From Akkermansia biwaensis (GTDB lineage: Bacteria; Verrucomicrobiota; Verrucomicrobiia; Verrucomicrobiales; Akkermansiaceae): a stretch of 64,000 nt of DNA. Of this stretch, positions 1 to 64,000 are shown piece after piece. The DNA lies in the NCBI RefSeq assembly GCF_026072915.1, contig NZ_AP025943.1, positions 1,116,001-1,180,000 of the forward strand, given 5' to 3'. The notes below the pieces were generated by a model. It was not told where the DNA came from. It worked only from the letters and a program-made list of their open reading frames with translations, and searched no databases. Position 1 is the first letter of the stretch, and each line of letters begins with the position of its first letter. The translations under genes were made by a program, and so were the position numbers.

Positions 1-629
1 GCAGCTCCGTGGCTTTCGTCAACGGCTGCCTTTTCGCCAAACGGCTGGACGGCAAGCTTCCGGGCCCCGTAGGCATGGTTTTCTGCGGGGACGGCACCAC
101 TTCCACGGGAGCCTTTCATGAAGCGGCCAACATGGCCAAGGTGGAACAGCTTCCCCTGGTGCTGGTCGTGACGAATAACCAATTCGCCTACTCCACGCCC
201 AACGTCCGCGAATTCGGCGGCGCCTCCCTGGCGGACAGGGGCCGCGGCTACGGATTCGCCGTTCATGAAGTGGACGGCACTGACTTCATGGCCCTTCTGG
301 AAACGTTCTGGAAGGCCGTGGGCGCCGCGCGCAACGGAGAAGGCCCCCAGTGGGTGCTGGCCAAAACCCTGCGCATGTGCGGCCACGGGGAACATGACGA
401 CGCCTCCTACATCCCTAAGGAACTGAAAGAGGAATATGAAAAGAAAGACCCCGTATCCGTCGCGGAGCGCCAGCTTCTGGAAGCCGGATGGCTTACTCCG
501 GAAGAAGCGGCGGACATGAAACGGCAGTATGCGGACGAAGTGCAGCTTGCCGTAGCCACGGCACAGCGGGAACCGGAGCCGGACCCCTTCCGGGAAGACT
601 GGAACGCCACTGTCTGGAGACCTTATTAA
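1..629 (+). CDS. pdhA: Pyruvate dehydrogenase E1 component, alpha subunit (3' part)
   Basis: This is the C-terminal ~208 residues of the thiamine-pyrophosphate-dependent E1 alpha chain, which with E1 beta decarboxylates pyruvate and passes the acetyl group to the E2 lipoyl arm. The frame is open to the left edge (codons from base 3), so the start lies outside the window. The TPP/Mg signature is clear: GDGTTSTGAFHEA, followed about 25 residues later by NNQFAYST. The gene ends 21 bases before E1 beta and heads a co-directional set with E1 beta, E2, lpxI and a flippase gene. Branched-chain or acetoin dehydrogenase E1 is possible by family, but the pairing with a single-lipoyl E2 fits PDH best. 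Confidence 0.9.
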   Translation, partial: SSVAFVNGCLFAKRLDGKLPGPVGMVFCGDGTTSTGAFHEAANMAKVEQLPLVLVVTNNQFAYSTPNVREFGGASLADRGRGYGFAVHEVDGTDFMALLETFWKAVGAARNGEGPQWVLAKTLRMCGHGEHDDASYIPKELKEEYEKKDPVSVAERQLLEAGWLTPEEAADMKRQYADEVQLAVATAQREPEPDPFREDWNATVWRPY

Positions 630-650
630 GACCGCAAACGGAACATTCCC

Positions 651-1625
651 ATGAGCGTAACATACATTGATGCCATTCACGACGCCCAGAAAGACCTGCT
701 GACAGAAGACAAGGACGTCTTCCTGTACGGGCAGGACATAGGCGTTTTCGGCGGCGCATTCAAGGCCACCAAGGGCCTGAAGGATCTATTCCCGGACCGT
801 GTGATAGACGCCCCCATCAGTGAGGACGCCATGGCGGGCATGGTCACCGGCGCGGCCGTCATGGGCAAAAAGCCCATCATGGAAGTCCAGTTTGCGGACT
901 TCAGCACGATTGCTTTCAACCAGATTGTCAACATGGCTGCCACCCACTACTACCGTACGGGCATTCCGGCCAATATTACGGTGCGTCTCCCCTGCGGCGG
1001 AACGCCCGGCACGGGCCCCTTCCACAGCCAGAGCATGGAAGCCCTGTTCGCCCATTATCCCGGTCTGCATGTTATGACGCCGGCCACGGTGGCGGACGCC
1101 TACTGGATGCTGCGCCAGGCCGTGGAAATCCCTGATCCGGTCATCTTCCTGGAACACAAATTCCTGTACCGCTGGTTGAAGGCGGAAGACAACTACAAGG
1201 AAGCGCCCGTCGTCCCCTTCGGCATGGCGCGCATCGCCCGCACCGGAAAACACGCCACGGTAGTGGCGTACAGCGCCATGGTGCATGAAGCCGTCCGTGC
1301 GGCGGACCTTCTGGCACGGGAAAGCGGTTATGAAGTGGAAGTGGTGGACATGCGCACCGTGCGTCCGCTGGACATGGACACCGTCATCGCCTCCGTGGCG
1401 CGCACGGGCCGCGTGCTGGTAGTTGGGGAAGACTTTCCGTGGGGCGGAGTCACGGCGGAAATAGTCTCCCGCATCGTGGCGGAAGGCTTCCACCTGCTTG
1501 ACGCGCCTCCCCAGCGGCTCAACGCCAAAGACACGCCCATCCCCCAGCATCCTAACCTGTGGAAAGCTCACCGTCCCACTCTGGAATCCATCGCCGCGTC
1601 CATCCGCCATCTTTTATCCATCTGA
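651..1625 (+). CDS. pdhB: Pyruvate dehydrogenase E1 component, beta subunit
   Basis: A 324-residue transketolase-like E1 beta chain of the usual family length, the partner of the preceding E1 alpha. The N-terminal pyrimidine-binding half contains the expected block AGMVTGAAVMGKKPIMEVQF and the following region NQIVNMAATHYYRTG. The C-terminal transketolase domain contains VVDMRTVRPLDMDTV and VGEDFPWGGVTAEI. The ATG at 651 is the only good start; the leader (ggaacattccc) has no Shine-Dalgarno motif. It is followed by E2 after 19 bases, so the E1-E2 genes very probably form one operon. Confidence 0.93.
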   Translation: MSVTYIDAIHDAQKDLLTEDKDVFLYGQDIGVFGGAFKATKGLKDLFPDRVIDAPISEDAMAGMVTGAAVMGKKPIMEVQFADFSTIAFNQIVNMAATHYYRTGIPANITVRLPCGGTPGTGPFHSQSMEALFAHYPGLHVMTPATVADAYWMLRQAVEIPDPVIFLEHKFLYRWLKAEDNYKEAPVVPFGMARIARTGKHATVVAYSAMVHEAVRAADLLARESGYEVEVVDMRTVRPLDMDTVIASVARTGRVLVVGEDFPWGGVTAEIVSRIVAEGFHLLDAPPQRLNAKDTPIPQHPNLWKAHRPTLESIAASIRHLLSI

Positions 1626-1644
1626 TTCAACCCAGTTTCCAACC

Positions 1645-2919
1645 ATGCCTAAAGTACCCATTCTCATGCCCCAGCTCGGGGACTCCATCGCGGAAGCCAC
1701 CGTGCTCCGCCTGCTGGCGGCTCCGGGGGACTCCGTAGAAGCCGACCAGGAAATCTTTGAGGTAGAGACCAACAAGGCCACGATGGGCGTCACCACCATG
1801 TGCGGCGGCATCCTCAGCGACATGTTCATCAAGGAGGGGGACTCCGTCGTGGTCGGCGCCTGCATGGCGATGATTGAGGCCACGGACGAGGAAATCGAAC
1901 GTTCCGGAGCCACTCCGGCGGGGGAAGACAACCAGCCCTCCTTGCCCGCCAGCCCGGAATCCGTCCCTCATTCCTCCCCTGCCGCCCCCGCCGCGGAGGA
2001 CAAGCCTGCCGGCGTCCACTTCGGCGTAACGGGAGACTCCTATCAGGAACACGGCGCAGACCTGAAGGTACAGCCCAGCGTGCGCGGACTGCCCGTTCCC
2101 GCCGGCATGAAAGGCGCCCACTACATGTCCCCCCGCATGAAGGCCCGCATGGATGAACTTGGCATGAGGGCGTCCGACATAGCCTTCATCTCCGGTTCCG
2201 GATCCGGCGGCCGCGTCACCATTGACGATCTGGAGGAATTCCTGGAATACGTCAGCCAATGGCCGCGCCGCAAGGCATCCTCCATGCGCCTGGCCGTGGC
2301 GGACGCCATGCGCCGCAGCTGGACGCGCCCCCTGGCCTCCGCCGGGCGTCCCGTATTCATGGACCCCCTGATCAAGCACAGGCAGCACTCCCCGCACCGG
2401 CCCGGCATCACCCTTTACTTTGCGCGCGCCCTGGCCCTGGCCCTGGCGGAAAACCCGGAATGCGCGGGCTACCTGGTGGGAGAAAACATTCTTTCCCCCC
2501 GCGCCATTGACATCGGCATCGCCGTTCAGGTGGCGGACGGCGTCATGGTGCCCGTACTGCGCCGTGTGAATGAACGGACAATGGAAGAACTGCTGGAGGA
2601 CTACAACCGCCTGATCGCCCAGGCGCGCCGCAGAAGGCTGGCCCCGGAAGACAGCACGGGGGGCATCGCCACTGTCACCAACTTCGGCGGCTTCGGCCTG
2701 ACCTTCGCCGCTCCCATGCCCATGCCCAGCGAATCCATCATTCTGGGCGTAGGCGCCGTGACCAAGACCCCGGTATGGAGCGATGAAGTGGAAGCGTTCA
2801 TTCCCATTTCCAAAGCCAACATCGTGGCTACAGGAGACCACCGCGTGGTGGACGGCGCCGACATCGGCCGCGTGCTCAAGCGGGTGGCGGAACTGCTCCA
2901 GCGCCCGGAATACCTGTAA
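1645..2919 (+). CDS. pdhC: Dihydrolipoamide acetyltransferase (E2) of pyruvate dehydrogenase
   Basis: A 424-residue E2 core protein. Domains in order: one lipoyl domain (residues 1-78, lipoyl lysine K44 in ETNKATMG), a Pro/Ala-rich linker (~90-130), a peripheral subunit-binding domain (~160-200, MSPRMKARMDELG...GRVTIDDLEEFL), and the CoA acyltransferase domain ending in the catalytic motif DHRVVDGADIG. The frame stays open upstream into pdhB, but the lipoyl domain begins exactly at the ATG at 1645, so this start was chosen. No E3 (dihydrolipoamide dehydrogenase) gene is in the window. Confidence 0.93.
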   Translation: MPKVPILMPQLGDSIAEATVLRLLAAPGDSVEADQEIFEVETNKATMGVTTMCGGILSDMFIKEGDSVVVGACMAMIEATDEEIERSGATPAGEDNQPSLPASPESVPHSSPAAPAAEDKPAGVHFGVTGDSYQEHGADLKVQPSVRGLPVPAGMKGAHYMSPRMKARMDELGMRASDIAFISGSGSGGRVTIDDLEEFLEYVSQWPRRKASSMRLAVADAMRRSWTRPLASAGRPVFMDPLIKHRQHSPHRPGITLYFARALALALAENPECAGYLVGENILSPRAIDIGIAVQVADGVMVPVLRRVNERTMEELLEDYNRLIAQARRRRLAPEDSTGGIATVTNFGGFGLTFAAPMPMPSESIILGVGAVTKTPVWSDEVEAFIPISKANIVATGDHRVVDGADIGRVLKRVAELLQRPEYL

Positions 2920-2951
2920 CTCTTTCCATTCCTCCCGCCTGCCCAAGCCGC

Positions 2952-3770
2952 ATGACCACCAACCCGCCCGTCTTAGGTCTGGTAGCCGGTGACGGAGCCT
3001 ATCCGGAATACATCGTCCGGGGAGCGCGCCGCCACACGCCGCACCTGCGCATCGTGGCCGTGGGCTTCAAGGGGGAAACCAACCCAGCGGTCATTCCCTT
3101 GTGCGACGAGTACCGGGAATTCAGCGTAGGGCAGATCAGCAAGCCCTTCTCCTTCCTGAAAAAACACGGTGTGACCGACGTCATCATGGCGGGGGGCATC
3201 AACCCCAAAAACATCCTTTCCCTCCGGCCGGACCTGCGCGCCCTTTCCGTCCTGATGCGCATGCCGGAGAAAAACGCGGACTCCCTGCTGGGGGCGGTCA
3301 TCACGGAAGCGGAAAAGGAAGGCTTCAACATCCTGCCTGCCTCCACATACATGGAGGAACACATGCCGCAGCCGGGCCACATCGCCGGCCCCAGGCCCAC
3401 TCCGGAACAATGGAAAGACGCCGTCTTCGGCATGCAGACGGCCAAGGAAATCAGCCGCCTGCACATCGGCCAGTCCGTCATCGTGCACCAGGGTACAGTC
3501 GTAGCCGTGGAGGCCATTGAAGGCACTAACAACTGCATCCGCCGCGGCGGCCAGCTTGCCGGGGGCAAACCCGCCACGCTGGCAAAAGTGGCACGCCAGG
3601 GGCACGACATGCGCTTCGACATCCCCACCGTAGGCCCCGCCACCATGGAAACATGCGCGGAATGTGGCATCCGCCAGGTTGCTCTTGAAGCGGGAAAAAC
3701 CATCCTTCTGGAACGCGAGCGGGTCACGGAACTCTGCAAAAAACATAAAATCAGCCTCCACGCCATTTAG
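2952..3770 (+). CDS. lpxI: UDP-2,3-diacylglucosamine pyrophosphatase LpxI (DUF1009 family)
   Basis: A 272-residue protein matching the LpxI family along its length: N-terminal LGLVAGDGAYPEYIVRGA, central GGINPKNI, and a C-terminal catalytic domain with AVEAIEGTNNCIRRGG and FDIPTVGPATMETCAECGIRQVALEAGKT. LpxI hydrolyses UDP-2,3-diacylglucosamine to lipid X in lipid A synthesis at the inner face of the cytoplasmic membrane, replacing LpxH in many bacteria. It implies an LPS-bearing outer membrane. It sits 32 bases after E2 and 42 before the flippase gene. The link to pdh looks positional, while the neighbouring flippase also serves envelope polysaccharides. Confidence 0.92.
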   Translation: MTTNPPVLGLVAGDGAYPEYIVRGARRHTPHLRIVAVGFKGETNPAVIPLCDEYREFSVGQISKPFSFLKKHGVTDVIMAGGINPKNILSLRPDLRALSVLMRMPEKNADSLLGAVITEAEKEGFNILPASTYMEEHMPQPGHIAGPRPTPEQWKDAVFGMQTAKEISRLHIGQSVIVHQGTVVAVEAIEGTNNCIRRGGQLAGGKPATLAKVARQGHDMRFDIPTVGPATMETCAECGIRQVALEAGKTILLERERVTELCKKHKISLHAI

Positions 3771-3812
3771 AACCATCCGTCCGTTCCGGCGTCCGGCACC
3801 TCAACCTTCCTC

Positions 3813-5333
3813 ATGAACCAGCTCAAGGCAGGAGTCGCCCTCAATTTCGCCAGTACGGCCCTGCGCCTGGGAACGGCGTTCTTCATGACCCCCTACGTTC
3901 TCTCCTGCCTGGGCGCAGTGGAATACGGAACGTACACCCTGGTATCCTCCGTGATCATGTGGATGATCCTAGCGGACTTCGGCATCTCCGCCACCGTCTC
4001 ACGCTACGTAGCGGAATTCCGCGCCAAAAAGGACCAAAAGAAGGAAGCCGTCTTCCTGAGCAACGTCATGCTGCTCAACATCATTTCCGGATTGGTCGTT
4101 TTCGTGGCCGGAATAATCGTCTATTGGAACATCTCGTTCCTTTTCCCCTCACTGCATGGAGAAAATCTGGAAAACTTCAAGGTCATGTACCTGATCTCCT
4201 TTTCCTACACGGTTCTCTACTTCCCATTCAAGGTATTTGCCGGCATTCCCGCCGGCCATCAGAAATTCATTGTTCCCGGACTTATCAACATCGCTTCCGC
4301 CATGCTGGCGGTGGCTGCCTCCGTACTCTTCCTATGGTGGGGATATAAGGCCATTACCCTGGTCATCATCAACGTAGCTTCCGGATTTGCTATTCTGGCA
4401 GGCTCTATCTTCTACTCCATCAAGAGTCTGGGCACCCGCATCCAGTGGGAAATCTCCCCGGAAATCGTGAAAATCATTCTCAAATACTCCTGCTGGATCT
4501 TCGTAGGAAGCATTGCCGACCTCCTTTACTGGAAAACGGGGAACATCATCATAGCACGCACGTCGGGCCCCATGGACGTGACCCTGTTCTCCCTGGGGAT
4601 CAACTTCTCCAACTACTTCATCATCGTTTCCAGTGCCGTGGCAGGCGTCTTCTTCCCCAAAATCGTTTCCATGGTTGCCCTGAACCAAACCAACCAGGCA
4701 CTGACCAGGCTCATGGCACGCGTCGGACGCCTCCAGCTCCTCTTCATAGGCCTGCTGATGATGGGCTTCATCTTTTTCGGCCAGCAATTCCTGACCCTGT
4801 GGGTGGGCAGAACTCTGGGTTCCAGCACTTATATCTGCTGGATCATCGGGTTGCTTGTGGTCATTCCCCTGAGCCTTCCTCTGGTCCAAAACCTGGGAAT
4901 CCAAATCGTGCAGGCCAAAAACATGCACAACTACCGGGCCGTCATACTGCTGCTCATTGCCGTTTGCAACGTCATCGTGGGATACATGCTGTCCAAATCC
5001 TTCGGCGCACCGGGACTGGCGGCGGGAACGGCCCTCTCCCTCATCTGCGGACAGTGCATTGCCATGAATTACTTCTACCACAAAAAAGTGGGAATCAACA
5101 TCAAGGTCTTCTTCTCCCGCCTCCTGAAAGGTAGTCTGCTGCCTGCCCTCATTCTATCCGCAACCGGGGCCCTGCTCGCCCGGCTGATTCCCATGTCGTC
5201 CCTGGTGCCGTTCTTTACAGGCATCTTTCTCTTTACGGCATGCTACATCCTCTGCGCGTGGCTTTTTTATATGAATGACTCGGAAAAATCACTCATCCTG
5301 AATACATTCAGGCGTTTTCGGAAAAATACCTGA
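3813..5333 (+). CDS. Polysaccharide flippase (Wzx-like, MOP superfamily)
   Basis: A 506-residue polytopic membrane protein with about 14 hydrophobic segments. It opens with the characteristic MOP/PST start (residues ~7-30, GVALNFASTALRLGTAFFMTP) and LGAVEYGTYTLVSSV, typical of O-antigen or exopolysaccharide flippases. It probably moves lipid-linked oligosaccharide across the inner membrane. It is the last gene of the co-directional pdhA-lpxI run. The convergent gene 5352-6569 is an iron-sulfur protein of a type often found in polysaccharide clusters. The exact substrate cannot be read from sequence. Confidence 0.85.
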   Translation: MNQLKAGVALNFASTALRLGTAFFMTPYVLSCLGAVEYGTYTLVSSVIMWMILADFGISATVSRYVAEFRAKKDQKKEAVFLSNVMLLNIISGLVVFVAGIIVYWNISFLFPSLHGENLENFKVMYLISFSYTVLYFPFKVFAGIPAGHQKFIVPGLINIASAMLAVAASVLFLWWGYKAITLVIINVASGFAILAGSIFYSIKSLGTRIQWEISPEIVKIILKYSCWIFVGSIADLLYWKTGNIIIARTSGPMDVTLFSLGINFSNYFIIVSSAVAGVFFPKIVSMVALNQTNQALTRLMARVGRLQLLFIGLLMMGFIFFGQQFLTLWVGRTLGSSTYICWIIGLLVVIPLSLPLVQNLGIQIVQAKNMHNYRAVILLLIAVCNVIVGYMLSKSFGAPGLAAGTALSLICGQCIAMNYFYHKKVGINIKVFFSRLLKGSLLPALILSATGALLARLIPMSSLVPFFTGIFLFTACYILCAWLFYMNDSEKSLILNTFRRFRKNT

Positions 5334-5351
5334 CCCCTTCATCCCGGATTG

Positions 5352-6569
5352 TCAGGACTTTGCCTTCCATGTGCGTATGAAGGCCTTCCACTTTCTCCAT
5401 ACCTTCCTCAACAACCGCATGAGAAAAGAAGGATTCCAGCGCCTGGAAATGCGGTTCATCCACCGCCGCTCCGGCCCTCTCTCCAGGCCCTCCGCCCATT
5501 TCCGATAATCCGCCGGCATGTTCGCAGAATGGGAATAGGAAGGATTCTGGGCAATTGCCTTTTGAAAATCCACTCTCTCCAAATAAAGACGGCCGCCTGC
5601 CGCACGCAAGGCTTCACGCCCCTTCTCCGAATGCTCCAGCACCAGAGACACCCCGTCATCCCTGTCCAGCTCCGGGGCAACCCATTGCACGCCCCAAAAA
5701 TCCCCGAGCGTAATATCGGCCTGCCGGGGCGTCTTGTGGAACATGCATGCATAACATCCCGGCCTCAGGCAAATATCCATTAAAAATCCCCCCATGAAAG
5801 GGTCTCGCGTAAACGGGGCGACATAACGTTTTCCTTCCTCAAACTCCAGGAGCAGGCTGTAATTCTTCCATCCGGTATTCTTGTTCCTGAAATCCACTTT
5901 CCGCACACGTGAGCCATAATTGGCTTCCTGCCATTTGACGTAAGCCTCAAACAAATGGTCGGACGGTACCCCGTGGCAAACAATATCGACGGTCAGCAGG
6001 AGCTCATGCCGGCCGCCCAAAAAACTCAGCAACCCTCCAATCTGGCAGGGAACACCGGAAAACAGGACCGGAATACCGGCCTTCAAATCCTGCCGCACAC
6101 TTTGATAAACAGTCCCTATGTCACTTTGGCGGTATTTCGACCCCCGCAGCCGGAAAAGCTGCCCGGCATCATCCACACGAACATGGCGTACGCGGAGATC
6201 CTCCCCCATGGACGCCCCGTACACGGCTCCCCCCTTCTCCAGAACGGACATGGCCAAGGCACTGAACACGCCGCCGGAAGAACTGGCAAGCCTGACTTCA
6301 TCATCCAGATTCCAGCCTCCGTATGCGGCAGGCTCATGATCCGCCCCGGTGGAGGAACAGCCGCGCGCTTCCCCATTAAACACCGGACACACCTTGATGC
6401 ACTTCCTGCACCCGATGCATGAAGACTCATCAATATGAGGATACCGGAAACCGCCGCCGTCCTCTCTCATCACAATGGAATGCGCAGGGCATGAATTCAG
6501 GCAGGCCGAACAACCGGAACATGAAGGTACGGACTGTATTAAAAAATTCTGGCTCAAGGCCTTTCTCAT
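5352..6569 (-). CDS. Coenzyme F420 hydrogenase/dehydrogenase beta-subunit family protein, 2x[4Fe-4S]
   Basis: A 405-residue iron-sulfur protein. An N-terminal ferredoxin module has two four-cysteine clusters (CSGCSACLNSCP near residue 18 and CIGCRKCIKVCP near residue 52). It is followed by the FrhB-like N and C domains, with LASSSGGVFSALA, GVPCQIGGLLSFL, VDIVCHGVPS and CYACMFHKTPRQADITLGDFWGV. Members without F420 enzymes commonly occur in polysaccharide loci beside flippases and pyruvyl transferases, and their reaction is poorly defined. It is a close paralogue of the divergent gene at 6998. The C-terminus is basic. It converges with the flippase gene with 18 bases between stops. Confidence 0.85.
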   Translation of the reverse strand: MRKALSQNFLIQSVPSCSGCSACLNSCPAHSIVMREDGGGFRYPHIDESSCIGCRKCIKVCPVFNGEARGCSSTGADHEPAAYGGWNLDDEVRLASSSGGVFSALAMSVLEKGGAVYGASMGEDLRVRHVRVDDAGQLFRLRGSKYRQSDIGTVYQSVRQDLKAGIPVLFSGVPCQIGGLLSFLGGRHELLLTVDIVCHGVPSDHLFEAYVKWQEANYGSRVRKVDFRNKNTGWKNYSLLLEFEEGKRYVAPFTRDPFMGGFLMDICLRPGCYACMFHKTPRQADITLGDFWGVQWVAPELDRDDGVSLVLEHSEKGREALRAAGGRLYLERVDFQKAIAQNPSYSHSANMPADYRKWAEGLERGPERRWMNRISRRWNPSFLMRLLRKVWRKWKAFIRTWKAKS

Positions 6570-6997
6570 AAAAAGTTCTAATGCTGAACAAAACAGAAAC
6601 TGGCGGATTTGGAATCCGGAGTCAAGCTACAATTCTGAGGAAAAGGCATTTGGCATCATTCTCTCCTCATTTGTTGGAACTCCGCCTTTCCGGACATGGA
6701 CCCCGCCGGGTTCCAGCAGAAGGAAAATTTACACAACGCAAGCGGAAGGGAATTTTTCTTCATCTTTTTATTGCTCGAGATCAACAAACATCATTCTTGA
6801 CTCTCTATCAAAATATTACGTGTTTTTCCGAAATATGCGAATTTTCCTATTGCTTGGAACTCAAAAGCCGGACCGTCCGAAAAGGGAACTTGGCTGTCTC
6901 TATAAAAAACCAGGTCGAATTCCAAATCCGTGCCGTCGAATTCCAAATCCGGTATGTCCCCGCTCCAGCCCCTTAATCGGCCTTTCATCATGTTCTT
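6570..6997. promoter_or_regulatory. Divergent intergenic region with three copies of a 14-base motif
   Basis: This 428-base gap separates two divergent paralogous iron-sulfur genes. I found no convincing coding sequence in it. It carries the motif GAATTCCAAATCCG twice in direct orientation at 6917-6930 and 6938-6951 (within 17-base repeats at 6914-6930 and 6935-6951). A near-identical inverted copy, CGGATTTGGAATCC, lies at 6604-6617, 35 bases from the minus-strand start. The layout suggests shared control of both genes by one DNA-binding protein. This is inference; the regulator is unknown. Confidence 0.45.
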
Positions 6998-8206
6998 ATG
7001 AATTCTCCACTGGCTCCAGACACACTGAACCAACTGGTTCCCCTGTGCAGCGGTTGCGGTGCATGCATGAACTCCTGCCCGAAAAATGCCATTAAACTCG
7101 TTCCGGATGCGGAAGGCTTTGTCCGTCCCAGGGTTCATTCAATGGACTGCACGGGCTGCAAAACATGTATCCGCATCTGCCCCGTGCTTCATGCGGAATC
7201 CCACCCTTCTCCTCAACAAAACCCCTTGGCCGTGTATGCGGGATGGAACAAGGACGAATCCATACGGCTTGCCAGTTCTTCCGGCGGTATATTCAGCGCG
7301 CTGGCCATATCCACCCTGAAAAAAGGAGGAACCGTATATGGAGCGGCCATGGGAGAGAACCTACGCGTCCGGCACATCCGTATCACCACGCCGGAGGAAC
7401 TCTCCACCCTGCGCGGCTCCAAATATATCCAGAGCGACACCGGATGGATATACCGCACCGTCAAAAAAGACTTGAAAGAGGGCCTTCCAGTACTCTTCTC
7501 CGGAACACCGTGCCAAATTGCCGCGCTTCACCAATATCTGAAGCACGCCTACCCTCTGCTGCTCTGTGTGGATATCATTTGCCACGGCGTCCCCTCTCCA
7601 AAGCTCTTCCAGGAATATATCCGGCTCCGGGAATCCGGAGAGGAAAACCGCAAAGTAACCTCTGTCCAATTCCGGGACAAGCGGGTGGGATGGAAATCAT
7701 TCAGCATGGTGTGCCGGTTCGGCGATGGAAAAGCCGCCTACGCGGAAACTCTCCACCGGGACTTGTTCATGCAGGGATTCCTGGGCAACTTCTGCCTGAG
7801 GCCTTCGTGCTACGCATGTGCCGCCCACAAGGAGCGCAGGCATGCAGACATCACGCTGGGAGACTTTTGGGGAGTGGACCTGCATATGCCGGAACTGGAC
7901 GACGACAAGGGGACATCCCTTATCTTCATTCATTCCGCCAAAGGGGAAAGCATCTGGCGGGAGATTCAGGACGCCGTCTTTTCCAAACCCGTTCCCTATG
8001 AACTGGCCGTACGGTACAATCACGCCTACCACCAATCCTTTCCGCATCATCCTGCGGAAAAGCTGTTCCATGACAACATCGGCACCATTCCTTTGGAAGC
8101 CCTCATTGCATGGTGCCATAAAAAAGGACAGCCTTCCTTGCTGCGCCGGATCGCCAGAAAAGTAAAGCGCTCGACTAAAAGAATATGGAACCGCAGAATG
8201 CGCTGA
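6998..8206 (+). CDS. Coenzyme F420 hydrogenase/dehydrogenase beta-subunit family protein, paralogue of 5352-6569
   Basis: A 402-residue protein with the same architecture as its divergent neighbour: two [4Fe-4S] motifs (CSGCGACMNSCP near residue 14, CTGCKTCIRICP near residue 49), then the FrhB-like domains with LASSSGGIFSALA, LRGSKYIQSDTG, GTPCQIAALHQYL, VDIICHGVPS and HADITLGDFWGVDL. The two proteins align from end to end, so this looks like a duplication that has become divergent. The ATG at 6998 has no Shine-Dalgarno motif. Probably a flavin/iron-sulfur oxidoreductase tied to glycan biosynthesis. No F420 pathway gene is visible. Confidence 0.85.
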   Translation: MNSPLAPDTLNQLVPLCSGCGACMNSCPKNAIKLVPDAEGFVRPRVHSMDCTGCKTCIRICPVLHAESHPSPQQNPLAVYAGWNKDESIRLASSSGGIFSALAISTLKKGGTVYGAAMGENLRVRHIRITTPEELSTLRGSKYIQSDTGWIYRTVKKDLKEGLPVLFSGTPCQIAALHQYLKHAYPLLLCVDIICHGVPSPKLFQEYIRLRESGEENRKVTSVQFRDKRVGWKSFSMVCRFGDGKAAYAETLHRDLFMQGFLGNFCLRPSCYACAAHKERRHADITLGDFWGVDLHMPELDDDKGTSLIFIHSAKGESIWREIQDAVFSKPVPYELAVRYNHAYHQSFPHHPAEKLFHDNIGTIPLEALIAWCHKKGQPSLLRRIARKVKRSTKRIWNRRMR

Positions 8207-8240
8207 CCGGACTGGAATTTTCCCTTTCCAAACACAAAAG

Positions 8241-8276
8241 CCGCATCACGGCAGGCAAATCTCTGCCGTGATGCGG
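8241..8276. terminator. Strong hairpin between convergent genes
   Basis: A perfect 14-base stem (CCGCATCACGGCAG paired with its complement at 8263-8276) with an 8-base loop. On the minus strand the hairpin is followed by CTTTTGTGTT, so it could end the transcript of the 8390-8725 gene. In the plus direction there is no T-run after it, so termination of the 6998-8206 transcript there is less certain. Confidence 0.6.
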
Positions 8277-8389
8277 ACATGTTCCGCTATCGGATCATTC
8301 CGGTCAGCCGTCACGTCGGAAAACGGTTGAAAGACGGCTTCCATGCCTGAAATGCGCGGAAAGGAACATGTAAAACAATTCTACCGTCC

Positions 8390-8725
8390 TCAGGCGTCTC
8401 TGGCCGCATCCTTGGCGGCTTCAGCCTTGTCGCCCATCCGGTCAGCCGCATGCTGCATGGCATCCTTGCTGTCCTGATAGGTATCCTTCACGGCATCCTT
8501 GCTTTTTTCGTAAGTGTCTTTTACTGCTTCCTTGCCTTGTTCCATCTTTTTGGCGGCGGCATCCTTGGCGGCTTCGGCGCCCTTCTTCATATGTTCCTTG
8601 GCTTCAGCCATATCCTTGTCCCCCTTGTCTCCATTGGGGGAAGAGCCTCCACAGGCCCCCTGGGCGAAAGCGACAACGGGAACCGCTGCCAGTACTGCTA
8701 TTGCTGTATAAATGAGTTTTTTCAT
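8390..8725 (-). CDS. Small exported Ala/Lys-rich helical repeat protein (LEA-like)
   Basis: A 111-residue protein with an N-terminal signal peptide (MKKLIYTAIAVLAAVPVVAFAQG) and a low-complexity helical body of 11-residue repeats, clearest as KDTYEKSKDAV followed by KDTYQDSKDAM. The composition (A, K, D, E, M, few hydrophobics) resembles LEA-like and other amphipathic stress or envelope proteins. A Cys near the cleavage site (AQGACGG) raises the possibility of lipidation, but the lipobox is poor. It is alone on its strand, ~180 bases from the neighbour. No enzymatic motif is present. Confidence 0.7.
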   Translation of the reverse strand: MKKLIYTAIAVLAAVPVVAFAQGACGGSSPNGDKGDKDMAEAKEHMKKGAEAAKDAAAKKMEQGKEAVKDTYEKSKDAVKDTYQDSKDAMQHAADRMGDKAEAAKDAARDA

Positions 8726-8803
8726 GATGTTGATCTATTTAGATTCATTCTAATAGACTACGCTTTCATGAGAAATCGTCAAAGGACGTGCGTCATTGTG
8801 CGT

Positions 8804-9130
8804 TCACGCCTTTGCCCCGGCGGCCAGGGAAACGGCTGTAGAAACACATTCACGGCAAGAGACTTGGCCCTCCTTTTTCAACTCCCTGCACCGGGAATAA
8901 CCCAGTCTGTCCACAAAACGCGCCATGATGTCTGCGCGGCATTCCTCCGGACTGCATTGAAGCGCTCCATACAAGGCTCCGCACAAGCCGTCCGGGGCCC
9001 TTCCTCCGCTGCATGCAGACAGGGGCTCCACCAAATCCATGCGCTCCAGGGCGGCGCACACGGTCTGGGCGCAATTGTAACGGTACGGTTCCGCACGGAA
9101 CATGGACAGGGCCTTTTCCTCAATATTCAT
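8804..9130 (-). CDS. C_GCAxxG_C_C family protein (putative redox-active)
   Basis: A 108-residue protein of the small C_GCAxxG_C_C family, whose members carry conserved cysteines and are thought to be redox or metal proteins. Visible motifs: YNCAQTVCAAL, then SACSGGRAPDGLCGALYGAL, and the paired C-terminal cysteines CRELKKEGQVSCRECV. The frame is open to an ATG at 9166, but the ATG at 9130 begins at the conserved helix (MNIEEKALSMF) and is preferred. It lies 45 bases downstream of the broken glycosyltransferase, probably in the same transcript as that gene and the PhnP-like hydrolase. Confidence 0.8.
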   Translation of the reverse strand: MNIEEKALSMFRAEPYRYNCAQTVCAALERMDLVEPLSACSGGRAPDGLCGALYGALQCSPEECRADIMARFVDRLGYSRCRELKKEGQVSCRECVSTAVSLAAGAKA

Positions 9131-9175
9131 GGCCGGAACCGTAAGCCATGGAGCGGGAAGGGTCAAGTTCCTCCC

Positions 9176-9989
9176 CTATCTTCCCGTCAGCACGTACCAC
9201 AGGAACAGGCTGTTGTGCTTCACGTACCTTTTGAGCAGCCGGCGCGGCTCCCTGCAAATGCGGTACAGCCATTCCAGACTGTTCTTCTGCATCCACACCG
9301 GCGCACGTTTCACCGTGCCCGCATGAAAGGCAAAAGCCGCTCCCACGCCTGCATAAACGGCGGGAGGAAGCAGGTCCTTTTGTTCCGCCATCCACCGTTC
9401 CTGCTTGGGACACCCCAGCCCCACCCAGACTACATTGGCTCCGCTGCTGGCAATGGTCTCCCTCATATCCTGCAAATCCTTCTCACTCCAGGAGCGGAAC
9501 GGCGGAGAATAAACTCCGGCCAAACAAAAACCGGGGTACTTTTCCGCCAGCCTGGCCGCCAGGGTTTCCAGTGTCCTTTCGTCGCCCCCCAGCAGAAAAT
9601 GTCTCAGGCCGGGATATTCGGCATTCGCCTTCACCACGGCTTCCATCAAATCCGGCCCGCTCACGCGTTCGGCGGTCCCCCCCCCCCCGCACTCTGTTGA
9701 GCTTCCATACCACCGGCATGCCATCCGGACAAATCACATCCATCCTCTCCAAAACCGCGCCATACTCCGGTTCATGTACGCCGCGGGTCATCACGTGCAC
9801 ATCCGCGGCGGCTACCAGAAAAGGAGCTTCCCCGGCCAGGGCACGTTCCACCAGAACGGAGCACATCTCCTCAACGGAGCTCACGGCCACGGAAAAGCCG
9901 AACACGTCCCTGGTGCCGATATCCGGCGATGCGTCATTCCTGTTCTTGTCGGGAAAAGAGGTCATGTCGGCAGGGAAGGAAGAAATCAT
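9176..9989 (-). pseudogene. WecG/TagA/CpsF-family glycosyltransferase, frameshifted at a 12-G tract (possibly phase-variable)
   Basis: Together, two overlapping minus-strand frames encode one WecG/TagA/CpsF glycosyltransferase, which adds a sugar (typically N-acetylmannosamine type) to a lipid-linked acceptor. The N-terminal half (from ATG 9989) has VFGFSVAVSSVEEMC, VAAADVHVMTRGV and CPDGMPVVWKLNRV. The C-terminal half has ERVSGPDLMEAV, LLGGDERTLETLAARL, VWVGLGCPKQERWM, GVGAAFAFHAGT and a basic end. The frames meet at a run of 12 G (C12 at 9677-9688 on the plus strand). With 11 or 14 G the protein would read through as RVRGGGTAERVSG, of normal family length. The start overlaps the upstream stop as ATGA. 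A sequencing error in the tract cannot be excluded. Confidence 0.82.
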
Positions 9990-10771
9990 GGCAGGGACAG
10001 CCGCAGGCCATCATAGGCCGCCCCCACGTTCTCCGGGAGCCTGCCGGACAAAATACGGTAATCCATGTTATGGGAAAGGTGCGTCAGAAAAGCCTGTCCG
10101 GGTTCGATGGCCCTGATGGCGGCCAGAGACTCGTCCAGGCACATGTGGGTGGGATGAAGGTCATAGCGCAAGCCGTCGATAATCAGAAGATCCGCCCCCT
10201 TCATGCGCTCCAGGGAGGCCTCCGGAATACTCTTGACATCAGGCATGTATACCAGCCGCATGCCTCCGGACTCCAGCATGTACGCACAAGTGTCCACGGC
10301 CGCATGGTCCACGGGGAGGGGGGTGGCCAGAACGGAGCCCACGCGGAAGGGTTCCGTCGCCTCGTGGGGTTCCGGCCGCACGTAGCCGGTTCTGGCCTTT
10401 CCGGACTCAAACGCCCAGCCGTACATGGTCCTCAAAGTCTTCATGGTTTCCGGGGAGGCGTACATGGGCAATCCTCCTGTTCTGCGCCAGCAGAAGGCTC
10501 GCAAATCGTCAAACCCGCCTATGTGATCCACATGAGCATGCGTGTACAGCACGGCATCCAGATCGGTAATATTTTCCCTCAGGGCCTGCTGACGCAGATC
10601 GGGAGAGGAATCCAGCAGGATGCGGGTGCCGGACGCCTCCACGTAAATGGAAGAACGCAACCGCTTGTTTCTGGGGTCCGGGGAGGTGCACACCGCACAG
10701 GAGCAACCTATCTGGGGGACCCCGGTAGACGTGCCCGTGCCCAAAAAGAGAATGTTCATCACGGATGTCAT
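9986..10771 (-). CDS. PhnP-like MBL-fold metal-dependent hydrolase
   Basis: A 261-residue metallo-beta-lactamase-fold protein. It has the PhnP-like opening ILFLGTGTSTGVPQIGC with the two-cysteine CSCAVC segment, the metal motif THAHVDHIGG, and later ligands in LPVDHAAVD and THLSHNMD. PhnP cleaves cyclic phosphate diesters, and relatives include tRNase Z-like enzymes, so the substrate here is open. The ATG at 10759 (MNILFLG) is an equally good start. Its stop overlaps the glycosyltransferase start (ATGA), which implies translational coupling. It diverges from recN. Confidence 0.83.
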   Translation of the reverse strand: MTSVMNILFLGTGTSTGVPQIGCSCAVCTSPDPRNKRLRSSIYVEASGTRILLDSSPDLRQQALRENITDLDAVLYTHAHVDHIGGFDDLRAFCWRRTGGLPMYASPETMKTLRTMYGWAFESGKARTGYVRPEPHEATEPFRVGSVLATPLPVDHAAVDTCAYMLESGGMRLVYMPDVKSIPEASLERMKGADLLIIDGLRYDLHPTHMCLDESLAAIRAIEPGQAFLTHLSHNMDYRILSGRLPENVGAAYDGLRLSLP

Positions 10772-10823
10772 GGTTGCGTTTAGAGCTGATTATGCCATAA
10801 TGCATTCAAAATCCAAAGCCCGA

Positions 10824-12482
10824 ATGCTTACTTTGCTGAAAATCAGGAACCTGGCTCTCGTGGACCAGCTGCTGTGGGAACCCAGCTCCGGCTTCATCTG
10901 CATCACGGGGGAAACGGGAGCGGGCAAATCCGTCATCATCGGCGCCATTCGTCTGGCGCTGGGCGAACGTGCGGACAAAACGCTCATCCGTTCCGGAGAA
11001 CAGCAATGCAGCGTGGAAGCCGTGTTCCATCTGCCGGACTCATCCTCCGTCCACGCCATTCTGAACGAACACGGAGTGCCTCCCTGTGAAGACGGCAACC
11101 TCATCATCAAGCGCATTATCTCCCCCACCGCCAACCGCCAGTTCCTGAACGACAGCCCCTGCACGCTGAACCTTCTGCGGGAGGCGGGCGCCTGCCTGGT
11201 GGACATGCACGGCCCCAATGACCACCGTTCCCTGACCTCCCATGACAGGCAGCTCTCCCTGCTGGACGCCTTCGGTGAACACGCCCGGCTGACGCAGGCC
11301 TACGCGGACTCCTGGAGACAATGGCAGGACGCGCGCAGGGCATATGACGACCTGGAGCACGCAGAAGCCGCCGCCGACCGGGAAATAGAACTGCTGCGCC
11401 ACCAGGTGGACGAGATAGACGCCGCCGGATTCACCCCGGAGGAAGTGCTCACCCTGGAGGAACGCTGGCAGCGCGCCCGCAACGGAACAAGGCTCCAGGA
11501 GCTGGTATCCAGAATGCTCTCCATGCTGGAGGAAACGGACGGTCCCGGACTCGGCTCCCAGTTGCGGGAACTCTCCCGTGCCTCCCACGACCTGGAACGC
11601 ATGGACTCCTCCACAGCTGCATGGCTGGCTCCGCTGGAGGGAGTGACGCTGGAACTTAAGGAAATTGAAAACCGCCTGGCGGACTACTCCGCGGAACTTG
11701 ACTGCGATCCCCAGGAACTGTTCCGGCTTGAAGAACGCATCAACCTGCTGGAATCCCTGAAAATGAAATATGGGCATTCCTTTGAAGACATCGCCGCACG
11801 GCGGGAGGAAGCCGTATGCAGGCTGGACCGCATCGAGCACCGGACGGAACGCCTGGAAGAACTGCGGGCCGCCATTGCCCAGCTGCGCAAGCAGCTGGAC
11901 GCCGCCGGACAGGCCCTGACGAAAGCACGCCAGGCCGCCGCGCCGCGTCTGGCGGAATCCATCGTCAAACACTCACGGGAACTGGGCTTCCGTCAGGCCG
12001 TATTTGAAATATCTCTGACTCCGCTCCAGGAACCCGGCTCACAGGGGATGGAAACGGTGGAATTCCTCTTCGGCCCCAACCCGGGAGAACCCTCCAAGCC
12101 CCTGAGGCTCATTGCATCCGGAGGGGAGCTGGCCCGCATCATGCTGGCGATCAAAAGCGCCCTGGCCCACAAGGACTCCACGCCACTGCTGGTGTTTGAT
12201 GAAATAGACGCCAACGTGGGCGGGGAAGTGGCCCGGTCCGTGGGCTTTAAAATGCAGCAGCTGGGCGCCAGGCACCAAGTCATCTCCATCACGCACTTTC
12301 CGCAGGTGGCCGCCCTGGCCTCCCATCACTATCTGGTCCAGAAAGCCTCCGCGGGCAACCGCACCATCTCCTGCCTGCGGGAAGTGGACCAGGAAGAAAG
12401 AATAGACGAACTGGCCCGCATGCTGGGCGGCGGGGGCGATCACGCCCGCACACTGGCCCAGGCTCTTCTGCAAACCTCCTGA
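10824..12482 (+). CDS. recN: DNA repair protein RecN
   Basis: A 552-residue SMC-like ATPase that acts in recombinational repair of double-strand breaks. The Walker A motif is GETGAGKS (residues 29-36), followed by IIGAIRLALGERADKTLIRSG. A long coiled coil occupies the middle. The C-terminal lobe has the signature LIASGGELARIMLAIK and Walker B LLVFDEIDANVGG, then ITHFPQVAALASHH. The frame is open further upstream, but MLTLLKIRNLALVDQ at 10824 matches the family N-terminus. The ATG at 10800 is an alternative. The length is normal. Confidence 0.95.
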   Translation: MLTLLKIRNLALVDQLLWEPSSGFICITGETGAGKSVIIGAIRLALGERADKTLIRSGEQQCSVEAVFHLPDSSSVHAILNEHGVPPCEDGNLIIKRIISPTANRQFLNDSPCTLNLLREAGACLVDMHGPNDHRSLTSHDRQLSLLDAFGEHARLTQAYADSWRQWQDARRAYDDLEHAEAAADREIELLRHQVDEIDAAGFTPEEVLTLEERWQRARNGTRLQELVSRMLSMLEETDGPGLGSQLRELSRASHDLERMDSSTAAWLAPLEGVTLELKEIENRLADYSAELDCDPQELFRLEERINLLESLKMKYGHSFEDIAARREEAVCRLDRIEHRTERLEELRAAIAQLRKQLDAAGQALTKARQAAAPRLAESIVKHSRELGFRQAVFEISLTPLQEPGSQGMETVEFLFGPNPGEPSKPLRLIASGGELARIMLAIKSALAHKDSTPLLVFDEIDANVGGEVARSVGFKMQQLGARHQVISITHFPQVAALASHHYLVQKASAGNRTISCLREVDQEERIDELARMLGGGGDHARTLAQALLQTS

Positions 12483-12543
12483 CATTCTCTTTCAGCCCCT
12501 TCTCCATCAAGGGGAAATCCCTGCCCTGCGACGCCTCGCGGAC

Positions 12544-14781
12544 TTACTTCTCCAGATGGGGCTTAAATGTGCGCAGCCTCAGGGAATTGAACACCACGCA
12601 CAGGGAACTCAGGCTCATGGCCGCCGCGGCTATCATCGGATTCAATGTAATGCCGAAAGCCGGGTACAGGGCTCCGGCAGCCAGGGGAATGCCGATCGTA
12701 TTATAGAAAAACGCCCAGAACAAATTCTGCCTGATAATGTGAAGCGTGGCACGCCCCAGTTGCAGGGCCTCCGCCACCCCGCGCGGATGGTTCTTCATCA
12801 GCACGATGTCGGAAGACTCCATCGCCAGGTCCGTCCCGGACTTCAGGGAAATGCCCACCTGGGCGCATGCCAGGGCGGGCGCGTCGTTCACACCGTCTCC
12901 GACCATCGCCACCCTGGCCCCCGCCTTCTCCATCTTCATGATGTGGGAGGCCTTTTCATCCGGCAGCACGTCGGAAACCACTTCGTCAATATGCAGTTCT
13001 TCCGCCATATGCCGCGCCGTAGCGGCATTGTCCCCTGTCAGCATCACCACGCGCATGTGCATTCTCTTCAAATTGTCCACGGCGGAAAGGCTGTCCGGCT
13101 TCAGGGAATCCGCCACCATGATCGCCCCGGCGGGGCGTCCTTCGCGTCCCACGTAAAGGGGAGAAGCGCCCTGCCTCATGAACTCCCTGAACCTCCCCTG
13201 TTCCTGCTCCCATGAAATCCCTTTCTCCTGCATAAACGCCAGGTTGCCGATGACGTACGGCACTCCGTCCACCGTTCCCGCAATCCCGCGGCCGGGCACG
13301 ATGGACAGGTCCGCCACGGGCCGTACCGGCAGTTCCAGCATTCTGGCGTGCTCGTAAACGGCCTTTCCTACCGGATGCTCCGATCCCTGCTCCAGGGCGG
13401 CCGCCACTTCCATCAATTCATCCGCATTCATGCCGTGCTCCGGCAGGACGGCCACCACACGCGGTTCTCCGACAGTCAGGGTCCCCGTCTTGTCAAACAC
13501 TACGGTATCCACGCGGCTCAGAGCCTCCAGCGCGCCGGCGGACTTGCACAGGATACCCAGGCGCGCCCCCCTGCCCGTGCCTACCATGATCGCAATGGGT
13601 GTGGCCAGGCCGAGAACGCAGGGACAGGAAATCACCAGCACGGCAATCGCCCTGGCAAGGGCAAAGGAAAAGCCCTCCCCGGCAGCCAGCCAGATGCCAA
13701 ACACCGCAAGGGCAATCGCAATCACTGCGGGTACGAAAAAATAACACACCCGGTCCGCCAGCCGCGCAATGGGAGCCTTGGACTGTCCGGCCTGCTCCAC
13801 CAGGCGGATCATGCGGGCCAGCGTGGAATCCCCGCCCACCCGTTCGGCGCGGACCTTGAGATACCCGGCGCGGTTGAACGTGCCGCTGATCACCCTGTCC
13901 CCGGCGCTCTTGTCCACGGGCATGCTTTCGCCCGTCAGGTCGGACTCGTCCAGAGCGGCCTGGCCCTCCGTAATCACGCCGTCCACCGGAACCCTCTGTC
14001 CGGTCTTCACCACAATCAGGTCGTCCACCTGGAGTTCATTCAGGGGCACGGCCCGTTCCTCCCCGTCATGCCAGACCAGGGCTTCCTGGGGAATCAAATT
14101 CACCAGCCCTTTCACGGCGGCGTTCGTCTTCCGGTAGGAACGGCGCTCCAGATACTTTCCCAGGGAAATCAGGGTGACGATCATGGCGGCGGATTCAAAA
14201 TACAGCTCCATGGTATCCACTCTCCCGCCCCGCAGCATTCCGCCGCACAGCAGAAACAGGCCATACAGAAAGGCGGAACCGGAACCGATGGCGATCAGGG
14301 AATCCATATTGGGAGACAGGGTGGCCAACTGGCGCACGCCGTTGACCAGGTAACGCCTGTTCAGCCACAAAATCAGGGCCGCCAGGATACACTGCCCCCA
14401 CAAATTCGCCCAAATCCCCCACTCTCCGGAAGGCGCCGGCCAGCTCCACATGGGCCCCATGGACAAATACATCAAAGGCAGCAGCAGCAAGACGGACCAC
14501 ACAAGCCGGGCGCCTCCGGCATCTTCCGCCTTTTCCTCTTCATCCTTGCCGGAAGGTGTTCCGTCCACCCAGTCCGCCAACTGGAATCCGGCTTTTTCCA
14601 CCACCTCCGCCATGCGGCCCCTGGCGGGAGAACCATGCTCCCGGAAAACGACGGTCATGCGGCCTGTCAGCAAATTCAACTCCACGCTCTCCACTCCCTG
14701 CAACTCTCCCACGGCCCGTTCTACTTTGGCGGCACAGCCGGCGCAATGCATGCCGGAAACCAGATAATTCTTTTCTTCCAT
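12544..14781 (-). CDS. copA: Copper-translocating P-type ATPase
   Basis: A 745-residue P1B-type ATPase that exports Cu(I) across the inner membrane. Domain order: one N-terminal HMA metal-binding domain (GMHCAGC, residues 10-16), transmembrane helices, the actuator loop with DLTGESMPVDK, the CPC metal site in VISCPCVLGLATP, the phosphorylation site DKTGTL (D430), the nucleotide-binding domain with the SEHPVGKAVYEHA motif, and GDGVNDAPAL. All catalytic residues are present. The intergenic region to the divergent GH16 gene holds the interrupted palindrome TGTTAG-N6-CTAACA at 14832-14849, a possible operator. No CopZ or regulator gene lies beside it. Confidence 0.94.
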   Translation of the reverse strand: MEEKNYLVSGMHCAGCAAKVERAVGELQGVESVELNLLTGRMTVVFREHGSPARGRMAEVVEKAGFQLADWVDGTPSGKDEEEKAEDAGGARLVWSVLLLLPLMYLSMGPMWSWPAPSGEWGIWANLWGQCILAALILWLNRRYLVNGVRQLATLSPNMDSLIAIGSGSAFLYGLFLLCGGMLRGGRVDTMELYFESAAMIVTLISLGKYLERRSYRKTNAAVKGLVNLIPQEALVWHDGEERAVPLNELQVDDLIVVKTGQRVPVDGVITEGQAALDESDLTGESMPVDKSAGDRVISGTFNRAGYLKVRAERVGGDSTLARMIRLVEQAGQSKAPIARLADRVCYFFVPAVIAIALAVFGIWLAAGEGFSFALARAIAVLVISCPCVLGLATPIAIMVGTGRGARLGILCKSAGALEALSRVDTVVFDKTGTLTVGEPRVVAVLPEHGMNADELMEVAAALEQGSEHPVGKAVYEHARMLELPVRPVADLSIVPGRGIAGTVDGVPYVIGNLAFMQEKGISWEQEQGRFREFMRQGASPLYVGREGRPAGAIMVADSLKPDSLSAVDNLKRMHMRVVMLTGDNAATARHMAEELHIDEVVSDVLPDEKASHIMKMEKAGARVAMVGDGVNDAPALACAQVGISLKSGTDLAMESSDIVLMKNHPRGVAEALQLGRATLHIIRQNLFWAFFYNTIGIPLAAGALYPAFGITLNPMIAAAAMSLSSLCVVFNSLRLRTFKPHLEK

Positions 14782-14831
14782 GGTCGTTAAAAGTGATTGT
14801 TCCCTTATTCAGACAAACTGAAACCCCTTAT

Positions 14832-14849
14832 TGTTAGCCAATCCTAACA
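14832..14849. promoter_or_regulatory. Interrupted palindrome between copA and the GH16 gene
   Basis: TGTTAG and CTAACA separated by six bases, 51 bases upstream of the copA start and ~112 upstream of the GH16 start. The spacing suits an operator, but it does not match the classic CopY or CueR sites that I know. The assignment is weak. Confidence 0.3.
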
Positions 14850-14960
14850 CATGCCATGAAATTCTCAACACTCTTCCGCATCAACGAACTTTTATGGCAA
14901 AAAATGACAAACCGCCTTACCTATGACCGTAAAAGATAAAACAACCGTCATTTATATCAT

Positions 14961-15923
14961 ATGAAAACCGCCTCCCTTTTCCGGCCCCTGGCCTGCGCCG
15001 CACTTCTGGCCGTTCCCGTTCATGCCCAGCTCTACTCACTTCACGGGGACGGTGTCAAAAAAGCTGACAGAGTCGTGGAAAAGGCGGACTATTCCGATTA
15101 TGAACTTGTCTGGAATGACGAATTTGACAAGGACGGCCGTCCCGACCCCGCCAAATGGAACTATGAAAACGGATTCGTCCGCAACAAGGAAGCCCAGTGG
15201 TACCAGCCGGAAAACGCCTACTGCAAGGACGGCATGCTGATCATTGAAGGCAGGAAGGAAAAGCGTCCCAATCCCCGCTACAACCCGGAAGGAAAAGACT
15301 GGCGCACCACCAGGAAGGAAGCGGAATATACATCCGCCTCATTGACGACGCAGGGCAAATTCTCCTGGCAGTACGGACGTTTTGAAATCCGCGCCAGATT
15401 CAGCCCGCGGGAGGGCATGTGGCCTGCGTTCTGGACCCTGGGGGTCAGGGAAGGCTGGCCCAGGTGCGGAGAAATAGACATCATGGAATACTACCAGTCC
15501 ACGTATCTGGCCAACCTCTGCTGGGGGTCCGCCAAAAAACACGTGGGCAAATGGAGCTCTACCTACACGCCCCTGAAATGGCTGCGGGAAAAAGACCCGC
15601 AGTGGGATTCCCGCTTCCATGTCTTCCGCATGGACTGGGATGAAAAGGAAGTGCGCCTGTACGCGGACGACATCCTGCTGAACAAGACCTCCCTGGATAA
15701 CACGATCAACGCCGTTTACAAGGAAGTCGCCAATCCCTTCCGGCAGCCCCACTTCATCATCCTGAACCTGGCTCTGGGAGCCACCGGAGGCGACCTGAAC
15801 AAGCTCCCTCTGCCCCAGAAATATGAAATAGACTACGTCCGCATTTACCAGAAAAAGGATTCTCCTCACAAGGGAACCATTCCGTACCAGCCGGAAAAGA
15901 AGCCGGAGGCCCGGATAGAATGA
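14961..15923 (+). CDS. Secreted glycoside hydrolase family 16 protein
   Basis: A 320-residue enzyme with a signal peptide (residues 1-22, ending VPVHAQ). The catalytic jelly-roll contains the GH16 signature EIDIMEY: nucleophile E171, D173 and acid/base E176. Other typical segments are DEFDKDGRPDPAKWNYE, QWYQPENAYCKDGMLIIEG and ASLTTQGKFSWQYGRFEIRARF. GH16 enzymes retain configuration and cut beta-1,3 or beta-1,4 glucans and galactans; in mucin degraders some act on O-glycans. The closest subfamily cannot be fixed by eye. The next gene on the minus strand is an SGNH esterase. Confidence 0.92.
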   Translation: MKTASLFRPLACAALLAVPVHAQLYSLHGDGVKKADRVVEKADYSDYELVWNDEFDKDGRPDPAKWNYENGFVRNKEAQWYQPENAYCKDGMLIIEGRKEKRPNPRYNPEGKDWRTTRKEAEYTSASLTTQGKFSWQYGRFEIRARFSPREGMWPAFWTLGVREGWPRCGEIDIMEYYQSTYLANLCWGSAKKHVGKWSSTYTPLKWLREKDPQWDSRFHVFRMDWDEKEVRLYADDILLNKTSLDNTINAVYKEVANPFRQPHFIILNLALGATGGDLNKLPLPQKYEIDYVRIYQKKDSPHKGTIPYQPEKKPEARIE

Positions 15924-16021
15924 TGGCCGGGAAGAACACGGTCCCGGAATTTCTCCCTTCAGGAGCGTTACCACACTGCCAGGAGGCGTGAAAATCTTTT
16001 AAAATACCCGGCAGGCAGTCT

Positions 16022-16675
16022 CTATTCCGCGGCCTTCCCCTTGAGAACCAGGAGAATGTGTTCCGCCATGAGGGCGTGCCCCTCCGCGTTGGGGTGTACG
16101 CCGTCCACCAGCAGGCCCTCCTTGTCCTTCATGACCTTGTTGAGGTCGATCACCTTGGAATTGGTGCTTTTGGCCACTTGCCGGATAAGCGGAATGACTT
16201 CCCTGGAAATGCGCTCCCTGCTGATGCCGCCTTCCCGGGCCTCCTGGGACGGGATGGGTAGCAGGCAATACACCTTCAACCTGGGATTTTCCTTCCTGAA
16301 CTCCGCGATCACCTCCTTGTAATTGTCCGCAAAATCGGTCTTGTGCTTCCAATTCACTTCCTTGCTGTCATTGGTTCCCAGACCGATCAGCAACATGCCG
16401 GGTTTGAATGCCAGAGCGTCACGGTAAGCCTTTTCCCGCGTGATGGGCCGGTCGCCCTTGAACAGCAGGCAGCGGGCGGACACGCCAAAATTTCCGACTT
16501 CCGCCTTCTTGCCCAAAGCTTTGGCCACGCGCGACACCCAGCAATCCTCCTTCCTGACCAGCATTCCGGCGGTAATGCTGTCCCCCAGGCACGCAATCCG
16601 GACCGGAGACGCGCCATATGCCGGAATCAGCGCGTACCACATGCAAATCCATAATAAAATGATCAACTTTTTCAT
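16022..16675 (-). CDS. Secreted SGNH/GDSL-type esterase
   Basis: A 217-residue protein with a signal peptide (MKKLIILLWICMWYALIPAYGA) and the SGNH hydrolase blocks: I = IACLGDSITAG (nucleophile S33), III = LIGLGTNDSKE, V = DGVHPNAEGHALMAEHI (Asp and His of the triad). Such enzymes often remove acetyl groups from glycans, which fits the surrounding glycosidases. The frame is open upstream to 16777, but only the ATG at 16675 places the signal peptide at the N-terminus. It is convergent with GH16 and may be read with EF-P upstream only if the terminator at 16778 leaks. Confidence 0.87.
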   Translation of the reverse strand: MKKLIILLWICMWYALIPAYGASPVRIACLGDSITAGMLVRKEDCWVSRVAKALGKKAEVGNFGVSARCLLFKGDRPITREKAYRDALAFKPGMLLIGLGTNDSKEVNWKHKTDFADNYKEVIAEFRKENPRLKVYCLLPIPSQEAREGGISRERISREVIPLIRQVAKSTNSKVIDLNKVMKDKEGLLVDGVHPNAEGHALMAEHILLVLKGKAAE

Positions 16676-16777
16676 GGCCGGAAACCTGTGATGAAAATGG
16701 TGTAACGCAAGCAGGGACGGATGTAAAGGAATCGGGCCGCCCGGCTTCTGGTCTTTCCGGCGTTTTGCCGCGGACAT

Positions 16778-16819
16778 AAAAAGCCCTTCCCGGCGGAAAT
16801 CGGCCGGAAAGGGCTTTTT
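16778..16819 (-). terminator. Rho-independent terminator after efp
   Basis: An inverted repeat pairs AAAAAGCCCTTCC with GGAAAGGGCTTTTT across a short loop. Read on the minus strand it follows the EF-P stop (16835) and ends in a T-run. The A-run on the other side makes it potentially bidirectional. Confidence 0.85.
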
Positions 16820-16834
16820 AAGAAAAAAGAACGC

Positions 16835-17401
16835 TTAGTTCACGCGGCCCAGGTAGGAACCGTCTTCCGTCTTTACGGAAATCTTTTCGCCGGGCTTGAT
16901 GAACAGGGGAACCTGCACAACTAGGCCGGTGGTCATGGTGGCGGACTTGTAAACGTTGTTGGCGCTGTCACCCTTGATCCCTTCCGGGGCTTCCGCCACT
17001 TCCATCGTGATGGAGGCGGGCAGTTCCACGGAAACGACCGTTTCATCAGTGAAAAGCAGAATGTAAATATTGCCTTCCATCAGGTAATCCTTCACGGGCT
17101 CTACGATGTCCGGAGACACGGTGATATCCTCATACGTATCGGGATTCATGAAATGGTAGCCCATGCCGTCAATATAGCTGAACTCATACTCCTCACGGGC
17201 AAGGTTCACGCCTTCCAGTGATTCATTGGAAGTCAGGCGAAGGTTGTACACTTTTTTGGTGGAAATGCTGCGGATGCTCATTTGCACATAGGAAGCCATG
17301 CGGGGGGGGCACTTGTGCTCCATGCTGACTACAACGCAAACGTCATTGTTATGATTAACCGCGTGTCCCTTGCGAAGATTGATTACGGGTACTTTTGCCA
17401 T
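16835..17401 (-). CDS. efp: Elongation factor P
   Basis: A 188-residue EF-P that relieves ribosome stalling at polyproline stretches. The three-domain family pattern is clear, with HFMNPDTYEDI in the middle, the signature SVELPASITMEVAEAPEGIKGDSA, and the C-terminal TGLVVQVPLFIKPGEKISVKTEDGSYLGRV. The domain I loop tip is unusual. Where E. coli has KPGKGQA with modified Lys34, this protein has KCPPRMA, placing Arg34 at the tip. The codons for CPPR contain a C8 run (17302-17309 on the plus strand). No EF-P-modifying enzyme gene lies nearby. A terminator follows directly. Confidence 0.93.
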   Translation of the reverse strand: MAKVPVINLRKGHAVNHNNDVCVVVSMEHKCPPRMASYVQMSIRSISTKKVYNLRLTSNESLEGVNLAREEYEFSYIDGMGYHFMNPDTYEDITVSPDIVEPVKDYLMEGNIYILLFTDETVVSVELPASITMEVAEAPEGIKGDSANNVYKSATMTTGLVVQVPLFIKPGEKISVKTEDGSYLGRVN

Positions 17402-17523
17402 GCGGCCCGTAACATACCATGTTTTCCCTCTCCGTCAAGCTGAAAAAACCCGTCAACCCCTTGATCCGCTTGGGTGAAACGCTCTTCCGTCATGACGGAA
17501 AAACCGCCCCCTGCCATGTAATT

Positions 17524-17982
17524 CTAACGGCTGAGATCCTGCTGGAAAAGCACTTTGATGCCGGAGGAATTCAAAACCGTGCGTCCGAAATTCATGTCAT
17601 CCACATGCAAGGCTATCAGGGACACCCCGGCAACGCGCGGCAGCAGGGGATACACGAAATTGACGTTCATCTCCGCCGAATACAGAACATCCAAACACCT
17701 CTTGAGGTCCGCGGGACCGTGGCGCAGAGCCGCCACCAGGACGTCGGAATCCGTGTAGCAGATGCCCTTCTCCAGAAAAATCTCGGAAGTCCGTTCCGGA
17801 TCGCTCACCACCAGCCGGGCGATTGTCGCTTCATGGCAGTCATGCATGCTGAACCCCAGGCAGAAAATACCGTGCATGTCCAGCAGGCCCAAAAGGGCGG
17901 ACAAGGCCCCCACCCGGTTCTGGAGCATCACGGAAAACTGCTTGACCGTACTGCCGGGCGGTTGAATGGCTTCATCCTGCAT
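17524..17982 (-). CDS. ACT-domain protein
   Basis: A 152-residue protein that looks like two ACT-type ligand-binding domains in tandem. The first has KQFSVMLQNRVGALSALLGLLDMHGIFCLGFSMHD, and the second begins around VNFVYPLLPRVAGVSLIALHVDD. ACT domains bind amino acids and regulate metabolic enzymes. No catalytic domain is attached. The gene lies 29 bases downstream of argD on the same strand, so an amino-acid sensing role is plausible but inferred. Confidence 0.72.
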   Translation of the reverse strand: MQDEAIQPPGSTVKQFSVMLQNRVGALSALLGLLDMHGIFCLGFSMHDCHEATIARLVVSDPERTSEIFLEKGICYTDSDVLVAALRHGPADLKRCLDVLYSAEMNVNFVYPLLPRVAGVSLIALHVDDMNFGRTVLNSSGIKVLFQQDLSR

Positions 17983-18011
17983 GACTGCGAAAAAACGGGT
18001 TGGAACTCTCT

Positions 18012-19268
18012 TTACTTCACGTACGTCTTGAGCACGCGCCTGATGATGGCGAGCGCCTGCTGAACCTCCTCTTCACTGACGTTCAGGGGGGGCAGAAGGC
18101 GCACCGTTTCCGGTCCGGCGGGAACGGAAAGCAAACCTTCCTGCCGCAGGGACTCCACAACGACGGAGGCAATTGTCTTGCCTTCCGGCGCGTCCACCAT
18201 TTCCGGATTCAGGCCGATGCCCAGCAGCAGCCCCAATCCGCGCACCCCCTGCACCACGGGCAGGTTCCAGGACTCTATCTCCGCACGGATTTCCGTACCC
18301 AGCCGGTGGGCGCGTTCCGGCAGCCCTTCGGAAACGACTTCCCGGAGAACGGCCAGGCTGACCGTGGCGGCAAGAGGATTGCCGCCGTAAGTGGAACCGT
18401 GGGAGCCGGGGTCCATGATGGAGGAAAGCTCCGTGCCGCTCTCGTCAATGGCGCGGTCGGAAATCCAGAAGCCGCCGATCGGGAAGCCGCCGCCCAGGGC
18501 TTTTGCCCAGGAAACGCCGTCCGGCTCCACGTCCGGGGCCACAGCGCGCCATCCCATGATATTGCCGCAGCGGCCAAAGCCGCACTGGACTTCGTCAATC
18601 AGTAAAAGAAGGTCATGCTCCCTGCATAGCTCAGCCAGCCCGCGCAGGAACTCCGGCGTCACGGAATTGACGCCGCCCTCGCCCTGAACGGGTTCCAACA
18701 GGAACGCGACCGTTTCCGGGCTGATGGCCTCGCGCGCCGTCTCCAAATCATTGAAGGGCAGGTGCCGGAACCCCGGCAACATCGGATCAAAGCCGATCTT
18801 GATCTTGTCCTGCCCCGTGGCGGACATGCTGCCCAAGGTTCTGCCGTGGAAGGACTTGTTGAACGTAAGCACCTCAAAGCGCGGTTTGCCGTCCGGCTGG
18901 GGGCGCCGGTGGCCATAGCGGCGCGCCACCTTGATCAGCCCGTCATTGGACTCCGCCCCGCTGTTGGAGAAAAACACCTTTCCCGGACGCTCCACGCACT
19001 TGGTCACGATGAACTCCGCCAGATCCGCCTGCTGGGGAATCTGGTACAGGTTGGAACAGTGCACCAGCGTGGCGGCCTGCTTCTGCAGGGCCTGTGTGAC
19101 AACGGGATGACAATGCCCTAGCACGCAGGTGGCGATGCCGGCACAGAAATCCAGATAGCACTTGCCCGTGCTGTCCCACAGACGGGCGCCTTCTCCGCGA
19201 ACGGCTGCCATGGGATAGCGGCCATAAGTGTGAAGTACGTACTGGTTGAATTTCTCTTCTGTATTCAT
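18012..19268 (-). CDS. argD: Acetylornithine/class III aminotransferase
   Basis: A 418-residue PLP-dependent class III aminotransferase. The opening YGRYPMAAVRGEGARLWDSTGKCYLDFCAGIATCVLGHCHP is typical of ArgD. Later come FFSNSGAESNDGLIKVARRY, the cofactor aspartate in LLLIDEVQCGFGRCG, and the Schiff-base lysine in SWAKALGGGFPIGG. ArgD transfers an amino group from glutamate in arginine synthesis, and it can also act in lysine synthesis. The ACT gene follows at 29 bases. Related omega-aminotransferases cannot be fully excluded. Confidence 0.88.
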   Translation of the reverse strand: MNTEEKFNQYVLHTYGRYPMAAVRGEGARLWDSTGKCYLDFCAGIATCVLGHCHPVVTQALQKQAATLVHCSNLYQIPQQADLAEFIVTKCVERPGKVFFSNSGAESNDGLIKVARRYGHRRPQPDGKPRFEVLTFNKSFHGRTLGSMSATGQDKIKIGFDPMLPGFRHLPFNDLETAREAISPETVAFLLEPVQGEGGVNSVTPEFLRGLAELCREHDLLLLIDEVQCGFGRCGNIMGWRAVAPDVEPDGVSWAKALGGGFPIGGFWISDRAIDESGTELSSIMDPGSHGSTYGGNPLAATVSLAVLREVVSEGLPERAHRLGTEIRAEIESWNLPVVQGVRGLGLLLGIGLNPEMVDAPEGKTIASVVVESLRQEGLLSVPAGPETVRLLPPLNVSEEEVQQALAIIRRVLKTYVK

Positions 19269-19463
19269 GGAGGTGAGGTTGAATAATGCCTCTGTAGTTT
19301 GCGCTTCTGGCCCCGTCTGTAAATGATTTTTTTAGGACCCACGTCATGATTTGCACATTTTATCCGGAACGGAAGTCATATCTCTGTTCAGGGCAGGATT
19401 TGATTTTTCTTTTCTTTTATCCGCATCACATCAAAATAAATCCATCAACAGCACCAGTCCACT

Positions 19464-19877
19464 ATGGCACATTTTCTTAACCCCAAGGGATTCCTGGAAG
19501 AATTCAAGGCTTTTGCGCTGAAAGGCAACGTCATTGACCTGGCCGTGGCCGTCGTCATTGGCGGCGCGTTCAATAAAATCGTCTCCGTATTCGTTTCCAG
19601 CATCATCACGCCCATCATCGGCTACCTCACGTCCGGCGTGAACCTTGCGTTCCTGACCCTCAAGCTGGGAGACGTGGAACTCCGGTACGGAGAACTGCTC
19701 CAGGCTACCATTGACTTCCTGATCATCGCCTTCTCCATCTTCCTCGCCATCAAACTGATCGGTGCCATGCACCGCAAGCAGGCGGAAACACCCGCCGCGC
19801 CCGCACCCAAGCCGGATGACGTCGTCCTGCTGGAACAAATCCGCGACATTCTTCAGAAACAGACGGAAACCAAATAG
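19464..19877 (+). CDS. mscL: Large-conductance mechanosensitive channel MscL
   Basis: A 137-residue inner-membrane channel that opens on osmotic down-shock. The N-terminal helix and TM1 match the family closely (GFLEEFKAFALKGNVIDLAVAVVIGGAFNKIVSV, then IITPIIG). A short periplasmic loop precedes TM2 (DFLIIAFSIFLAIKLIG). The cytoplasmic helix ends in VLLEQIRDILQKQ, after a Pro/Ala linker. The length is normal. It diverges from argD and precedes the alkaline phosphatase gene. Confidence 0.95.
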   Translation: MAHFLNPKGFLEEFKAFALKGNVIDLAVAVVIGGAFNKIVSVFVSSIITPIIGYLTSGVNLAFLTLKLGDVELRYGELLQATIDFLIIAFSIFLAIKLIGAMHRKQAETPAAPAPKPDDVVLLEQIRDILQKQTETK

Positions 19878-19962
19878 GCATTCCGCCGCCCGTGCCGGCT
19901 CTTGACGGAACCGGCGCCTTTTTCCCCTTTACTTGTCCGCTCCATGGCGGGAAAGTGGAGGC

Positions 19963-21123
19963 ATGACTCTCCTGTTGCGTGTCCTGGCCTGTGCCCTGCT
20001 GCTTGTTCCGCCCCAGCTTCCGGCGGCGGATACGCAGAGTTTTATATCGGAAAAGCCCTACCCTGTGGCGAACATCCGGGAGCCGGAACAGCACTTGCCC
20101 GTCAACAACGTCATCCTGATGATCGGGGACGGCATGGGCATCCACCACCTTTCCGCGGCGTGGGCCGCCAACCGGGGACGCCTGTTCATTGAAAACTGCC
20201 CGGTGACGGGCATTGCGAAAACCTGGTGCCGGGACAAGCTGGTCACGGACTCGGCCGCGGCGGGAACCGCCATGGCGACGGGGACCAAGACACTTTACAA
20301 AAGGGTGGCCACATGTCCGGAGGGCAACAAGCTGGACTCCCTGATCGACAAGGCGAAAGACATGGAAAAGTCAACGGGCGTGGTCGTCACCTGCGAACTG
20401 AATGACGCCACCCCGGCAGCCTTCTGCGCCAATAATGAAAAAAGATCCGACTCCTACGGCATCATCGGCGACTATCCACGCTCCCGTGCCGACTTCATCT
20501 TCGGCGGCGGAAGCAAATATTTTACCCAGAGGCCGGACGGGAGGGACATCTTCAAGGAAATGGGGGCCCTGGGCTATAAAATCGCCCGTTCCTGGGAGGA
20601 AGCCGCCGCCCTGCCGCCGGGAAAAACGCTCGCCGTCGTAGCTCCGGGGAACCTGCCCCCTCCCGGCAAAAGGGGCGCCGTACTCCGCCAGGCCACGCTG
20701 AAAGCCCTGGAAACCCTCTCCCGCAACCCCAGGGGATTCTTCCTGATGGTGGAAGGCTCCAACATCGACAAGGCGGCCCACCATGGCAAACTGGCGGAAA
20801 TGATGGAGGAAATCTTCGACTTTGACCGGACGGCGGGAACAGTGCTGGAATGGGCGGCGCGTCATCCCGGCACGCTGGTGGTTATCACGGCGGACCACAA
20901 CACCGGCGCTTTCTCCCTTTCCGGGGGCAATCTGGAAAAAGGGGAAATCACGGCCTTGTTCTCTTCCGGCAACCATGACGGAGTGGCCGTTCCCGTTTAC
21001 GCCTTCGGCTCCGGAAGCGGCGCCTTCACCGGCATCTATGAAAACACGGACATTTTCCGCAAAATCATGGCGGCCATGAAAGGGGAGGAAAACAAGGCTG
21101 TTCCCGTCAAAAAAGACTCTTGA
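19963..21123 (+). CDS. Secreted alkaline phosphatase
   Basis: A 386-residue phosphomonoesterase with a signal peptide (MTLLLRVLACALLLVPPQLPAA). The metal-binding MIGDGMG contains D56 and the nucleophile is S97 in VTDSAAAGTAMATG. Further metal ligands are visible in MVEGSNIDKAAHHG, VITADHNTGAF and SSGNHDGVAVPVYAFG. It releases phosphate from extracellular or periplasmic esters. The start at 19963 is one of the few in the window with a purine-rich Shine-Dalgarno sequence (AGTGGAGGC). No Pho box was identified. Confidence 0.92.
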   Translation: MTLLLRVLACALLLVPPQLPAADTQSFISEKPYPVANIREPEQHLPVNNVILMIGDGMGIHHLSAAWAANRGRLFIENCPVTGIAKTWCRDKLVTDSAAAGTAMATGTKTLYKRVATCPEGNKLDSLIDKAKDMEKSTGVVVTCELNDATPAAFCANNEKRSDSYGIIGDYPRSRADFIFGGGSKYFTQRPDGRDIFKEMGALGYKIARSWEEAAALPPGKTLAVVAPGNLPPPGKRGAVLRQATLKALETLSRNPRGFFLMVEGSNIDKAAHHGKLAEMMEEIFDFDRTAGTVLEWAARHPGTLVVITADHNTGAFSLSGGNLEKGEITALFSSGNHDGVAVPVYAFGSGSGAFTGIYENTDIFRKIMAAMKGEENKAVPVKKDS

Positions 21124-21149
21124 GCAGTCTGCCTTCTTCCTGCTGCCCG

Positions 21150-22316
21150 CTATGCTTCGCCCTTCCGTGGCGGCGCATCCATGTGCCGCGCCACCAGGCC
21201 GGCTCCGGCCGTAGCCAGGCCGCCTATCAGGAATACGGCCTGCGGACCGCCCGTGCTCATCCAGATCAGGCCGCCCAAAACGCCGTAGGAAATGGAGGCC
21301 ACATGGTTGATGGCCAGCCCTGTGTAAATACTGGGCGTGATCTCCTCCGGCCTCTCGCAAATGCGGGCCACATACGTGCTGCGGGCCATGCCGAGCGCAA
21401 ACAGCAGGTTATCCAGAACGAAACAGGTGGTCACTACCGCCACGGCCCAGTGCGAAGGCAGCAGCCCGGGGGCAAACGCGTAAGCCAGGCACAGCAGGGA
21501 CAGTGCAATGCTGTCGAAAATCGTGACATTCCTCTCCCCGAACCTCTTGATACTCCACCCGATCAAAGGCTGCGTTCCCAGACCGACCACTCCGGCAATC
21601 AGCAGGGTCTTCCCGATATGCTCCGGAGACTGACCCAGCGTACTGACCATCAGCCAGAACCCGAATGTAAGATACAGCTGCTTGCGGATGCCGTGCAAAA
21701 TCTCCAGCCCGTAATAAACGGTGTACCTGCGCTTGAAAACAAAACATTCCCGCCACCCGCGGCGCTTGGGAAACACGGGCGTCTTCACCCGGCTCAGGAG
21801 CACGGCCGCCAGCAGGCACACGCCGCCCATGATGAAAAAATCCACGGCAAAGGACTGGTTGAACTTCCACTTGATCCAGACGCATAAAGCCCCCAGCAGA
21901 GAAGCCGCCGTGCCGAGCGCCTTCATCTGCCCCAGCCTCAGGCTACGGTTCTCGGGCCGCGCCGTATGAATCACGATGGTATCGATCATCCCCATCAGAA
22001 CGTGCTGGCCCAGGCTCACCGTCAGAATCCACGCGGACAAAACCCACAGCCCGGTTCCGGGACCGCACAGGGCCAGCGCATACATACCGCCGAACATCAG
22101 CAGGCAGGCCACGCCGGCCATGCGCACCTCATTGAACATGAAAAGCATGCCGACCACAAACAGGGAAAGGATGCCGGGCAGCTCCCGCGGCAGTTCGATA
22201 AACCCGCGCATCTCCACGTCCAGATGCTGGGCGTCCCGCAGGAAATTGCTGAACACCAAATCATACACGCCACTCCCGAACTGCCCCAGGAACAGGGCCA
22301 GCAGCACAAACACCAT
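21150..22316 (-). CDS. Major facilitator superfamily transporter
   Basis: A 388-residue polytopic protein with about 12 hydrophobic segments in two halves. A basic loop lies between them (KTPVFPKRRGWRECFVFKRRY). Other notable segments are GIRKQLYLTFGFWLMVSTLGQSP and GVVGLGTQPLIGWSIKRFGERN, the latter with the MFS-type loop charge pattern. The transported compound is not evident. It starts at ATG 22316, and a stop lies in frame a few codons upstream. Its neighbours on either side are a convergent alkaline phosphatase and a divergent GH20 gene. Confidence 0.78.
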   Translation of the reverse strand: MVFVLLALFLGQFGSGVYDLVFSNFLRDAQHLDVEMRGFIELPRELPGILSLFVVGMLFMFNEVRMAGVACLLMFGGMYALALCGPGTGLWVLSAWILTVSLGQHVLMGMIDTIVIHTARPENRSLRLGQMKALGTAASLLGALCVWIKWKFNQSFAVDFFIMGGVCLLAAVLLSRVKTPVFPKRRGWRECFVFKRRYTVYYGLEILHGIRKQLYLTFGFWLMVSTLGQSPEHIGKTLLIAGVVGLGTQPLIGWSIKRFGERNVTIFDSIALSLLCLAYAFAPGLLPSHWAVAVVTTCFVLDNLLFALGMARSTYVARICERPEEITPSIYTGLAINHVASISYGVLGGLIWMSTGGPQAVFLIGGLATAGAGLVARHMDAPPRKGEA

Positions 22317-22471
22317 CCTCTTTCTGATGCGGGGGAAGCGGCATCACTCATAGCGGCAGGATACTCTCACAGGCCTCCGGCAGGAGCAACCGCTTTTTCG
22401 GCCCCTTCCGCCAGGTTCCCGCAGGAAAAATGCACGGCAAAGAAATATTCTTAAGGAAATTCCGTACTTAG

Positions 22472-24127
<1,656 letters not shown>

Positions 24128-24216
24128 ATCCGGGAGAAAACCATGCCGTGCGGCCCTCCCCGAGGCCGCATTATGGACTAGCCAAGCCCCAGGAAAACCA
24201 TTACATTGGCGGCATT

Positions 24217-25371
24217 ATGAATTTGGAACTGCTTCGTCAGGTTTGCGCAACTCCGGGCGCTCCGGGGTTTGAAGACAAAATCCGCGACTTCATCATTCAG
24301 GAAGTGGCGCCCCTCGTAGACGCCATACGCGTGGACAACATGGGCAGCGTGATCGCCATTGTGGAAGGCAAGGATACGGAAAAAACCATGATGGCCGCCG
24401 CCCACATGGACGAAATCGGCTTCATGGTCCGCCACATCGACGACAAAGGGTTCATCAAATTCCTGCCCCTGGGCGGATTTGACGCCAAGACGCTGACCGC
24501 CCAGCGCGTGATCGTACACGGGAAAAAGGACCTCATCGGCGTCATGGGCGTCAAGCCCATCCATGTGATGTCCCCCGCGGAACGCACCAAGCTTCCGGAA
24601 GTGACCGACTTTTTCATCGATCTGGGCATGAGCAAGGAAGAAGTGGAAAAATACGTCTCCGTGGGCGACTCCGTCACCCGCGAACGGGATCTGGTGGAAA
24701 TGGGCGACTGCGTGAACGTCAAATCCCTGGACAACCGCGCCGGATGCTACGTACTCATTGAAGCCCTCCGCGCCATCAAGGCTTCCAAAAAGAAACCCTC
24801 CTGCAACTTCGTGGCCGCATTCACCGTGCAGGAGGAAGTGGGCCTGAGAGGCGCGCAGGCCGGCACGCTGGACATCCTGCCGGACTTCTCCATCGCGCTG
24901 GACGTCACCATCGCCTGCGACATTCCCGGCACCCCGGCGCACGACCAGGTCTCCCGCCTGGGCGAAGGCGCGGCCATCAAGCTCTATGACGGCTCCATCA
25001 TCGCGGACCGCCGCATGGTGCAGTTCATGAAAGCCACCGCGGAAGCCAACAAGATCAAATGGCAGGTGGAAATGCTGCCCGCAGGCGGAACGGACGCCGG
25101 AGCCATGCAGAAATTCGTGCCCGGCGGCTCCATCGCCGGCGCCATCTCCGTTCCCACCCGCAACGTCCACCAGGTCATTGAAATGGCCAGCAAGAGCGAC
25201 TTGGACGCGGCCGTGGACCTGCTGGCCGCCTGCGCCATGAATGTGGACAAGTGGGACTGGTCCTGGAACTCCGTCAATCAATGCCAGAGCGTCTGCGACA
25301 AACCGGCCAAGGCATCCAAGGCCGCTGCCAAGACCGGCAAAGCCGCCGCCAAGAAAAAGAAGGCCAAGTAA
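24217..25371 (+). CDS. M42-family metal aminopeptidase with a lysine-rich tail
   Basis: A 384-residue zinc/cobalt aminopeptidase of the M42 (glutamyl aminopeptidase/FrvX) family, probably cytoplasmic. Metal and catalytic blocks: AAHMDEIGFMV, SLDNRAGCYVL, the acid pair in VQEEVGLRGAQ, PAGGTDAGAM and PTRNVHQVIEM. The frame is open upstream, but MNLELLRQVCATPGAPGFED at 24217 is the normal family start. The C-terminus carries an extra ~25-residue Lys/Ala tail (KAAAKTGKAAAKKKKAK) not typical of the family. A terminator follows at 25400. Confidence 0.9.
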   Translation: MNLELLRQVCATPGAPGFEDKIRDFIIQEVAPLVDAIRVDNMGSVIAIVEGKDTEKTMMAAAHMDEIGFMVRHIDDKGFIKFLPLGGFDAKTLTAQRVIVHGKKDLIGVMGVKPIHVMSPAERTKLPEVTDFFIDLGMSKEEVEKYVSVGDSVTRERDLVEMGDCVNVKSLDNRAGCYVLIEALRAIKASKKKPSCNFVAAFTVQEEVGLRGAQAGTLDILPDFSIALDVTIACDIPGTPAHDQVSRLGEGAAIKLYDGSIIADRRMVQFMKATAEANKIKWQVEMLPAGGTDAGAMQKFVPGGSIAGAISVPTRNVHQVIEMASKSDLDAAVDLLAACAMNVDKWDWSWNSVNQCQSVCDKPAKASKAAAKTGKAAAKKKKAK

Positions 25372-25399
25372 AGCCAGTCTTTGATACATCCCTGAACAG

Positions 25400-25432
25400 C
25401 AGGCCGCACCCGGGAACGGATGCGGCCTGTTT
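25400..25432 (+). terminator. Rho-independent terminator after the M42 peptidase gene
   Basis: The stem CAGGCCGCA / TGCGGCCTG encloses a 12-base loop and is followed by TTT, 28 bases after the stop codon. Confidence 0.75.
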
Positions 25433-25603
25433 CATGGGAAAGCTTGTCCGCATAATTACGGAAAACGTGCATGACCGGCAGCGCCATGTCTCCATAAACC
25501 GGGTCTGACATTTCCCTTCCCCTTCGGCGGCATGCCGCAACCGGCAAAAAAATCTCCCGGCATCCTGAAAGACACCGGGAGCGAATCAATGAGAAAAGGA
25601 AAA

Positions 25604-26155
25604 TTACTTGGCGGCGGGAGCCGGTGCAGGAGTAGGAGCGGGAGCCGGCGCGGCATCCACTTCCACTTCTTCTTCCTCTACTTCAACGCCTTCTTCCGGA
25701 CCGGAAGCGCCGGTCTTCTTCATGGCGTCCTTCAGAGCCTGGCTGCCGAAGAAATCGGCCTGCTGCAAGCGCTGCATGTCAGTCATCATGCCCATGAAAA
25801 TAGGCAGAAGTTCGGCCTGGCGGGCCTGCATGGCGGCGTCCACCTGGTCCGCCAATTTCTGGGCGTCCTTGGAAAGGGCTTCGCCCTTTTCATTGATCTT
25901 CGCCATCTTTTCAGCGGCCGCATCTGCGGTGGCCTTGTCCTTTACCGTGCTGAGCGTAGCGGACATTTCCTTCATCAATGCCAGCATCTGGTCTGCGGCT
26001 TCCTTCGCTTCCTTGGAAACTTCAGCGGCCGGTGCTGCCGGCTCCGCAGGCGTTTCAGCAGCCGGCGCGGGGGCCGGAGCCGGGGCATCCTGGGCGGAAG
26101 CCATACCTGCAAATGCCAGGGCACATGCTGAACTAATTGTTACAATGCTCTTCAT
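25604..26155 (-). CDS. Exported Ala/Pro-rich helical protein
   Basis: A 183-residue protein with a clear signal peptide (MKSIVTISSACALAFAGMASAQ). A Pro/Ala linker (APAPAPAAETPAEPAAPA) leads into a long charged, probably coiled-coil helical domain (residues ~40-140). The acidic run VEVEEEEVEVD is followed by a closing Pro/Ala tail. It looks like a periplasmic or envelope spacer protein; no enzymatic motif is visible. The frame is open to 26182, but only the ATG at 26155 places the signal peptide first. Confidence 0.72.
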   Translation of the reverse strand: MKSIVTISSACALAFAGMASAQDAPAPAPAPAAETPAEPAAPAAEVSKEAKEAADQMLALMKEMSATLSTVKDKATADAAAEKMAKINEKGEALSKDAQKLADQVDAAMQARQAELLPIFMGMMTDMQRLQQADFFGSQALKDAMKKTGASGPEEGVEVEEEEVEVDAAPAPAPTPAPAPAAK

Positions 26156-26308
26156 AGCGTTCTCCTTGTACAGGCTCTCCATGTCTGCGTCAATGCCTCA
26201 TTGCGTTACGGCTCCCTCTGATGCCGCAGAAAACGTGTTTTGCAATTTTTTCAAGCTCCCGGGCTTTTTCAGTTGCATCTTTTTAGAATTATTATAAATT
26301 TAATTCCG

Positions 26309-26857
26309 ATGACCAAGACCATAGAAAATCTGAAAGCCGCCATTATTGGCGAAAGCACCGCCTCCGCCACTTATGCGGCCTATGCAGCCAAAGCTGCTCA
26401 AGAAGGGCAGCCTCTCATCCAGAAACTGTTTGAAGCCGCTTCCAAGGCTGAATCCGTCCATGCCGCCAACCACAACAAGGTACTGGAAAAACTCGGAGCC
26501 AACATGGACCCCTTTGACATTCAGATTCATGTAGGCTCCACGGCGGAAAACCTGAAAGCCGCCATCGCCGGGGAAACTCATGAATTTGAAAGCATGTATC
26601 CGGAATTTATCGCCGCAGCGGAGGAAGAAGGACAGAAGGCCGCCGTCCGTTCCTTCACCTGGGCCACGGAAGCGGAAAAGGAACATGCCGAATTTTACGC
26701 AGCCGCCCTCCAGGCCCTGGAAAACGGAGACACCAGCGCCCTGCCCGGACAATACTGGATCTGCCTTGTGTGCGGGGACACCTTCAAATCTCTGGAAGGT
26801 GTGGAAGCCTGCCCCCTCTGCGGCACCAAGGCTGAAAAATTCCTCGTCATTGGATAA
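26309..26857 (+). CDS. Rubrerythrin
   Basis: A 182-residue rubrerythrin that reduces peroxide in anaerobes. The N-terminal four-helix diiron domain contributes Glu/His ligands in NLKAAIIGESTASATYAAYA, AESVHAANHNKVL, AAIAGETHEFESMYPEF and ATEAEKEHAEFY. The C-terminal rubredoxin-like iron site is CLVCGDTF ... CPLCGTKAEKF. The start ATG at 26309 follows an AT-rich leader without a Shine-Dalgarno sequence. A strong terminator follows at 26895. Confidence 0.95.
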   Translation: MTKTIENLKAAIIGESTASATYAAYAAKAAQEGQPLIQKLFEAASKAESVHAANHNKVLEKLGANMDPFDIQIHVGSTAENLKAAIAGETHEFESMYPEFIAAAEEEGQKAAVRSFTWATEAEKEHAEFYAAALQALENGDTSALPGQYWICLVCGDTFKSLEGVEACPLCGTKAEKFLVIG

Positions 26858-26894
26858 ACTCCGCTTGAGCACCGGAGACCTTCCATGACATTGC

Positions 26895-26927
26895 AAAACC
26901 GCCCGGGTTATTCCCGGGCGGTTTTTT
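26895..26927. terminator. Bidirectional terminator between rubrerythrin and a convergent membrane-protein gene
   Basis: AAAACCGCCCGGG pairs with CCCGGGCGGTTTTTT across a short loop. The T-run follows in the plus direction, and the A-run gives T on the minus strand, so it can serve both convergent genes. Confidence 0.9.
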
Positions 26928-26973
26928 ACACCGGCTTCCGCAATACACGCGGGCCGGAAAAGAGCAAGAGTTT

Positions 26974-27402
26974 CTATTTAGCGAACTTTTTCTGCAGATT
27001 CTGCGAATATTGTTCCAGTGCCTCCTGCTGCTCCTTCTTCAGCTCCTCCACCTTCTTCAGGTCGCCGGCCTTCTGGGCAGCCTCGATTTTCTTTGCAAAC
27101 TCTACCTGAATCTTGCCTTGATCAACGAGATTCAAATCCTTGGCTACGGAGAACAAATACCCTCCGGTAGCTATCCCGCCGGCAATCATGCCCACGACGA
27201 TCATGATGATGCCGAACATAGTAGCCTTTTTGCATACGGCGATAATGGCACATACGATGGATACTACCGCAAGCAGAATACCGATAAGGGCCGCCATCAT
27301 GCCGAACCATGGAAGCACCACGGCCAGCACGGCACAAGCGACCGTAATACCTTTAAGGACTCCAGAACATTGACAGGCAACAGGTTGGTTTTGAGTTTCC
27401 AT
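26974..27402 (-). CDS. Small membrane protein with C-terminal coiled coil
   Basis: A 142-residue unrecognised protein. After a short cysteine-containing N-terminus (PVACQCSGVLKG) come two or three hydrophobic helices (residues ~20-80: TVACAVLAVVLPWFGMMAAL, VSIVCAIIAV, MFGIIMIVVGMIAGGIA). A charged amphipathic segment follows (EFAKKIEAAQKAGDLKKVEELKKEQQEALEQ), likely coiled coil. This two-part shape resembles small DUF4190-like membrane proteins, but I cannot assign a family. The ATG at 27402 was chosen over an in-frame upstream start. Confidence 0.65.
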   Translation of the reverse strand: METQNQPVACQCSGVLKGITVACAVLAVVLPWFGMMAALIGILLAVVSIVCAIIAVCKKATMFGIIMIVVGMIAGGIATGGYLFSVAKDLNLVDQGKIQVEFAKKIEAAQKAGDLKKVEELKKEQQEALEQYSQNLQKKFAK

Positions 27403-27717
27403 ATGTCTCCTATATACCTTGCCGCAGCTGATTGTCAATCATTGCCAAAGAATCTCAGATAAAAAATTCCAACATCATCCGGTTTACGGAATTTCGGGTA
27501 AATAATGCCGGTAGCCGGAAATTTGCTCCTGTGCAGCCACAGCTGCGGCCTCTTCCATGAAACTCCACTTGCAAGCAAATCCGGCAAAACCTGTTTATCT
27601 CCCTTTCCCATGTGTACCAGGCGTCCTGACAGATACGGAGGGCATCATCCCCATTAAAGATGGGCTTGCAGAAATGAAAAAGCAGTGCTAATGGGTGGAA
27701 ATCAACTAATCCCAATA
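27403..27717. other. Intergenic region with no supported gene
   Basis: A 315-base stretch between two divergent genes of unknown function. The only open frame (minus strand, 27455-27715) has no family resemblance and overlaps the neighbouring start region. No clear hairpin or promoter could be picked out. Confidence 0.5.
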
Positions 27718-29010
27718 ATGAAAAAAATCTTCCTCATACTGACTATTTGCTGTCTGTGGCTGTGTACTGTCGCCGCCGATGAAACTTGGCTGCAGGATAT
27801 GGAAAAGGCAAAACAAGCTGCGCAAAATGATGGCAAGGATATCCTGGTGCTTTACCAAATCGGGGAATACCCCCTGTTCAGCGACGAAAATCCGGAGCCC
27901 TTGTTCCATTCCATTCACTTCACAAATGCCGCACGCCGCAACTACATTCTGGTGGAGCAGCAAATGCCCCTGTCCGACCCGGAGGATTCCCCCTCCACCG
28001 TCATCGTTTTTTGTGATGCCTCCAGCCGCCCCTACTACAGTTTCTCCGGTGAATGGACCATGGGAATGGACTGGGTCCTGGAAGAATTGGTTATTGCGGC
28101 CGAGCGCAAACCCGTCATCCAGAAAATTCTTCAATCCCTGGACAGGCAGCCCGGCAAAAATCCGGATTTCCGCCTCATCGGACAATTATTCCTGTCCATG
28201 CCTGACGGAATAGAACAATTCCATGCTTCCTACCGCAACTGGATGGAAGAAACGCTGAAAAACGACGGCGAAGATTCCAGCGGATTAAAAAAACGCGCTC
28301 GCCGTATTGAGCAGATGAACCAGCTTTTGAGTGAACTTCTCAAAATCATCTCCAACGCAGAAAACATGGAACAGCTGCAATCATTCCTCCAGCCTTATCA
28401 AACACGGCTCAATGCCTCTCCTGTAGTAAAGCAGTTCCTGGAATCTTACCTGGCTGTGGAACCATACATCCACCCCCTGAAAAAGGACCCCTCCTTCCTG
28501 GATTCATTTCTACAAGAGCCAGTGGAAAAAGTGCAGGCCCGAATTATTTCCATTTCTCCCCATTCCAAAATGTCCCGTTACCTGCGTACGCATGCCTGGG
28601 ACAATATCCGCATGGGGGCAGAGATTTTCAAATTGGACGACACTTATAAAAATAATCCGTCACTAGCCCTTCAACGTCTGGAAAAATCTTTCTCCAAATA
28701 CACCTCTTATGCATCCCGTCAGTTGCTGCTGTTGCTCAAAGGCCGTTTTTTTGCGGAACAAGGAGAGTGGGACAAAGCCCGGCAGGCTTTGAACCAGGCA
28801 ATCCCCATGGACCCTCTTTCCGGCAATGCCGGGGAAGCCAAAAAACTGCTTCAATCACTTTCCTCCAACCGGGTGCGTCTGCAGGAACTTTTTTATTTGA
28901 AACGTCGGGGAAACCAGGAAATAGATGACGAATGGGATAAACTATTGCTCATAGAAACGTCAGGAAATGTATTTTTCAATTTTTCCACCTTTGACGAATA
29001 CTTCAATTAG
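27718..29010 (+). CDS. Exported protein with a thioredoxin-like N-terminal domain and helical C-terminus
   Basis: A 430-residue protein with a signal peptide (MKKIFLILTICCLWLCTVAA). The following DETWLQDMEKAKQAAQNDGKDILVLYQIGEYPLF ... LFHSIHFTNAARRNYILVEQQMPL has the spacing of secreted thioredoxin-like (Thioredoxin_7-type) domains. Where those have a CxxC, this protein has no cysteine, so a redox role is unlikely. The C-terminal two thirds is helical, with a TPR-like stretch near residues 310-370 (QGEWDKARQALNQAIPMDPLSGNAGEA). No homologue is recognised with confidence. Confidence 0.6.
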   Translation: MKKIFLILTICCLWLCTVAADETWLQDMEKAKQAAQNDGKDILVLYQIGEYPLFSDENPEPLFHSIHFTNAARRNYILVEQQMPLSDPEDSPSTVIVFCDASSRPYYSFSGEWTMGMDWVLEELVIAAERKPVIQKILQSLDRQPGKNPDFRLIGQLFLSMPDGIEQFHASYRNWMEETLKNDGEDSSGLKKRARRIEQMNQLLSELLKIISNAENMEQLQSFLQPYQTRLNASPVVKQFLESYLAVEPYIHPLKKDPSFLDSFLQEPVEKVQARIISISPHSKMSRYLRTHAWDNIRMGAEIFKLDDTYKNNPSLALQRLEKSFSKYTSYASRQLLLLLKGRFFAEQGEWDKARQALNQAIPMDPLSGNAGEAKKLLQSLSSNRVRLQELFYLKRRGNQEIDDEWDKLLLIETSGNVFFNFSTFDEYFN

Positions 29011-29123
29011 ATAAACCCTCGCCTCCATTAAATTCATTCCGGCATAATTCTGCTTGAGCCTCGTTCCTGAGGCCTTACAATAACTTCTTTCCGGGGCGGA
29101 AGGAACCCCGCCCCGTTCATCTG

Positions 29124-30848
29124 ATGGCAATACCCCGGACAACTACCGACTCTCCGGCACGGCACCTTGCAAAACAACACGTATGGACGGCGGTTTTGCA
29201 GGCTTTGCGTGCCGCGTTCATACCCCGCCGCATGCGCTGCCTGTGGACGGCCAGCCTCGTAGCGGCGCTGGTGGTCAATCCATATGTACTCAATGACGGT
29301 CAAAGCGTGCTGATGAGCTGCATGGGGATTGTCTGCTCCGCCAGCCTGCTCTGCGGCGTCATCCTGCTTTGCCTGAAATACCGCTTCACGGCTTACGCCG
29401 TTCTTCCGGCCGTCATCCTGTTCAATGCGGGCCTGTACATGATGCAAATGCGGTACGGAGTGACCCTGAGCCTCTCCGTCCTGGCCAGCATCGCAGAGAC
29501 CAATTTCCAGGAAGCCTGCGCCTTCTGCACGGTCGGGTCCATAGCGGGAACGCTGCTGCTGGCCGGCTTTATCTACCTGGCCATTTACTGGAGCCGCCGT
29601 TCCCTTCACCAGACGGCCACATGGCCCGCCCTTGCCTGCATCTGGGGCCTTTACGGCGTTTCCCTTCTTTTGAGTATTCCGGCCGTCTCCTGCAGCGCGG
29701 AACCCCTCTACCTCTATTATACTTCCGACAAGGCGAAGGGCTGGCCGCTGGTAGATTTTGTAATGGCCCACAAGCTGGTCAACGAATACGTCGCAAATGA
29801 CGCCAGGCAGTTCAACATGCTCCGGGAGCTTCCGTCCTGCGCGGAGCCGCTTTCCCACTGTGATGCACCGGACAATCTGGTCGTCGTCTTCCACATGGGC
29901 GAGAGTGTCCGGGCCGACCATCTCCCCCTGAACGGCTACCACCGCAACACAATGCCACTGCTCTCCCGTGAGCCCAACGTCGTATCCTTCCCCCACGCCA
30001 CCTCCTTCGGCATCGTTACGCGCATTTCCGCCATCGGCATGTTTACGGATGCGGAACTGGAGCGGCGCCAGCCCGGCCATTCCTCCTTCATTGACCTTTT
30101 CAACAAGCACGGCTTCAAATCCATCCGCATCATGGACCTGAACGGGGATTCCGTACACGACTATTCCCTGGGCATCCTGACCCGGAACTGCCGGGTGCAG
30201 AAACAAACGCCGCCGCTTCACCGGACACCGGACATGATGCAGGAGCGCACTTCCCTGGTAATGGAGGGATGCCTGGAAGAGTACGGGAACGCCAGACAAC
30301 TGTACGTCATTTACAACGAGGGCAGCCACATGGCGTTTTCCTATCCGGAAAAAGCCGCCCGTTTCACTCCGGCCCGCTGCAACATGGACGACCCCAAGGC
30401 GCATCTGGACGAAACGATCAATGCCTACGACAATTCCATCGTGGACCTTGACGCCTCCGTGCACCGCATGATCAGTCGCCTGAAAGACCGGCCCGCCATT
30501 TATTTCTACTGTTCCGACCACGGCGTGGCCCTGGGAGAAAAAGGAAAAATGTTCCAGGGCCACACGCTCCCCTGCGTTTACCGCCCTGCCATGTTCGTCT
30601 GGTATTCGGACGCTTTCGCCGCGCGTTACCCGGACATGGTGCGCGCCCTGAAGGCCAACCGCCTGAAAGCCGTTTCACACGACCATATTTTCCATACCCT
30701 CCTGTCCCTGGCGGCCATCCGCTCAGAGACCGTGCGGCCGGAATTGAACCTGGCCGCCCCGCGGGCAAAGGAAACCGCCGTTCCCATCCAGCCGGAAGTG
30801 CTGGCAGACTGGCAGCCGTTCGCAACGGCCACGGCAGCCGGCCTGTGA
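29124..30848 (+). CDS. Phosphoethanolamine transferase (EptA/sulfatase-like family)
   Basis: A 574-residue inner-membrane enzyme with about five N-terminal membrane helices (residues ~40-200) and a periplasmic alkaline-phosphatase-fold domain. Visible metal and catalytic blocks: VVFHMGESVRADHLPLNGY, NTMPLLSREPNVVSFPHATSFGIVTR with the presumed nucleophile T299, NEGSHMAFSY, and YFYCSDHGVALGEKG. It probably adds phosphoethanolamine to lipid A or another surface glycan. In MCR/EptA enzymes the nucleophile lies in a disulfide-bounded loop (CGTxT...C); here those cysteines are absent. The substrate is therefore uncertain. Confidence 0.83.
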   Translation: MAIPRTTTDSPARHLAKQHVWTAVLQALRAAFIPRRMRCLWTASLVAALVVNPYVLNDGQSVLMSCMGIVCSASLLCGVILLCLKYRFTAYAVLPAVILFNAGLYMMQMRYGVTLSLSVLASIAETNFQEACAFCTVGSIAGTLLLAGFIYLAIYWSRRSLHQTATWPALACIWGLYGVSLLLSIPAVSCSAEPLYLYYTSDKAKGWPLVDFVMAHKLVNEYVANDARQFNMLRELPSCAEPLSHCDAPDNLVVVFHMGESVRADHLPLNGYHRNTMPLLSREPNVVSFPHATSFGIVTRISAIGMFTDAELERRQPGHSSFIDLFNKHGFKSIRIMDLNGDSVHDYSLGILTRNCRVQKQTPPLHRTPDMMQERTSLVMEGCLEEYGNARQLYVIYNEGSHMAFSYPEKAARFTPARCNMDDPKAHLDETINAYDNSIVDLDASVHRMISRLKDRPAIYFYCSDHGVALGEKGKMFQGHTLPCVYRPAMFVWYSDAFAARYPDMVRALKANRLKAVSHDHIFHTLLSLAAIRSETVRPELNLAAPRAKETAVPIQPEVLADWQPFATATAAGL

Positions 30849-30890
30849 AGGAAACCACGACATTCTGCGATAAAACGGCATCGCCGGACC

Positions 30891-33101
30891 TCAACGCACT
30901 TTGACCCGGAGCGGAGTCCGGATGCAATCGCGGACGCGGCGCACCTCTTTTTCCCATTGTTCAGCGGACTTGACGGGAGAAGCCTTGCTCCATACCGCCC
31001 CCATGTACCAGTCAAAGGAATTCCCGCTCTTCATGGAGCGGGTCCAGTAGGAGCATCCCTCCCCATCCTCCGCGGCGCCATCCGGCGCCCACGGCACCAT
31101 AACGGCGGTTCCGAAACAGCCGTTATCCCCCCTGGGCCTGCTCCATGCGGCCACGATTCCGGCTTCCCGGTCCGCCGTGACAACTTCATAACTGTTCCTT
31201 TTCTTCCCGGTATCCATGCCAGCACCGACTCGGATTTCCGAAGAATTGCCCCCGTTCAGGGTCACGGAACTTCTTACCCTTGTGAAATGGCTTCCGGCAT
31301 CCAGAGTCACCTTCCTGGTCTCGGCAGCCTTCATTCCTCCTCCCACGTTCCACGGCGCGTAACTTACTTCAAAGGCGGTCTGAACAGGTCCGTTGTACAG
31401 GGTCCGCACCCTGGCCCAGTTGCTGGAAACATGGGCTTTCCCGTCTCTGAACACGGCAATGCCGCCGCATCCGCGTCCGGGTCCCACATGGTACATGTCC
31501 AGTCCGTTGCCGCGGTCACGGTGATAATCTCCCTTCTTGTAAAATTCATTAATTACAGGCACCCCTGCCTTCTTGCTCCATACGTCCGTTCCGCTGGAAA
31601 CAAGCCCCTCCCCCTCCGGCGCAGGCCTGGAAACTGCCGGACCGTAAATACGGTGGGCCGTACGGTCGTTTTCCCACGCAAAATCGTCCAGCCGCTCCGG
31701 CACATGACGACTGAAGCACACCTCTTCCGCAGGAGCGGCATCCAGGGAGGAATTCTCCAGAATCCAGAAATCGCGGGACGCTCCCGCGCGGAAATTGCTC
31801 TGGAACAGCAGGGTGTCCATCCTGCCGTCCCCATCGGTATCCGCCAGCTGGTGGACAATCACGCAGCCGTTGCGCACGTCAAACACGCGCAGCCGGGAAG
31901 AATCCCGCCCTTTTCCGGGATTCCACGGAACGGACACCGTTTCCCGGGGCCGGAAAACATTCAAGGGGTTGGCGACGGAAACGGTCTTCCGCCGCGGATG
32001 ATCTTGACGAATCACCCATTTGCGCAGTTCACAGCCGGCCAGAAGGTAGGCTCCGGAACCGTACACCTCCGTATCATTTCCGGAATAATGCCCCGGTTTG
32101 TCCGCGATCGGCTGCACCCAGCCCAGCGCTCCCTCCGCGTTCACGGCGTCGCAGGCCGCCTGCCATGCCTTCCGGATGACGGGCAGGTATTCTTTTTCGT
32201 CCAGGTAACCCTGGTTCACGCCCCACATCATGCCGTACATGATGAAAAGGGTTCCGCTCATTTCCTTCAGGGGCGGTTCGGCGGGGTCCATCAGGCTGGC
32301 GTGCCAGGAACCGTCGGGAGACTGGCATTTTTTCAATGCCGCCGCCATGCGCTTGAGCAGGTTCACGTAAAAGGTCCGCGTGGGCCAGTCCCGCGGCATG
32401 TCCTGCAGAATCATCGGCAGCCCGGCAATCACCCAGCCGTTCCCGCGGCTCCAGAACATCTTCTTTCCGTTGGCCGCCGGAATGGTGAAGTAGCGGGAAT
32501 CCCGGTAAAACAGGCCTTCCTTCTTATCGAACAAATAATCGTATGCGGCCTTGTATTCCCGGTCCATGAACTCCAGATACCGGCGGTCTCCGGTATAGGC
32601 CGCCAGCTTCGCGAATACGGGGGGCGCCATGAACAGGGCGTCCGACCAGCACCAGCGGTCCTGGCATCCGGGCGTCTGGAATTTAAGGGAGGCGGACGAG
32701 GGCCGGGCCATCACCTTGTCCAGAACGGCACGGATTTTTTCGGCGGCGGCGGGATTTCCATCTTCCATGGCCATCTCCATCCAGGCATGGCCGATCACAT
32801 GGTCATCCGCATGGTAGGGCCGTTTCAGAACGCCCCATTGGCTCCCTTCCCCGACCGTCCTCACGGCCTGAAGCTTCATGCTCTGCGGATGGGCCAGGGC
32901 ATACTGCACCAGGCCGGAATAAAACGCCCCGTAGGTCCAATGCAGATGGGAACGCTTGACGGGATGGGCTATCTGCCACGAGGCTACAAGTTCAAGATTT
33001 TCCCTGATGGTTTTCTCCTTCCAGTCCGCAGGAGCGCCGGAAGCAACTCCGAATAAAGATAAAAAAGACAGGAACAGGACCAGAATCCTTTGTTGCAGCA
33101 T
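30891..33101 (-). CDS. GH105 unsaturated uronyl hydrolase fused to a DUF4861 domain
   Basis: A protein of about 736 residues with a signal peptide (MLQQRILVLFLSFLSLFGVASGA). Residues ~20-370 form the alpha/alpha-barrel of GH105: HADDHVIGHAWMEMA, then CWSDALFMAPPVFAKLA and FWSRGNGWVIAGLPMIL. Family members hydrate and cleave unsaturated galacturonyl or glucuronyl ends left by lyases on rhamnogalacturonan or glycosaminoglycan-like chains. The C-terminal half (~400-736) resembles DUF4861, with YHRDRGNGLDMYHVGPGRGCGG. Starts at 33134 or 33128 are possible but would lengthen the signal n-region. Confidence 0.83.
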   Translation of the reverse strand: MLQQRILVLFLSFLSLFGVASGAPADWKEKTIRENLELVASWQIAHPVKRSHLHWTYGAFYSGLVQYALAHPQSMKLQAVRTVGEGSQWGVLKRPYHADDHVIGHAWMEMAMEDGNPAAAEKIRAVLDKVMARPSSASLKFQTPGCQDRWCWSDALFMAPPVFAKLAAYTGDRRYLEFMDREYKAAYDYLFDKKEGLFYRDSRYFTIPAANGKKMFWSRGNGWVIAGLPMILQDMPRDWPTRTFYVNLLKRMAAALKKCQSPDGSWHASLMDPAEPPLKEMSGTLFIMYGMMWGVNQGYLDEKEYLPVIRKAWQAACDAVNAEGALGWVQPIADKPGHYSGNDTEVYGSGAYLLAGCELRKWVIRQDHPRRKTVSVANPLNVFRPRETVSVPWNPGKGRDSSRLRVFDVRNGCVIVHQLADTDGDGRMDTLLFQSNFRAGASRDFWILENSSLDAAPAEEVCFSRHVPERLDDFAWENDRTAHRIYGPAVSRPAPEGEGLVSSGTDVWSKKAGVPVINEFYKKGDYHRDRGNGLDMYHVGPGRGCGGIAVFRDGKAHVSSNWARVRTLYNGPVQTAFEVSYAPWNVGGGMKAAETRKVTLDAGSHFTRVRSSVTLNGGNSSEIRVGAGMDTGKKRNSYEVVTADREAGIVAAWSRPRGDNGCFGTAVMVPWAPDGAAEDGEGCSYWTRSMKSGNSFDWYMGAVWSKASPVKSAEQWEKEVRRVRDCIRTPLRVKVR

Positions 33102-33134
33102 GTTGAATGAGAGAGTAAATTGTTGCATATTCAT

Positions 33135-33438
33135 ATATACAAAAAAACCAGTTATAAAATTTCTTCATTAACCATTTTTCGGAATGATATAAAATAAAAT
33201 CCCGCGGCATCGCTTTTTCCCTTCAAGGACGGCGTTTGAATGATCAGCGCAGAATTCTGACGCCGCCGTTCCATCATCTGATATATAACCCGGCCAAATC
33301 AAACAATACATGAGTAAAACGGAAAACCCGTAATTTTTCATCCATTTTCTCTTGTTGGCACCCAGACAGCCTTTCCGGGCACATATGGTACCATGATGAA
33401 GGCGAATATCGCATTTTCAATCCTCCCTCTCAGAGGTG
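33135..33438. other. AT-rich intergenic stretch upstream of the RNR control region
   Basis: A ~300-base, AT-rich stretch between GH105 (minus) and the ribonucleotide reductase regulatory region (plus). No gene is supported. The only structure I noted is a short palindrome ATGGTACCAT at 33385-33394. Confidence 0.45.
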
Positions 33439-33454
33439 ATACAATATATTGTAT
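33439..33454. promoter_or_regulatory. NrdR-box-like palindrome
   Basis: The perfect 16-base palindrome ATACAATATATTGTAT agrees with the published NrdR-box consensus (acaCwAtATaTwGtgt) at 14 of 16 positions by eye. It overlaps a possible -10 element (TATGAT, 33452-33457). NrdR represses ribonucleotide reductase genes, and this lies upstream of nrdD. NrdR boxes usually come in pairs; I did not find a convincing second one. Confidence 0.6.
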
Positions 33455-33520
33455 GATAATAAATATTTAATACATCATTTGCACATTTTCCTTGCAGACC
33501 CATATATTTTATGGTTCATT

Positions 33521-33670
33521 GCAGTCCAGCGCAGGTAACGGAAGACGGTGAAAATCCGTCGCGGACGCGCCGCTGTAACCGGTAGACGATGGACCGGACA
33601 CTGATTGCCAGGCAATCGGGAAGTCTCCATCACATGTCGCACCGGGAGCCAGAAGACGACCTGATGCTGC
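33521..33670 (+). ncRNA. Cobalamin riboswitch upstream of nrdD
   Basis: The conserved core of the cobalamin riboswitch is readable in order: GCAGGTAACGG, GGTGAAAATCCGTCGCGGACGC (33547 onward), GCCGCTGTAACCGG, the CACTGATTGCCAGGC block, CGGGAAG, and the B12 box AGCCAGAAGACGACCTG (33647-33663). GCAG at 33521 can pair with CTGC at 33667. It sits 160 bases before the nrdD start. A further small hairpin (CTCGT...ACGAG, 33716-33739) lies in between and may be part of the expression platform. Cobalamin binding would be expected to lower expression of the downstream genes. Confidence 0.9.
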
Positions 33671-33829
33671 CGTATCTCCCATCCCGCGGACAGGATGAAC
33701 ATACGCACAGGTTCCCTCGTGTACCGTTTTTCGGACGAGTTGCACGCGGCTTCCCCTGCTTATGATTTTCCAGGCTTGTGCCAGGCTCGCGGATGAGCGG
33801 TCATCATCCTTTCAAGCGAGACATCCACT

Positions 33830-35926
33830 ATGGCGACAAGCATCATCAAACGTTCCGGAAAGAAGGAACCATACCAGGGCTACAAGATTGAGGAAGCCAT
33901 TAAAAAGGCATTCCACAGTTCCGGCACCGTTTACAACCGCGCCATTTATGAAGAGGTGGAGGCCAAGCTGGGCCACCAGGACAACGCAACCGTAGAGGAA
34001 ATCCAGGACCTGATTGAACGGGCCCTGTTCCGCTGCGGATACTTTGAAACCGCCAAGGCTTTCATCACCTACCGCTTCCTCCACAAGATGCAGCGCGAAC
34101 AGATCGCGGGCCTGTATTCCGGCAATACGTATGTGGACTGCAAGCTGACGGTGGAGGAATACATCGGCCAGAGCGACTGGCGCATCGCCGCCAACTCCAA
34201 CACCACGTATTCCAATGCCGGGCTGATCAACAACACCGCCGGCAAGGTGATCGCCAACTACTGGCTGGACCAGGTCTATTCCGCACGGGAAGGCGCCGCC
34301 CACCGGGAAGGGGACTACCACATTCACGACCTGGACTGCCTGACGGGCTACTGCGCGGGCTGGAGCCTGCGCAACCTTCTGAATGAAGGGTTCAACGGCG
34401 TGCGCAGCCGCGTGAACAGCCGGCCGCCCCGCCACTTCCGGGAAGCCCTGGGCCAGATGGCCAACTTCCTGGGCATTCTGCAGAGCGAATGGGCCGGAGC
34501 CCAGGCGTTCAGCTCCTTTGATACTTTCCTGGCCCCTTACGTTTTCAAGGACCAGGCGGACTTCACGCGCATCAAGAAGGACATCCGCAGCTTTGTGTAC
34601 AACCTGAACGTTCCCTCCCGCTGGGGGCAGTCCCCCTTCACCAATGTGACGATCGACTGGACCGTTCCGCGCGACCTTCAGGACCAGCCCCCCTTCAGCG
34701 GAGGAGAGCACCTGTTTGAAGGAGTGGAAGACCCCGCCCTGCTCTTCCTGGCCAAGGAACGCGGGGTGAACAGCCTGACGGAATTGACCTACAAGCACTT
34801 CCAGAAGGAAATGAACCTGATCAACAAGGCCTTCTATGAAGTGCTCACGGAAGGCGACAGCACGGGACAGCCCTTCACCTTCCCCATTCCCACCGTCAAC
34901 ATCACGGAAGACTTCGACTGGGAAGGGGAAAACGTCCCGCTCCTGTTTGAAAACGCCGCCAAAATAGGCTCCTCCTACTTCCAGAACTTCATCGGCAGCC
35001 AATACACCGTCAATGAAAACGGGGAACGCGTGCCTGACGAACGGGCCTACAAGCCGGACGCCGTGCGTTCCATGTGCTGCCGCCTCCAACTGGACCTTCG
35101 GGAACTGCTTAAACGCGGTGGCGGCCTGTTCGGCTCCGCGGAAATGACCGGCTCCATCGGCGTGGTGACCATCAACCTGGCGCGCCTGGGCTACCTCTTC
35201 AAGCAAAACCGGGAAGCCCTGTTCGCACGGCTGGGGGAACTGCTGGACCTGGCCAAATCCTGCCTGGAAAAAAAGCGCGCTTTCGTCCAGGAAATGTATG
35301 ACCGCGGCCTGTACCCCTACACCAGGCGCTACCTGCCCACTTTCCGCAACCACTTTTCCACCATCGGCGTCAACGGCATGAACGAGCTGCTGCGCAACTT
35401 CTCCAACGACTCCATGGACATCACCACGGAGGAAGGCAGGAAGTTCGCGGAAGAAATCCTGGAATTCATCCGCCTCCGCATGCAGGAATACCAGGAGGAA
35501 ACGGGCAACTTGTACAACCTGGAAGCCACTCCCGCGGAAGGCACCACGCACCGCTTCGCCCGGGAAGACCAGAAACGCTACCCGGACATCATCCAGGCCG
35601 GCCCTGTGGGCCAGCGCTACTACACCAACAGTTCCCAGCTCCCCGTGGACCACACGAACGACCTGTTCCGGGCTCTCCAGCTCCAGGACGAACTCCAGTG
35701 CTGCTATACAGGGGGCACCGTCTTCCACATGTACATGAATGAAGCCATCAGCTCCCCGGAAGCCTGCCGGGACATCGTCCGCAAGGTGCTGACCCGCTTC
35801 CGCATGCCGTACCTGACCGTCACCCCTCTCTTCTCCGTCTGTGAGAAACACGGCTACCTGCGCGGAGAGCACCAGTACTGCCCCTTCTGCGACGAGGAAC
35901 TGCTCCACATCCACAGGCACGAATAA
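33830..35926 (+). CDS. nrdD: Anaerobic (class III) ribonucleoside-triphosphate reductase, catalytic chain lacking the glycyl-radical domain
   Basis: A 698-residue class III reductase that makes deoxynucleotides without oxygen. An N-terminal ATP-cone (residues ~3-95, IIKRSGKKEPYQGYKIEEAIKKAF) provides allosteric control. The ten-stranded barrel carries the active-site cysteine C175 in TGYCAGWSL. The C-terminus holds a partial zinc site (C671, C684, C687 in VCEKHGYLRGEHQYCPFC) and then stops. The glycyl-radical loop RVxGY that normally follows is missing here. It is encoded by the next gene in another frame, 49 bases later. An upstream NrdR box and B12 riboswitch suggest tight control. Confidence 0.93.
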   Translation: MATSIIKRSGKKEPYQGYKIEEAIKKAFHSSGTVYNRAIYEEVEAKLGHQDNATVEEIQDLIERALFRCGYFETAKAFITYRFLHKMQREQIAGLYSGNTYVDCKLTVEEYIGQSDWRIAANSNTTYSNAGLINNTAGKVIANYWLDQVYSAREGAAHREGDYHIHDLDCLTGYCAGWSLRNLLNEGFNGVRSRVNSRPPRHFREALGQMANFLGILQSEWAGAQAFSSFDTFLAPYVFKDQADFTRIKKDIRSFVYNLNVPSRWGQSPFTNVTIDWTVPRDLQDQPPFSGGEHLFEGVEDPALLFLAKERGVNSLTELTYKHFQKEMNLINKAFYEVLTEGDSTGQPFTFPIPTVNITEDFDWEGENVPLLFENAAKIGSSYFQNFIGSQYTVNENGERVPDERAYKPDAVRSMCCRLQLDLRELLKRGGGLFGSAEMTGSIGVVTINLARLGYLFKQNREALFARLGELLDLAKSCLEKKRAFVQEMYDRGLYPYTRRYLPTFRNHFSTIGVNGMNELLRNFSNDSMDITTEEGRKFAEEILEFIRLRMQEYQEETGNLYNLEATPAEGTTHRFAREDQKRYPDIIQAGPVGQRYYTNSSQLPVDHTNDLFRALQLQDELQCCYTGGTVFHMYMNEAISSPEACRDIVRKVLTRFRMPYLTVTPLFSVCEKHGYLRGEHQYCPFCDEELLHIHRHE

Positions 35927-35975
35927 CTCCCTTTTCAACCAGCCGCCTCATTTCAACCCAATCATCGAAACGACA

Positions 35976-36170
35976 ATGACCAAACAGGAAATACTAAGCA
36001 AATACGCCCAGGACCGCACCCGCTGCACCGTGTACACGCGCGTCATGGGCTACCACCGCCCCGTGGAAACCTTCAATGCCGGCAAGCAGGGCGAATTCCA
36101 CGACCGCGTCCACTTCGTGGAACCGGGCGCTCCCTGCAACTGTTCCCCCCGCACGGAACAGCCCCGCTGA
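35976..36170 (+). CDS. Stand-alone glycyl-radical domain of class III ribonucleotide reductase
   Basis: A 64-residue protein that corresponds to the extreme C-terminus of NrdD. It has RTRCTVYTRVMGYHRPVETF with the radical glycine G25, then NAGKQGEFHDRVHF. C17 precedes the loop, and a CNC motif lies near the end. It is separated from nrdD by 49 bases with a stop, a frame change and its own ATG, so a single-base frameshift cannot explain the split. nrdG follows 26 bases later. By analogy with the autonomous glycyl-radical cofactor YfiD/GrcA of pyruvate formate-lyase, it may dock on NrdD to supply the radical. That is inference. Confidence 0.82.
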   Translation: MTKQEILSKYAQDRTRCTVYTRVMGYHRPVETFNAGKQGEFHDRVHFVEPGAPCNCSPRTEQPR

Positions 36171-36196
36171 TTTTCCCAATAACATATGCGAAGTCA

Positions 36197-36913
36197 ATGG
36201 GAACGGGTCGGGGCATAGCGGACATCACGCCGCTCACCTTGCTGGACTTTCCAAACAAGGTGGCCTGCATCTTCTGGCTGGGAGGCTGTAATTTGTTTTG
36301 TCAGTACTGTTACAACGTCTCCCTGGTCAAAAATGCGGTCCCCGGAACCGGCGGACGAACGGACTACCTCAACTTCCTCAGAGATCGGGTGGGATTTCTG
36401 GACGGAGTGGTTTTGTCCGGAGGCGAATGCACGCTGTGTCCCGACCTTATTCCCATCTGCCGTGAAATCCGGCAGCTCGGCTTCGCCATCAAGATAGACA
36501 CCAACGGAACGCGGCCTTCCGTCGTGAAGTCCCTGGTGGAAGAAGGGCTTTGCGACTACATTGCCCTGGACTACAAGGCCCCCGCCGAACAGTACGGCGC
36601 CGTCACGGGAAGGCCCGGCCTGTTTCCGTTCTTTTCCAGAACGCTGGACTATCTGATTGCCTCAAAAATCCCTTTCGAAGTCAGAACGACCGTGCACCCG
36701 GACCTGTTGACGGAAGATCACGTCAACACCATCATACGCGACTTGACAAAGCGGGGTTATGAAGGCAACTACTTCGTGCAAAATTTTTACCAGACCACAC
36801 AAACGCTCAACTCTCTCCCCACGCCGGACCGCCCGTTTGACCGGAGCAGGGTGGATTCATCCTCCCTCCCCGTCCAATTCCGCAACTTCGACCTCGGCAA
36901 CGGAAGAAACTGA
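36197..36913 (+). CDS. nrdG: Anaerobic ribonucleotide reductase activase (radical SAM)
   Basis: A 238-residue radical SAM protein with the cluster motif CNLFCQYC (C31, C35, C38) in the context LTLLDFPNKVACIFWLGGC. SAM-binding segments follow: VVLSGGECTL, FAIKIDTNG and DYIALDYKAP. It generates the glycyl radical on the reductase, here presumably on G25 of the small upstream protein. It starts at 36197; an ATG at 36186 is out of frame. It forms the third gene of the reductase operon and is 11 bases from the transporter gene. Confidence 0.92.
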   Translation: MGTGRGIADITPLTLLDFPNKVACIFWLGGCNLFCQYCYNVSLVKNAVPGTGGRTDYLNFLRDRVGFLDGVVLSGGECTLCPDLIPICREIRQLGFAIKIDTNGTRPSVVKSLVEEGLCDYIALDYKAPAEQYGAVTGRPGLFPFFSRTLDYLIASKIPFEVRTTVHPDLLTEDHVNTIIRDLTKRGYEGNYFVQNFYQTTQTLNSLPTPDRPFDRSRVDSSSLPVQFRNFDLGNGRN

Positions 36914-36924
36914 TACCGCCCCAC

Positions 36925-38538
36925 ATGTTCGACATCCTGCTCAACCACAACACCCTGGTCCTTTTCGGAATCATCTTCTTCGGCATCGCCCTGGGCAGCA
37001 TTAAAATATACGGCCTCAACCTCGGCCTTTCCGGCGTGCTTTTCGTGGCGCTTGCCGCCGGCCACTACCGGCTGGCCATTCCCAATGGAGTGGGGCAGCT
37101 TGGCCTGGCGCTCTTCGTGTACTGCGTGGGGCTGAGCGCAGGCAACCGCTTCTTTTCCGCCATCGCCAAGCAGGGCAGCAAACTGGCCGTGATGTCCGCC
37201 GTAATTGTGGGCGTTTCCGCCCTGTTCACCTGCCTGTGCGGCATCTGGTTCAATGTGCCGGCGGGTATTTCCTCCGGCATCTTTGCGGGGGCCTGCACCA
37301 GCACTCCGGCGCTTGCGGCCGCCACGGAAAGCCTGCCCGGGGCTTCCGGCAGCGGCGTCAGCATTGGCTACGGCATCGCCTATCCGTTCGGGGTCGTAGG
37401 CGTGGTTCTGTTCGTTCAGCTCCTGCCGCGCCTGCTGCACTTTGACCTGCACAAGGAGGCCAGGGCCATGCACGCCAAGCAAGAAGCCAGCATCATTTCC
37501 CGCCTGGTGCGCGTCAACCAGCCCAACCTGCTCGGCCAAAACATTGCGGACTGCAAGCTGCTGGACGGCCTGCACTGCATGGTGACCCGCGTGGTGCGCG
37601 ACGGCAGGCTGATGCCCCTGACGCCGGAAGACACCTTCCGGGAAGGGACGGAAGTCCTCATCGTAGGCAACAGCGATACCATGCCGCACGACATCGCGTT
37701 CCTGGGGGAAGCCTGTGAAAACCCCTACCCCATGGACTCCCAGAAGGAACGCCGCAAACTGATCCTGACCAACAAGGACTATGCCGGACGCAAGCTCCGC
37801 GACCTGAAAACCCTCCGCACGGACGGCGTCATCATCTCCCGCATTTCCCGGCTGGGGTTCACCTTTGTCCCCACGGGCGACACGACACTGGAACGAAACG
37901 ACGTGCTGACCGTCGTCGGTTCGCCGGAAAACCTCACCAAATACGGGGAAAAAATCGGCCACCGCAGCCAGGACATGAACCAGACGGACCTCCTTTCCCT
38001 GGGATTCGGCCTGTCCCTCGGCATCATTCTGGGGCTGGTCAACTTCAGCCTGGGCAACGGAATGGGCATTTCGCTGGGAATTGCCGGCGGTCCGCTGATC
38101 GTCGCCCTGCTCCTCGGCCACTTCGGCCGCCTGGGGCCCATTGTGGGGTACATCCCGCGTCCCACACGCCTGCTTCTTCAAGACCTCGGCCTGGTCTTCT
38201 TCCTGGCAGACGCGGGCATCAAGGGCGGCGCGGACCTGGTGGACACGGTGGCCACCCACGGCGCGGCCGTCTTTGTGATGGGCATCATCGTCACCTGCGC
38301 GGGCATGTTCTCCGGCTACTTTGTCGGCATGAAAGTCTTCAAGATGAACATTCTGGAATGCCTGGGCGGCATCTGCGGCGGCATGACCTCCACCCCGGCC
38401 CTGGGCGCCATCGCCAGCAAGACGGATTCCCAGGCCCCTGTGGTCAGCTACGCTACCGCCTACCCCGTGGCCCTCATCCTGATGACTATCATCGCGAAGG
38501 TCATCATCCAAACCATCGGCGGTGTGGTTGGCGTATAA
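36925..38538 (+). CDS. AspT/YidE-type transporter with RCK_C (TrkA-C) domains
   Basis: A 537-residue membrane protein. Two homologous membrane halves (residues ~1-165 and ~355-537) contain the AspT/YidE duplication motif, seen as AGACTSTPALAAATESLPGA and again GGICGGMTSTPALGAIASKT. Between them lie two TrkA-C regulatory domains, with REGTEVLIVGNSD and NDVLTVVGSPENL. Family members exchange amino acids such as aspartate for alanine, but many are uncharacterised. It is 11 bases from nrdG and may be co-transcribed with it, although no functional link is obvious. Confidence 0.87.
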   Translation: MFDILLNHNTLVLFGIIFFGIALGSIKIYGLNLGLSGVLFVALAAGHYRLAIPNGVGQLGLALFVYCVGLSAGNRFFSAIAKQGSKLAVMSAVIVGVSALFTCLCGIWFNVPAGISSGIFAGACTSTPALAAATESLPGASGSGVSIGYGIAYPFGVVGVVLFVQLLPRLLHFDLHKEARAMHAKQEASIISRLVRVNQPNLLGQNIADCKLLDGLHCMVTRVVRDGRLMPLTPEDTFREGTEVLIVGNSDTMPHDIAFLGEACENPYPMDSQKERRKLILTNKDYAGRKLRDLKTLRTDGVIISRISRLGFTFVPTGDTTLERNDVLTVVGSPENLTKYGEKIGHRSQDMNQTDLLSLGFGLSLGIILGLVNFSLGNGMGISLGIAGGPLIVALLLGHFGRLGPIVGYIPRPTRLLLQDLGLVFFLADAGIKGGADLVDTVATHGAAVFVMGIIVTCAGMFSGYFVGMKVFKMNILECLGGICGGMTSTPALGAIASKTDSQAPVVSYATAYPVALILMTIIAKVIIQTIGGVVGV

Positions 38539-39182
38539 CCCGTCGCCAAACTCACACATGCCTAAATAAAGATGAAGAAGGCAAAGACGGAATTCGCTCA
38601 ACTTCATGTGCACAATATACAAGTGATATTTGAAAGGAACTTTGCTTGAGAATTTTTCTCTCCGAATCGCTACGGGAAAATAATTTTATACATTCGCAAG
38701 AATACACTAATTCCTCCAACGTTTTTTAAAAACGTTATTGGATGCGCTAAAAAATGGGAACTTATTTCTAAATTTCAGAATTGAAAAACCATCCCATGCT
38801 TTTGTTCATAAAACTTATGAACTGATTTGAACAACGAGCCCCAAATGCAGCACGATTTGGAAATCACCATCATCAATCACTACGGAGGTAAAATTGAGAT
38901 ACCTTTTTATTGTTATAACATTATGACTCTTCATAAATACGTCTAACAAATTCACGAAATAAATAGAAAGAATCTTTTTTCTTTCAAAGGAAGCGAACAT
39001 CAATCCAGTTCTCACAAAAAAATTAAGCCATATATCATTCTAAAATAAATATTTATGTAAATCCTCGAATCATCGTTCATAGGAAATATTGGATTTTTTG
39101 TTGACGCAAAGCAAAAAAATGTTAGATTGCCTCTTTCAAGAAGACAAATCTTCCCCTCTACCCCATTTAATTTGTCTCACCT
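38539..39182. other. AT-rich non-coding stretch at the left border of an accessory island
   Basis: A 644-base stretch in which base composition shifts sharply to AT-rich compared with the flanking chromosome. I see no gene with family support. An inverted repeat AACGTTTTTTAAAAACGTT at 38718-38736 could form a hairpin. Near the right end TTGACG (39101-39106) and TTAGAT (39122-39127) could be a weak promoter for the next gene, with a short 15-base spacer. Confidence 0.5.
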
Positions 39183-40889
39183 ATGAATCTCATTTTACGG
39201 AGCGCTATCTTTTGTATGGTTGCATTGGCAGGTTTTACCTCTGTCCGTGCCAATCCTTCTGAATACAACATTCAGAACCTACTTGCAGTCGGACGCTCTT
39301 CTGCCATCTCCGACGAGACTCGAAATATCTTGCGCAGCCGGCTTGATTTCGGCCCCCTGACCATTGAGAAAATACATGAAATGGTCCAATCCTCCCAAGT
39401 GGCACAGCTATGCTATTTAAGCCAATTTTTTAATAATGCCGGGAGTGAAAAACCATATACTCAAAGTGAACTGCGTGATAAAGAGTTCACGGCATGGCTT
39501 TCCCGGCATCCTGAAATTTTCAAGATGCTTGCCCATTCCGGCTATGCCAATCGAAACGTTCTCAGCGTATTTTATCAAATTTGGAAAGTAAAAGATAAAA
39601 AACTCACCCCTGTCGAAATCAGCATGGCACTGGGAGCCGGACTAGCTGCCAATACTTTCACTATTGAGGAATGCATTGCCAAGTTTAACTTTTACCAGGA
39701 TTCCCATCATCACGGCAGATGCTACCCTCATGCAGATACTCTTCAGCCTTGGGAGTGGGCTATTGTACTTCAGGGCAGAGAAAGTATTGAAGATCTAACA
39801 TGGGCACAACAGTTCATTGAAGGAAAAAAAATCAAATCTGCACAGGCAGGAGATAAATTCACCAGATTTATCCCTTACCGCTTGAAAAATCATAAGGGCA
39901 TCAGCGTACATGCCGGAGGAGCTTTTTATGATAACAAACCCATCACCCTGAAACTCTATACGGAATATGGAGGGGTATGCGGCGCCGTATCTAAAGGAGC
40001 TGCAGGATTTTTACGGTCCAAAGGTGTCCCAGCCTATCCAATAGGCCAACCCGGTCACTGCGCCTTCGTTTGGAAGCATCCCAATGGACACTGGCAAATC
40101 GGCAATAATATCGGCGGCTGGAACTGGGCCAACGGGGGAGCCCAGATTCCATGGAAAGGCTCCATCCAATTTGTTCCCACTTATGATGCCTTTATTCACC
40201 ATCCCAATGCGGAAAAATCGACTCTGATGTACTACCTCTCCCTATGCACGCAAAAATCAGCACATATAGAGTTGTTATTGCAAGAGGCATGTAAAGCCAA
40301 TCCTTTTAATTATCCGGCATGGCTCCATTATTTGAAGATTAAGAGTAAAAACGCAGATGATCAAAAGAAACTCACCTGCCTTAAAGAGTTAACTCAAGCT
40401 ATGCCCAATGAACACAACCTTATTTGGCATGTGGCGAGTAAAGTGCTAAACATCCGGGAAAACAGGGTTGATCCATACGAACTTTACTCATGCGTGCTCG
40501 GTCCCGATTGCACACCTCACGCAGAAGAACTCTTCAACCGCCTAGTTTGGAACAGGCTTGTTGCCGATTGCCCTGAAATCAAAAGCATCACCGAATATAA
40601 AGCAGGATTCACAGGAAACCATCTGTCCATCTGGACTCAAAAAGGGGGACACGCCAAATGGACTCCCAAAATGAAAAAGTACTCCGCCAGGATGTTGCAG
40701 AATGCGATTGTTGCACTGGAGGGGAGGGACAAGACGAGGGAACGCTACATAGAAGCCTACCAAAAATTGTTGAACATCTGGAATGACGGAAAGTTAAGCC
40801 AAGAGGGAAAAGAGTTTATCAGAAAAATTTCCAATCTGACGAAAAACGACGTCGGAATGGACTCCAACACCAAAAAGAAATTGACATGA
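39183..40889 (+). CDS. Secreted protein with a transglutaminase/papain-like Cys-His core
   Basis: A 568-residue exported protein (signal peptide MNLILRSAIFCMVALAGFTSVRA). The centre shows a cysteine-protease or transglutaminase-like layout: GGVCGAVSKGAAGFLRSKGV with C266 at the start of a helix, GHCAFVW with H292, and WQIGNNIGGW, where N308/N309 takes the place of the usual Asp. The N- and C-terminal regions are helical and unrecognised. It is the first of three secreted-protein genes in an AT-rich island and overlaps the second as ATGA. Function unknown; a peptide or cross-link processing role is inferred from the fold. Confidence 0.68.
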   Translation: MNLILRSAIFCMVALAGFTSVRANPSEYNIQNLLAVGRSSAISDETRNILRSRLDFGPLTIEKIHEMVQSSQVAQLCYLSQFFNNAGSEKPYTQSELRDKEFTAWLSRHPEIFKMLAHSGYANRNVLSVFYQIWKVKDKKLTPVEISMALGAGLAANTFTIEECIAKFNFYQDSHHHGRCYPHADTLQPWEWAIVLQGRESIEDLTWAQQFIEGKKIKSAQAGDKFTRFIPYRLKNHKGISVHAGGAFYDNKPITLKLYTEYGGVCGAVSKGAAGFLRSKGVPAYPIGQPGHCAFVWKHPNGHWQIGNNIGGWNWANGGAQIPWKGSIQFVPTYDAFIHHPNAEKSTLMYYLSLCTQKSAHIELLLQEACKANPFNYPAWLHYLKIKSKNADDQKKLTCLKELTQAMPNEHNLIWHVASKVLNIRENRVDPYELYSCVLGPDCTPHAEELFNRLVWNRLVADCPEIKSITEYKAGFTGNHLSIWTQKGGHAKWTPKMKKYSARMLQNAIVALEGRDKTRERYIEAYQKLLNIWNDGKLSQEGKEFIRKISNLTKNDVGMDSNTKKKLT

Positions 40890-41368
40890 GAAAGAAATCA
40901 GTGATAGCAATACTGCCTATTATAGTAGCAGTCGTTTGCTTGTTCAGCTTCTCGCCTGCACAGGCAAAAATTTGTGACTATGAGGTAAAATATTTTACTT
41001 ACATGACCCCTAACGGTGCTTCCTCTGCAAAATTGGAACTCGTGGGGAAATCATTAGATGGAATTGCTGCAAAAGTGTTACAACACACAATTAAACTCGC
41101 GATTGATAAGGCTGGCGGAATACTCAAATTATCTGAAGCGATGAGAACTGATAAGGCACTCCGGAATGTACATATCTTTTATCTTTATCGATTTATTCAT
41201 CAAAAACAGGTTGGAGTGTGGCGGCTCGGTCATAAGACTAGGGTAACGCGAAACGGAGTGGACTACTTCCAGCCCAAAGATCTTCCCGGTGCTGTAGTGG
41301 AAGGAAAAAAGCAAATTGAAAGACAATTAGATAAAGAATTGGAAAAAGATTGTAAAAATCATCAATAA
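40886..41368 (+). CDS. Small exported protein of unknown function
   Basis: A 160-residue protein with a signal peptide (MRKKSVIAILPIIVAVVCLFSFSPAQA). The mature part has two halves: a segment rich in A/K/L helices (GKSLDGIAAKVLQHTIKLAI) and a basic section (KQVGVWRLGHKTRVTRNGVDYFQ). The C-terminal helix is highly charged. Start and stop overlap with the preceding gene (ATGA), so the two are almost certainly translated together, suggesting that they act on or with each other. I do not recognise a family. Confidence 0.65.
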   Translation: MRKKSVIAILPIIVAVVCLFSFSPAQAKICDYEVKYFTYMTPNGASSAKLELVGKSLDGIAAKVLQHTIKLAIDKAGGILKLSEAMRTDKALRNVHIFYLYRFIHQKQVGVWRLGHKTRVTRNGVDYFQPKDLPGAVVEGKKQIERQLDKELEKDCKNHQ

Positions 41369-41388
41369 TCAATAACAGAGATAAAACT

Positions 41389-41841
41389 ATGAAATCTATA
41401 TCAAATATTACTACTATCTTGGCCTCTTGTATGCTGGGGTTAGTCAGCTCGGTTGTGGCACAAGAAGAAAAAGCCAATCAACCAGACATGCAACAACAAG
41501 AGGCTTCCTCTAAAATCCAGGAAGAAAATAAGGATATACCAACCATTACAAATCCTATTATTTTCAATGAGAAAGATTTGGACAAGCTTAAAGAAAAACA
41601 ACGAGAATATGTGGAAAAACATTATCCCGACTATCGCATAAAAGGAAAGGGCGAAGAGAATGATATTATGGACGGCCATCGGTATTCATTTTTTTACTTA
41701 GAAAATGAACAAGGCGAGCGAGTTATGACAATCCGTTTTGATATAGAAGAAGCGTATCAGGCATACATGAAAAAACATCAAAAGGAAATAAAACGGGAAA
41801 CGGAAAAGCTGATCAAAAAAGGCATCATCCAGATTGGATGA
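41389..41841 (+). CDS. Small exported charged protein of unknown function
   Basis: A 150-residue protein with a signal peptide (MKSISNITTILASCMLGLVSSVVAQ). The following Gln/Glu/Lys-rich linker (QPDMQQQEASSKIQEENKD) leads to a small domain with HRYSFFYLENEQGERVMTIRFDIEEAY and a lysine-rich helical end. It is the third gene of the island cassette, 20 bases after the second. A 14-base direct repeat, CAATAATCAATAAC, lies on both sides of it (41363-41376 and 41870-41883). No family recognised. Confidence 0.62.
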   Translation: MKSISNITTILASCMLGLVSSVVAQEEKANQPDMQQQEASSKIQEENKDIPTITNPIIFNEKDLDKLKEKQREYVEKHYPDYRIKGKGEENDIMDGHRYSFFYLENEQGERVMTIRFDIEEAYQAYMKKHQKEIKRETEKLIKKGIIQIG

Positions 41842-41930
41842 CAACCTGCTCCCTGATCAAAAGAAAAAACAATAATCAATAACCCAGTGTTGGAACGTGT
41901 GCACCGTCTGTCAAATAGGCGGTGTACTAT

Positions 41931-43023
41931 TGTATAGTTAACCTTCTTCAAGTATAGATTGTTGTGATTTTTTGAAGGCTTCGATCGTCTCTATCGGACG
42001 TCTTCCCATGTTACGGTATCCCTGATGTGGACGCTCGTAGTTGTAGTGCTTGAGCCATTCGTTGAGATCTTTCTGGAGTTCTTCCACGCTAGTATAGAGT
42101 TTCTGTCTCAAGGCTATGTCGAAGAACTCTTCCTTGACTGTTCTGTTGAAGCGTTCCGCAAAGCCATTAGTTTGAGGCGTGGCGATGCGGGTTTTACGAT
42201 GCTCAATTCCATTTAGCTCCAGATAGATTTCGTAATGGTGATGGGTGAGTCTGCCGCAGTATTCCCTCCCATTGTCCGTCAGGATGGCTTCTATCTTCAA
42301 TCCGTGCTTCTGATAGAAGGGCACTACGTCATTATGAAGGATAAGAGCTGCATGGTCGGGCAGTTTGCCCGTGTGCAGGTAGCCAAAGGCAAAGGAACCA
42401 TAGGTGTCTACAACCGTCTGCATGTAAACTTTCCCTACTTCCTTGAGTTTGCCCGCATAAAGGGTGTCCTGAGAGAGAAGGTAGCCGGGAGCCTTACTTT
42501 CCACATGCCTTTCCTTGAAGCAGGGGTTGGCTTTTTCAATGGATTTAATCTGCTCTTGGCTGAGTTGTTTGCCTTGGGTAAGGTGCTCTTTTTCCAGCTT
42601 GAGAAGCCGTTGGTAACGGCTCCCCAATCCATGGCGCTCCATGATTTTTTGAATAGTAGGCTTGGAGCAGTTTTTGCCTTCCAGTTTCAAGAGCTGCTCA
42701 ATGTGGCCGCATCCTTTTTGCGGGTGTTGGGCAACCAGTTCCAGGATGCGCTGTTCTACTTCGGGCGGTGTGGTTTGAGGGTGTGTTTTATGAATGGGTG
42801 GCAGGTCTCTCAATCCTTCAAAGCCTTGTTCTCTGAACCGTTTACGGTATTCATAGAACTGAGTGGGTGAGATTCCCCCCCCTCCCGGCAGACGCGGCTG
42901 ACGTTGCCGAGCTCTTCGGCTAGTTGGAGCGCTTCGAGGCGCTGATACATGATTTTGGTTTCCGCTTTCATTTCCTTCTTGCTATGATATTTTTATATAT
43001 TTGGAAAGAAGGTTAACTATACA
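41931..43023 (-). mobile_element. IS481-like insertion sequence with 18-bp perfect terminal inverted repeats
   Basis: The element is 1,093 bases long, bounded by TGTATAGTTAACCTTCTT at 41931-41948 and its exact complement at 43006-43023. It starts with TG and ends with CA, as IS481 and related elements do. One transposase gene fills it in the minus direction. I could not find a convincing target-site duplication. The left flank CGGTGTACTATTGTATAG resembles the right end read inward (CGGTGTATAG), which may reflect an earlier end. Confidence 0.88.
41938..42971 (-). pseudogene. IS481-family transposase, frameshifted at a G8 tract
   Basis: The N-terminal part (ATG 42971; MKAETKIMYQRLEALQLAEELGNVSRVCRE) is a helix-turn-helix of this IS481 group. 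In the other frame the C-terminal part continues ISPTQFYEYRKRFREQGFEGLRDLPPIHKTHPQTT through the DDE integrase core: SQDTLYAG, LTDNGREYCG, and the Glu in TNGFAERFNRTVKEEF. The frames meet at eight G (42875-42882). Related proteins would fit six G. As it stands, frame zero ends after 53 residues at 42810. A -1 slip on the G run would restore the full protein, so programmed slippage is conceivable, though a dead copy is equally possible. Confidence 0.85.
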
Positions 43024-43039
43024 CCGTTTATCATTCCTA

Positions 43040-43131
43040 GTATCATCGAATTCAAGACAACTCATCATGGATGATGGCTAATTAGTTTTCCACAGTATTC
43101 CCTCCCGTTATTCGTTAAGATAGATGATACC
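43040..43131 (-). mobile_element. Fossil fragment of a related transposase gene
   Basis: Read on the minus strand this encodes ILTNNGREYCGKLISHH, clearly related to ILTDNGREYCGRLTHHH of the intact element. Over 27 bases (43091-43117 versus 42255-42281) 22 are identical and all five differences are transitions. The catalytic Asp has become Asn, and the reading frame is broken further on. The fragment abuts the end of the newer element and overlaps the last eight codons of the GH36 gene in another frame. Confidence 0.75.
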
Positions 43132-45255
43132 CTCTATGCATTCCAGGCAGACGGACTGAAACGTCTTTTTCCAGTTGATACGGATGCCCGCATTCATCAG
43201 GAAATCTCCGCCCAGGACCTGTTCATGAACATGCGTCAGGGAGCCATTGCCATCCATGTTTAATTCCCGCAGCAAGTACCTGGTCCCGGGCTTCAGGCCC
43301 TTCAGCCGCAGGGGTGGCGGAGCGTCCGCAAGCCACTTGTCCATGAGCCACGCAAACACGACGGCGCGGTCCTCCCGCACGTACATCAGGGAAGCCATCC
43401 GGCTTTCATACGGGGAGGACAGCCGATACAGGTCACCGAACTGGACCACGGGACGGATGCGCTTGTATTCGGCAAGCGCACGTCTGGAAAAAGCCGCATC
43501 CTCCTCCGTCATATCGCAGGGCTGGAGCTCGAAGCCCAGACGGGCCGCCATGGCCGCGTCAAAACGGAATTTCAGCGGAACGGCGCGGCCCGTCTGATGG
43601 TTGGGAGAAGCCGTCACGTGGGCGCCCATGGAAATGGCCGGGAACAGGTGCCCGATGCTCCACTGCATGAACACGCGTTCACAGGCATCCGTATTGTCGG
43701 ACGTCCAGAACTCATGATGCCGCCGCATGGTGCCGTAATCGGCGCGACCGCCCCCGGAGGAGCAGGCCTGGAACACCACTTGAGAAAATTCCTCCGCCAG
43801 CGCGTCCAGAACGGATTCATAGCCGCGCACGTAATCAATGGCCAGATTACCCTGGTGGCGCGCATCCAGCCATGCGGAACCGGGATCGGAAATTTTGCGG
43901 TTGCAGTCCCATTTGACGTAGGCGATGCCCGGATGTTTTCCCAGCAATTCACGCATCACGCCCAGAATGTAGCCGCGTACTTCCGGATTGCTCAGATCCA
44001 GCAGGTACTGGCTACGTTCCAGCCTGTTTTCCCGACCAGGCAGCCCGATCACCCAGTCCGGATGGCTCAGGAACAATTCCGATTGCGGATTTACCATTTC
44101 CGGCTCCACCCAGATGCCGAAGCGGATTCCCAGTTCCTCCGCCTTTTCCGCCAATCCGTCAATCCCGTGGGGAAGCTTGGCCCGGTTCTCCTGCCAGTCC
44201 CCCAGCCCGGCACGGGCGTCATTGCGCGGGAACCGGTTGCCGAACCATCCGTCATCCAGCACGAAAAGCTCTATCCCCAGGTCCGCCGCACGCTTCATCA
44301 TGCCGTGCAGCACATCCTCGGTAAATGTGAAATACACGCCTTCCCAGGAATTCAGCAGCGTCATCCGCTCCTCATCACCGCCGCGCAGGCCGTAGCGGCG
44401 CGCCCAGCGGTGCATGCTGCGGGAAGCCTCTCCCTTGCCCTCTCCGCTCCAGGCCAGGATGACGGGAGGCGTCTCCAATACGCCGCCGGCATCCAGTACA
44501 TACGGAGCGGGAGCCACATCCATTCCCGCACCCGCATACAAATAATGGTACGGGCTGTGCCGGAACCATATCCGGTAATTGCCGGGCCACGCCACCGCGC
44601 CCATGATCACTTCCCCGGAATCCTCGGGGGCCGGACCGTCCAGGGAAATGATGAAGCCGGGGCTCCCCTCCTGCGCGGCGCGGGTCCCGGTACCGGAAGC
44701 CAGCACCAGTTCATGGCCCCGCGCCACCTCTTCCTCGCTCATTAGCGATTCTCCGCCCCAGGTACCGCGAAAACTGGTCACAAAATACCGTTCCGCCTTC
44801 AAATTCAGATGGCCGGAAGCCGCCCGGTGAATCCGGATGCCTTCCTCCCCTTCATTGCGGATGACCGTCCACTGCATGAACACGCCGGATTCGCTGTGGG
44901 CGCGCACATGCACCTCCACTCTCACCGGATAGGCCGGATCCTTCAGATAAAAGACGGCTTCCTCCCGGTCCTCGTCCAGCCGTACAACCTCCTGCCGCTC
45001 GCATTCCAGGCACAGGGAGAGGGAACCGTCCGCCTGGGTAATGCAGAGATCGTACTCCCCGGACGCATTCGGCAGGCCGTCCAGGGAGTCCGCCAGCGTC
45101 GTACACAGGAGAGGGGCGGAGGCGGAATCTGAAAAGGCGTCTTCCGGCTCATGCAGGCGCGCGCCGTAATAGGCGCGGCGCACCCTTCCCTTTCCATCGC
45201 GGAACAGGCTCATCTGGGAGGAACGGGTCAGCAAATGCACGGAATCCGGCGTCAT
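43108..45255 (-). CDS. Alpha-galactosidase, glycoside hydrolase family 36
   Basis: A 715-residue enzyme that removes terminal alpha-galactose. After an N-terminal beta-sandwich domain, the barrel shows LFVLDDGWFGNRFPRNDA, the nucleophile D450 in YVKWDCNRK, the acid/base D520 in WTSDNTDA, and the SIGHLFPAISMGAHVTASPNHQTGR region. A C-terminal beta domain follows. No signal peptide is evident, so it may act in the cytoplasm or periplasm. The last seven residues (GIIYLNE) and the stop come from a fossil transposase, so the natural 3' end seems to have been replaced. Confidence 0.93.
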   Translation of the reverse strand: MTPDSVHLLTRSSQMSLFRDGKGRVRRAYYGARLHEPEDAFSDSASAPLLCTTLADSLDGLPNASGEYDLCITQADGSLSLCLECERQEVVRLDEDREEAVFYLKDPAYPVRVEVHVRAHSESGVFMQWTVIRNEGEEGIRIHRAASGHLNLKAERYFVTSFRGTWGGESLMSEEEVARGHELVLASGTGTRAAQEGSPGFIISLDGPAPEDSGEVIMGAVAWPGNYRIWFRHSPYHYLYAGAGMDVAPAPYVLDAGGVLETPPVILAWSGEGKGEASRSMHRWARRYGLRGGDEERMTLLNSWEGVYFTFTEDVLHGMMKRAADLGIELFVLDDGWFGNRFPRNDARAGLGDWQENRAKLPHGIDGLAEKAEELGIRFGIWVEPEMVNPQSELFLSHPDWVIGLPGRENRLERSQYLLDLSNPEVRGYILGVMRELLGKHPGIAYVKWDCNRKISDPGSAWLDARHQGNLAIDYVRGYESVLDALAEEFSQVVFQACSSGGGRADYGTMRRHHEFWTSDNTDACERVFMQWSIGHLFPAISMGAHVTASPNHQTGRAVPLKFRFDAAMAARLGFELQPCDMTEEDAAFSRRALAEYKRIRPVVQFGDLYRLSSPYESRMASLMYVREDRAVVFAWLMDKWLADAPPPLRLKGLKPGTRYLLRELNMDGNGSLTHVHEQVLGGDFLMNAGIRINWKKTFQSVCLECIEGIIYLNE

Positions 45256-45381
45256 GGTCGCAAAAAAGATGGATGGTTCTATTCCGGACCGGCCATCCGG
45301 GCCGCCCCTGTCATCCTCATTAACTCTGCGCCGGAACGGGAAGTCAATGGCAAAATGGGGAGGGCGGCCCGGCGGTTTTGC

Positions 45382-45654
45382 CTACTTTTTCCATAAACGG
45401 CCGGAAGGCCGGAATTTCATGGTGCTTGATTCATGCACGAACAATTTGCCGCCATGGCCCGGATGCCGGACCACGCGGGCCTGGCGCCGCTTGATGCCGA
45501 AAGTGCCGAAGCCGCGGAATTTAACCTGCGACTTCCGCTGCACGGACCGCGCAATCGTGTTCAGCACGGCGTCAAGCACCTGTTCCGCCTCCCGGGAAGT
45601 GGTTTCGCCTCCCAGTTCCTGCCGCAATTCCTGAATGAATTCTGTCTTGTTCAT
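45382..45654 (-). CDS. HU/IHF-family DNA-binding protein
   Basis: A 90-residue histone-like protein. It has MNKTEFIQELRQELGG, the helical dimerisation region AEQVLDAVLNTIARSV, the core QVKFRGFGTFGIKRRQARVVRHP and the arm/tail TMKFRPSGRLWKK. The family motif for the DNA-bending arm is slightly divergent (HPGHGGKLFVHESS). The reading frame stays open far upstream, but the family N-terminus begins at the ATG at 45654. It diverges from the membrane protein gene 45808-47274. Confidence 0.9.
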   Translation of the reverse strand: MNKTEFIQELRQELGGETTSREAEQVLDAVLNTIARSVQRKSQVKFRGFGTFGIKRRQARVVRHPGHGGKLFVHESSTMKFRPSGRLWKK

Positions 45655-45807
45655 AAGGCCGCCAGCATGAAATGTCGCCTTCTTCGGGTAAAGCGAAGAC
45701 GGCGGCCCCCCATTCCTGCCACCCGGACCGTCCCATTCGCGGCAGGGGAAAAGCCGCAAGTTTCTCCCTTGCCTCTCCGCGCCTCCGCCATTAAGGTCCG
45801 TCAGGAC

Positions 45808-47274
45808 ATGCCCCCATCTTCCATAGATCATTCCGGCCCGGACGGAACCTTCAACACGGTTCTGCTGGAACGGCACACCTGCGCGTGGCTGCTGCTGCCC
45901 GTGCTGGCGTTCATGGCCGGATGGATGCACTGGTACATCTCCCTCCCTGCGGCGGCGCTGCTCGTGTGGGGGATCATAAAAGGGGCGCGGTCCTCCGCTC
46001 CAGACCGGGACGGCATGCCGGAACAAGCGCCTTTCCCCCTTTTCACGCGGCAATCCCTGTGCGTACTGGCGGCCTTCATCGTCGTGATGATCTTCTCCGG
46101 ATGGGGAGGCTGGGTCAACCAGCACCCGGACCACATCGTCAGGAACGCCTGCCTTCAGGAACTCGTTTCCTCCCCGTGGCCCGTCGTCTTTCCCGACGGA
46201 GACGTACTGATATACAACATCGGTTTCTGGATCATCCCCGCTCTGGCGGGCAAACTGGCCGGACTGGACGCCGCCCGCATCCTGCTTCCCCTGTGGGGAG
46301 CCTGGGGATTCTTTCTGGCCTGGTGCTGGATCTGCGTCTTTTCCGGACGCCGCTCCGCCGTCTTCGCCCTTCTGCTGATCATGTTCGGCTCCCTGCTGAA
46401 CCTGCAATGCTGGCTCTCGCTGGACCTGTTCCGGCTCCATTACTTCGGAATCGCGGAACAAATCATGTGCAGCGCCAACGCGTCCATCCCCGTCATTCTT
46501 TTCTTCACCTGGCTTGCGGCAGGCCGAATGCTGCCCGGCTGGCTGCTGCCTCTGTTCTCCTGCATGGCCTTTTATTCGCCCCTGGCAGCCGTTGGCGGCC
46601 TGCCGCTGATAGTCTGCGAGGGCATCAGGGAATGGAAGGCCGGACGCAGCGGCCAGGCAGTTTGGAGCGTGCCTGCCGTCCTTGCCGCCGCCATTCCGGG
46701 AATCTGCTTCCTGATCTACTACGGCCATGTGAACGCCCCGTCCTCCCGGATGGGCCTGCGGCCTTTCTATACCGGGTGGGGAGATTTCCTGCTCATCGGC
46801 ACCTCCTTTCTCACATACGCGCTGTTCTGCTGGCGCGACTTCCGGCGGAATCCCCTCTTCCTCTGCACGCTGGCAACCGGACTGCTTCTTCCTTTCCTGT
46901 ACGTCAACGGAGACGTCAACGACCTGCTCTGCAAAGGCAGCGTTCCGGTCATGGGCTGCCTGCTGGCCTTTCTGGCGCGCACTTATGCCCTCCATCCCTC
47001 CCTCCGCCTGTGGATATGGATTCTCCTTCTGCTGGGGCTGGCCCCCCGATTCAACCTGCCCTATTACTTTTCCGCGCCGGAACCCATGCGCCTTCATCTC
47101 AAAAACCTCCCTGCCCCGGACGGTTGGACGGCCAGGGAACTCCGGAAACTGATCCTCGCGGAACACGCCTGCGTCCAGGACGGCTGGAAAGGCACCATGT
47201 ATCATCCCGGCCACCGCTGGCATCCCTATTATTCCGGCAGTCCGGGCTGGTGGTACCGCCTGGTTTTCCGTTAA
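45808..47274 (+). CDS. Polytopic membrane protein, paralogue of 59401-60900
   Basis: A 488-residue protein with about ten to twelve hydrophobic helices. A conserved early segment reads QHPDHIVRNACLQELVSSPWPVVFPDG followed by IYNIGFWIIPAL. It matches QHADFTIRNAIYGQLIAEPWPLVMPDG...IYYLGHWLPPA in the gene at 59401. The C-terminal ends of both also resemble each other (TMYHPGHRW versus TLYHPEQPL). The architecture, with a large N-terminal non-membrane loop bearing acidic residues, recalls GT-C-type glycosyltransferases, but no known family is confirmed. The ATG at 45667 is an in-frame alternative. Confidence 0.68.
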   Translation: MPPSSIDHSGPDGTFNTVLLERHTCAWLLLPVLAFMAGWMHWYISLPAAALLVWGIIKGARSSAPDRDGMPEQAPFPLFTRQSLCVLAAFIVVMIFSGWGGWVNQHPDHIVRNACLQELVSSPWPVVFPDGDVLIYNIGFWIIPALAGKLAGLDAARILLPLWGAWGFFLAWCWICVFSGRRSAVFALLLIMFGSLLNLQCWLSLDLFRLHYFGIAEQIMCSANASIPVILFFTWLAAGRMLPGWLLPLFSCMAFYSPLAAVGGLPLIVCEGIREWKAGRSGQAVWSVPAVLAAAIPGICFLIYYGHVNAPSSRMGLRPFYTGWGDFLLIGTSFLTYALFCWRDFRRNPLFLCTLATGLLLPFLYVNGDVNDLLCKGSVPVMGCLLAFLARTYALHPSLRLWIWILLLLGLAPRFNLPYYFSAPEPMRLHLKNLPAPDGWTARELRKLILAEHACVQDGWKGTMYHPGHRWHPYYSGSPGWWYRLVFR

Positions 47275-47465
47275 CGGCCCTCCCCTGCGTCTGGAATCTT
47301 CCCGATTATCCTTTGAAGACCAATCCGGGACCCGTCTGGTGAAAGACAAAATCCGCGGAAAGGATTTTTTGAAAAACGGGATTCCCACGGAATGAAGACT
47401 CGGCGTCAAGGCCCTTTGCATTGTCATTGCCATTCCATTTCATCCAAGGTATACACGAGGCCGCC

Positions 47466-48395
47466 ATGCGCCATTCCAACCCATATTCCCATCACCCCAA
47501 GCCCTGGAGCAAATGGCGCGTGCTCTTCTGGCTGTTCATGCTGTTTTTGCTGGCATGCGGAGCCCTCATCTACTTTCATCCCGAAGACGACTGGAAAACG
47601 GCGGACCGCAGCAGCAGCCGCCTGGCTCCGCTGCCTTCGGAAGAGCCGGAAGCCGTCGTCCAGGTCTATGCCGCGCGCACTTTCGGCTGGCGCAAGTATT
47701 TTGCCGTTCATTCATGGATGGCCGTCAAGGAGAGAAATGCCGATGCCTACACCGTTTACCAGGTTCTGGGCTACCGCCTCCCCTCCACGGGAACGAGCGT
47801 CTCCATCGCCACAGACATTCCGGACCGGAAATGGTTCGGGGCCGAACCCGCACTGATTCAGGAACTGCGCGGGAAAGCCGCGGAAAAAGCCATTCCCGCC
47901 ATCCGCCGGGCGGCACTGGAATACCCTTATGCGGGCACCTACCGGATCATCCCCGGCCCCAACAGCAATACCTTCATTGCGGCCCTGATGCGGGAAATTC
48001 CCGAACTGACGGTCGAACTGCCCCCCCACGCCGTGGGGAAGGACTATCCCGCCGGCGGAATCGTGGACCTCACGGAGACCGGCAAGGGAGTGCGCATCAA
48101 CTTCTGGGGAATAGCCGGAGCCAGTCTGGGACTGGCGGAAGGCGTGGAAATCAGCCTGATGGGGCTGAACGCCGGAGTCGACATCCTGCGGCCTGCCTTG
48201 AAACTCCCCATGATCGGACGCGTGGGTGTTCCCGACGCTCCCGTAACCTGGGACTGGTGGAGCATTACCCTGCTTCTGCTGGCCTCCGCCTTTCTGGCGT
48301 TCATCCTGCTCCGGCGCATTCATCAGCAACGCCGGCAGGCGCGCCGCATTCCCCATTTCCGCCATCCCCGGGTAAAAACGAGCGACCGGATATAA
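47466..48395 (+). CDS. DUF3750 family membrane-anchored protein
   Basis: A 309-residue protein with an N-terminal membrane anchor (VLFWLFMLFLLACGALIYF) and a second hydrophobic helix near the C-terminus (SITLLLLASAFLAFILL) followed by a basic tail. The central domain is the DUF3750 type: EAVVQVYAARTFGWRKYFAVHSWMAVKE, TVYQVLGYRLPS, YPYAGTYRIIPGPNSNTFIAALMREIPEL and LPPHAVGKDYPAGG. DUF3750 proteins are uncharacterised. A conserved His and Asn (VHSW, GPNSNTF) suggest a hydrolase-like active site, which is speculative. Confidence 0.85.
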   Translation: MRHSNPYSHHPKPWSKWRVLFWLFMLFLLACGALIYFHPEDDWKTADRSSSRLAPLPSEEPEAVVQVYAARTFGWRKYFAVHSWMAVKERNADAYTVYQVLGYRLPSTGTSVSIATDIPDRKWFGAEPALIQELRGKAAEKAIPAIRRAALEYPYAGTYRIIPGPNSNTFIAALMREIPELTVELPPHAVGKDYPAGGIVDLTETGKGVRINFWGIAGASLGLAEGVEISLMGLNAGVDILRPALKLPMIGRVGVPDAPVTWDWWSITLLLLASAFLAFILLRRIHQQRRQARRIPHFRHPRVKTSDRI

Positions 48396-48510
48396 AAATC
48401 CCCCCTTGCGGAAGGTTTTTCCATGCACGGCCTTCTTTCACGCGCTGAAGAAAGGGAATGAAACGGAAATTCGATTGCCAAGCGGGAATGAAGCTGTAAG
48501 AATCCGCGCC

Positions 48511-48834
48511 ATGAAAAGACTCCTGATCCGCTCCTGTCTGATTGCCGGGCTGGTCTGTGCCGCTTCCTGCGCCTCCAACAAGGAAACGGCCGTTCAGGAA
48601 CCTGCCGCCGCCCCGGTCATGCAGCCGGAACAGACGGCCGCAGCCGCCCGCCCTGCCCCGCCGTCCCCTGTTCCCCTCACCACCAGCCTTCTTCCGGAAA
48701 AAGAGGATGAAAGCGATATCTCCGGACCGGCCGTGCTCCCCGGCGATTTCCGCCCGGGACTGCGCACGCCCAAACTGCCGGATACCCTGCTGTACGACCT
48801 GGACGGCAAGCTGATTACCCCCGCCACCCCGTAA
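48511..48834 (+). CDS. Small lipoprotein
   Basis: A 107-residue protein with a lipoprotein-type signal sequence (MKRLLIRSCLIAGLVCAASC, cysteine at residue 20). The mature region is Pro/Ala-rich and low in complexity, then ends in LPGDFRPGLRTPKLPDTLLYDLDGKLITP. It is unrecognised. It lies 16 bases before the methyltransferase gene and so may be co-transcribed with it. Confidence 0.68.
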   Translation: MKRLLIRSCLIAGLVCAASCASNKETAVQEPAAAPVMQPEQTAAAARPAPPSPVPLTTSLLPEKEDESDISGPAVLPGDFRPGLRTPKLPDTLLYDLDGKLITPATP

Positions 48835-48850
48835 TCCACCCCCCTGAACC

Positions 48851-50074
48851 ATGACCGCCACCATTCCCAAAGGCTTCCATCCCGAACCCTTCTCCTACCA
48901 CCAGGAGCTTGAACTGGACATTGACGCCCTGTCCAACGCGGGCGACGGCATCGGCCGCGTAGACGGCTGGGTGGTGTTTGTCCCGTTTGCCCTGCCGGGG
49001 GACCGGGTAAAAGCCCGCGTCTGGCGCAACGACAGGAATTATTCCTCCGCAGACCTGGTGGAAGTGCTCCGGCCCAGTCCGGACCGCGTGGAGCCGGTGT
49101 GCCGCCTGTTCGGCACCTGCGGCGGCTGCCAGTACCAGCACTTCTCCTACGGCCGCCAGCTTTTCTGGAAAACGCGCCAGGTGGCGGACCTCCTCCGTCT
49201 GCAGGCGGGGCTGGAACTCCCCGTAAACCCGGCCATCGCCTCCCCGCGGGAATACCATTACCGTTCCAAGATTACGCCCCATTTCGACAAGCCCAAAGAA
49301 GGCGGCAAACCCGCCATCGGCTTTCTGAAAGCCGGCTCCAGAAGGGAAGTAGTGGACGTGCCGCAATGTCCGATTGCGATGGAATGCATCAACGAGGTCC
49401 TGCCGATGGCCCGCAAGAGCGTCTATCAGGCGGTGGCCCGCTTCAAGCGCGGAGCGACGATTCTGCTCCGGGCGTCGGAAGGCGGCGTCATCACCAATAA
49501 CAACGCCGTGGCCTGTGAAAAGGTGGGCACTCTGGAATTCCACTTCCTGGCCGGAGATTTCTTCCAGAACAATCCGTTCATCCTGCCCCTGTTCACGGAC
49601 TACGTGGCCCGGCAGGCCAGCATGGACGGCGAGGAATTCCTGGTGGACGCCTACTGCGGTTCCGGCCTGTTCGCCCTGAGCCTGGCGGAAAAATTCAAAA
49701 AAGTGCTCGGCGTGGAAGTCAGCGAGACTTCCGCAGACTGGGCGCGCAGCAATGCCCGCAGCAACGGAATCAGCCACGCGGAATTCCTGGCGGCCGACGC
49801 CGGAGCCATTTTCGCCCAGGTGGACTTTCCGGCGGAAAAAACTGCCGTGGTGATCGACCCGCCGCGGAAGGGGTGCAGCATGGAATTCCTGACCCAGCTG
49901 TTCGCTTTCGGCCCTGGAAAGGTCGTGTATGTCTCCTGCAACCCCGCCACCCAGATACGGGACCTGGCGGAATTTGACAAGGCCGGCTACGCCGTCACTG
50001 CCGTCCAGCCCTTTGACCTGTTCCCCCAGACCAAGCATCTGGAATGCGTGGTCACCCTGAAAAAGAAAAACTGA
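48851..50074 (+). CDS. 23S rRNA (uracil-5-)-methyltransferase-type SAM enzyme (RlmCD/TrmA family)
   Basis: A 407-residue RNA methyltransferase. An N-terminal TRAM-like domain (ELELDIDALSNAGDGIGRVDGWVVFVPFALPGDRV) is followed by the iron-sulfur cysteines in CRLFGTCGGCQYQHFSY and CPIAMEC. The C-terminal SAM domain has FQNNPFILPLF, DAYCGSGLFALSLA, and VIDPPRKGCSMEFL with VVYVSCNPATQIRDL containing the catalytic Cys. It methylates uridine C5 in rRNA or tRNA; which site is not evident from sequence. It stops 7 bases before miaB, so the two RNA-modification genes are probably one unit. Confidence 0.9.
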   Translation: MTATIPKGFHPEPFSYHQELELDIDALSNAGDGIGRVDGWVVFVPFALPGDRVKARVWRNDRNYSSADLVEVLRPSPDRVEPVCRLFGTCGGCQYQHFSYGRQLFWKTRQVADLLRLQAGLELPVNPAIASPREYHYRSKITPHFDKPKEGGKPAIGFLKAGSRREVVDVPQCPIAMECINEVLPMARKSVYQAVARFKRGATILLRASEGGVITNNNAVACEKVGTLEFHFLAGDFFQNNPFILPLFTDYVARQASMDGEEFLVDAYCGSGLFALSLAEKFKKVLGVEVSETSADWARSNARSNGISHAEFLAADAGAIFAQVDFPAEKTAVVIDPPRKGCSMEFLTQLFAFGPGKVVYVSCNPATQIRDLAEFDKAGYAVTAVQPFDLFPQTKHLECVVTLKKKN

Positions 50075-50081
50075 CCTTTCC

Positions 50082-51458
50082 ATGCCCAAGCTTTACATCA
50101 AAACCTACGGCTGCCAGATGAACGAACGGGACTCCGAACAGGTGGCCCGCATGTTCGTCCAGAAGGGGTACACCATGACGGACCGTGAGGACGAGGCGGA
50201 CGTGATCCTGTTCAACTCCTGCTCCATCCGTGAACAGGCGGAGCAGAAAGCCCTGGGCAAGATGGGGCTGCTCGCCAAGCAGCAGCGGCACCGCCCCCAC
50301 GTGGTGTACGGCATGATGGGCTGCATGGCCCAGAGCCGGAAGGATGAATTGTTCAAGGAGCTTCCCCGCTTGGACCTGGTGATTGGCACCCAGAAATACC
50401 ACCGCGTGTTCGAACATGTGGACGGCATCCTCCGGCAGCGGCAGGAACGCCGTATGGACAACCTCCGTAGCGCCTTCTCCGGCAGCCATGTATGTGACGT
50501 GGCGGAAGAGGAGGACTCCCAGAACCGTATCCGCGACCACCTGGACCCGGGCGCACGCTCCACGGCCTACGTTTCCATCATGCAGGGGTGTGAAATGAAA
50601 TGCGCCTACTGCATCGTGCCCTACACGCGCGGAACGGAGCGAAGCCGCCCCATCCGGGACATCGTGGACGAAGTGGCGATGCTGGTGGACTCCGGCGTGA
50701 AGGAAGTCACCCTGCTGGGCCAGATCGTCAACCGATACGGACGCCAGATGGACAGCGTGGATGGAAAAGGCGGCTTCGTCCAGTTGCTGGAAGCCGTCCA
50801 TGAAGTGGAGGGCCTGCGGCGCATCCGCTTCGTTTCCCCTCATCCCATCGGCTTCCGGCAGGACCTGGTGCAGGCGTTCACCTACCTTCCCAAGCTGTGC
50901 AGCCATATCCATTTCCCGATGCAGAGCGGCAGCGACCGCATCCTGAAAATGATGCGCAGACCGTACAGGAACGAAACCTTCCTGGATCTTTGCGCGCAAA
51001 TGAAGCAGGCCCGTCCGGACCTGTCCATCACCACGGACATCATCGTGGGTTTTCCGGGAGAAACGGAGGAAGACTACCTGCTGACCAGACAGGCCGTGGA
51101 ACAGGTCCAGTTCGACAACGCGTTCATCTTCCGCTATTCCCCGCGCCGCGGCACGCCTGCCGCCGCCATGGAGAACCAGATTCCGGAAGAAGTGAAGGAG
51201 GCGCGCAACCAGGACCTGCTGGCCGTCGTCAATGAAATCGCCGTCCGGAAAAACCGTGAACTCATCGGCACGGTTCAGGAAGTCCTGCTGGAAGGGCCGT
51301 CCAAGACCAACGCCGCGCGCCTCTCCGGCCGCACCTCCCAGAACAAGCCCGTGATGGTGGATGCGGAGCCCGGCCTGACGGGACAAATCCTGCCCATCCG
51401 GATTGAGGAAAGCACCGGATTCACCTTGTACGGCGTTCCGTGCCCTTCCAAGGAGTAA
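50082..51458 (+). CDS. miaB: tRNA-2-methylthio-N6-dimethylallyladenosine synthase
   Basis: A 458-residue radical SAM methylthiotransferase. It starts with the UPF0004 domain (LYIKTYGCQMNERDSEQVARMFVQKGY) containing the first cluster cysteines (C10, then NSCSIRE and GMMGCMAQ). The radical SAM motif is CEMKCAYCIVPYTRG. The central barrel and a C-terminal TRAM domain (VQEVLLEGPSKTNAARLSGRT) follow. It adds a methylthio group to i6A37 of tRNAs. Its 3' end overlaps the convergent comEC gene by 38 bases. Confidence 0.95.
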   Translation: MPKLYIKTYGCQMNERDSEQVARMFVQKGYTMTDREDEADVILFNSCSIREQAEQKALGKMGLLAKQQRHRPHVVYGMMGCMAQSRKDELFKELPRLDLVIGTQKYHRVFEHVDGILRQRQERRMDNLRSAFSGSHVCDVAEEEDSQNRIRDHLDPGARSTAYVSIMQGCEMKCAYCIVPYTRGTERSRPIRDIVDEVAMLVDSGVKEVTLLGQIVNRYGRQMDSVDGKGGFVQLLEAVHEVEGLRRIRFVSPHPIGFRQDLVQAFTYLPKLCSHIHFPMQSGSDRILKMMRRPYRNETFLDLCAQMKQARPDLSITTDIIVGFPGETEEDYLLTRQAVEQVQFDNAFIFRYSPRRGTPAAAMENQIPEEVKEARNQDLLAVVNEIAVRKNRELIGTVQEVLLEGPSKTNAARLSGRTSQNKPVMVDAEPGLTGQILPIRIEESTGFTLYGVPCPSKE

Positions 51459-53532
51459 CGGTTACGCCGTTCTCTTCCGTCTTCAGGTACAGGGTTCCGG
51501 TTTCCGGCAGCCGGTACACGGCCACGCCTTCCGGCACGGGGCATCCCCATTCCGTCGTGAAAATGACTGCCTGGGCTCCGGTTTCCCTGATCCATGCAGC
51601 GCTGCTGACCGGGTCGCGCGGATGATGCCCGATAATCAGGACATCCGCCTTTTCCGTTTCCTCCGCCCGTGCCAGGGAGGAAAACCCGGCATTTCCGACC
51701 AGCAGCACGCGGTGTCCCCGGCACGTCCACGCCAGCACCGGATTCCGGTCCTGATGCAGCCCCGTAGGCAGCGGCTCCGGCAAGTCCGCCGTCTCCACCC
51801 TGTTGCCGGGGCTCAATACCCACTCCTCCGCAGAATCTTCCGCCCCCGTGCGGCCCCAGTTCCGCATGCCGGGATACTCCTTCAGCAAGACTTCCATCCC
51901 GGCCCGTTCCGCCCTGCCGCTCCTGGCCGCCACCACGCCGGAAGGCCGTATATGAAGGGATTTCAATATGGGAAGAAGAGTGTAGCGAACTGTATTCTCC
52001 GTACCGGCATCCACCACCAAGGCCGGATTGGAAATGACGACGGACCAGGCGTTTTTCTGCATGGGAATCACCAGGGCTCCGTTTTCCGCAGCAGGAAGCC
52101 GGGCGGGAAGATAGCTGCACGGCAGATCGGCCGCAAGCTGGGTAATGCCCAGCATGCACCCGGCCAGCCAGGCCGCCGCGGCATTGCAGACGGACAATGC
52201 CCAGGGACACCACGCAAACATCAGCCCGAACAGGGAAATACCCATCAGGAAGGGAACCAGCAACGCCAAGCATATGTTGGTGAGGGGCGCATACAGGTTC
52301 CAGGTGCCGAAATGCCACGCCGTCAGCGGGATGGACATCAGCCATGCCCCCACGGACACAAGCAGGGTTCCGCGGCACGCTTTTTCCAGCCATACCTGTC
52401 CCCTTTCCCGTGCGTTGTAAATCCGGGGAGGAATGAACGGGTCCGGCGCCCACAGGGGCTTTTCCCGGTTCATGTACGCTACGATGCACACAATCACGGC
52501 AAACACGCAGAAAGAAAGCTGGAACCCCGGCTGGAAAACCTGAAGCGGGTCCACGAAGCAAAGCACGATAAACGCCAGAGCCAGAATGTTGGCGGGATGC
52601 CCCTTCCTGCGCAGGACGGAGGCCAGCAGCCAGACCACCGCCATAATCAGGGCGCGCAGGGCTGAAACGGACATTCCCGTGACAAACACATACAGGGCCA
52701 GCAGAGGGATGCAGGCCAGCCGAGCCACGGGGGGACGGATGAGCAGCAGCCTCAGCAGGCCCAGAATCAGCATGGCGGCCAGACCCACATGCATGCCGCT
52801 GACGGCGAATACATGCATGCAGCCGCTCCTCATAAAGCTGTCCATGGTCTCCGGCCGGGCGTCCGTCTTGTCGCCCAGCACGGCGGAAACCATGACCTGC
52901 CGGGCCTCGTCGTCCGGCGGCGCGCCCTGTTTCAGCAGGCCTGCCGCCTCTTCACGGAGATGCAGGGAAGCCGCCAGAAATCGGCTGCGCCAGTCTCCCG
53001 GCCCCAGCTCGGAAAATCTTTCCAGCCGGACTCCGGCCGCTACCCGGTGCAGATAGCCCCACCGTTCCCGGTCAAACAGACCGGGCCCGCAGGGAGGTTT
53101 CAGGGAATAAATCTCTCCCTCAATCCGGTACCGTTTTCCCGGTTCCAGCGGAAGCCCTCCTTCACGGGCGGAAACCGTGTAAAGCCACCTGGCCCCGTGC
53201 GGCCTGAACAGGACGGAACGCCCGGAAACGGCATCAACGGAACCTTCCGCCGCAAATCTCCCGCCCTCTTCCACAGCCAGATTCCCGTATTGCCGCCCGT
53301 AATCCAGCAGACAGCCGCCGGCCCAAACCGCCAACGCGAGAGCCGGCAGGCTCATGACGGGCATCCGGAACAGGCAGGGCAGCAAAACCCAGCAGGCGCA
53401 ACACGCCCAGAACCACGGGGAAACGTCCACGGCCGCACAGGCGCACAGCATGGCCAGCGCAGGAGCCAGTAGCGGAGCGGAAGTCATCATCCGTTCCGGC
53501 CAAGGCCGCAGCAGGTGCCGCTCCTTCTCCAT
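51421..53532 (-). CDS. comEC: ComEC/Rec2-family DNA-uptake channel with a degenerate hydrolase domain
   Basis: A 703-residue membrane protein. An N-terminal OB-like extracellular domain (residues ~70-170, with YRIEGEIYSLKPP) precedes the Competence channel region, with the signature HVFAVSGMHVGLAA and helices to ~residue 470. The C-terminal metallo-beta-lactamase-like domain is recognisable (LVVDAGTENTVRYTLLPILKSLHI). The metal motif HxHxDH is absent, and the equivalent place reads VVAARSGRAERAG. DNA uptake by the channel may still work. Upstream, on the same strand, is a YhaM-like nuclease gene 12 bases away. Confidence 0.87.
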   Translation of the reverse strand: MEKERHLLRPWPERMMTSAPLLAPALAMLCACAAVDVSPWFWACCACWVLLPCLFRMPVMSLPALALAVWAGGCLLDYGRQYGNLAVEEGGRFAAEGSVDAVSGRSVLFRPHGARWLYTVSAREGGLPLEPGKRYRIEGEIYSLKPPCGPGLFDRERWGYLHRVAAGVRLERFSELGPGDWRSRFLAASLHLREEAAGLLKQGAPPDDEARQVMVSAVLGDKTDARPETMDSFMRSGCMHVFAVSGMHVGLAAMLILGLLRLLLIRPPVARLACIPLLALYVFVTGMSVSALRALIMAVVWLLASVLRRKGHPANILALAFIVLCFVDPLQVFQPGFQLSFCVFAVIVCIVAYMNREKPLWAPDPFIPPRIYNARERGQVWLEKACRGTLLVSVGAWLMSIPLTAWHFGTWNLYAPLTNICLALLVPFLMGISLFGLMFAWCPWALSVCNAAAAWLAGCMLGITQLAADLPCSYLPARLPAAENGALVIPMQKNAWSVVISNPALVVDAGTENTVRYTLLPILKSLHIRPSGVVAARSGRAERAGMEVLLKEYPGMRNWGRTGAEDSAEEWVLSPGNRVETADLPEPLPTGLHQDRNPVLAWTCRGHRVLLVGNAGFSSLARAEETEKADVLIIGHHPRDPVSSAAWIRETGAQAVIFTTEWGCPVPEGVAVYRLPETGTLYLKTEENGVTVTPWKGTERRTR

Positions 53533-53544
53533 GAGGGGGGACGG

Positions 53545-54609
53545 TTACGGCATGGCGTCCGCTCCATCCGGAACCAGGGGAAGAACGGAAGGCAGCGGGA
53601 GAACGACGTTGGCAGGGAGGGGGGCCTTGCGCTGGAGCACTTTGGGCGCCAGCGCCTCACTCGTTTCATAGGCGCCGCGGAACATCTCCAGCTTGGCGTC
53701 CAGATTGTCGATATAATGAAGGGCCACGGCCTCCGGCGTCTTCGGGAACACCGGGGAGCCGAACGCCAGTTCCCCGTGGTGGGAGGCAATCAGGTGCAGC
53801 AGGTGCATGCGCACGTCCGGGGAGGGCGGGTCCAGTGTTTTCCAGGAATCCGCTTCCGGCAGAGCCATGATGCGCTTCCACAGATTGTTGACCAGTTCAA
53901 TTCCCAGAGGAATGTGGCCCAGCAGTTCGCCGGCTTCCGAATACGGCATCGTGAAATCCTCCTTCGGGTAGCAGTTCTCCCACAGCTTTCCGCAGTCGTG
54001 GAACAGGCAGCCGGCCAACAGGAGGTCGCGGTTCAGCTCCGGATTTGCCTGGCACACGGCGGAAGCCGTGCGCATCATGCCGGCCACATGCTCCACCAGA
54101 CCGCCGCGGCGTGCGTGGTGGTACGTTCTGGCGGCGGCGGCACGCTGGAGCCGTTCTGCGAACTGTTCCATGAATTCGACGCACAAGGACCGGATGCGCG
54201 GATCGTTCATGCTCTTGATCAACACGCAAATTTCCTTCAAATCCGCCTCCTGCTTCTTCTTCAAGGTCCCGGAACCGGCCAGAAAACTTTCTTTCTCCGT
54301 CTCCTCCAGCAGGCGCACGTCCAGATCGGCGGCCTCCATCCCGAAAGAACCCTTGGTCCACTGGCCGCGCAGGCTTACGAAACTGCGGAGCGGCAGGGAG
54401 GCCAACACCCGGAACCAGGGCTTGTCTTCCCACACCTTCAATCCCATGGTCCCTTCCGCATCGGCAAAAGTTACGTCCAGGTACGGCTTGTTGCTCTTGG
54501 TCAATTTCTGCGCACACTGGGAAATCTGGGCAAAAACTTCCGCTTCCGTCTGGCCTTCCGCGGCCAGTTTTCCCAACTCCATGAGACTGACTTGTTCCAT
54601 GCGTGCCAT
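53545..54609 (-). CDS. YhaM-like 3'-5' exoribonuclease (OB-fold plus HD domain)
   Basis: A 354-residue protein. An N-terminal OB-type nucleic-acid-binding domain (residues ~20-100, DVTFADAEGTMGLKVWEDKPWF) precedes an HD phosphohydrolase domain with RTYHHARRGGLVEHVAGMM, LFHDCGKLWE and ASHHGELAF, where the His and Asp metal ligands are intact. YhaM-type enzymes degrade RNA or single-stranded DNA ends. The ATG at 54609 was chosen because the in-frame codons upstream are only a TTG. It is immediately upstream of comEC, so both may be expressed together. Confidence 0.84.
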   Translation of the reverse strand: MARMEQVSLMELGKLAAEGQTEAEVFAQISQCAQKLTKSNKPYLDVTFADAEGTMGLKVWEDKPWFRVLASLPLRSFVSLRGQWTKGSFGMEAADLDVRLLEETEKESFLAGSGTLKKKQEADLKEICVLIKSMNDPRIRSLCVEFMEQFAERLQRAAAARTYHHARRGGLVEHVAGMMRTASAVCQANPELNRDLLLAGCLFHDCGKLWENCYPKEDFTMPYSEAGELLGHIPLGIELVNNLWKRIMALPEADSWKTLDPPSPDVRMHLLHLIASHHGELAFGSPVFPKTPEAVALHYIDNLDAKLEMFRGAYETSEALAPKVLQRKAPLPANVVLPLPSVLPLVPDGADAMP

Positions 54610-54704
54610 CTTGCCCCGCTTCTTCCCATCCGTCAAGAAAACGCCGGGAGCGCGGCCACTTATCTCCGTGCCGTCACGGCAGGTTCCGCAAAAACAGGAA
54701 TACG

Positions 54705-56831
54705 CTATTTTTCCAAAACGCCCAGTTCAGCAATGACGACATGACTTCCTTCCAGCACACGCCTGCCTACAAAACGCAGGTAGCGGGCTTTCACGGGAGT
54801 TTTCAAATCAATTCTCTGGAGGACGGGATTGGCCCGGATATTGGAAAACTCTCCCTCCGCCGCGGGAGCCCCCCATTCCCTGCCGTCCTCACTGAAATAA
54901 ACGGCGTATTGGTCAATCGTACCTTTGGCGGAATCCGCGCGCGGAGCGTACAGCACGGCCGCCACATTCACCGCGCGGCCCATGTCGATATCAAGCGCCT
55001 GGGGCGGAGCAATCTCTCCCTGCGGGGCATGCGTGTGCCACAAGGTACCGGAATCACCGTCAAAAGCCAGTTCCGGCGCGGAGGCAGCCCTCTCTCCGCC
55101 GATCACTTTCCAGTCCCGCGAAGGTACCGGAACCACCCGCGCCGTGACGGAAGACTTCCTGCCATTCCCCTCGCTCGCCGCCTTCACGGTTCCACCGCCG
55201 GAAAGGACAAACGGCTTTTCATAAACGGGTGACTGCGGTCCCGGTTCCGTTCCGTCCATCGTGTACCGGATAACGGCTCCCGCCGCAGCCGTCAGCGTTA
55301 CCCGGCCGTCGCGGTCGTAGCTGACGGAGGGAGCATTCAGAAAACCGGGGTATTTCCACAACGAAACCTCGCAAAGCGCCGGAACGGCCTTGAACCCTTC
55401 CAGCACCACGCGCACTTCATCCGTTGTCACGGGCCTCCCTTTCAGCATCACCCTGGCCCCGATGCTGGAACCCTCCGCCCATGGGACGAACCGCCCATTT
55501 TCGCACACTTCCACACGGAACTTGCGCACTCTCTGCCCAAGCTGGATGGGCTCCGCCAGGCGGATGACGTCAAACGTCGCGGAATCGGGCAATTTCAGGG
55601 TGAGGGAGGGGTTCCTGTCTCCCTTGGAGGCGATCCAGTATGTGGTGCGCTTCCGGTCGAGCACATGCCGCGCCCCGTACCCGTTCAGGGTGGAGGAAGC
55701 GCTCGCCTCCGCTCCTTCGGCAAAATTGCGGGAATAAAGTTCGTTCAGCAACGCACGAAATCCCGCCAAGGATTTTTTATCTTCTTCATGGATGCGCCCG
55801 CTCCGGTCCGGCGGCACATTCAAATTCAGGTTCGCCCCTCTCCCTACGCTGTTGAAATACAATTCCAGAAGATTCTCCGGCGTCCGTACACGTGCATTCT
55901 CGTGATCATGCCAGAACCAGCCCGGACGAATGGAAACGTCCACTTCCGCGGGAATCCAGTACTTCCCGTCCACGGTGCCTTCCACGCCCAGCTGGTAGCG
56001 GACCGTGCCGGGGGCAGGTTCCGTTCCGGCCTGCAAGGGTACGGGCGTATAAGTGGCCCAGCACGGATAACCCGCATAGCCGCTCTCATTCCCCACCCAC
56101 CGGACATCAGGCCCCACATCGGAAAAAATGACGGCGTTCGGCTGGAGCTTCTTCAACTCGCTCCACGTCGTTTTCCACCGATAATAAGTGCTTCTGTCAA
56201 TAGACCTCTTTTCCCGCGCACCGCCGTAATAACCGTCGCCGCCGTTCGCTCCGTCAAACCAGGCGAGAAAAAGGGGGCCGTAGCCTGTCGCCAGTTCCTT
56301 CAACTGCCTGCGGTACATCCCGATATATTCCGGCGTGCCGTAGGAGGAGGCGTTGCGGTCCCAGGGAGACAGGTAAACTCCGAACTTGAGGCCGTATTTT
56401 TTGCACGCGCGCGAGACGTCTTTCACAACATCCCCCTTTCCGTTTTTCCACGGGGAGGAAGCCACGCTGTGTCGGGTGGTCTTCGTGGGCCACAGGCAAA
56501 ACCCGTCGTGGTGCTTGCAGGTCAGCACCACCCCCTTGAATCCGGCATCCGCCAGTGTCCTGACAAGGTCGTCCGCATCAAAATCGGAGGGGTTGAAAAG
56601 TTCCGGTTTTTCGTCTCCATAGCCCCATTCCTTCCCGGTAAACGTATTGATCGTGAAATGAACGAAGGCGTACATCTCCATGTCATGCCAGGCCAGCTGT
56701 GCCGCGGAGGGAACGGGAAGCAACGGTGCCACCCTCTCCTTCGCCCCGGCGGTTCCCATGCCGGCCGCCAGCACGCACACTCCCAGCAGCGCCGGCACCA
56801 ATCTGTTTAATAATCTTTTCTTGCAAGTCAT
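54705..56831 (-). CDS. Alpha-L-fucosidase, glycoside hydrolase family 29
   Basis: A 708-residue exported protein. The signal peptide is near residues 1-30. The GH29 barrel begins [23 protein letters not shown] and has [32 protein letters not shown] and the nucleophile D193 in [10 protein letters not shown]. The C-terminal part holds beta-sandwich regions, including an FN3/chitobiase-like segment near [19 protein letters not shown] and a F5/8-type end ([30 protein letters not shown]). It removes alpha-fucose from glycans such as mucin ends. The ATG at 56831 is preferred over the in-frame TTG at 56840. Confidence 0.93.
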
Positions 56832-56951
56832 CTCGTCCAATCATGTACGTGGAAACGGGTTCCGATTCTTTCCGGTAAACGATGCCTCTCTTTTGGTCTT
56901 TTTTCTTCAGGCCGGAATGCTACCATTCCTGCAACTTACGGAACCGCCTTC

Positions 56952-57785
56952 ATGTTACACGTCGGATGCCATCTTTCCTCCGCAAAAGGGTACGAAGCCA
57001 TGGGCAAGGTAGCCCTCTCCATCGGCGCCAACACCTTCCAGTTCTTTACCCGCAACCCGCGCGGCAGCAAGGCTAAAGCCATTGACGAGCAGGATATCTC
57101 CCGCTTTCTGAAGCTCGCCGGGGACAACGGATTCGGCATTCTGCTGGCGCACGCCCCCTACACGCTCAATCCCTGTTCTGCAGACCCCAAGGTAACCCGC
57201 TTTGCGGCCCAGGTCCTTCAGGAGGACCTGGCGCTGATGGAATATTTGCCGGGCAGCCTGTACAACTTCCATCCGGGCAGCCATGTAGGCCAGGGAGTGG
57301 AAAAAGGCATTGAACTGGTGGCGGCGCAACTGAATGACGTGCTCTCATCCGGACAGACCACGACCGTGCTGTTGGAAACCATGTCCGGAAAGGGCAGTGA
57401 AATCGGAAAAACCTTTGAGGAACTGGCCGCCATCATCGAACGGGTGGAACTGAAGGAAAAACTGGGCGTCTGCCTGGACACGTGCCACGTCTATTCCGCG
57501 GGCTACGACCTTGTCAACCGCCTGGACGGCGTGCTGGAACACTTTGATTCCGTGCTGGGCCTGGAACGCCTGCGCGCCATCCACCTGAACGACAGCATGA
57601 CGCCGTTCGCCTCCTTCAAGGACCGCCATGAAACCATCGGCAAAGGTTCGCTGGGTGAACAGGCCTTCATCAACCTCATCAATCATCCGGTCCTGCGGGA
57701 ATTGCCCTTCTTTCTGGAAACGCCCCGGGACGATGCCGGGCACGGCCAGGAAATAGCCTGGCTGAAAGAACATTACCGCGCCTGA
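56952..57785 (+). CDS. nfo: Endonuclease IV (AP endonuclease)
   Basis: A 277-residue zinc-dependent AP endonuclease that cuts DNA 5' of abasic sites. It is a TIM-barrel with the three signature motifs: the N-terminal [17 protein letters not shown] with [32 protein letters not shown], and [15 protein letters not shown] with IHLNDSM and HETIGKG. The ends also match ([11 protein letters not shown]). The length is normal. It lies between GH29 and enolase and is not in an obvious operon. Confidence 0.95.
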
Positions 57786-57884
57786 ATCCGGCGGAATGCA
57801 GCCCCGGTGCCGCCACAGCGTTCCTTTCCTCCCCCGGAAAAAGCTTGCAAGAGCGGTCCATTCGGAATAAACAGGGCGTGCAAA

Positions 57885-59229
<1,345 letters not shown>

Positions 59230-59265
59230 CCCATTCCCGCCGAGATTGATACAAAACAATCTCCC

Positions 59266-59299
59266 ATCCCCGCGCCGCATTTGCGGCCGGGGATTTTTC
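59266..59299 (+). terminator. Rho-independent terminator after eno
   Basis: The stem ATCCCCG and GCCGCA pairs with TGCGGC and CGGGGAT, with a two-base loop and one bulge, followed by TTTTTCTT. It lies 37 bases after the enolase stop. Confidence 0.9.
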
Positions 59300-59400
59300 T
59301 TATTCCGATGGAATGGAAACTTTTCTTTGCAGGGAAATATGCAATGCTGTGGCGTCCCCTGCCCTGCACTGACTGACTCTTTACCCATCCTCCCCATACC

Positions 59401-60900
59401 ATGCCATCCCGCCTTTCCCTGCCCGCACGCCCCCTGTTGTGCGCGAGTCTGCTGTACCTGGCGCTGCCCATAATTCTGTTCCTGTGGGGATGGCTTCAGC
59501 CTCTCTTCTCTCTCCCTCTCTGCGCCGCCGTGGCCTGCGGACTGTACGCCACGGGCCGGAAACTGCCGGAAGGGCGGCTTTCCCTGACGGAACGCGGAAC
59601 GGTTCTTCTCCTTCTTCTGTCCGCCGGGTGTCTGCTTCTGGCATTCCTGTGCGGTTTTACGGGCCACTTCCAACAGCATGCGGACTTCACCATCCGCAAC
59701 GCCATTTACGGACAGCTCATCGCGGAACCATGGCCTCTCGTCATGCCGGACGGGCACCATTTCATCTACTATCTGGGCCATTGGCTGCCGCCTGCCTGCG
59801 CGGCGTCCTTCTGCCCTGCTGCATACGCCCCCTGGCTGCTGACGGGATGGACTTTCCTGGGGCTGGAACTGGCGCTTCTGACAGCGGCATGCCGCTGGGG
59901 AATCCGGAAAACCGCCTGGTGGGCCCTGCTTCTCCTCTGTCTCGGTTCGCCCGCCGCGTCGCTGAACTGCCTGGGCATGCCCCTCTCGTACCTGTTTCCG
60001 GAATACCACGCCCAAATAGCCTTGTTCATCGGCATTCCATCCCAAATATTCAACACATTCAACCATGCCGTTCCGGCACTTCTGTGTTCGGTCCTGGTCC
60101 TGACGCGTTCCCTGCCCGCCTCCGGCTACTACCTGATGGGAGCCCTGCTGCTGCCCGGTTCTCCCCTGGCGGCCCTGATTCTGCTCCCCTTCATTCTGCA
60201 TGAAACACTCTTCCGAGACAGCCGGAACAAGGCATCCGGGCCCGGTACGGGCGAACGCCTGCGCACTCTCCTGCGCCGTCCCGTTTTCTGGATAGGGTTC
60301 CTGTGCGTGGCGGTTATGAGCCTCTTTTACGCCCATCTGGACGGGGGCGGCCAATTCTCCTGCCTGCTTGCGGACCGATACGCGGCGGCGTTTCACTACA
60401 CCATGCAAAGGATGGTGCTTTATCCGGACTCCGTCAAGTACGCCAGCTTCCTTCTCTCCCTGCTTCTGAATGTACTCCTGCCGGGGACACTCCTTTTCCC
60501 TGCCTGCAGGCGCATGCCCCTGTATTACATCACTCTGGGAGGAATGGCATGCGGCCTCTTTTTCCGGACGGGCATGATGAACAACGAACTTCTGTTCAAG
60601 GCCCCCGCCGTGCTTTACCCCTTCCTCGCCTTTCTCTTCCTGTACGCTTTCCGCACCGGAGGCACGCGGTCCCGCATCCTCCTGGCCGTTTACGTGGCAC
60701 TCACTGCCATTCCTTCCGTGATTTGTGTAACGGAAAAGCTGAGGACATTCTCTACGGACGTCGCCCTCATGCGGACACACCGGCAGGAAAGCTACGGAGG
60801 AACGCTCTACCACCCGGAACAACCGCTCTACCGCCAATTCATCAAAAAAGACGGCCACCCTCTTCCCGGCTGGCTGTTCAAGGGATGCCGGAAGCCGTAA
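59401..60900 (+). CDS. Polytopic membrane protein, paralogue of 45808-47274
   Basis: A 499-residue protein with about twelve hydrophobic helices. It shares with the gene at 45808 the block QHADFTIRNAIYGQLIAEPW and the following PDGHHFIYYLGHWLPPA, and a closing YHPEQ segment. The protein is otherwise unrecognised. Its shape and the acidic or aromatic loop residues recall GT-C-type sugar transferases, but this is inference. It stands alone between enolase and a convergent SWIM-domain gene, each on its own transcript. Confidence 0.68.
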   Translation: MPSRLSLPARPLLCASLLYLALPIILFLWGWLQPLFSLPLCAAVACGLYATGRKLPEGRLSLTERGTVLLLLLSAGCLLLAFLCGFTGHFQQHADFTIRNAIYGQLIAEPWPLVMPDGHHFIYYLGHWLPPACAASFCPAAYAPWLLTGWTFLGLELALLTAACRWGIRKTAWWALLLLCLGSPAASLNCLGMPLSYLFPEYHAQIALFIGIPSQIFNTFNHAVPALLCSVLVLTRSLPASGYYLMGALLLPGSPLAALILLPFILHETLFRDSRNKASGPGTGERLRTLLRRPVFWIGFLCVAVMSLFYAHLDGGGQFSCLLADRYAAAFHYTMQRMVLYPDSVKYASFLLSLLLNVLLPGTLLFPACRRMPLYYITLGGMACGLFFRTGMMNNELLFKAPAVLYPFLAFLFLYAFRTGGTRSRILLAVYVALTAIPSVICVTEKLRTFSTDVALMRTHRQESYGGTLYHPEQPLYRQFIKKDGHPLPGWLFKGCRKP

Positions 60901-60914
60901 AGCCGGAAACCGGC

Positions 60915-61628
60915 TCAATCCAGCCGAATCCCGAACATGTCGGACAGGGAGCCTGCATCCCTGTCCAGGGCGTCTTCTCTGCCGGAAGCCGGTTCCGGAG
61001 CATCCGGAATCAGAATGGACGCGTCAATTCCCCGCAACATAAACAACAGTTCCGGCTGATCGTCCAGCATCACGCCGAACGCGTACAAGACCGCCGCCGC
61101 ATGCTTGCACAAATCCGCCCAGTCCGGGCAGGAACAGGAAAAGCGCCACTCTTCCGGCCTGGGAAAAAGGCCGCTTTCAGGGTCGCACAAAATACGCAGC
61201 AGCTCCGGGGATAAATTCCCTTTCAGCAAATCAATCCAGGACCCGATATGTCCGGCGCACTGCGCACGGAGCCGCTCCAGCGATTCCTCGTCCGGAGTCG
61301 CCGCCTCCACGCTTGCCTCATACAAATGCTCCCCCATCACCAGGGCGTCTATCCGGCCGGGGGACACCTTCATGTCCAGAACGCAGCTATAGCGCAAATA
61401 CGTTCTTCCGGGAGCCAGCCGCATGCCGTACACCTCGCAGGCTCCCAGGCTCTTCATCCATTCCCGGCCCCAGAAGTTCCTTGCCAGATTCCGTCCGGAA
61501 GCCGCCACGGGGTGCAATTCCACTCCTTCCGCGGCCAATTCCGCCGCTTTCGCCTCCGCGCGTTCTCGCAAATCCGCCCGTTTCCATTGTCCGGATTCAT
61601 CATTCATTGAAAAATATCTTACATCCAT
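60915..61628 (-). CDS. SWIM zinc-finger domain protein
   Basis: A 237-residue protein with a SWIM domain near the C-terminus: CSCPDWADLCKHAAAVLYAFG, matching the CxC-x(n)-CxH pattern. N-terminal parts include ARNFWGREWMKSLGACEVYGMRLAPGRTYLR, also typical of bacterial SWIM proteins found alongside SNF2-type helicases. No such helicase lies next to it here. The fold binds DNA or protein. ATGs at 61661 and 61607 are in-frame alternatives. Confidence 0.8.
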   Translation of the reverse strand: MDVRYFSMNDESGQWKRADLRERAEAKAAELAAEGVELHPVAASGRNLARNFWGREWMKSLGACEVYGMRLAPGRTYLRYSCVLDMKVSPGRIDALVMGEHLYEASVEAATPDEESLERLRAQCAGHIGSWIDLLKGNLSPELLRILCDPESGLFPRPEEWRFSCSCPDWADLCKHAAAVLYAFGVMLDDQPELLFMLRGIDASILIPDAPEPASGREDALDRDAGSLSDMFGIRLD

Positions 61629-61974
61629 TCCCCCCAATTCACAAAATATGCATTCCGGCATATCCCTCGTTACGGGAATCAGAATACATTAAATCAAAAA
61701 TAATCAATAAATTCCGTACATCGCAAAATCGCCTTTTCTCATTAATTTTCACATAACATTCAATACATTTTTTAATTTTCCAACATTTATTCCAAATCAA
61801 TCTGAGCATGAATCAAAAGGAAGAAATGAATGGAACTTATTTACTATTAAAAAGAATATTGACATCACATTCCCATCTGCATTACCATAATGGCAATAAC
61901 TTACATAGTTTTTGATATTCCTTGATTTCAGGAAATCCCCCAAGATGCTGCCCGCCTTTCATTCAATCCAACAT
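61629..61974. other. AT-rich intergenic stretch before the lipoprotein operon
   Basis: A ~350-base AT-rich stretch with no supported gene. It contains a plausible promoter (TTGACA at 61859-61864) for the downstream genes, listed separately. Confidence 0.5.
61859..61888 (+). promoter_or_regulatory. Probable sigma-70-type promoter
   Basis: TTGACA (61859-61864), an 18-base spacer, and TACCAT (61883-61888). It lies 87 bases upstream of the first lipoprotein gene. The -35 element is consensus and the -10 is weak. Confidence 0.45.
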
Positions 61975-62655
61975 ATGAACATGAACAAAATAATTCCGAT
62001 GATCGCGACACTCAGCCTGGGGATCAGCCTGCTGGGTTCGTGCGCCTTTACGAAAAATTATTCCGGTTCCGAGGACGATAGAACCCGGGCCCAGGCCAAA
62101 ACGGTAGGAACAGGGGCTGGAGCCGCCATCGGTGGAGGCACCGCTTTTGGAATAGCCAAACTTTTTGGAGCAAACAATAAAACGGCCGGTTTAATTGCCG
62201 GGGCGGGGGCGCTGATCGGAGGATACGTAGGGTACCATATGGGGTCCAAATGGGGGGACTCCATTGTCCGGGAACGTGCGGCCTACAGGAGCCAGGAAGA
62301 ATACCTCCAGGCCAATATCAAGCAAAGCCAGAAACGCATCAAGGACTTGAACAAGGAAAACAGGCACCTTTCCAAATCCATTGCCTCCCTGAAAACGGAA
62401 AAACAAAAACTTAAATCGTCTCATGACGCCATGGCCATCAAAAACCACAATGAATCAATCAAACAGGGATTGAAGGACATAGATTATAAAATGGCCCTGC
62501 TGGACAAGGACATACGTACGGCAAAACAGGCAGTTGCCAGTTCTCCGAATACTCAGGAAGTCAACGACCTGAAAGAAGAATTATCCAAACTTCAAAGCTC
62601 CAGGAAAACCTACTCCGCCCAGCGCAAGGACCTGAAAAACCTCAGTATCCGTTAA
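61975..62655 (+). CDS. Lipoprotein with glycine-zipper and long coiled coil
   Basis: A 226-residue protein. A lipobox (LLGSC) closes the signal sequence. A glycine-rich hydrophobic segment follows (GTGAGAAIGGGTAFGIAKL and AGLIAGAGALIGGYVGYHMG), typical of glycine-zipper outer-membrane proteins. Then comes a long charged coiled coil (residues ~100-225). It is probably an envelope scaffold. The start may be at 61975 or at the ATG at 61981. It heads a three-gene run with the small lipoprotein and the GYF_2 protein. Confidence 0.75.
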   Translation: MNMNKIIPMIATLSLGISLLGSCAFTKNYSGSEDDRTRAQAKTVGTGAGAAIGGGTAFGIAKLFGANNKTAGLIAGAGALIGGYVGYHMGSKWGDSIVRERAAYRSQEEYLQANIKQSQKRIKDLNKENRHLSKSIASLKTEKQKLKSSHDAMAIKNHNESIKQGLKDIDYKMALLDKDIRTAKQAVASSPNTQEVNDLKEELSKLQSSRKTYSAQRKDLKNLSIR

Positions 62656-62671
62656 CTGTGCCTCAATAATC

Positions 62672-62881
62672 ATGAATACACATATCTTCCTTTTAGCTAC
62701 CTTGGCATTGCTGCCCGCCTGTTCATTCGAAGGAGGCATCTTCGATTCCAATACAGCCGCAAAAGCCCGCATTCATCAACTGGAACAGGACAATGCGAGC
62801 CTGCAACAGCAACAGAAACAACTGCAAAAACGTAATCAATCCCTGAAAGGTGAACAGAAAAACGTGCGCAGCCAATATTAG
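62672..62881 (+). CDS. Small coiled-coil lipoprotein
   Basis: A 69-residue protein with a lipobox (MNTHIFLLATLALLPACSF) followed by a short coiled coil rich in Gln and Lys (IHQLEQDNASLQQQQKQLQ). The size and layout recall Lpp-like surface tethers, but no family is certain. It is 16 bases after the preceding gene and 25 before the next. Confidence 0.7.
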   Translation: MNTHIFLLATLALLPACSFEGGIFDSNTAAKARIHQLEQDNASLQQQQKQLQKRNQSLKGEQKNVRSQY

Positions 62882-62906
62882 CCATTCATCCCACGCCCAT
62901 ACCATC

Positions 62907-64000
62907 ATGGAAAACCAAGCCATTTACTATTACCTTTCTCCCGAAGGCGCAAACGTCGGCCCCCTGACTTTGACCCAACTGAAAAACCTTCACCAAGACG
63001 GAACCATTACAGACAGCACTTACGTTATTTCCACCATTGAAAAAAAATGGATCACATTTGCGGAACTGCCTGCTCCCATTCCGGCGGATGTCTCCGCTTC
63101 CGTTCCAAAACCCGCGCAAGCAGTTGCTGCCCCTGCTCCGGCAGACCCTGTGCAGCCTCTTCGGAAAGGCTTTACGCACAGACTTGAACGGCTCATTCAA
63201 TTCAATAGCGAAGTCGGTGCATGGCTGGCCAAAGTTATAACCTTTGGAAAATTCAATCCTGAGAATTCCGCCTCATTTGAGCATGCCCTTATTAAAATGG
63301 GGATGCTCCAGGTATACTTTGTATGGTTGTCCACAGTTATTTTGTGCGTGACAATCGGACTAATCGTCAATCCTGCTTTTGCCTGGGTAGGCATCTTCAT
63401 CGGCATTTTTCTTGGATTTTTCTTCCAGTATATTTGCTATCTGTTCACGGAGACCAATATAAAGCTGTTAACTTCAGTTAAAATTCCGTTGGCCAGCATG
63501 CTCTTTCCCCGTCTGATGGCAATCGCCTCTCTCTTTCTGATTATTCCCTGCATTATCGGAATGTTCACGGAGCCCGTATATATACCGCTCTTCCTGGCGG
63601 TCGGGTTTACTTGTTATCTGACGGCATGGCTATGCCTGCGTTCCAATCGGTTCTTCACATGCATCTGGAAAAAGGCGGAAGCCCAGCACGAACCCATTGC
63701 CTTTTTCCGTTTCTTCATCCGCCTCTTTGGAATTACCGCCCATTTAAGTGCTCCAATTCTTCTTGCGGGGGCCATCCTGACTACCGTTATTTCCAGTATA
63801 TCTCTTTCTACCGCCACTCAGAACAACGATGCAAGAAATACCTCCCCTGTTGCCACGAGCTATTATAACGGACCGTCTCCTTATGGCGGCATGAGAACAA
63901 GAAACTATTCTCCTTCCTACATGGATAGTCTGCCAAATACCGGAAAAACGCCAGAAGCTTTCGGATTAGTCACGATATTATCCATCGTATTCCTTTGTTT
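62907..64000 (+). CDS. GYF_2-domain membrane protein (3' end outside the window)
   Basis: The reading frame from ATG 62907 is open to the right edge, giving at least 364 residues. The N-terminus is a GYF_2 (DUF4339) domain: YYYLSPEGANVGPLTLTQLKNLHQDG, then YVISTIEKKWITFAELPAP. A Pro/Ala linker and a basic segment follow, then several membrane helices between residues ~130 and ~310. A second, cytoplasmic or periplasmic low-complexity stretch (YNGPSPYGGMRTRNYSPSYM) precedes another hydrophobic segment at the edge. GYF_2 domains are thought to bind proline-rich peptides. Confidence 0.78.
   Translation, partial: MENQAIYYYLSPEGANVGPLTLTQLKNLHQDGTITDSTYVISTIEKKWITFAELPAPIPADVSASVPKPAQAVAAPAPADPVQPLRKGFTHRLERLIQFNSEVGAWLAKVITFGKFNPENSASFEHALIKMGMLQVYFVWLSTVILCVTIGLIVNPAFAWVGIFIGIFLGFFFQYICYLFTETNIKLLTSVKIPLASMLFPRLMAIASLFLIIPCIIGMFTEPVYIPLFLAVGFTCYLTAWLCLRSNRFFTCIWKKAEAQHEPIAFFRFFIRLFGITAHLSAPILLAGAILTTVISSISLSTATQNNDARNTSPVATSYYNGPSPYGGMRTRNYSPSYMDSLPNTGKTPEAFGLVTILSIVFLC

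Follow-up and report, generated by a model that had tools for sequence, protein, structure and literature searches.

The class III ribonucleotide reductase locus of Akkermansia biwaensis encodes the catalytic chain and the glycyl-radical domain as separate proteins

Class III ribonucleotide reductase supplies the building blocks of DNA and is sensitive to oxygen, which cuts the enzyme at its radical glycine. To our knowledge, this glycine lies inside the catalytic chain in the class III reductases of known structure. In a 64,000-nucleotide stretch of the Akkermansia biwaensis genome (the window), the catalytic chain NrdD ends without the radical loop, and a small gene located between nrdD and nrdG encodes a 64-residue protein that contains it. 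The question is whether these genes encode one enzyme in two chains, and what the separation is good for. We assign a probability of roughly 0.86 to the reading that the locus encodes a two-chain class III reductase, which consists of a catalytic chain and a non-covalently bound, replaceable radical subunit of 64 residues that a phage can also supply.

The features of the locus are summarized in Table 1. The three genes lie in the order and at the positions that had been read from the letters of the window without database searches (the sequence-only reading).

Table 1. Features of the split reductase locus, numbered from the first nucleotide of the window
Feature	Position	Strand	Evidence
nrdD, catalytic chain, 698 aa	33830..35926	+	NF006126, 1059 bits
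Parts of NrdD: ATP-cone (residues 4-86), barrel, finger loop and zinc site, with the glycyl-radical loop absent		+	Profile matches
C417 codon (motif MCCR), likely thiyl-radical cysteine	35078..35080	+	Alignment to P. copri Cys416
Zinc site CxxH x9 CxxC (C671, H674, C684, C687)	35840..35890	+	Invariance in 40 sequences
Gap between nrdD and the small gene, 49 bases	35927..35975	+	Length and frame differ among species
Stand-alone glycyl-radical protein P0002, 64 aa, RVMGY	35976..36170	+	Pfam NRDD match
Codon of the radical Gly25 in the small gene	36048-36050	+	RVMGY loop
nrdG, radical-SAM activating enzyme, 238 aa	36197..36913	+	TIGR02495 (NrdG2), 182 bits

NrdD covers positions 2-651 of the 684 positions of NF006126 and positions 2-536 of the 562 positions of Pfam NRDD (PF13597), and its ATP-cone matches PF03477 with 63.9 bits. 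The small protein matches Pfam NRDD at positions 532-562 with 33.6 bits, which is above the curated cut-off of 26.2 bits. These two matches bear out the claim that NrdD lacks the radical loop and that the small protein is the missing domain. The NRDD barrel, the ATP-cone and a nearby NrdG activase, which are features of class III reductases, are all present at the locus. The feature that NrdD lacks, a C-terminal radical glycine, is located on P0002. The RVMGY loop is invariant in a 10-row alignment of small proteins.

The zinc ribbon of NrdD is read from its sequence. C671, H674, C684 and C687 are all invariant in an alignment of 40 sequences, and T. maritima NrdD binds zinc via CxxxHx6CxxC (PMC4493059). 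Because of this invariance and this precedent, the zinc site of the window is probably complete within the large chain, with His674 as the fourth ligand. The sequence-only reading had described the site as partial, with three of the usual four cysteines, and had proposed that C17 of the small protein completes it in trans. NrdD does lack a fourth cysteine, but the site is probably not partial, since His674 is present and invariant, and C17 is probably not the fourth ligand in this window. A metal site completed in trans does fit the second split clade (clade B, see below).

The radical of P. copri NrdD passes from Gly711 to Cys416 (PMC11226230). C417 of the window NrdD aligns with this cysteine, when the numbering of the PDB sequence (743 residues) is taken as four higher than that of the paper (739 residues), and is likely the thiyl-radical cysteine. 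Both C416 and C417 are invariant in the 40-sequence alignment. C175, which had been named as the partner of the radical glycine, is probably not this partner. It is invariant too, and the T4 cysteine that matches it is presumably the second active-site cysteine.

We propose the following mechanism. The large chain, which has the ATP-cone, the nucleotide sites, the finger-loop cysteine and a probably complete zinc site but lacks the radical glycine, would bind the 64-residue protein beside its zinc ribbon, in such a way that the RVMGY loop of the small protein is pushed into the NrdD barrel. NrdG would put the radical on Gly25, and the radical would then be transferred from Gly25 to C417 to start catalysis. 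A copy of the small protein that is cut by oxygen may be replaced by a new copy, and a phage may bring its own copy to its benefit, because the radical part is separate and would be bound non-covalently. Judged from the sequences, it is close to forced that the small protein gives the glycyl radical in trans to a chain without one, because no further class III chain or NRDD radical domain is encoded in the genome: the single contig of 3.18 Mb contains no NRDD match beyond the two pieces. A second full-length nrdD elsewhere, which the sequence-only reading had named as counter-evidence if this locus were silent, is not present in the genome. One class I/II-type reductase frame is present, so that the split class III enzyme need not be essential in A. 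biwaensis. Exchange of the small protein after oxygen damage, and its supply by phages for this reason, are suggested by analogy with YfiD and Y06I of T4, and the idea of a spare part gains indirect support from radical domains that occur on their own in prophages and in viral contigs.

The split enzyme is found in other bacteria. When named genomes are scanned with the small-protein alignment, which favours close relatives of the stand-alone query, at least 570 relatives are detected. A catalytic chain is present in 79 of the best 80, which were examined. All 79 chains, some of which are fragments at contig ends, stop short of the radical loop, with their ends 43 to 918 bases upstream. The 80th locus (L211) has a run of N ahead of the loop. 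The split hosts among these best 80 include Akkermansia, Campylobacter, Sulfurospirillum, Sulfurimonas, Flavobacterium, Algoriphagus, Aquabacterium, Rubrivivax and Vogesella, together with Omnitrophota and Lentisphaeria, and the groups represented include Campylobacterota, Bacteroidota and Burkholderiales. An oddity of Akkermansia only is ruled out by these splits across named genomes of several phyla.

The phylum samples are less biased, and each of them counts its centre genome, which was picked because it is split. NRDD is found in 26 of the 249 genomes of Pseudomonadota, of which 18 have the enzyme in one piece, 7 have it split and 1 is assigned to neither class. It is found in 56 of the 121 genomes of Campylobacterota, where 13 are in one piece and 39 are split, 11 across an in-frame stop and 28 in two frames. 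The remaining genomes of Campylobacterota are three assigned to neither class and one (G716) with distant radical domains only. The open-frame data cannot separate a fused gene from an in-frame split in G485, G643 and G711, which are therefore assigned to neither class, and the chain alone is visible in G743. Plasmid pHG1 of C. necator H16 encodes a 676 aa 'ribonucleoside triphosphate reductase', a 66-aa 'nrdD' and an activase. NrdDG of this strain is reported to be essential for complete denitrification (PMC2864759), and therefore the split enzyme works in a living cell. In public annotation, some of the small genes carry the name nrdD, with no role stated in the entries viewed.

The survey of nrdD-nrdG loci across Verrucomicrobiota that the sequence-only reading had called for reveals two types of split, but also many fused genes. 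Among the 89 loci fetched, 12 are split as in the window, 31 are split otherwise, 44 are fused and 2 (L103 and L109) are disrupted. At the 31 loci of the other type, the break falls within the zinc ribbon, of which C, H and CP stay on the chain, and a cysteine is located near the front of the small protein, mostly in the motif M[A/S]KC. The fourth zinc ligand of this type (clade B) appears to be brought in trans by the small protein.

A tree was constructed from 85 representatives of 211 chains, from which the C-terminal columns were left out and 8 fragmentary or disrupted chains were dropped beforehand. Support was calculated by a quick method as SH-aLRT only, and the root was not inferred. 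Clade A, which is the window type, contains 45 split and 2 fused chains (SH-aLRT 97). The fused members are encoded on plasmids and come from Acidiphilium and Actinomyces. Clade B consists of 17 split chains, which form one group (SH-aLRT 100) apart from clade A. The tree requires at least four changes between the split and fused states in all. The simplest reading is that fission took place twice, because the clades are separate and the break points are different, with the direction of change in this unrooted tree being a matter of interpretation. The presence of two fused members in clade A indicates that the separation is not indispensable.

Free radical domains are also found in phage-like surroundings. 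Extra radical domains that are not linked to the chain occur in genomes with a split chain, namely those of Campylobacter concisus, a Helicobacteraceae MAG, G752 and G716. Next to the extra domain of C. concisus lies an ORF which, judged by eye, is similar to the phage endolysin beside the L255 domain. The Helicobacteraceae MAG has two extra domains, one near a terminase and the other near an ORF that is integrase-like by eye. In an Akkermansia MAG, a radical domain follows a portal gene.

IMG/VR was scanned with queries of both types. The type-A scans, from which the best 80 of 138 and the best 80 of 128 relatives were taken, give 145 loci with 93 distinct domain sequences, and 143 of these loci have no catalytic chain in the locus, the exceptions being L332 and L347. 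The type-B scan, from which the best 80 of 168 relatives were taken, gives 80 loci, of which 77 have no chain and 3 have a fused NrdD. When 50 whole viral records, which were picked from the type-A loci and may be fragments, are analysed, 48 have the domain and no match to the catalytic chain; one of these (G597) has an additional weak match of 27 positions. The other two records are G626, which has a chain and a domain, and G609, which is below the threshold. A cysteine 12 residues before the glycine is present in 58 of the 63 distinct type-B viral sequences and in none of the 54 type-A sequences, a contrast that is partly built in by the use of both types as queries, with the cysteine itself lying outside the search patterns. 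This cysteine would be the fourth ligand of clade B. The nearest cellular relatives of the viral domains match plausible hosts; for example, L258 is 0.94 identical over 36 residues to C. concisus, L270 is 0.94 identical to Flavobacterium, and L310 and L311 are 0.89 identical to Akkermansia.

All seven type-A small proteins tested match phrog_4132, a family of unknown function in PHROGs, with 37.8 bits for P0002 of the window and 76.7 bits for the L255 protein, and neither of the two type-B proteins tested matches it. The phage side offers a likely function for this orphan family. In a collection of named phages, the type-A queries detect 7 and 3 records, all below 60% identity, and the type-B query detects 3 records, of which one, an unannotated gut record, has 63% identity and the other two have less than 60%.

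The main competing explanation is that the fission of the domain is neutral. According to this explanation, the two chains form a permanent complex without exchange, and what phages carry would be inhibitors, decoys or captured fragments. The two fused members of clade A are consistent with a fission that is neutral and reversible, and the neighbours of the phage domains are varied: L255, L261, L267 and L311 have lysis genes next to the domain, L034 has a portal gene and L430 a helicase, so that lysis, head and replication genes are all represented. However, the two split clades are placed separately in the tree, the free viral domains retain the radical loop and the bacterial zinc types (to which the bias of the queries applies), and additional unlinked copies exist in bacterial genomes that have a split chain. 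We regard neutral fission as rather unlikely, but as the alternative to be taken most seriously. The wider reading that we favour, with some reserve, is that the radical domain split off as an exchangeable subunit at least twice, at two places and in several phyla, and that phages carry only the host-fitting subunit of 40-90 residues, by which dNTP synthesis may be kept or restored and, in clade B, the zinc site of the host may also be completed.

Another explanation is that the two frames are translated into one chain through recoding, be it by frameshift, bypass or read-through. The sequence-only reading had excluded a simple frameshift on the ground that the linker contains a stop and does not read as coding. 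The linker is in fact open in the frame of the small gene (35841-36170), which leaves room for recoding in the window, and the exclusion of a frameshift comes from the comparison of species alone. The sample of relatives contains 59 genomes including that of the window, and 36 genomes of the genus in it, the window's own counted, have a readable junction. Together with 12 further genomes of the genus from the phylum search, 48 readable junctions are available, and nrdD is split in all 48, single-contig assemblies among them. G011, in which the contig ends inside nrdD, and G327, which gives no match, lie outside these 48. Within the genus, 160 to 247 bases separate the zinc motif from the radical loop, the frame of the small gene is offset from that of the chain by 0, 1 or 2, at least one stop lies between the two frames, and no shared slippery site is seen by eye. 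Each small gene starts with its own ATG, and the gap and frame are arranged differently again in other phyla. Because all 48 genomes are split while the length and frame of the linker differ, sequencing error and frameshift are excluded, and it is confirmed that the split is real and conserved. Recoding in any form is very unlikely.

The small protein could also serve another glycyl-radical enzyme, pyruvate formate-lyase (PFL), as YfiD/GrcA does, and small stand-alone glycyl-radical proteins of that sort do exist (PMC8683613). However, P0002 matches NRDD, and Gly_radical (PF01228) is absent from its Pfam matches at an E-value of 1, by which identity with GrcA is ruled out. The sole PF01228 match in the genome is a 770-aa frame elsewhere. 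NrdD lacks exactly the piece that the small gene encodes, and an nrdG match then follows in all 50 genus loci, starting 38-258 bases past the core of the radical domain. A role of this kind is highly improbable. A sequencing error or a decaying pseudogene, finally, is refuted by the genus counts and by selection, since the core of the small gene, located by a motif that fits all 50 genus loci, has a median dN/dS of 0.069 (1061 of 1225 pairs kept after the divergence filter), which represents strong constraint and is accompanied by a median of 0.089 for a 220-codon part of NrdD.

The enzyme shares the ATP-cone (where present), the NRDD barrel, the finger-loop cysteine, the zinc ribbon, the RVxGY loop and the NrdG activase with the NrdD/NrdG systems of P. 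copri, T. maritima, phage T4 and E. coli, and differs from them in that the radical loop is located on a separate 64-aa protein and, in clade B, in that the zinc site is apparently divided. YfiD/GrcA and Y06I of T4 are likewise small autonomous glycyl-radical proteins that act in trans, and Y06I is phage-borne as well, but they belong to another family and, as described, repair a PFL with a radical domain of its own (PMC8683613). In contrast, the chain of the window has no radical domain, and the genome offers no NRDD-type source apart from the small protein. The class II reductase NrdJa/NrdJb also consists of two chains, with the division close to a C-terminal zinc part, but it is B12-dependent, and its separated part is described as other than a radical domain (PMC9669993). 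The nrdD gene of T4-like and Jug phages is in several pieces as well, which the accounts consulted attribute to introns, inteins and homing endonucleases or leave unexplained (PMC3653736, PMC12363816), whereas a conserved radical subunit with its own start is present here. A full-text search of the literature, which covered few subscription journals, so that earlier notice is possible, finds no description of the split.

With the radical subunit on its own, replacing the damaged part of the enzyme would be cheap. The authors of the YfiD study consider that spare parts may exist for further glycyl-radical enzymes (PMC8683613), and P0002 is a concrete candidate for such a part. The phage side also suggests a minimal route by which a virus may aid nucleotide synthesis of the host. 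The radical subunit, the catalytic chain and the activase could be mixed and tested individually.

The small protein gives one weak, unrelated match to solved structures. The AlphaFold model of the read-through chain of a relative has the class III fold, with a mean pLDDT of 75.6 and a pTM of 0.70. The pLDDT is below 50 for residues 416-439, a region that touches the finger-loop cysteines, and averages 49, by our own count, over the block of ten residues that starts at the radical glycine. The 36 best Foldseek matches of this model are all class III reductases.

Verrucomicrobiota also contain another split form of NrdD, designated clade B (L113, L116, L132 and further loci fetched from the phylum). 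The terminus of the chain of this form falls within the zinc ribbon, and its small protein mostly starts with MAKC or MSKC, the zinc site being apparently completed in trans by this protein. The radical loop is often RVCGY, in which a cysteine residue adjoins the radical glycine. At L128 and L129 (G331, G253), two stand-alone radical-domain genes, with the loops RVCGY and RVVGY, are located in tandem 3' of one clade B nrdD chain.

Many of the fused NrdD relatives (L076-L105, from G196 and G115 for example) contain, as judged by eye, a glutaredoxin-like stretch, such as LFTTTTCPNC, after the radical domain. This stretch is perhaps a built-in reductant.

Genes near nrdD and nrdG in the window are listed below.

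Genes near nrdD-nrdG in the window
Product	Position	Strand	Remark
GH88 and DUF4861 protein	30891-33134	-	Upstream of nrdD
Asp-Al_Ex permease with TrkA_C domains	36925-38538	+	Directly 3' of nrdG
568-aa protein	39183-40889	+	No match in Pfam search at E 0.001

The radical domains encoded at the viral loci L315, L308, L313, L325 and L329 have a Cys-rich N-terminal extension, which may form a metal site of its own. In an Akkermansia MAG (G002), a phage portal gene is directly followed by a free radical domain (L034:1460-1613), and capsid-like genes are recognized by eye farther along.
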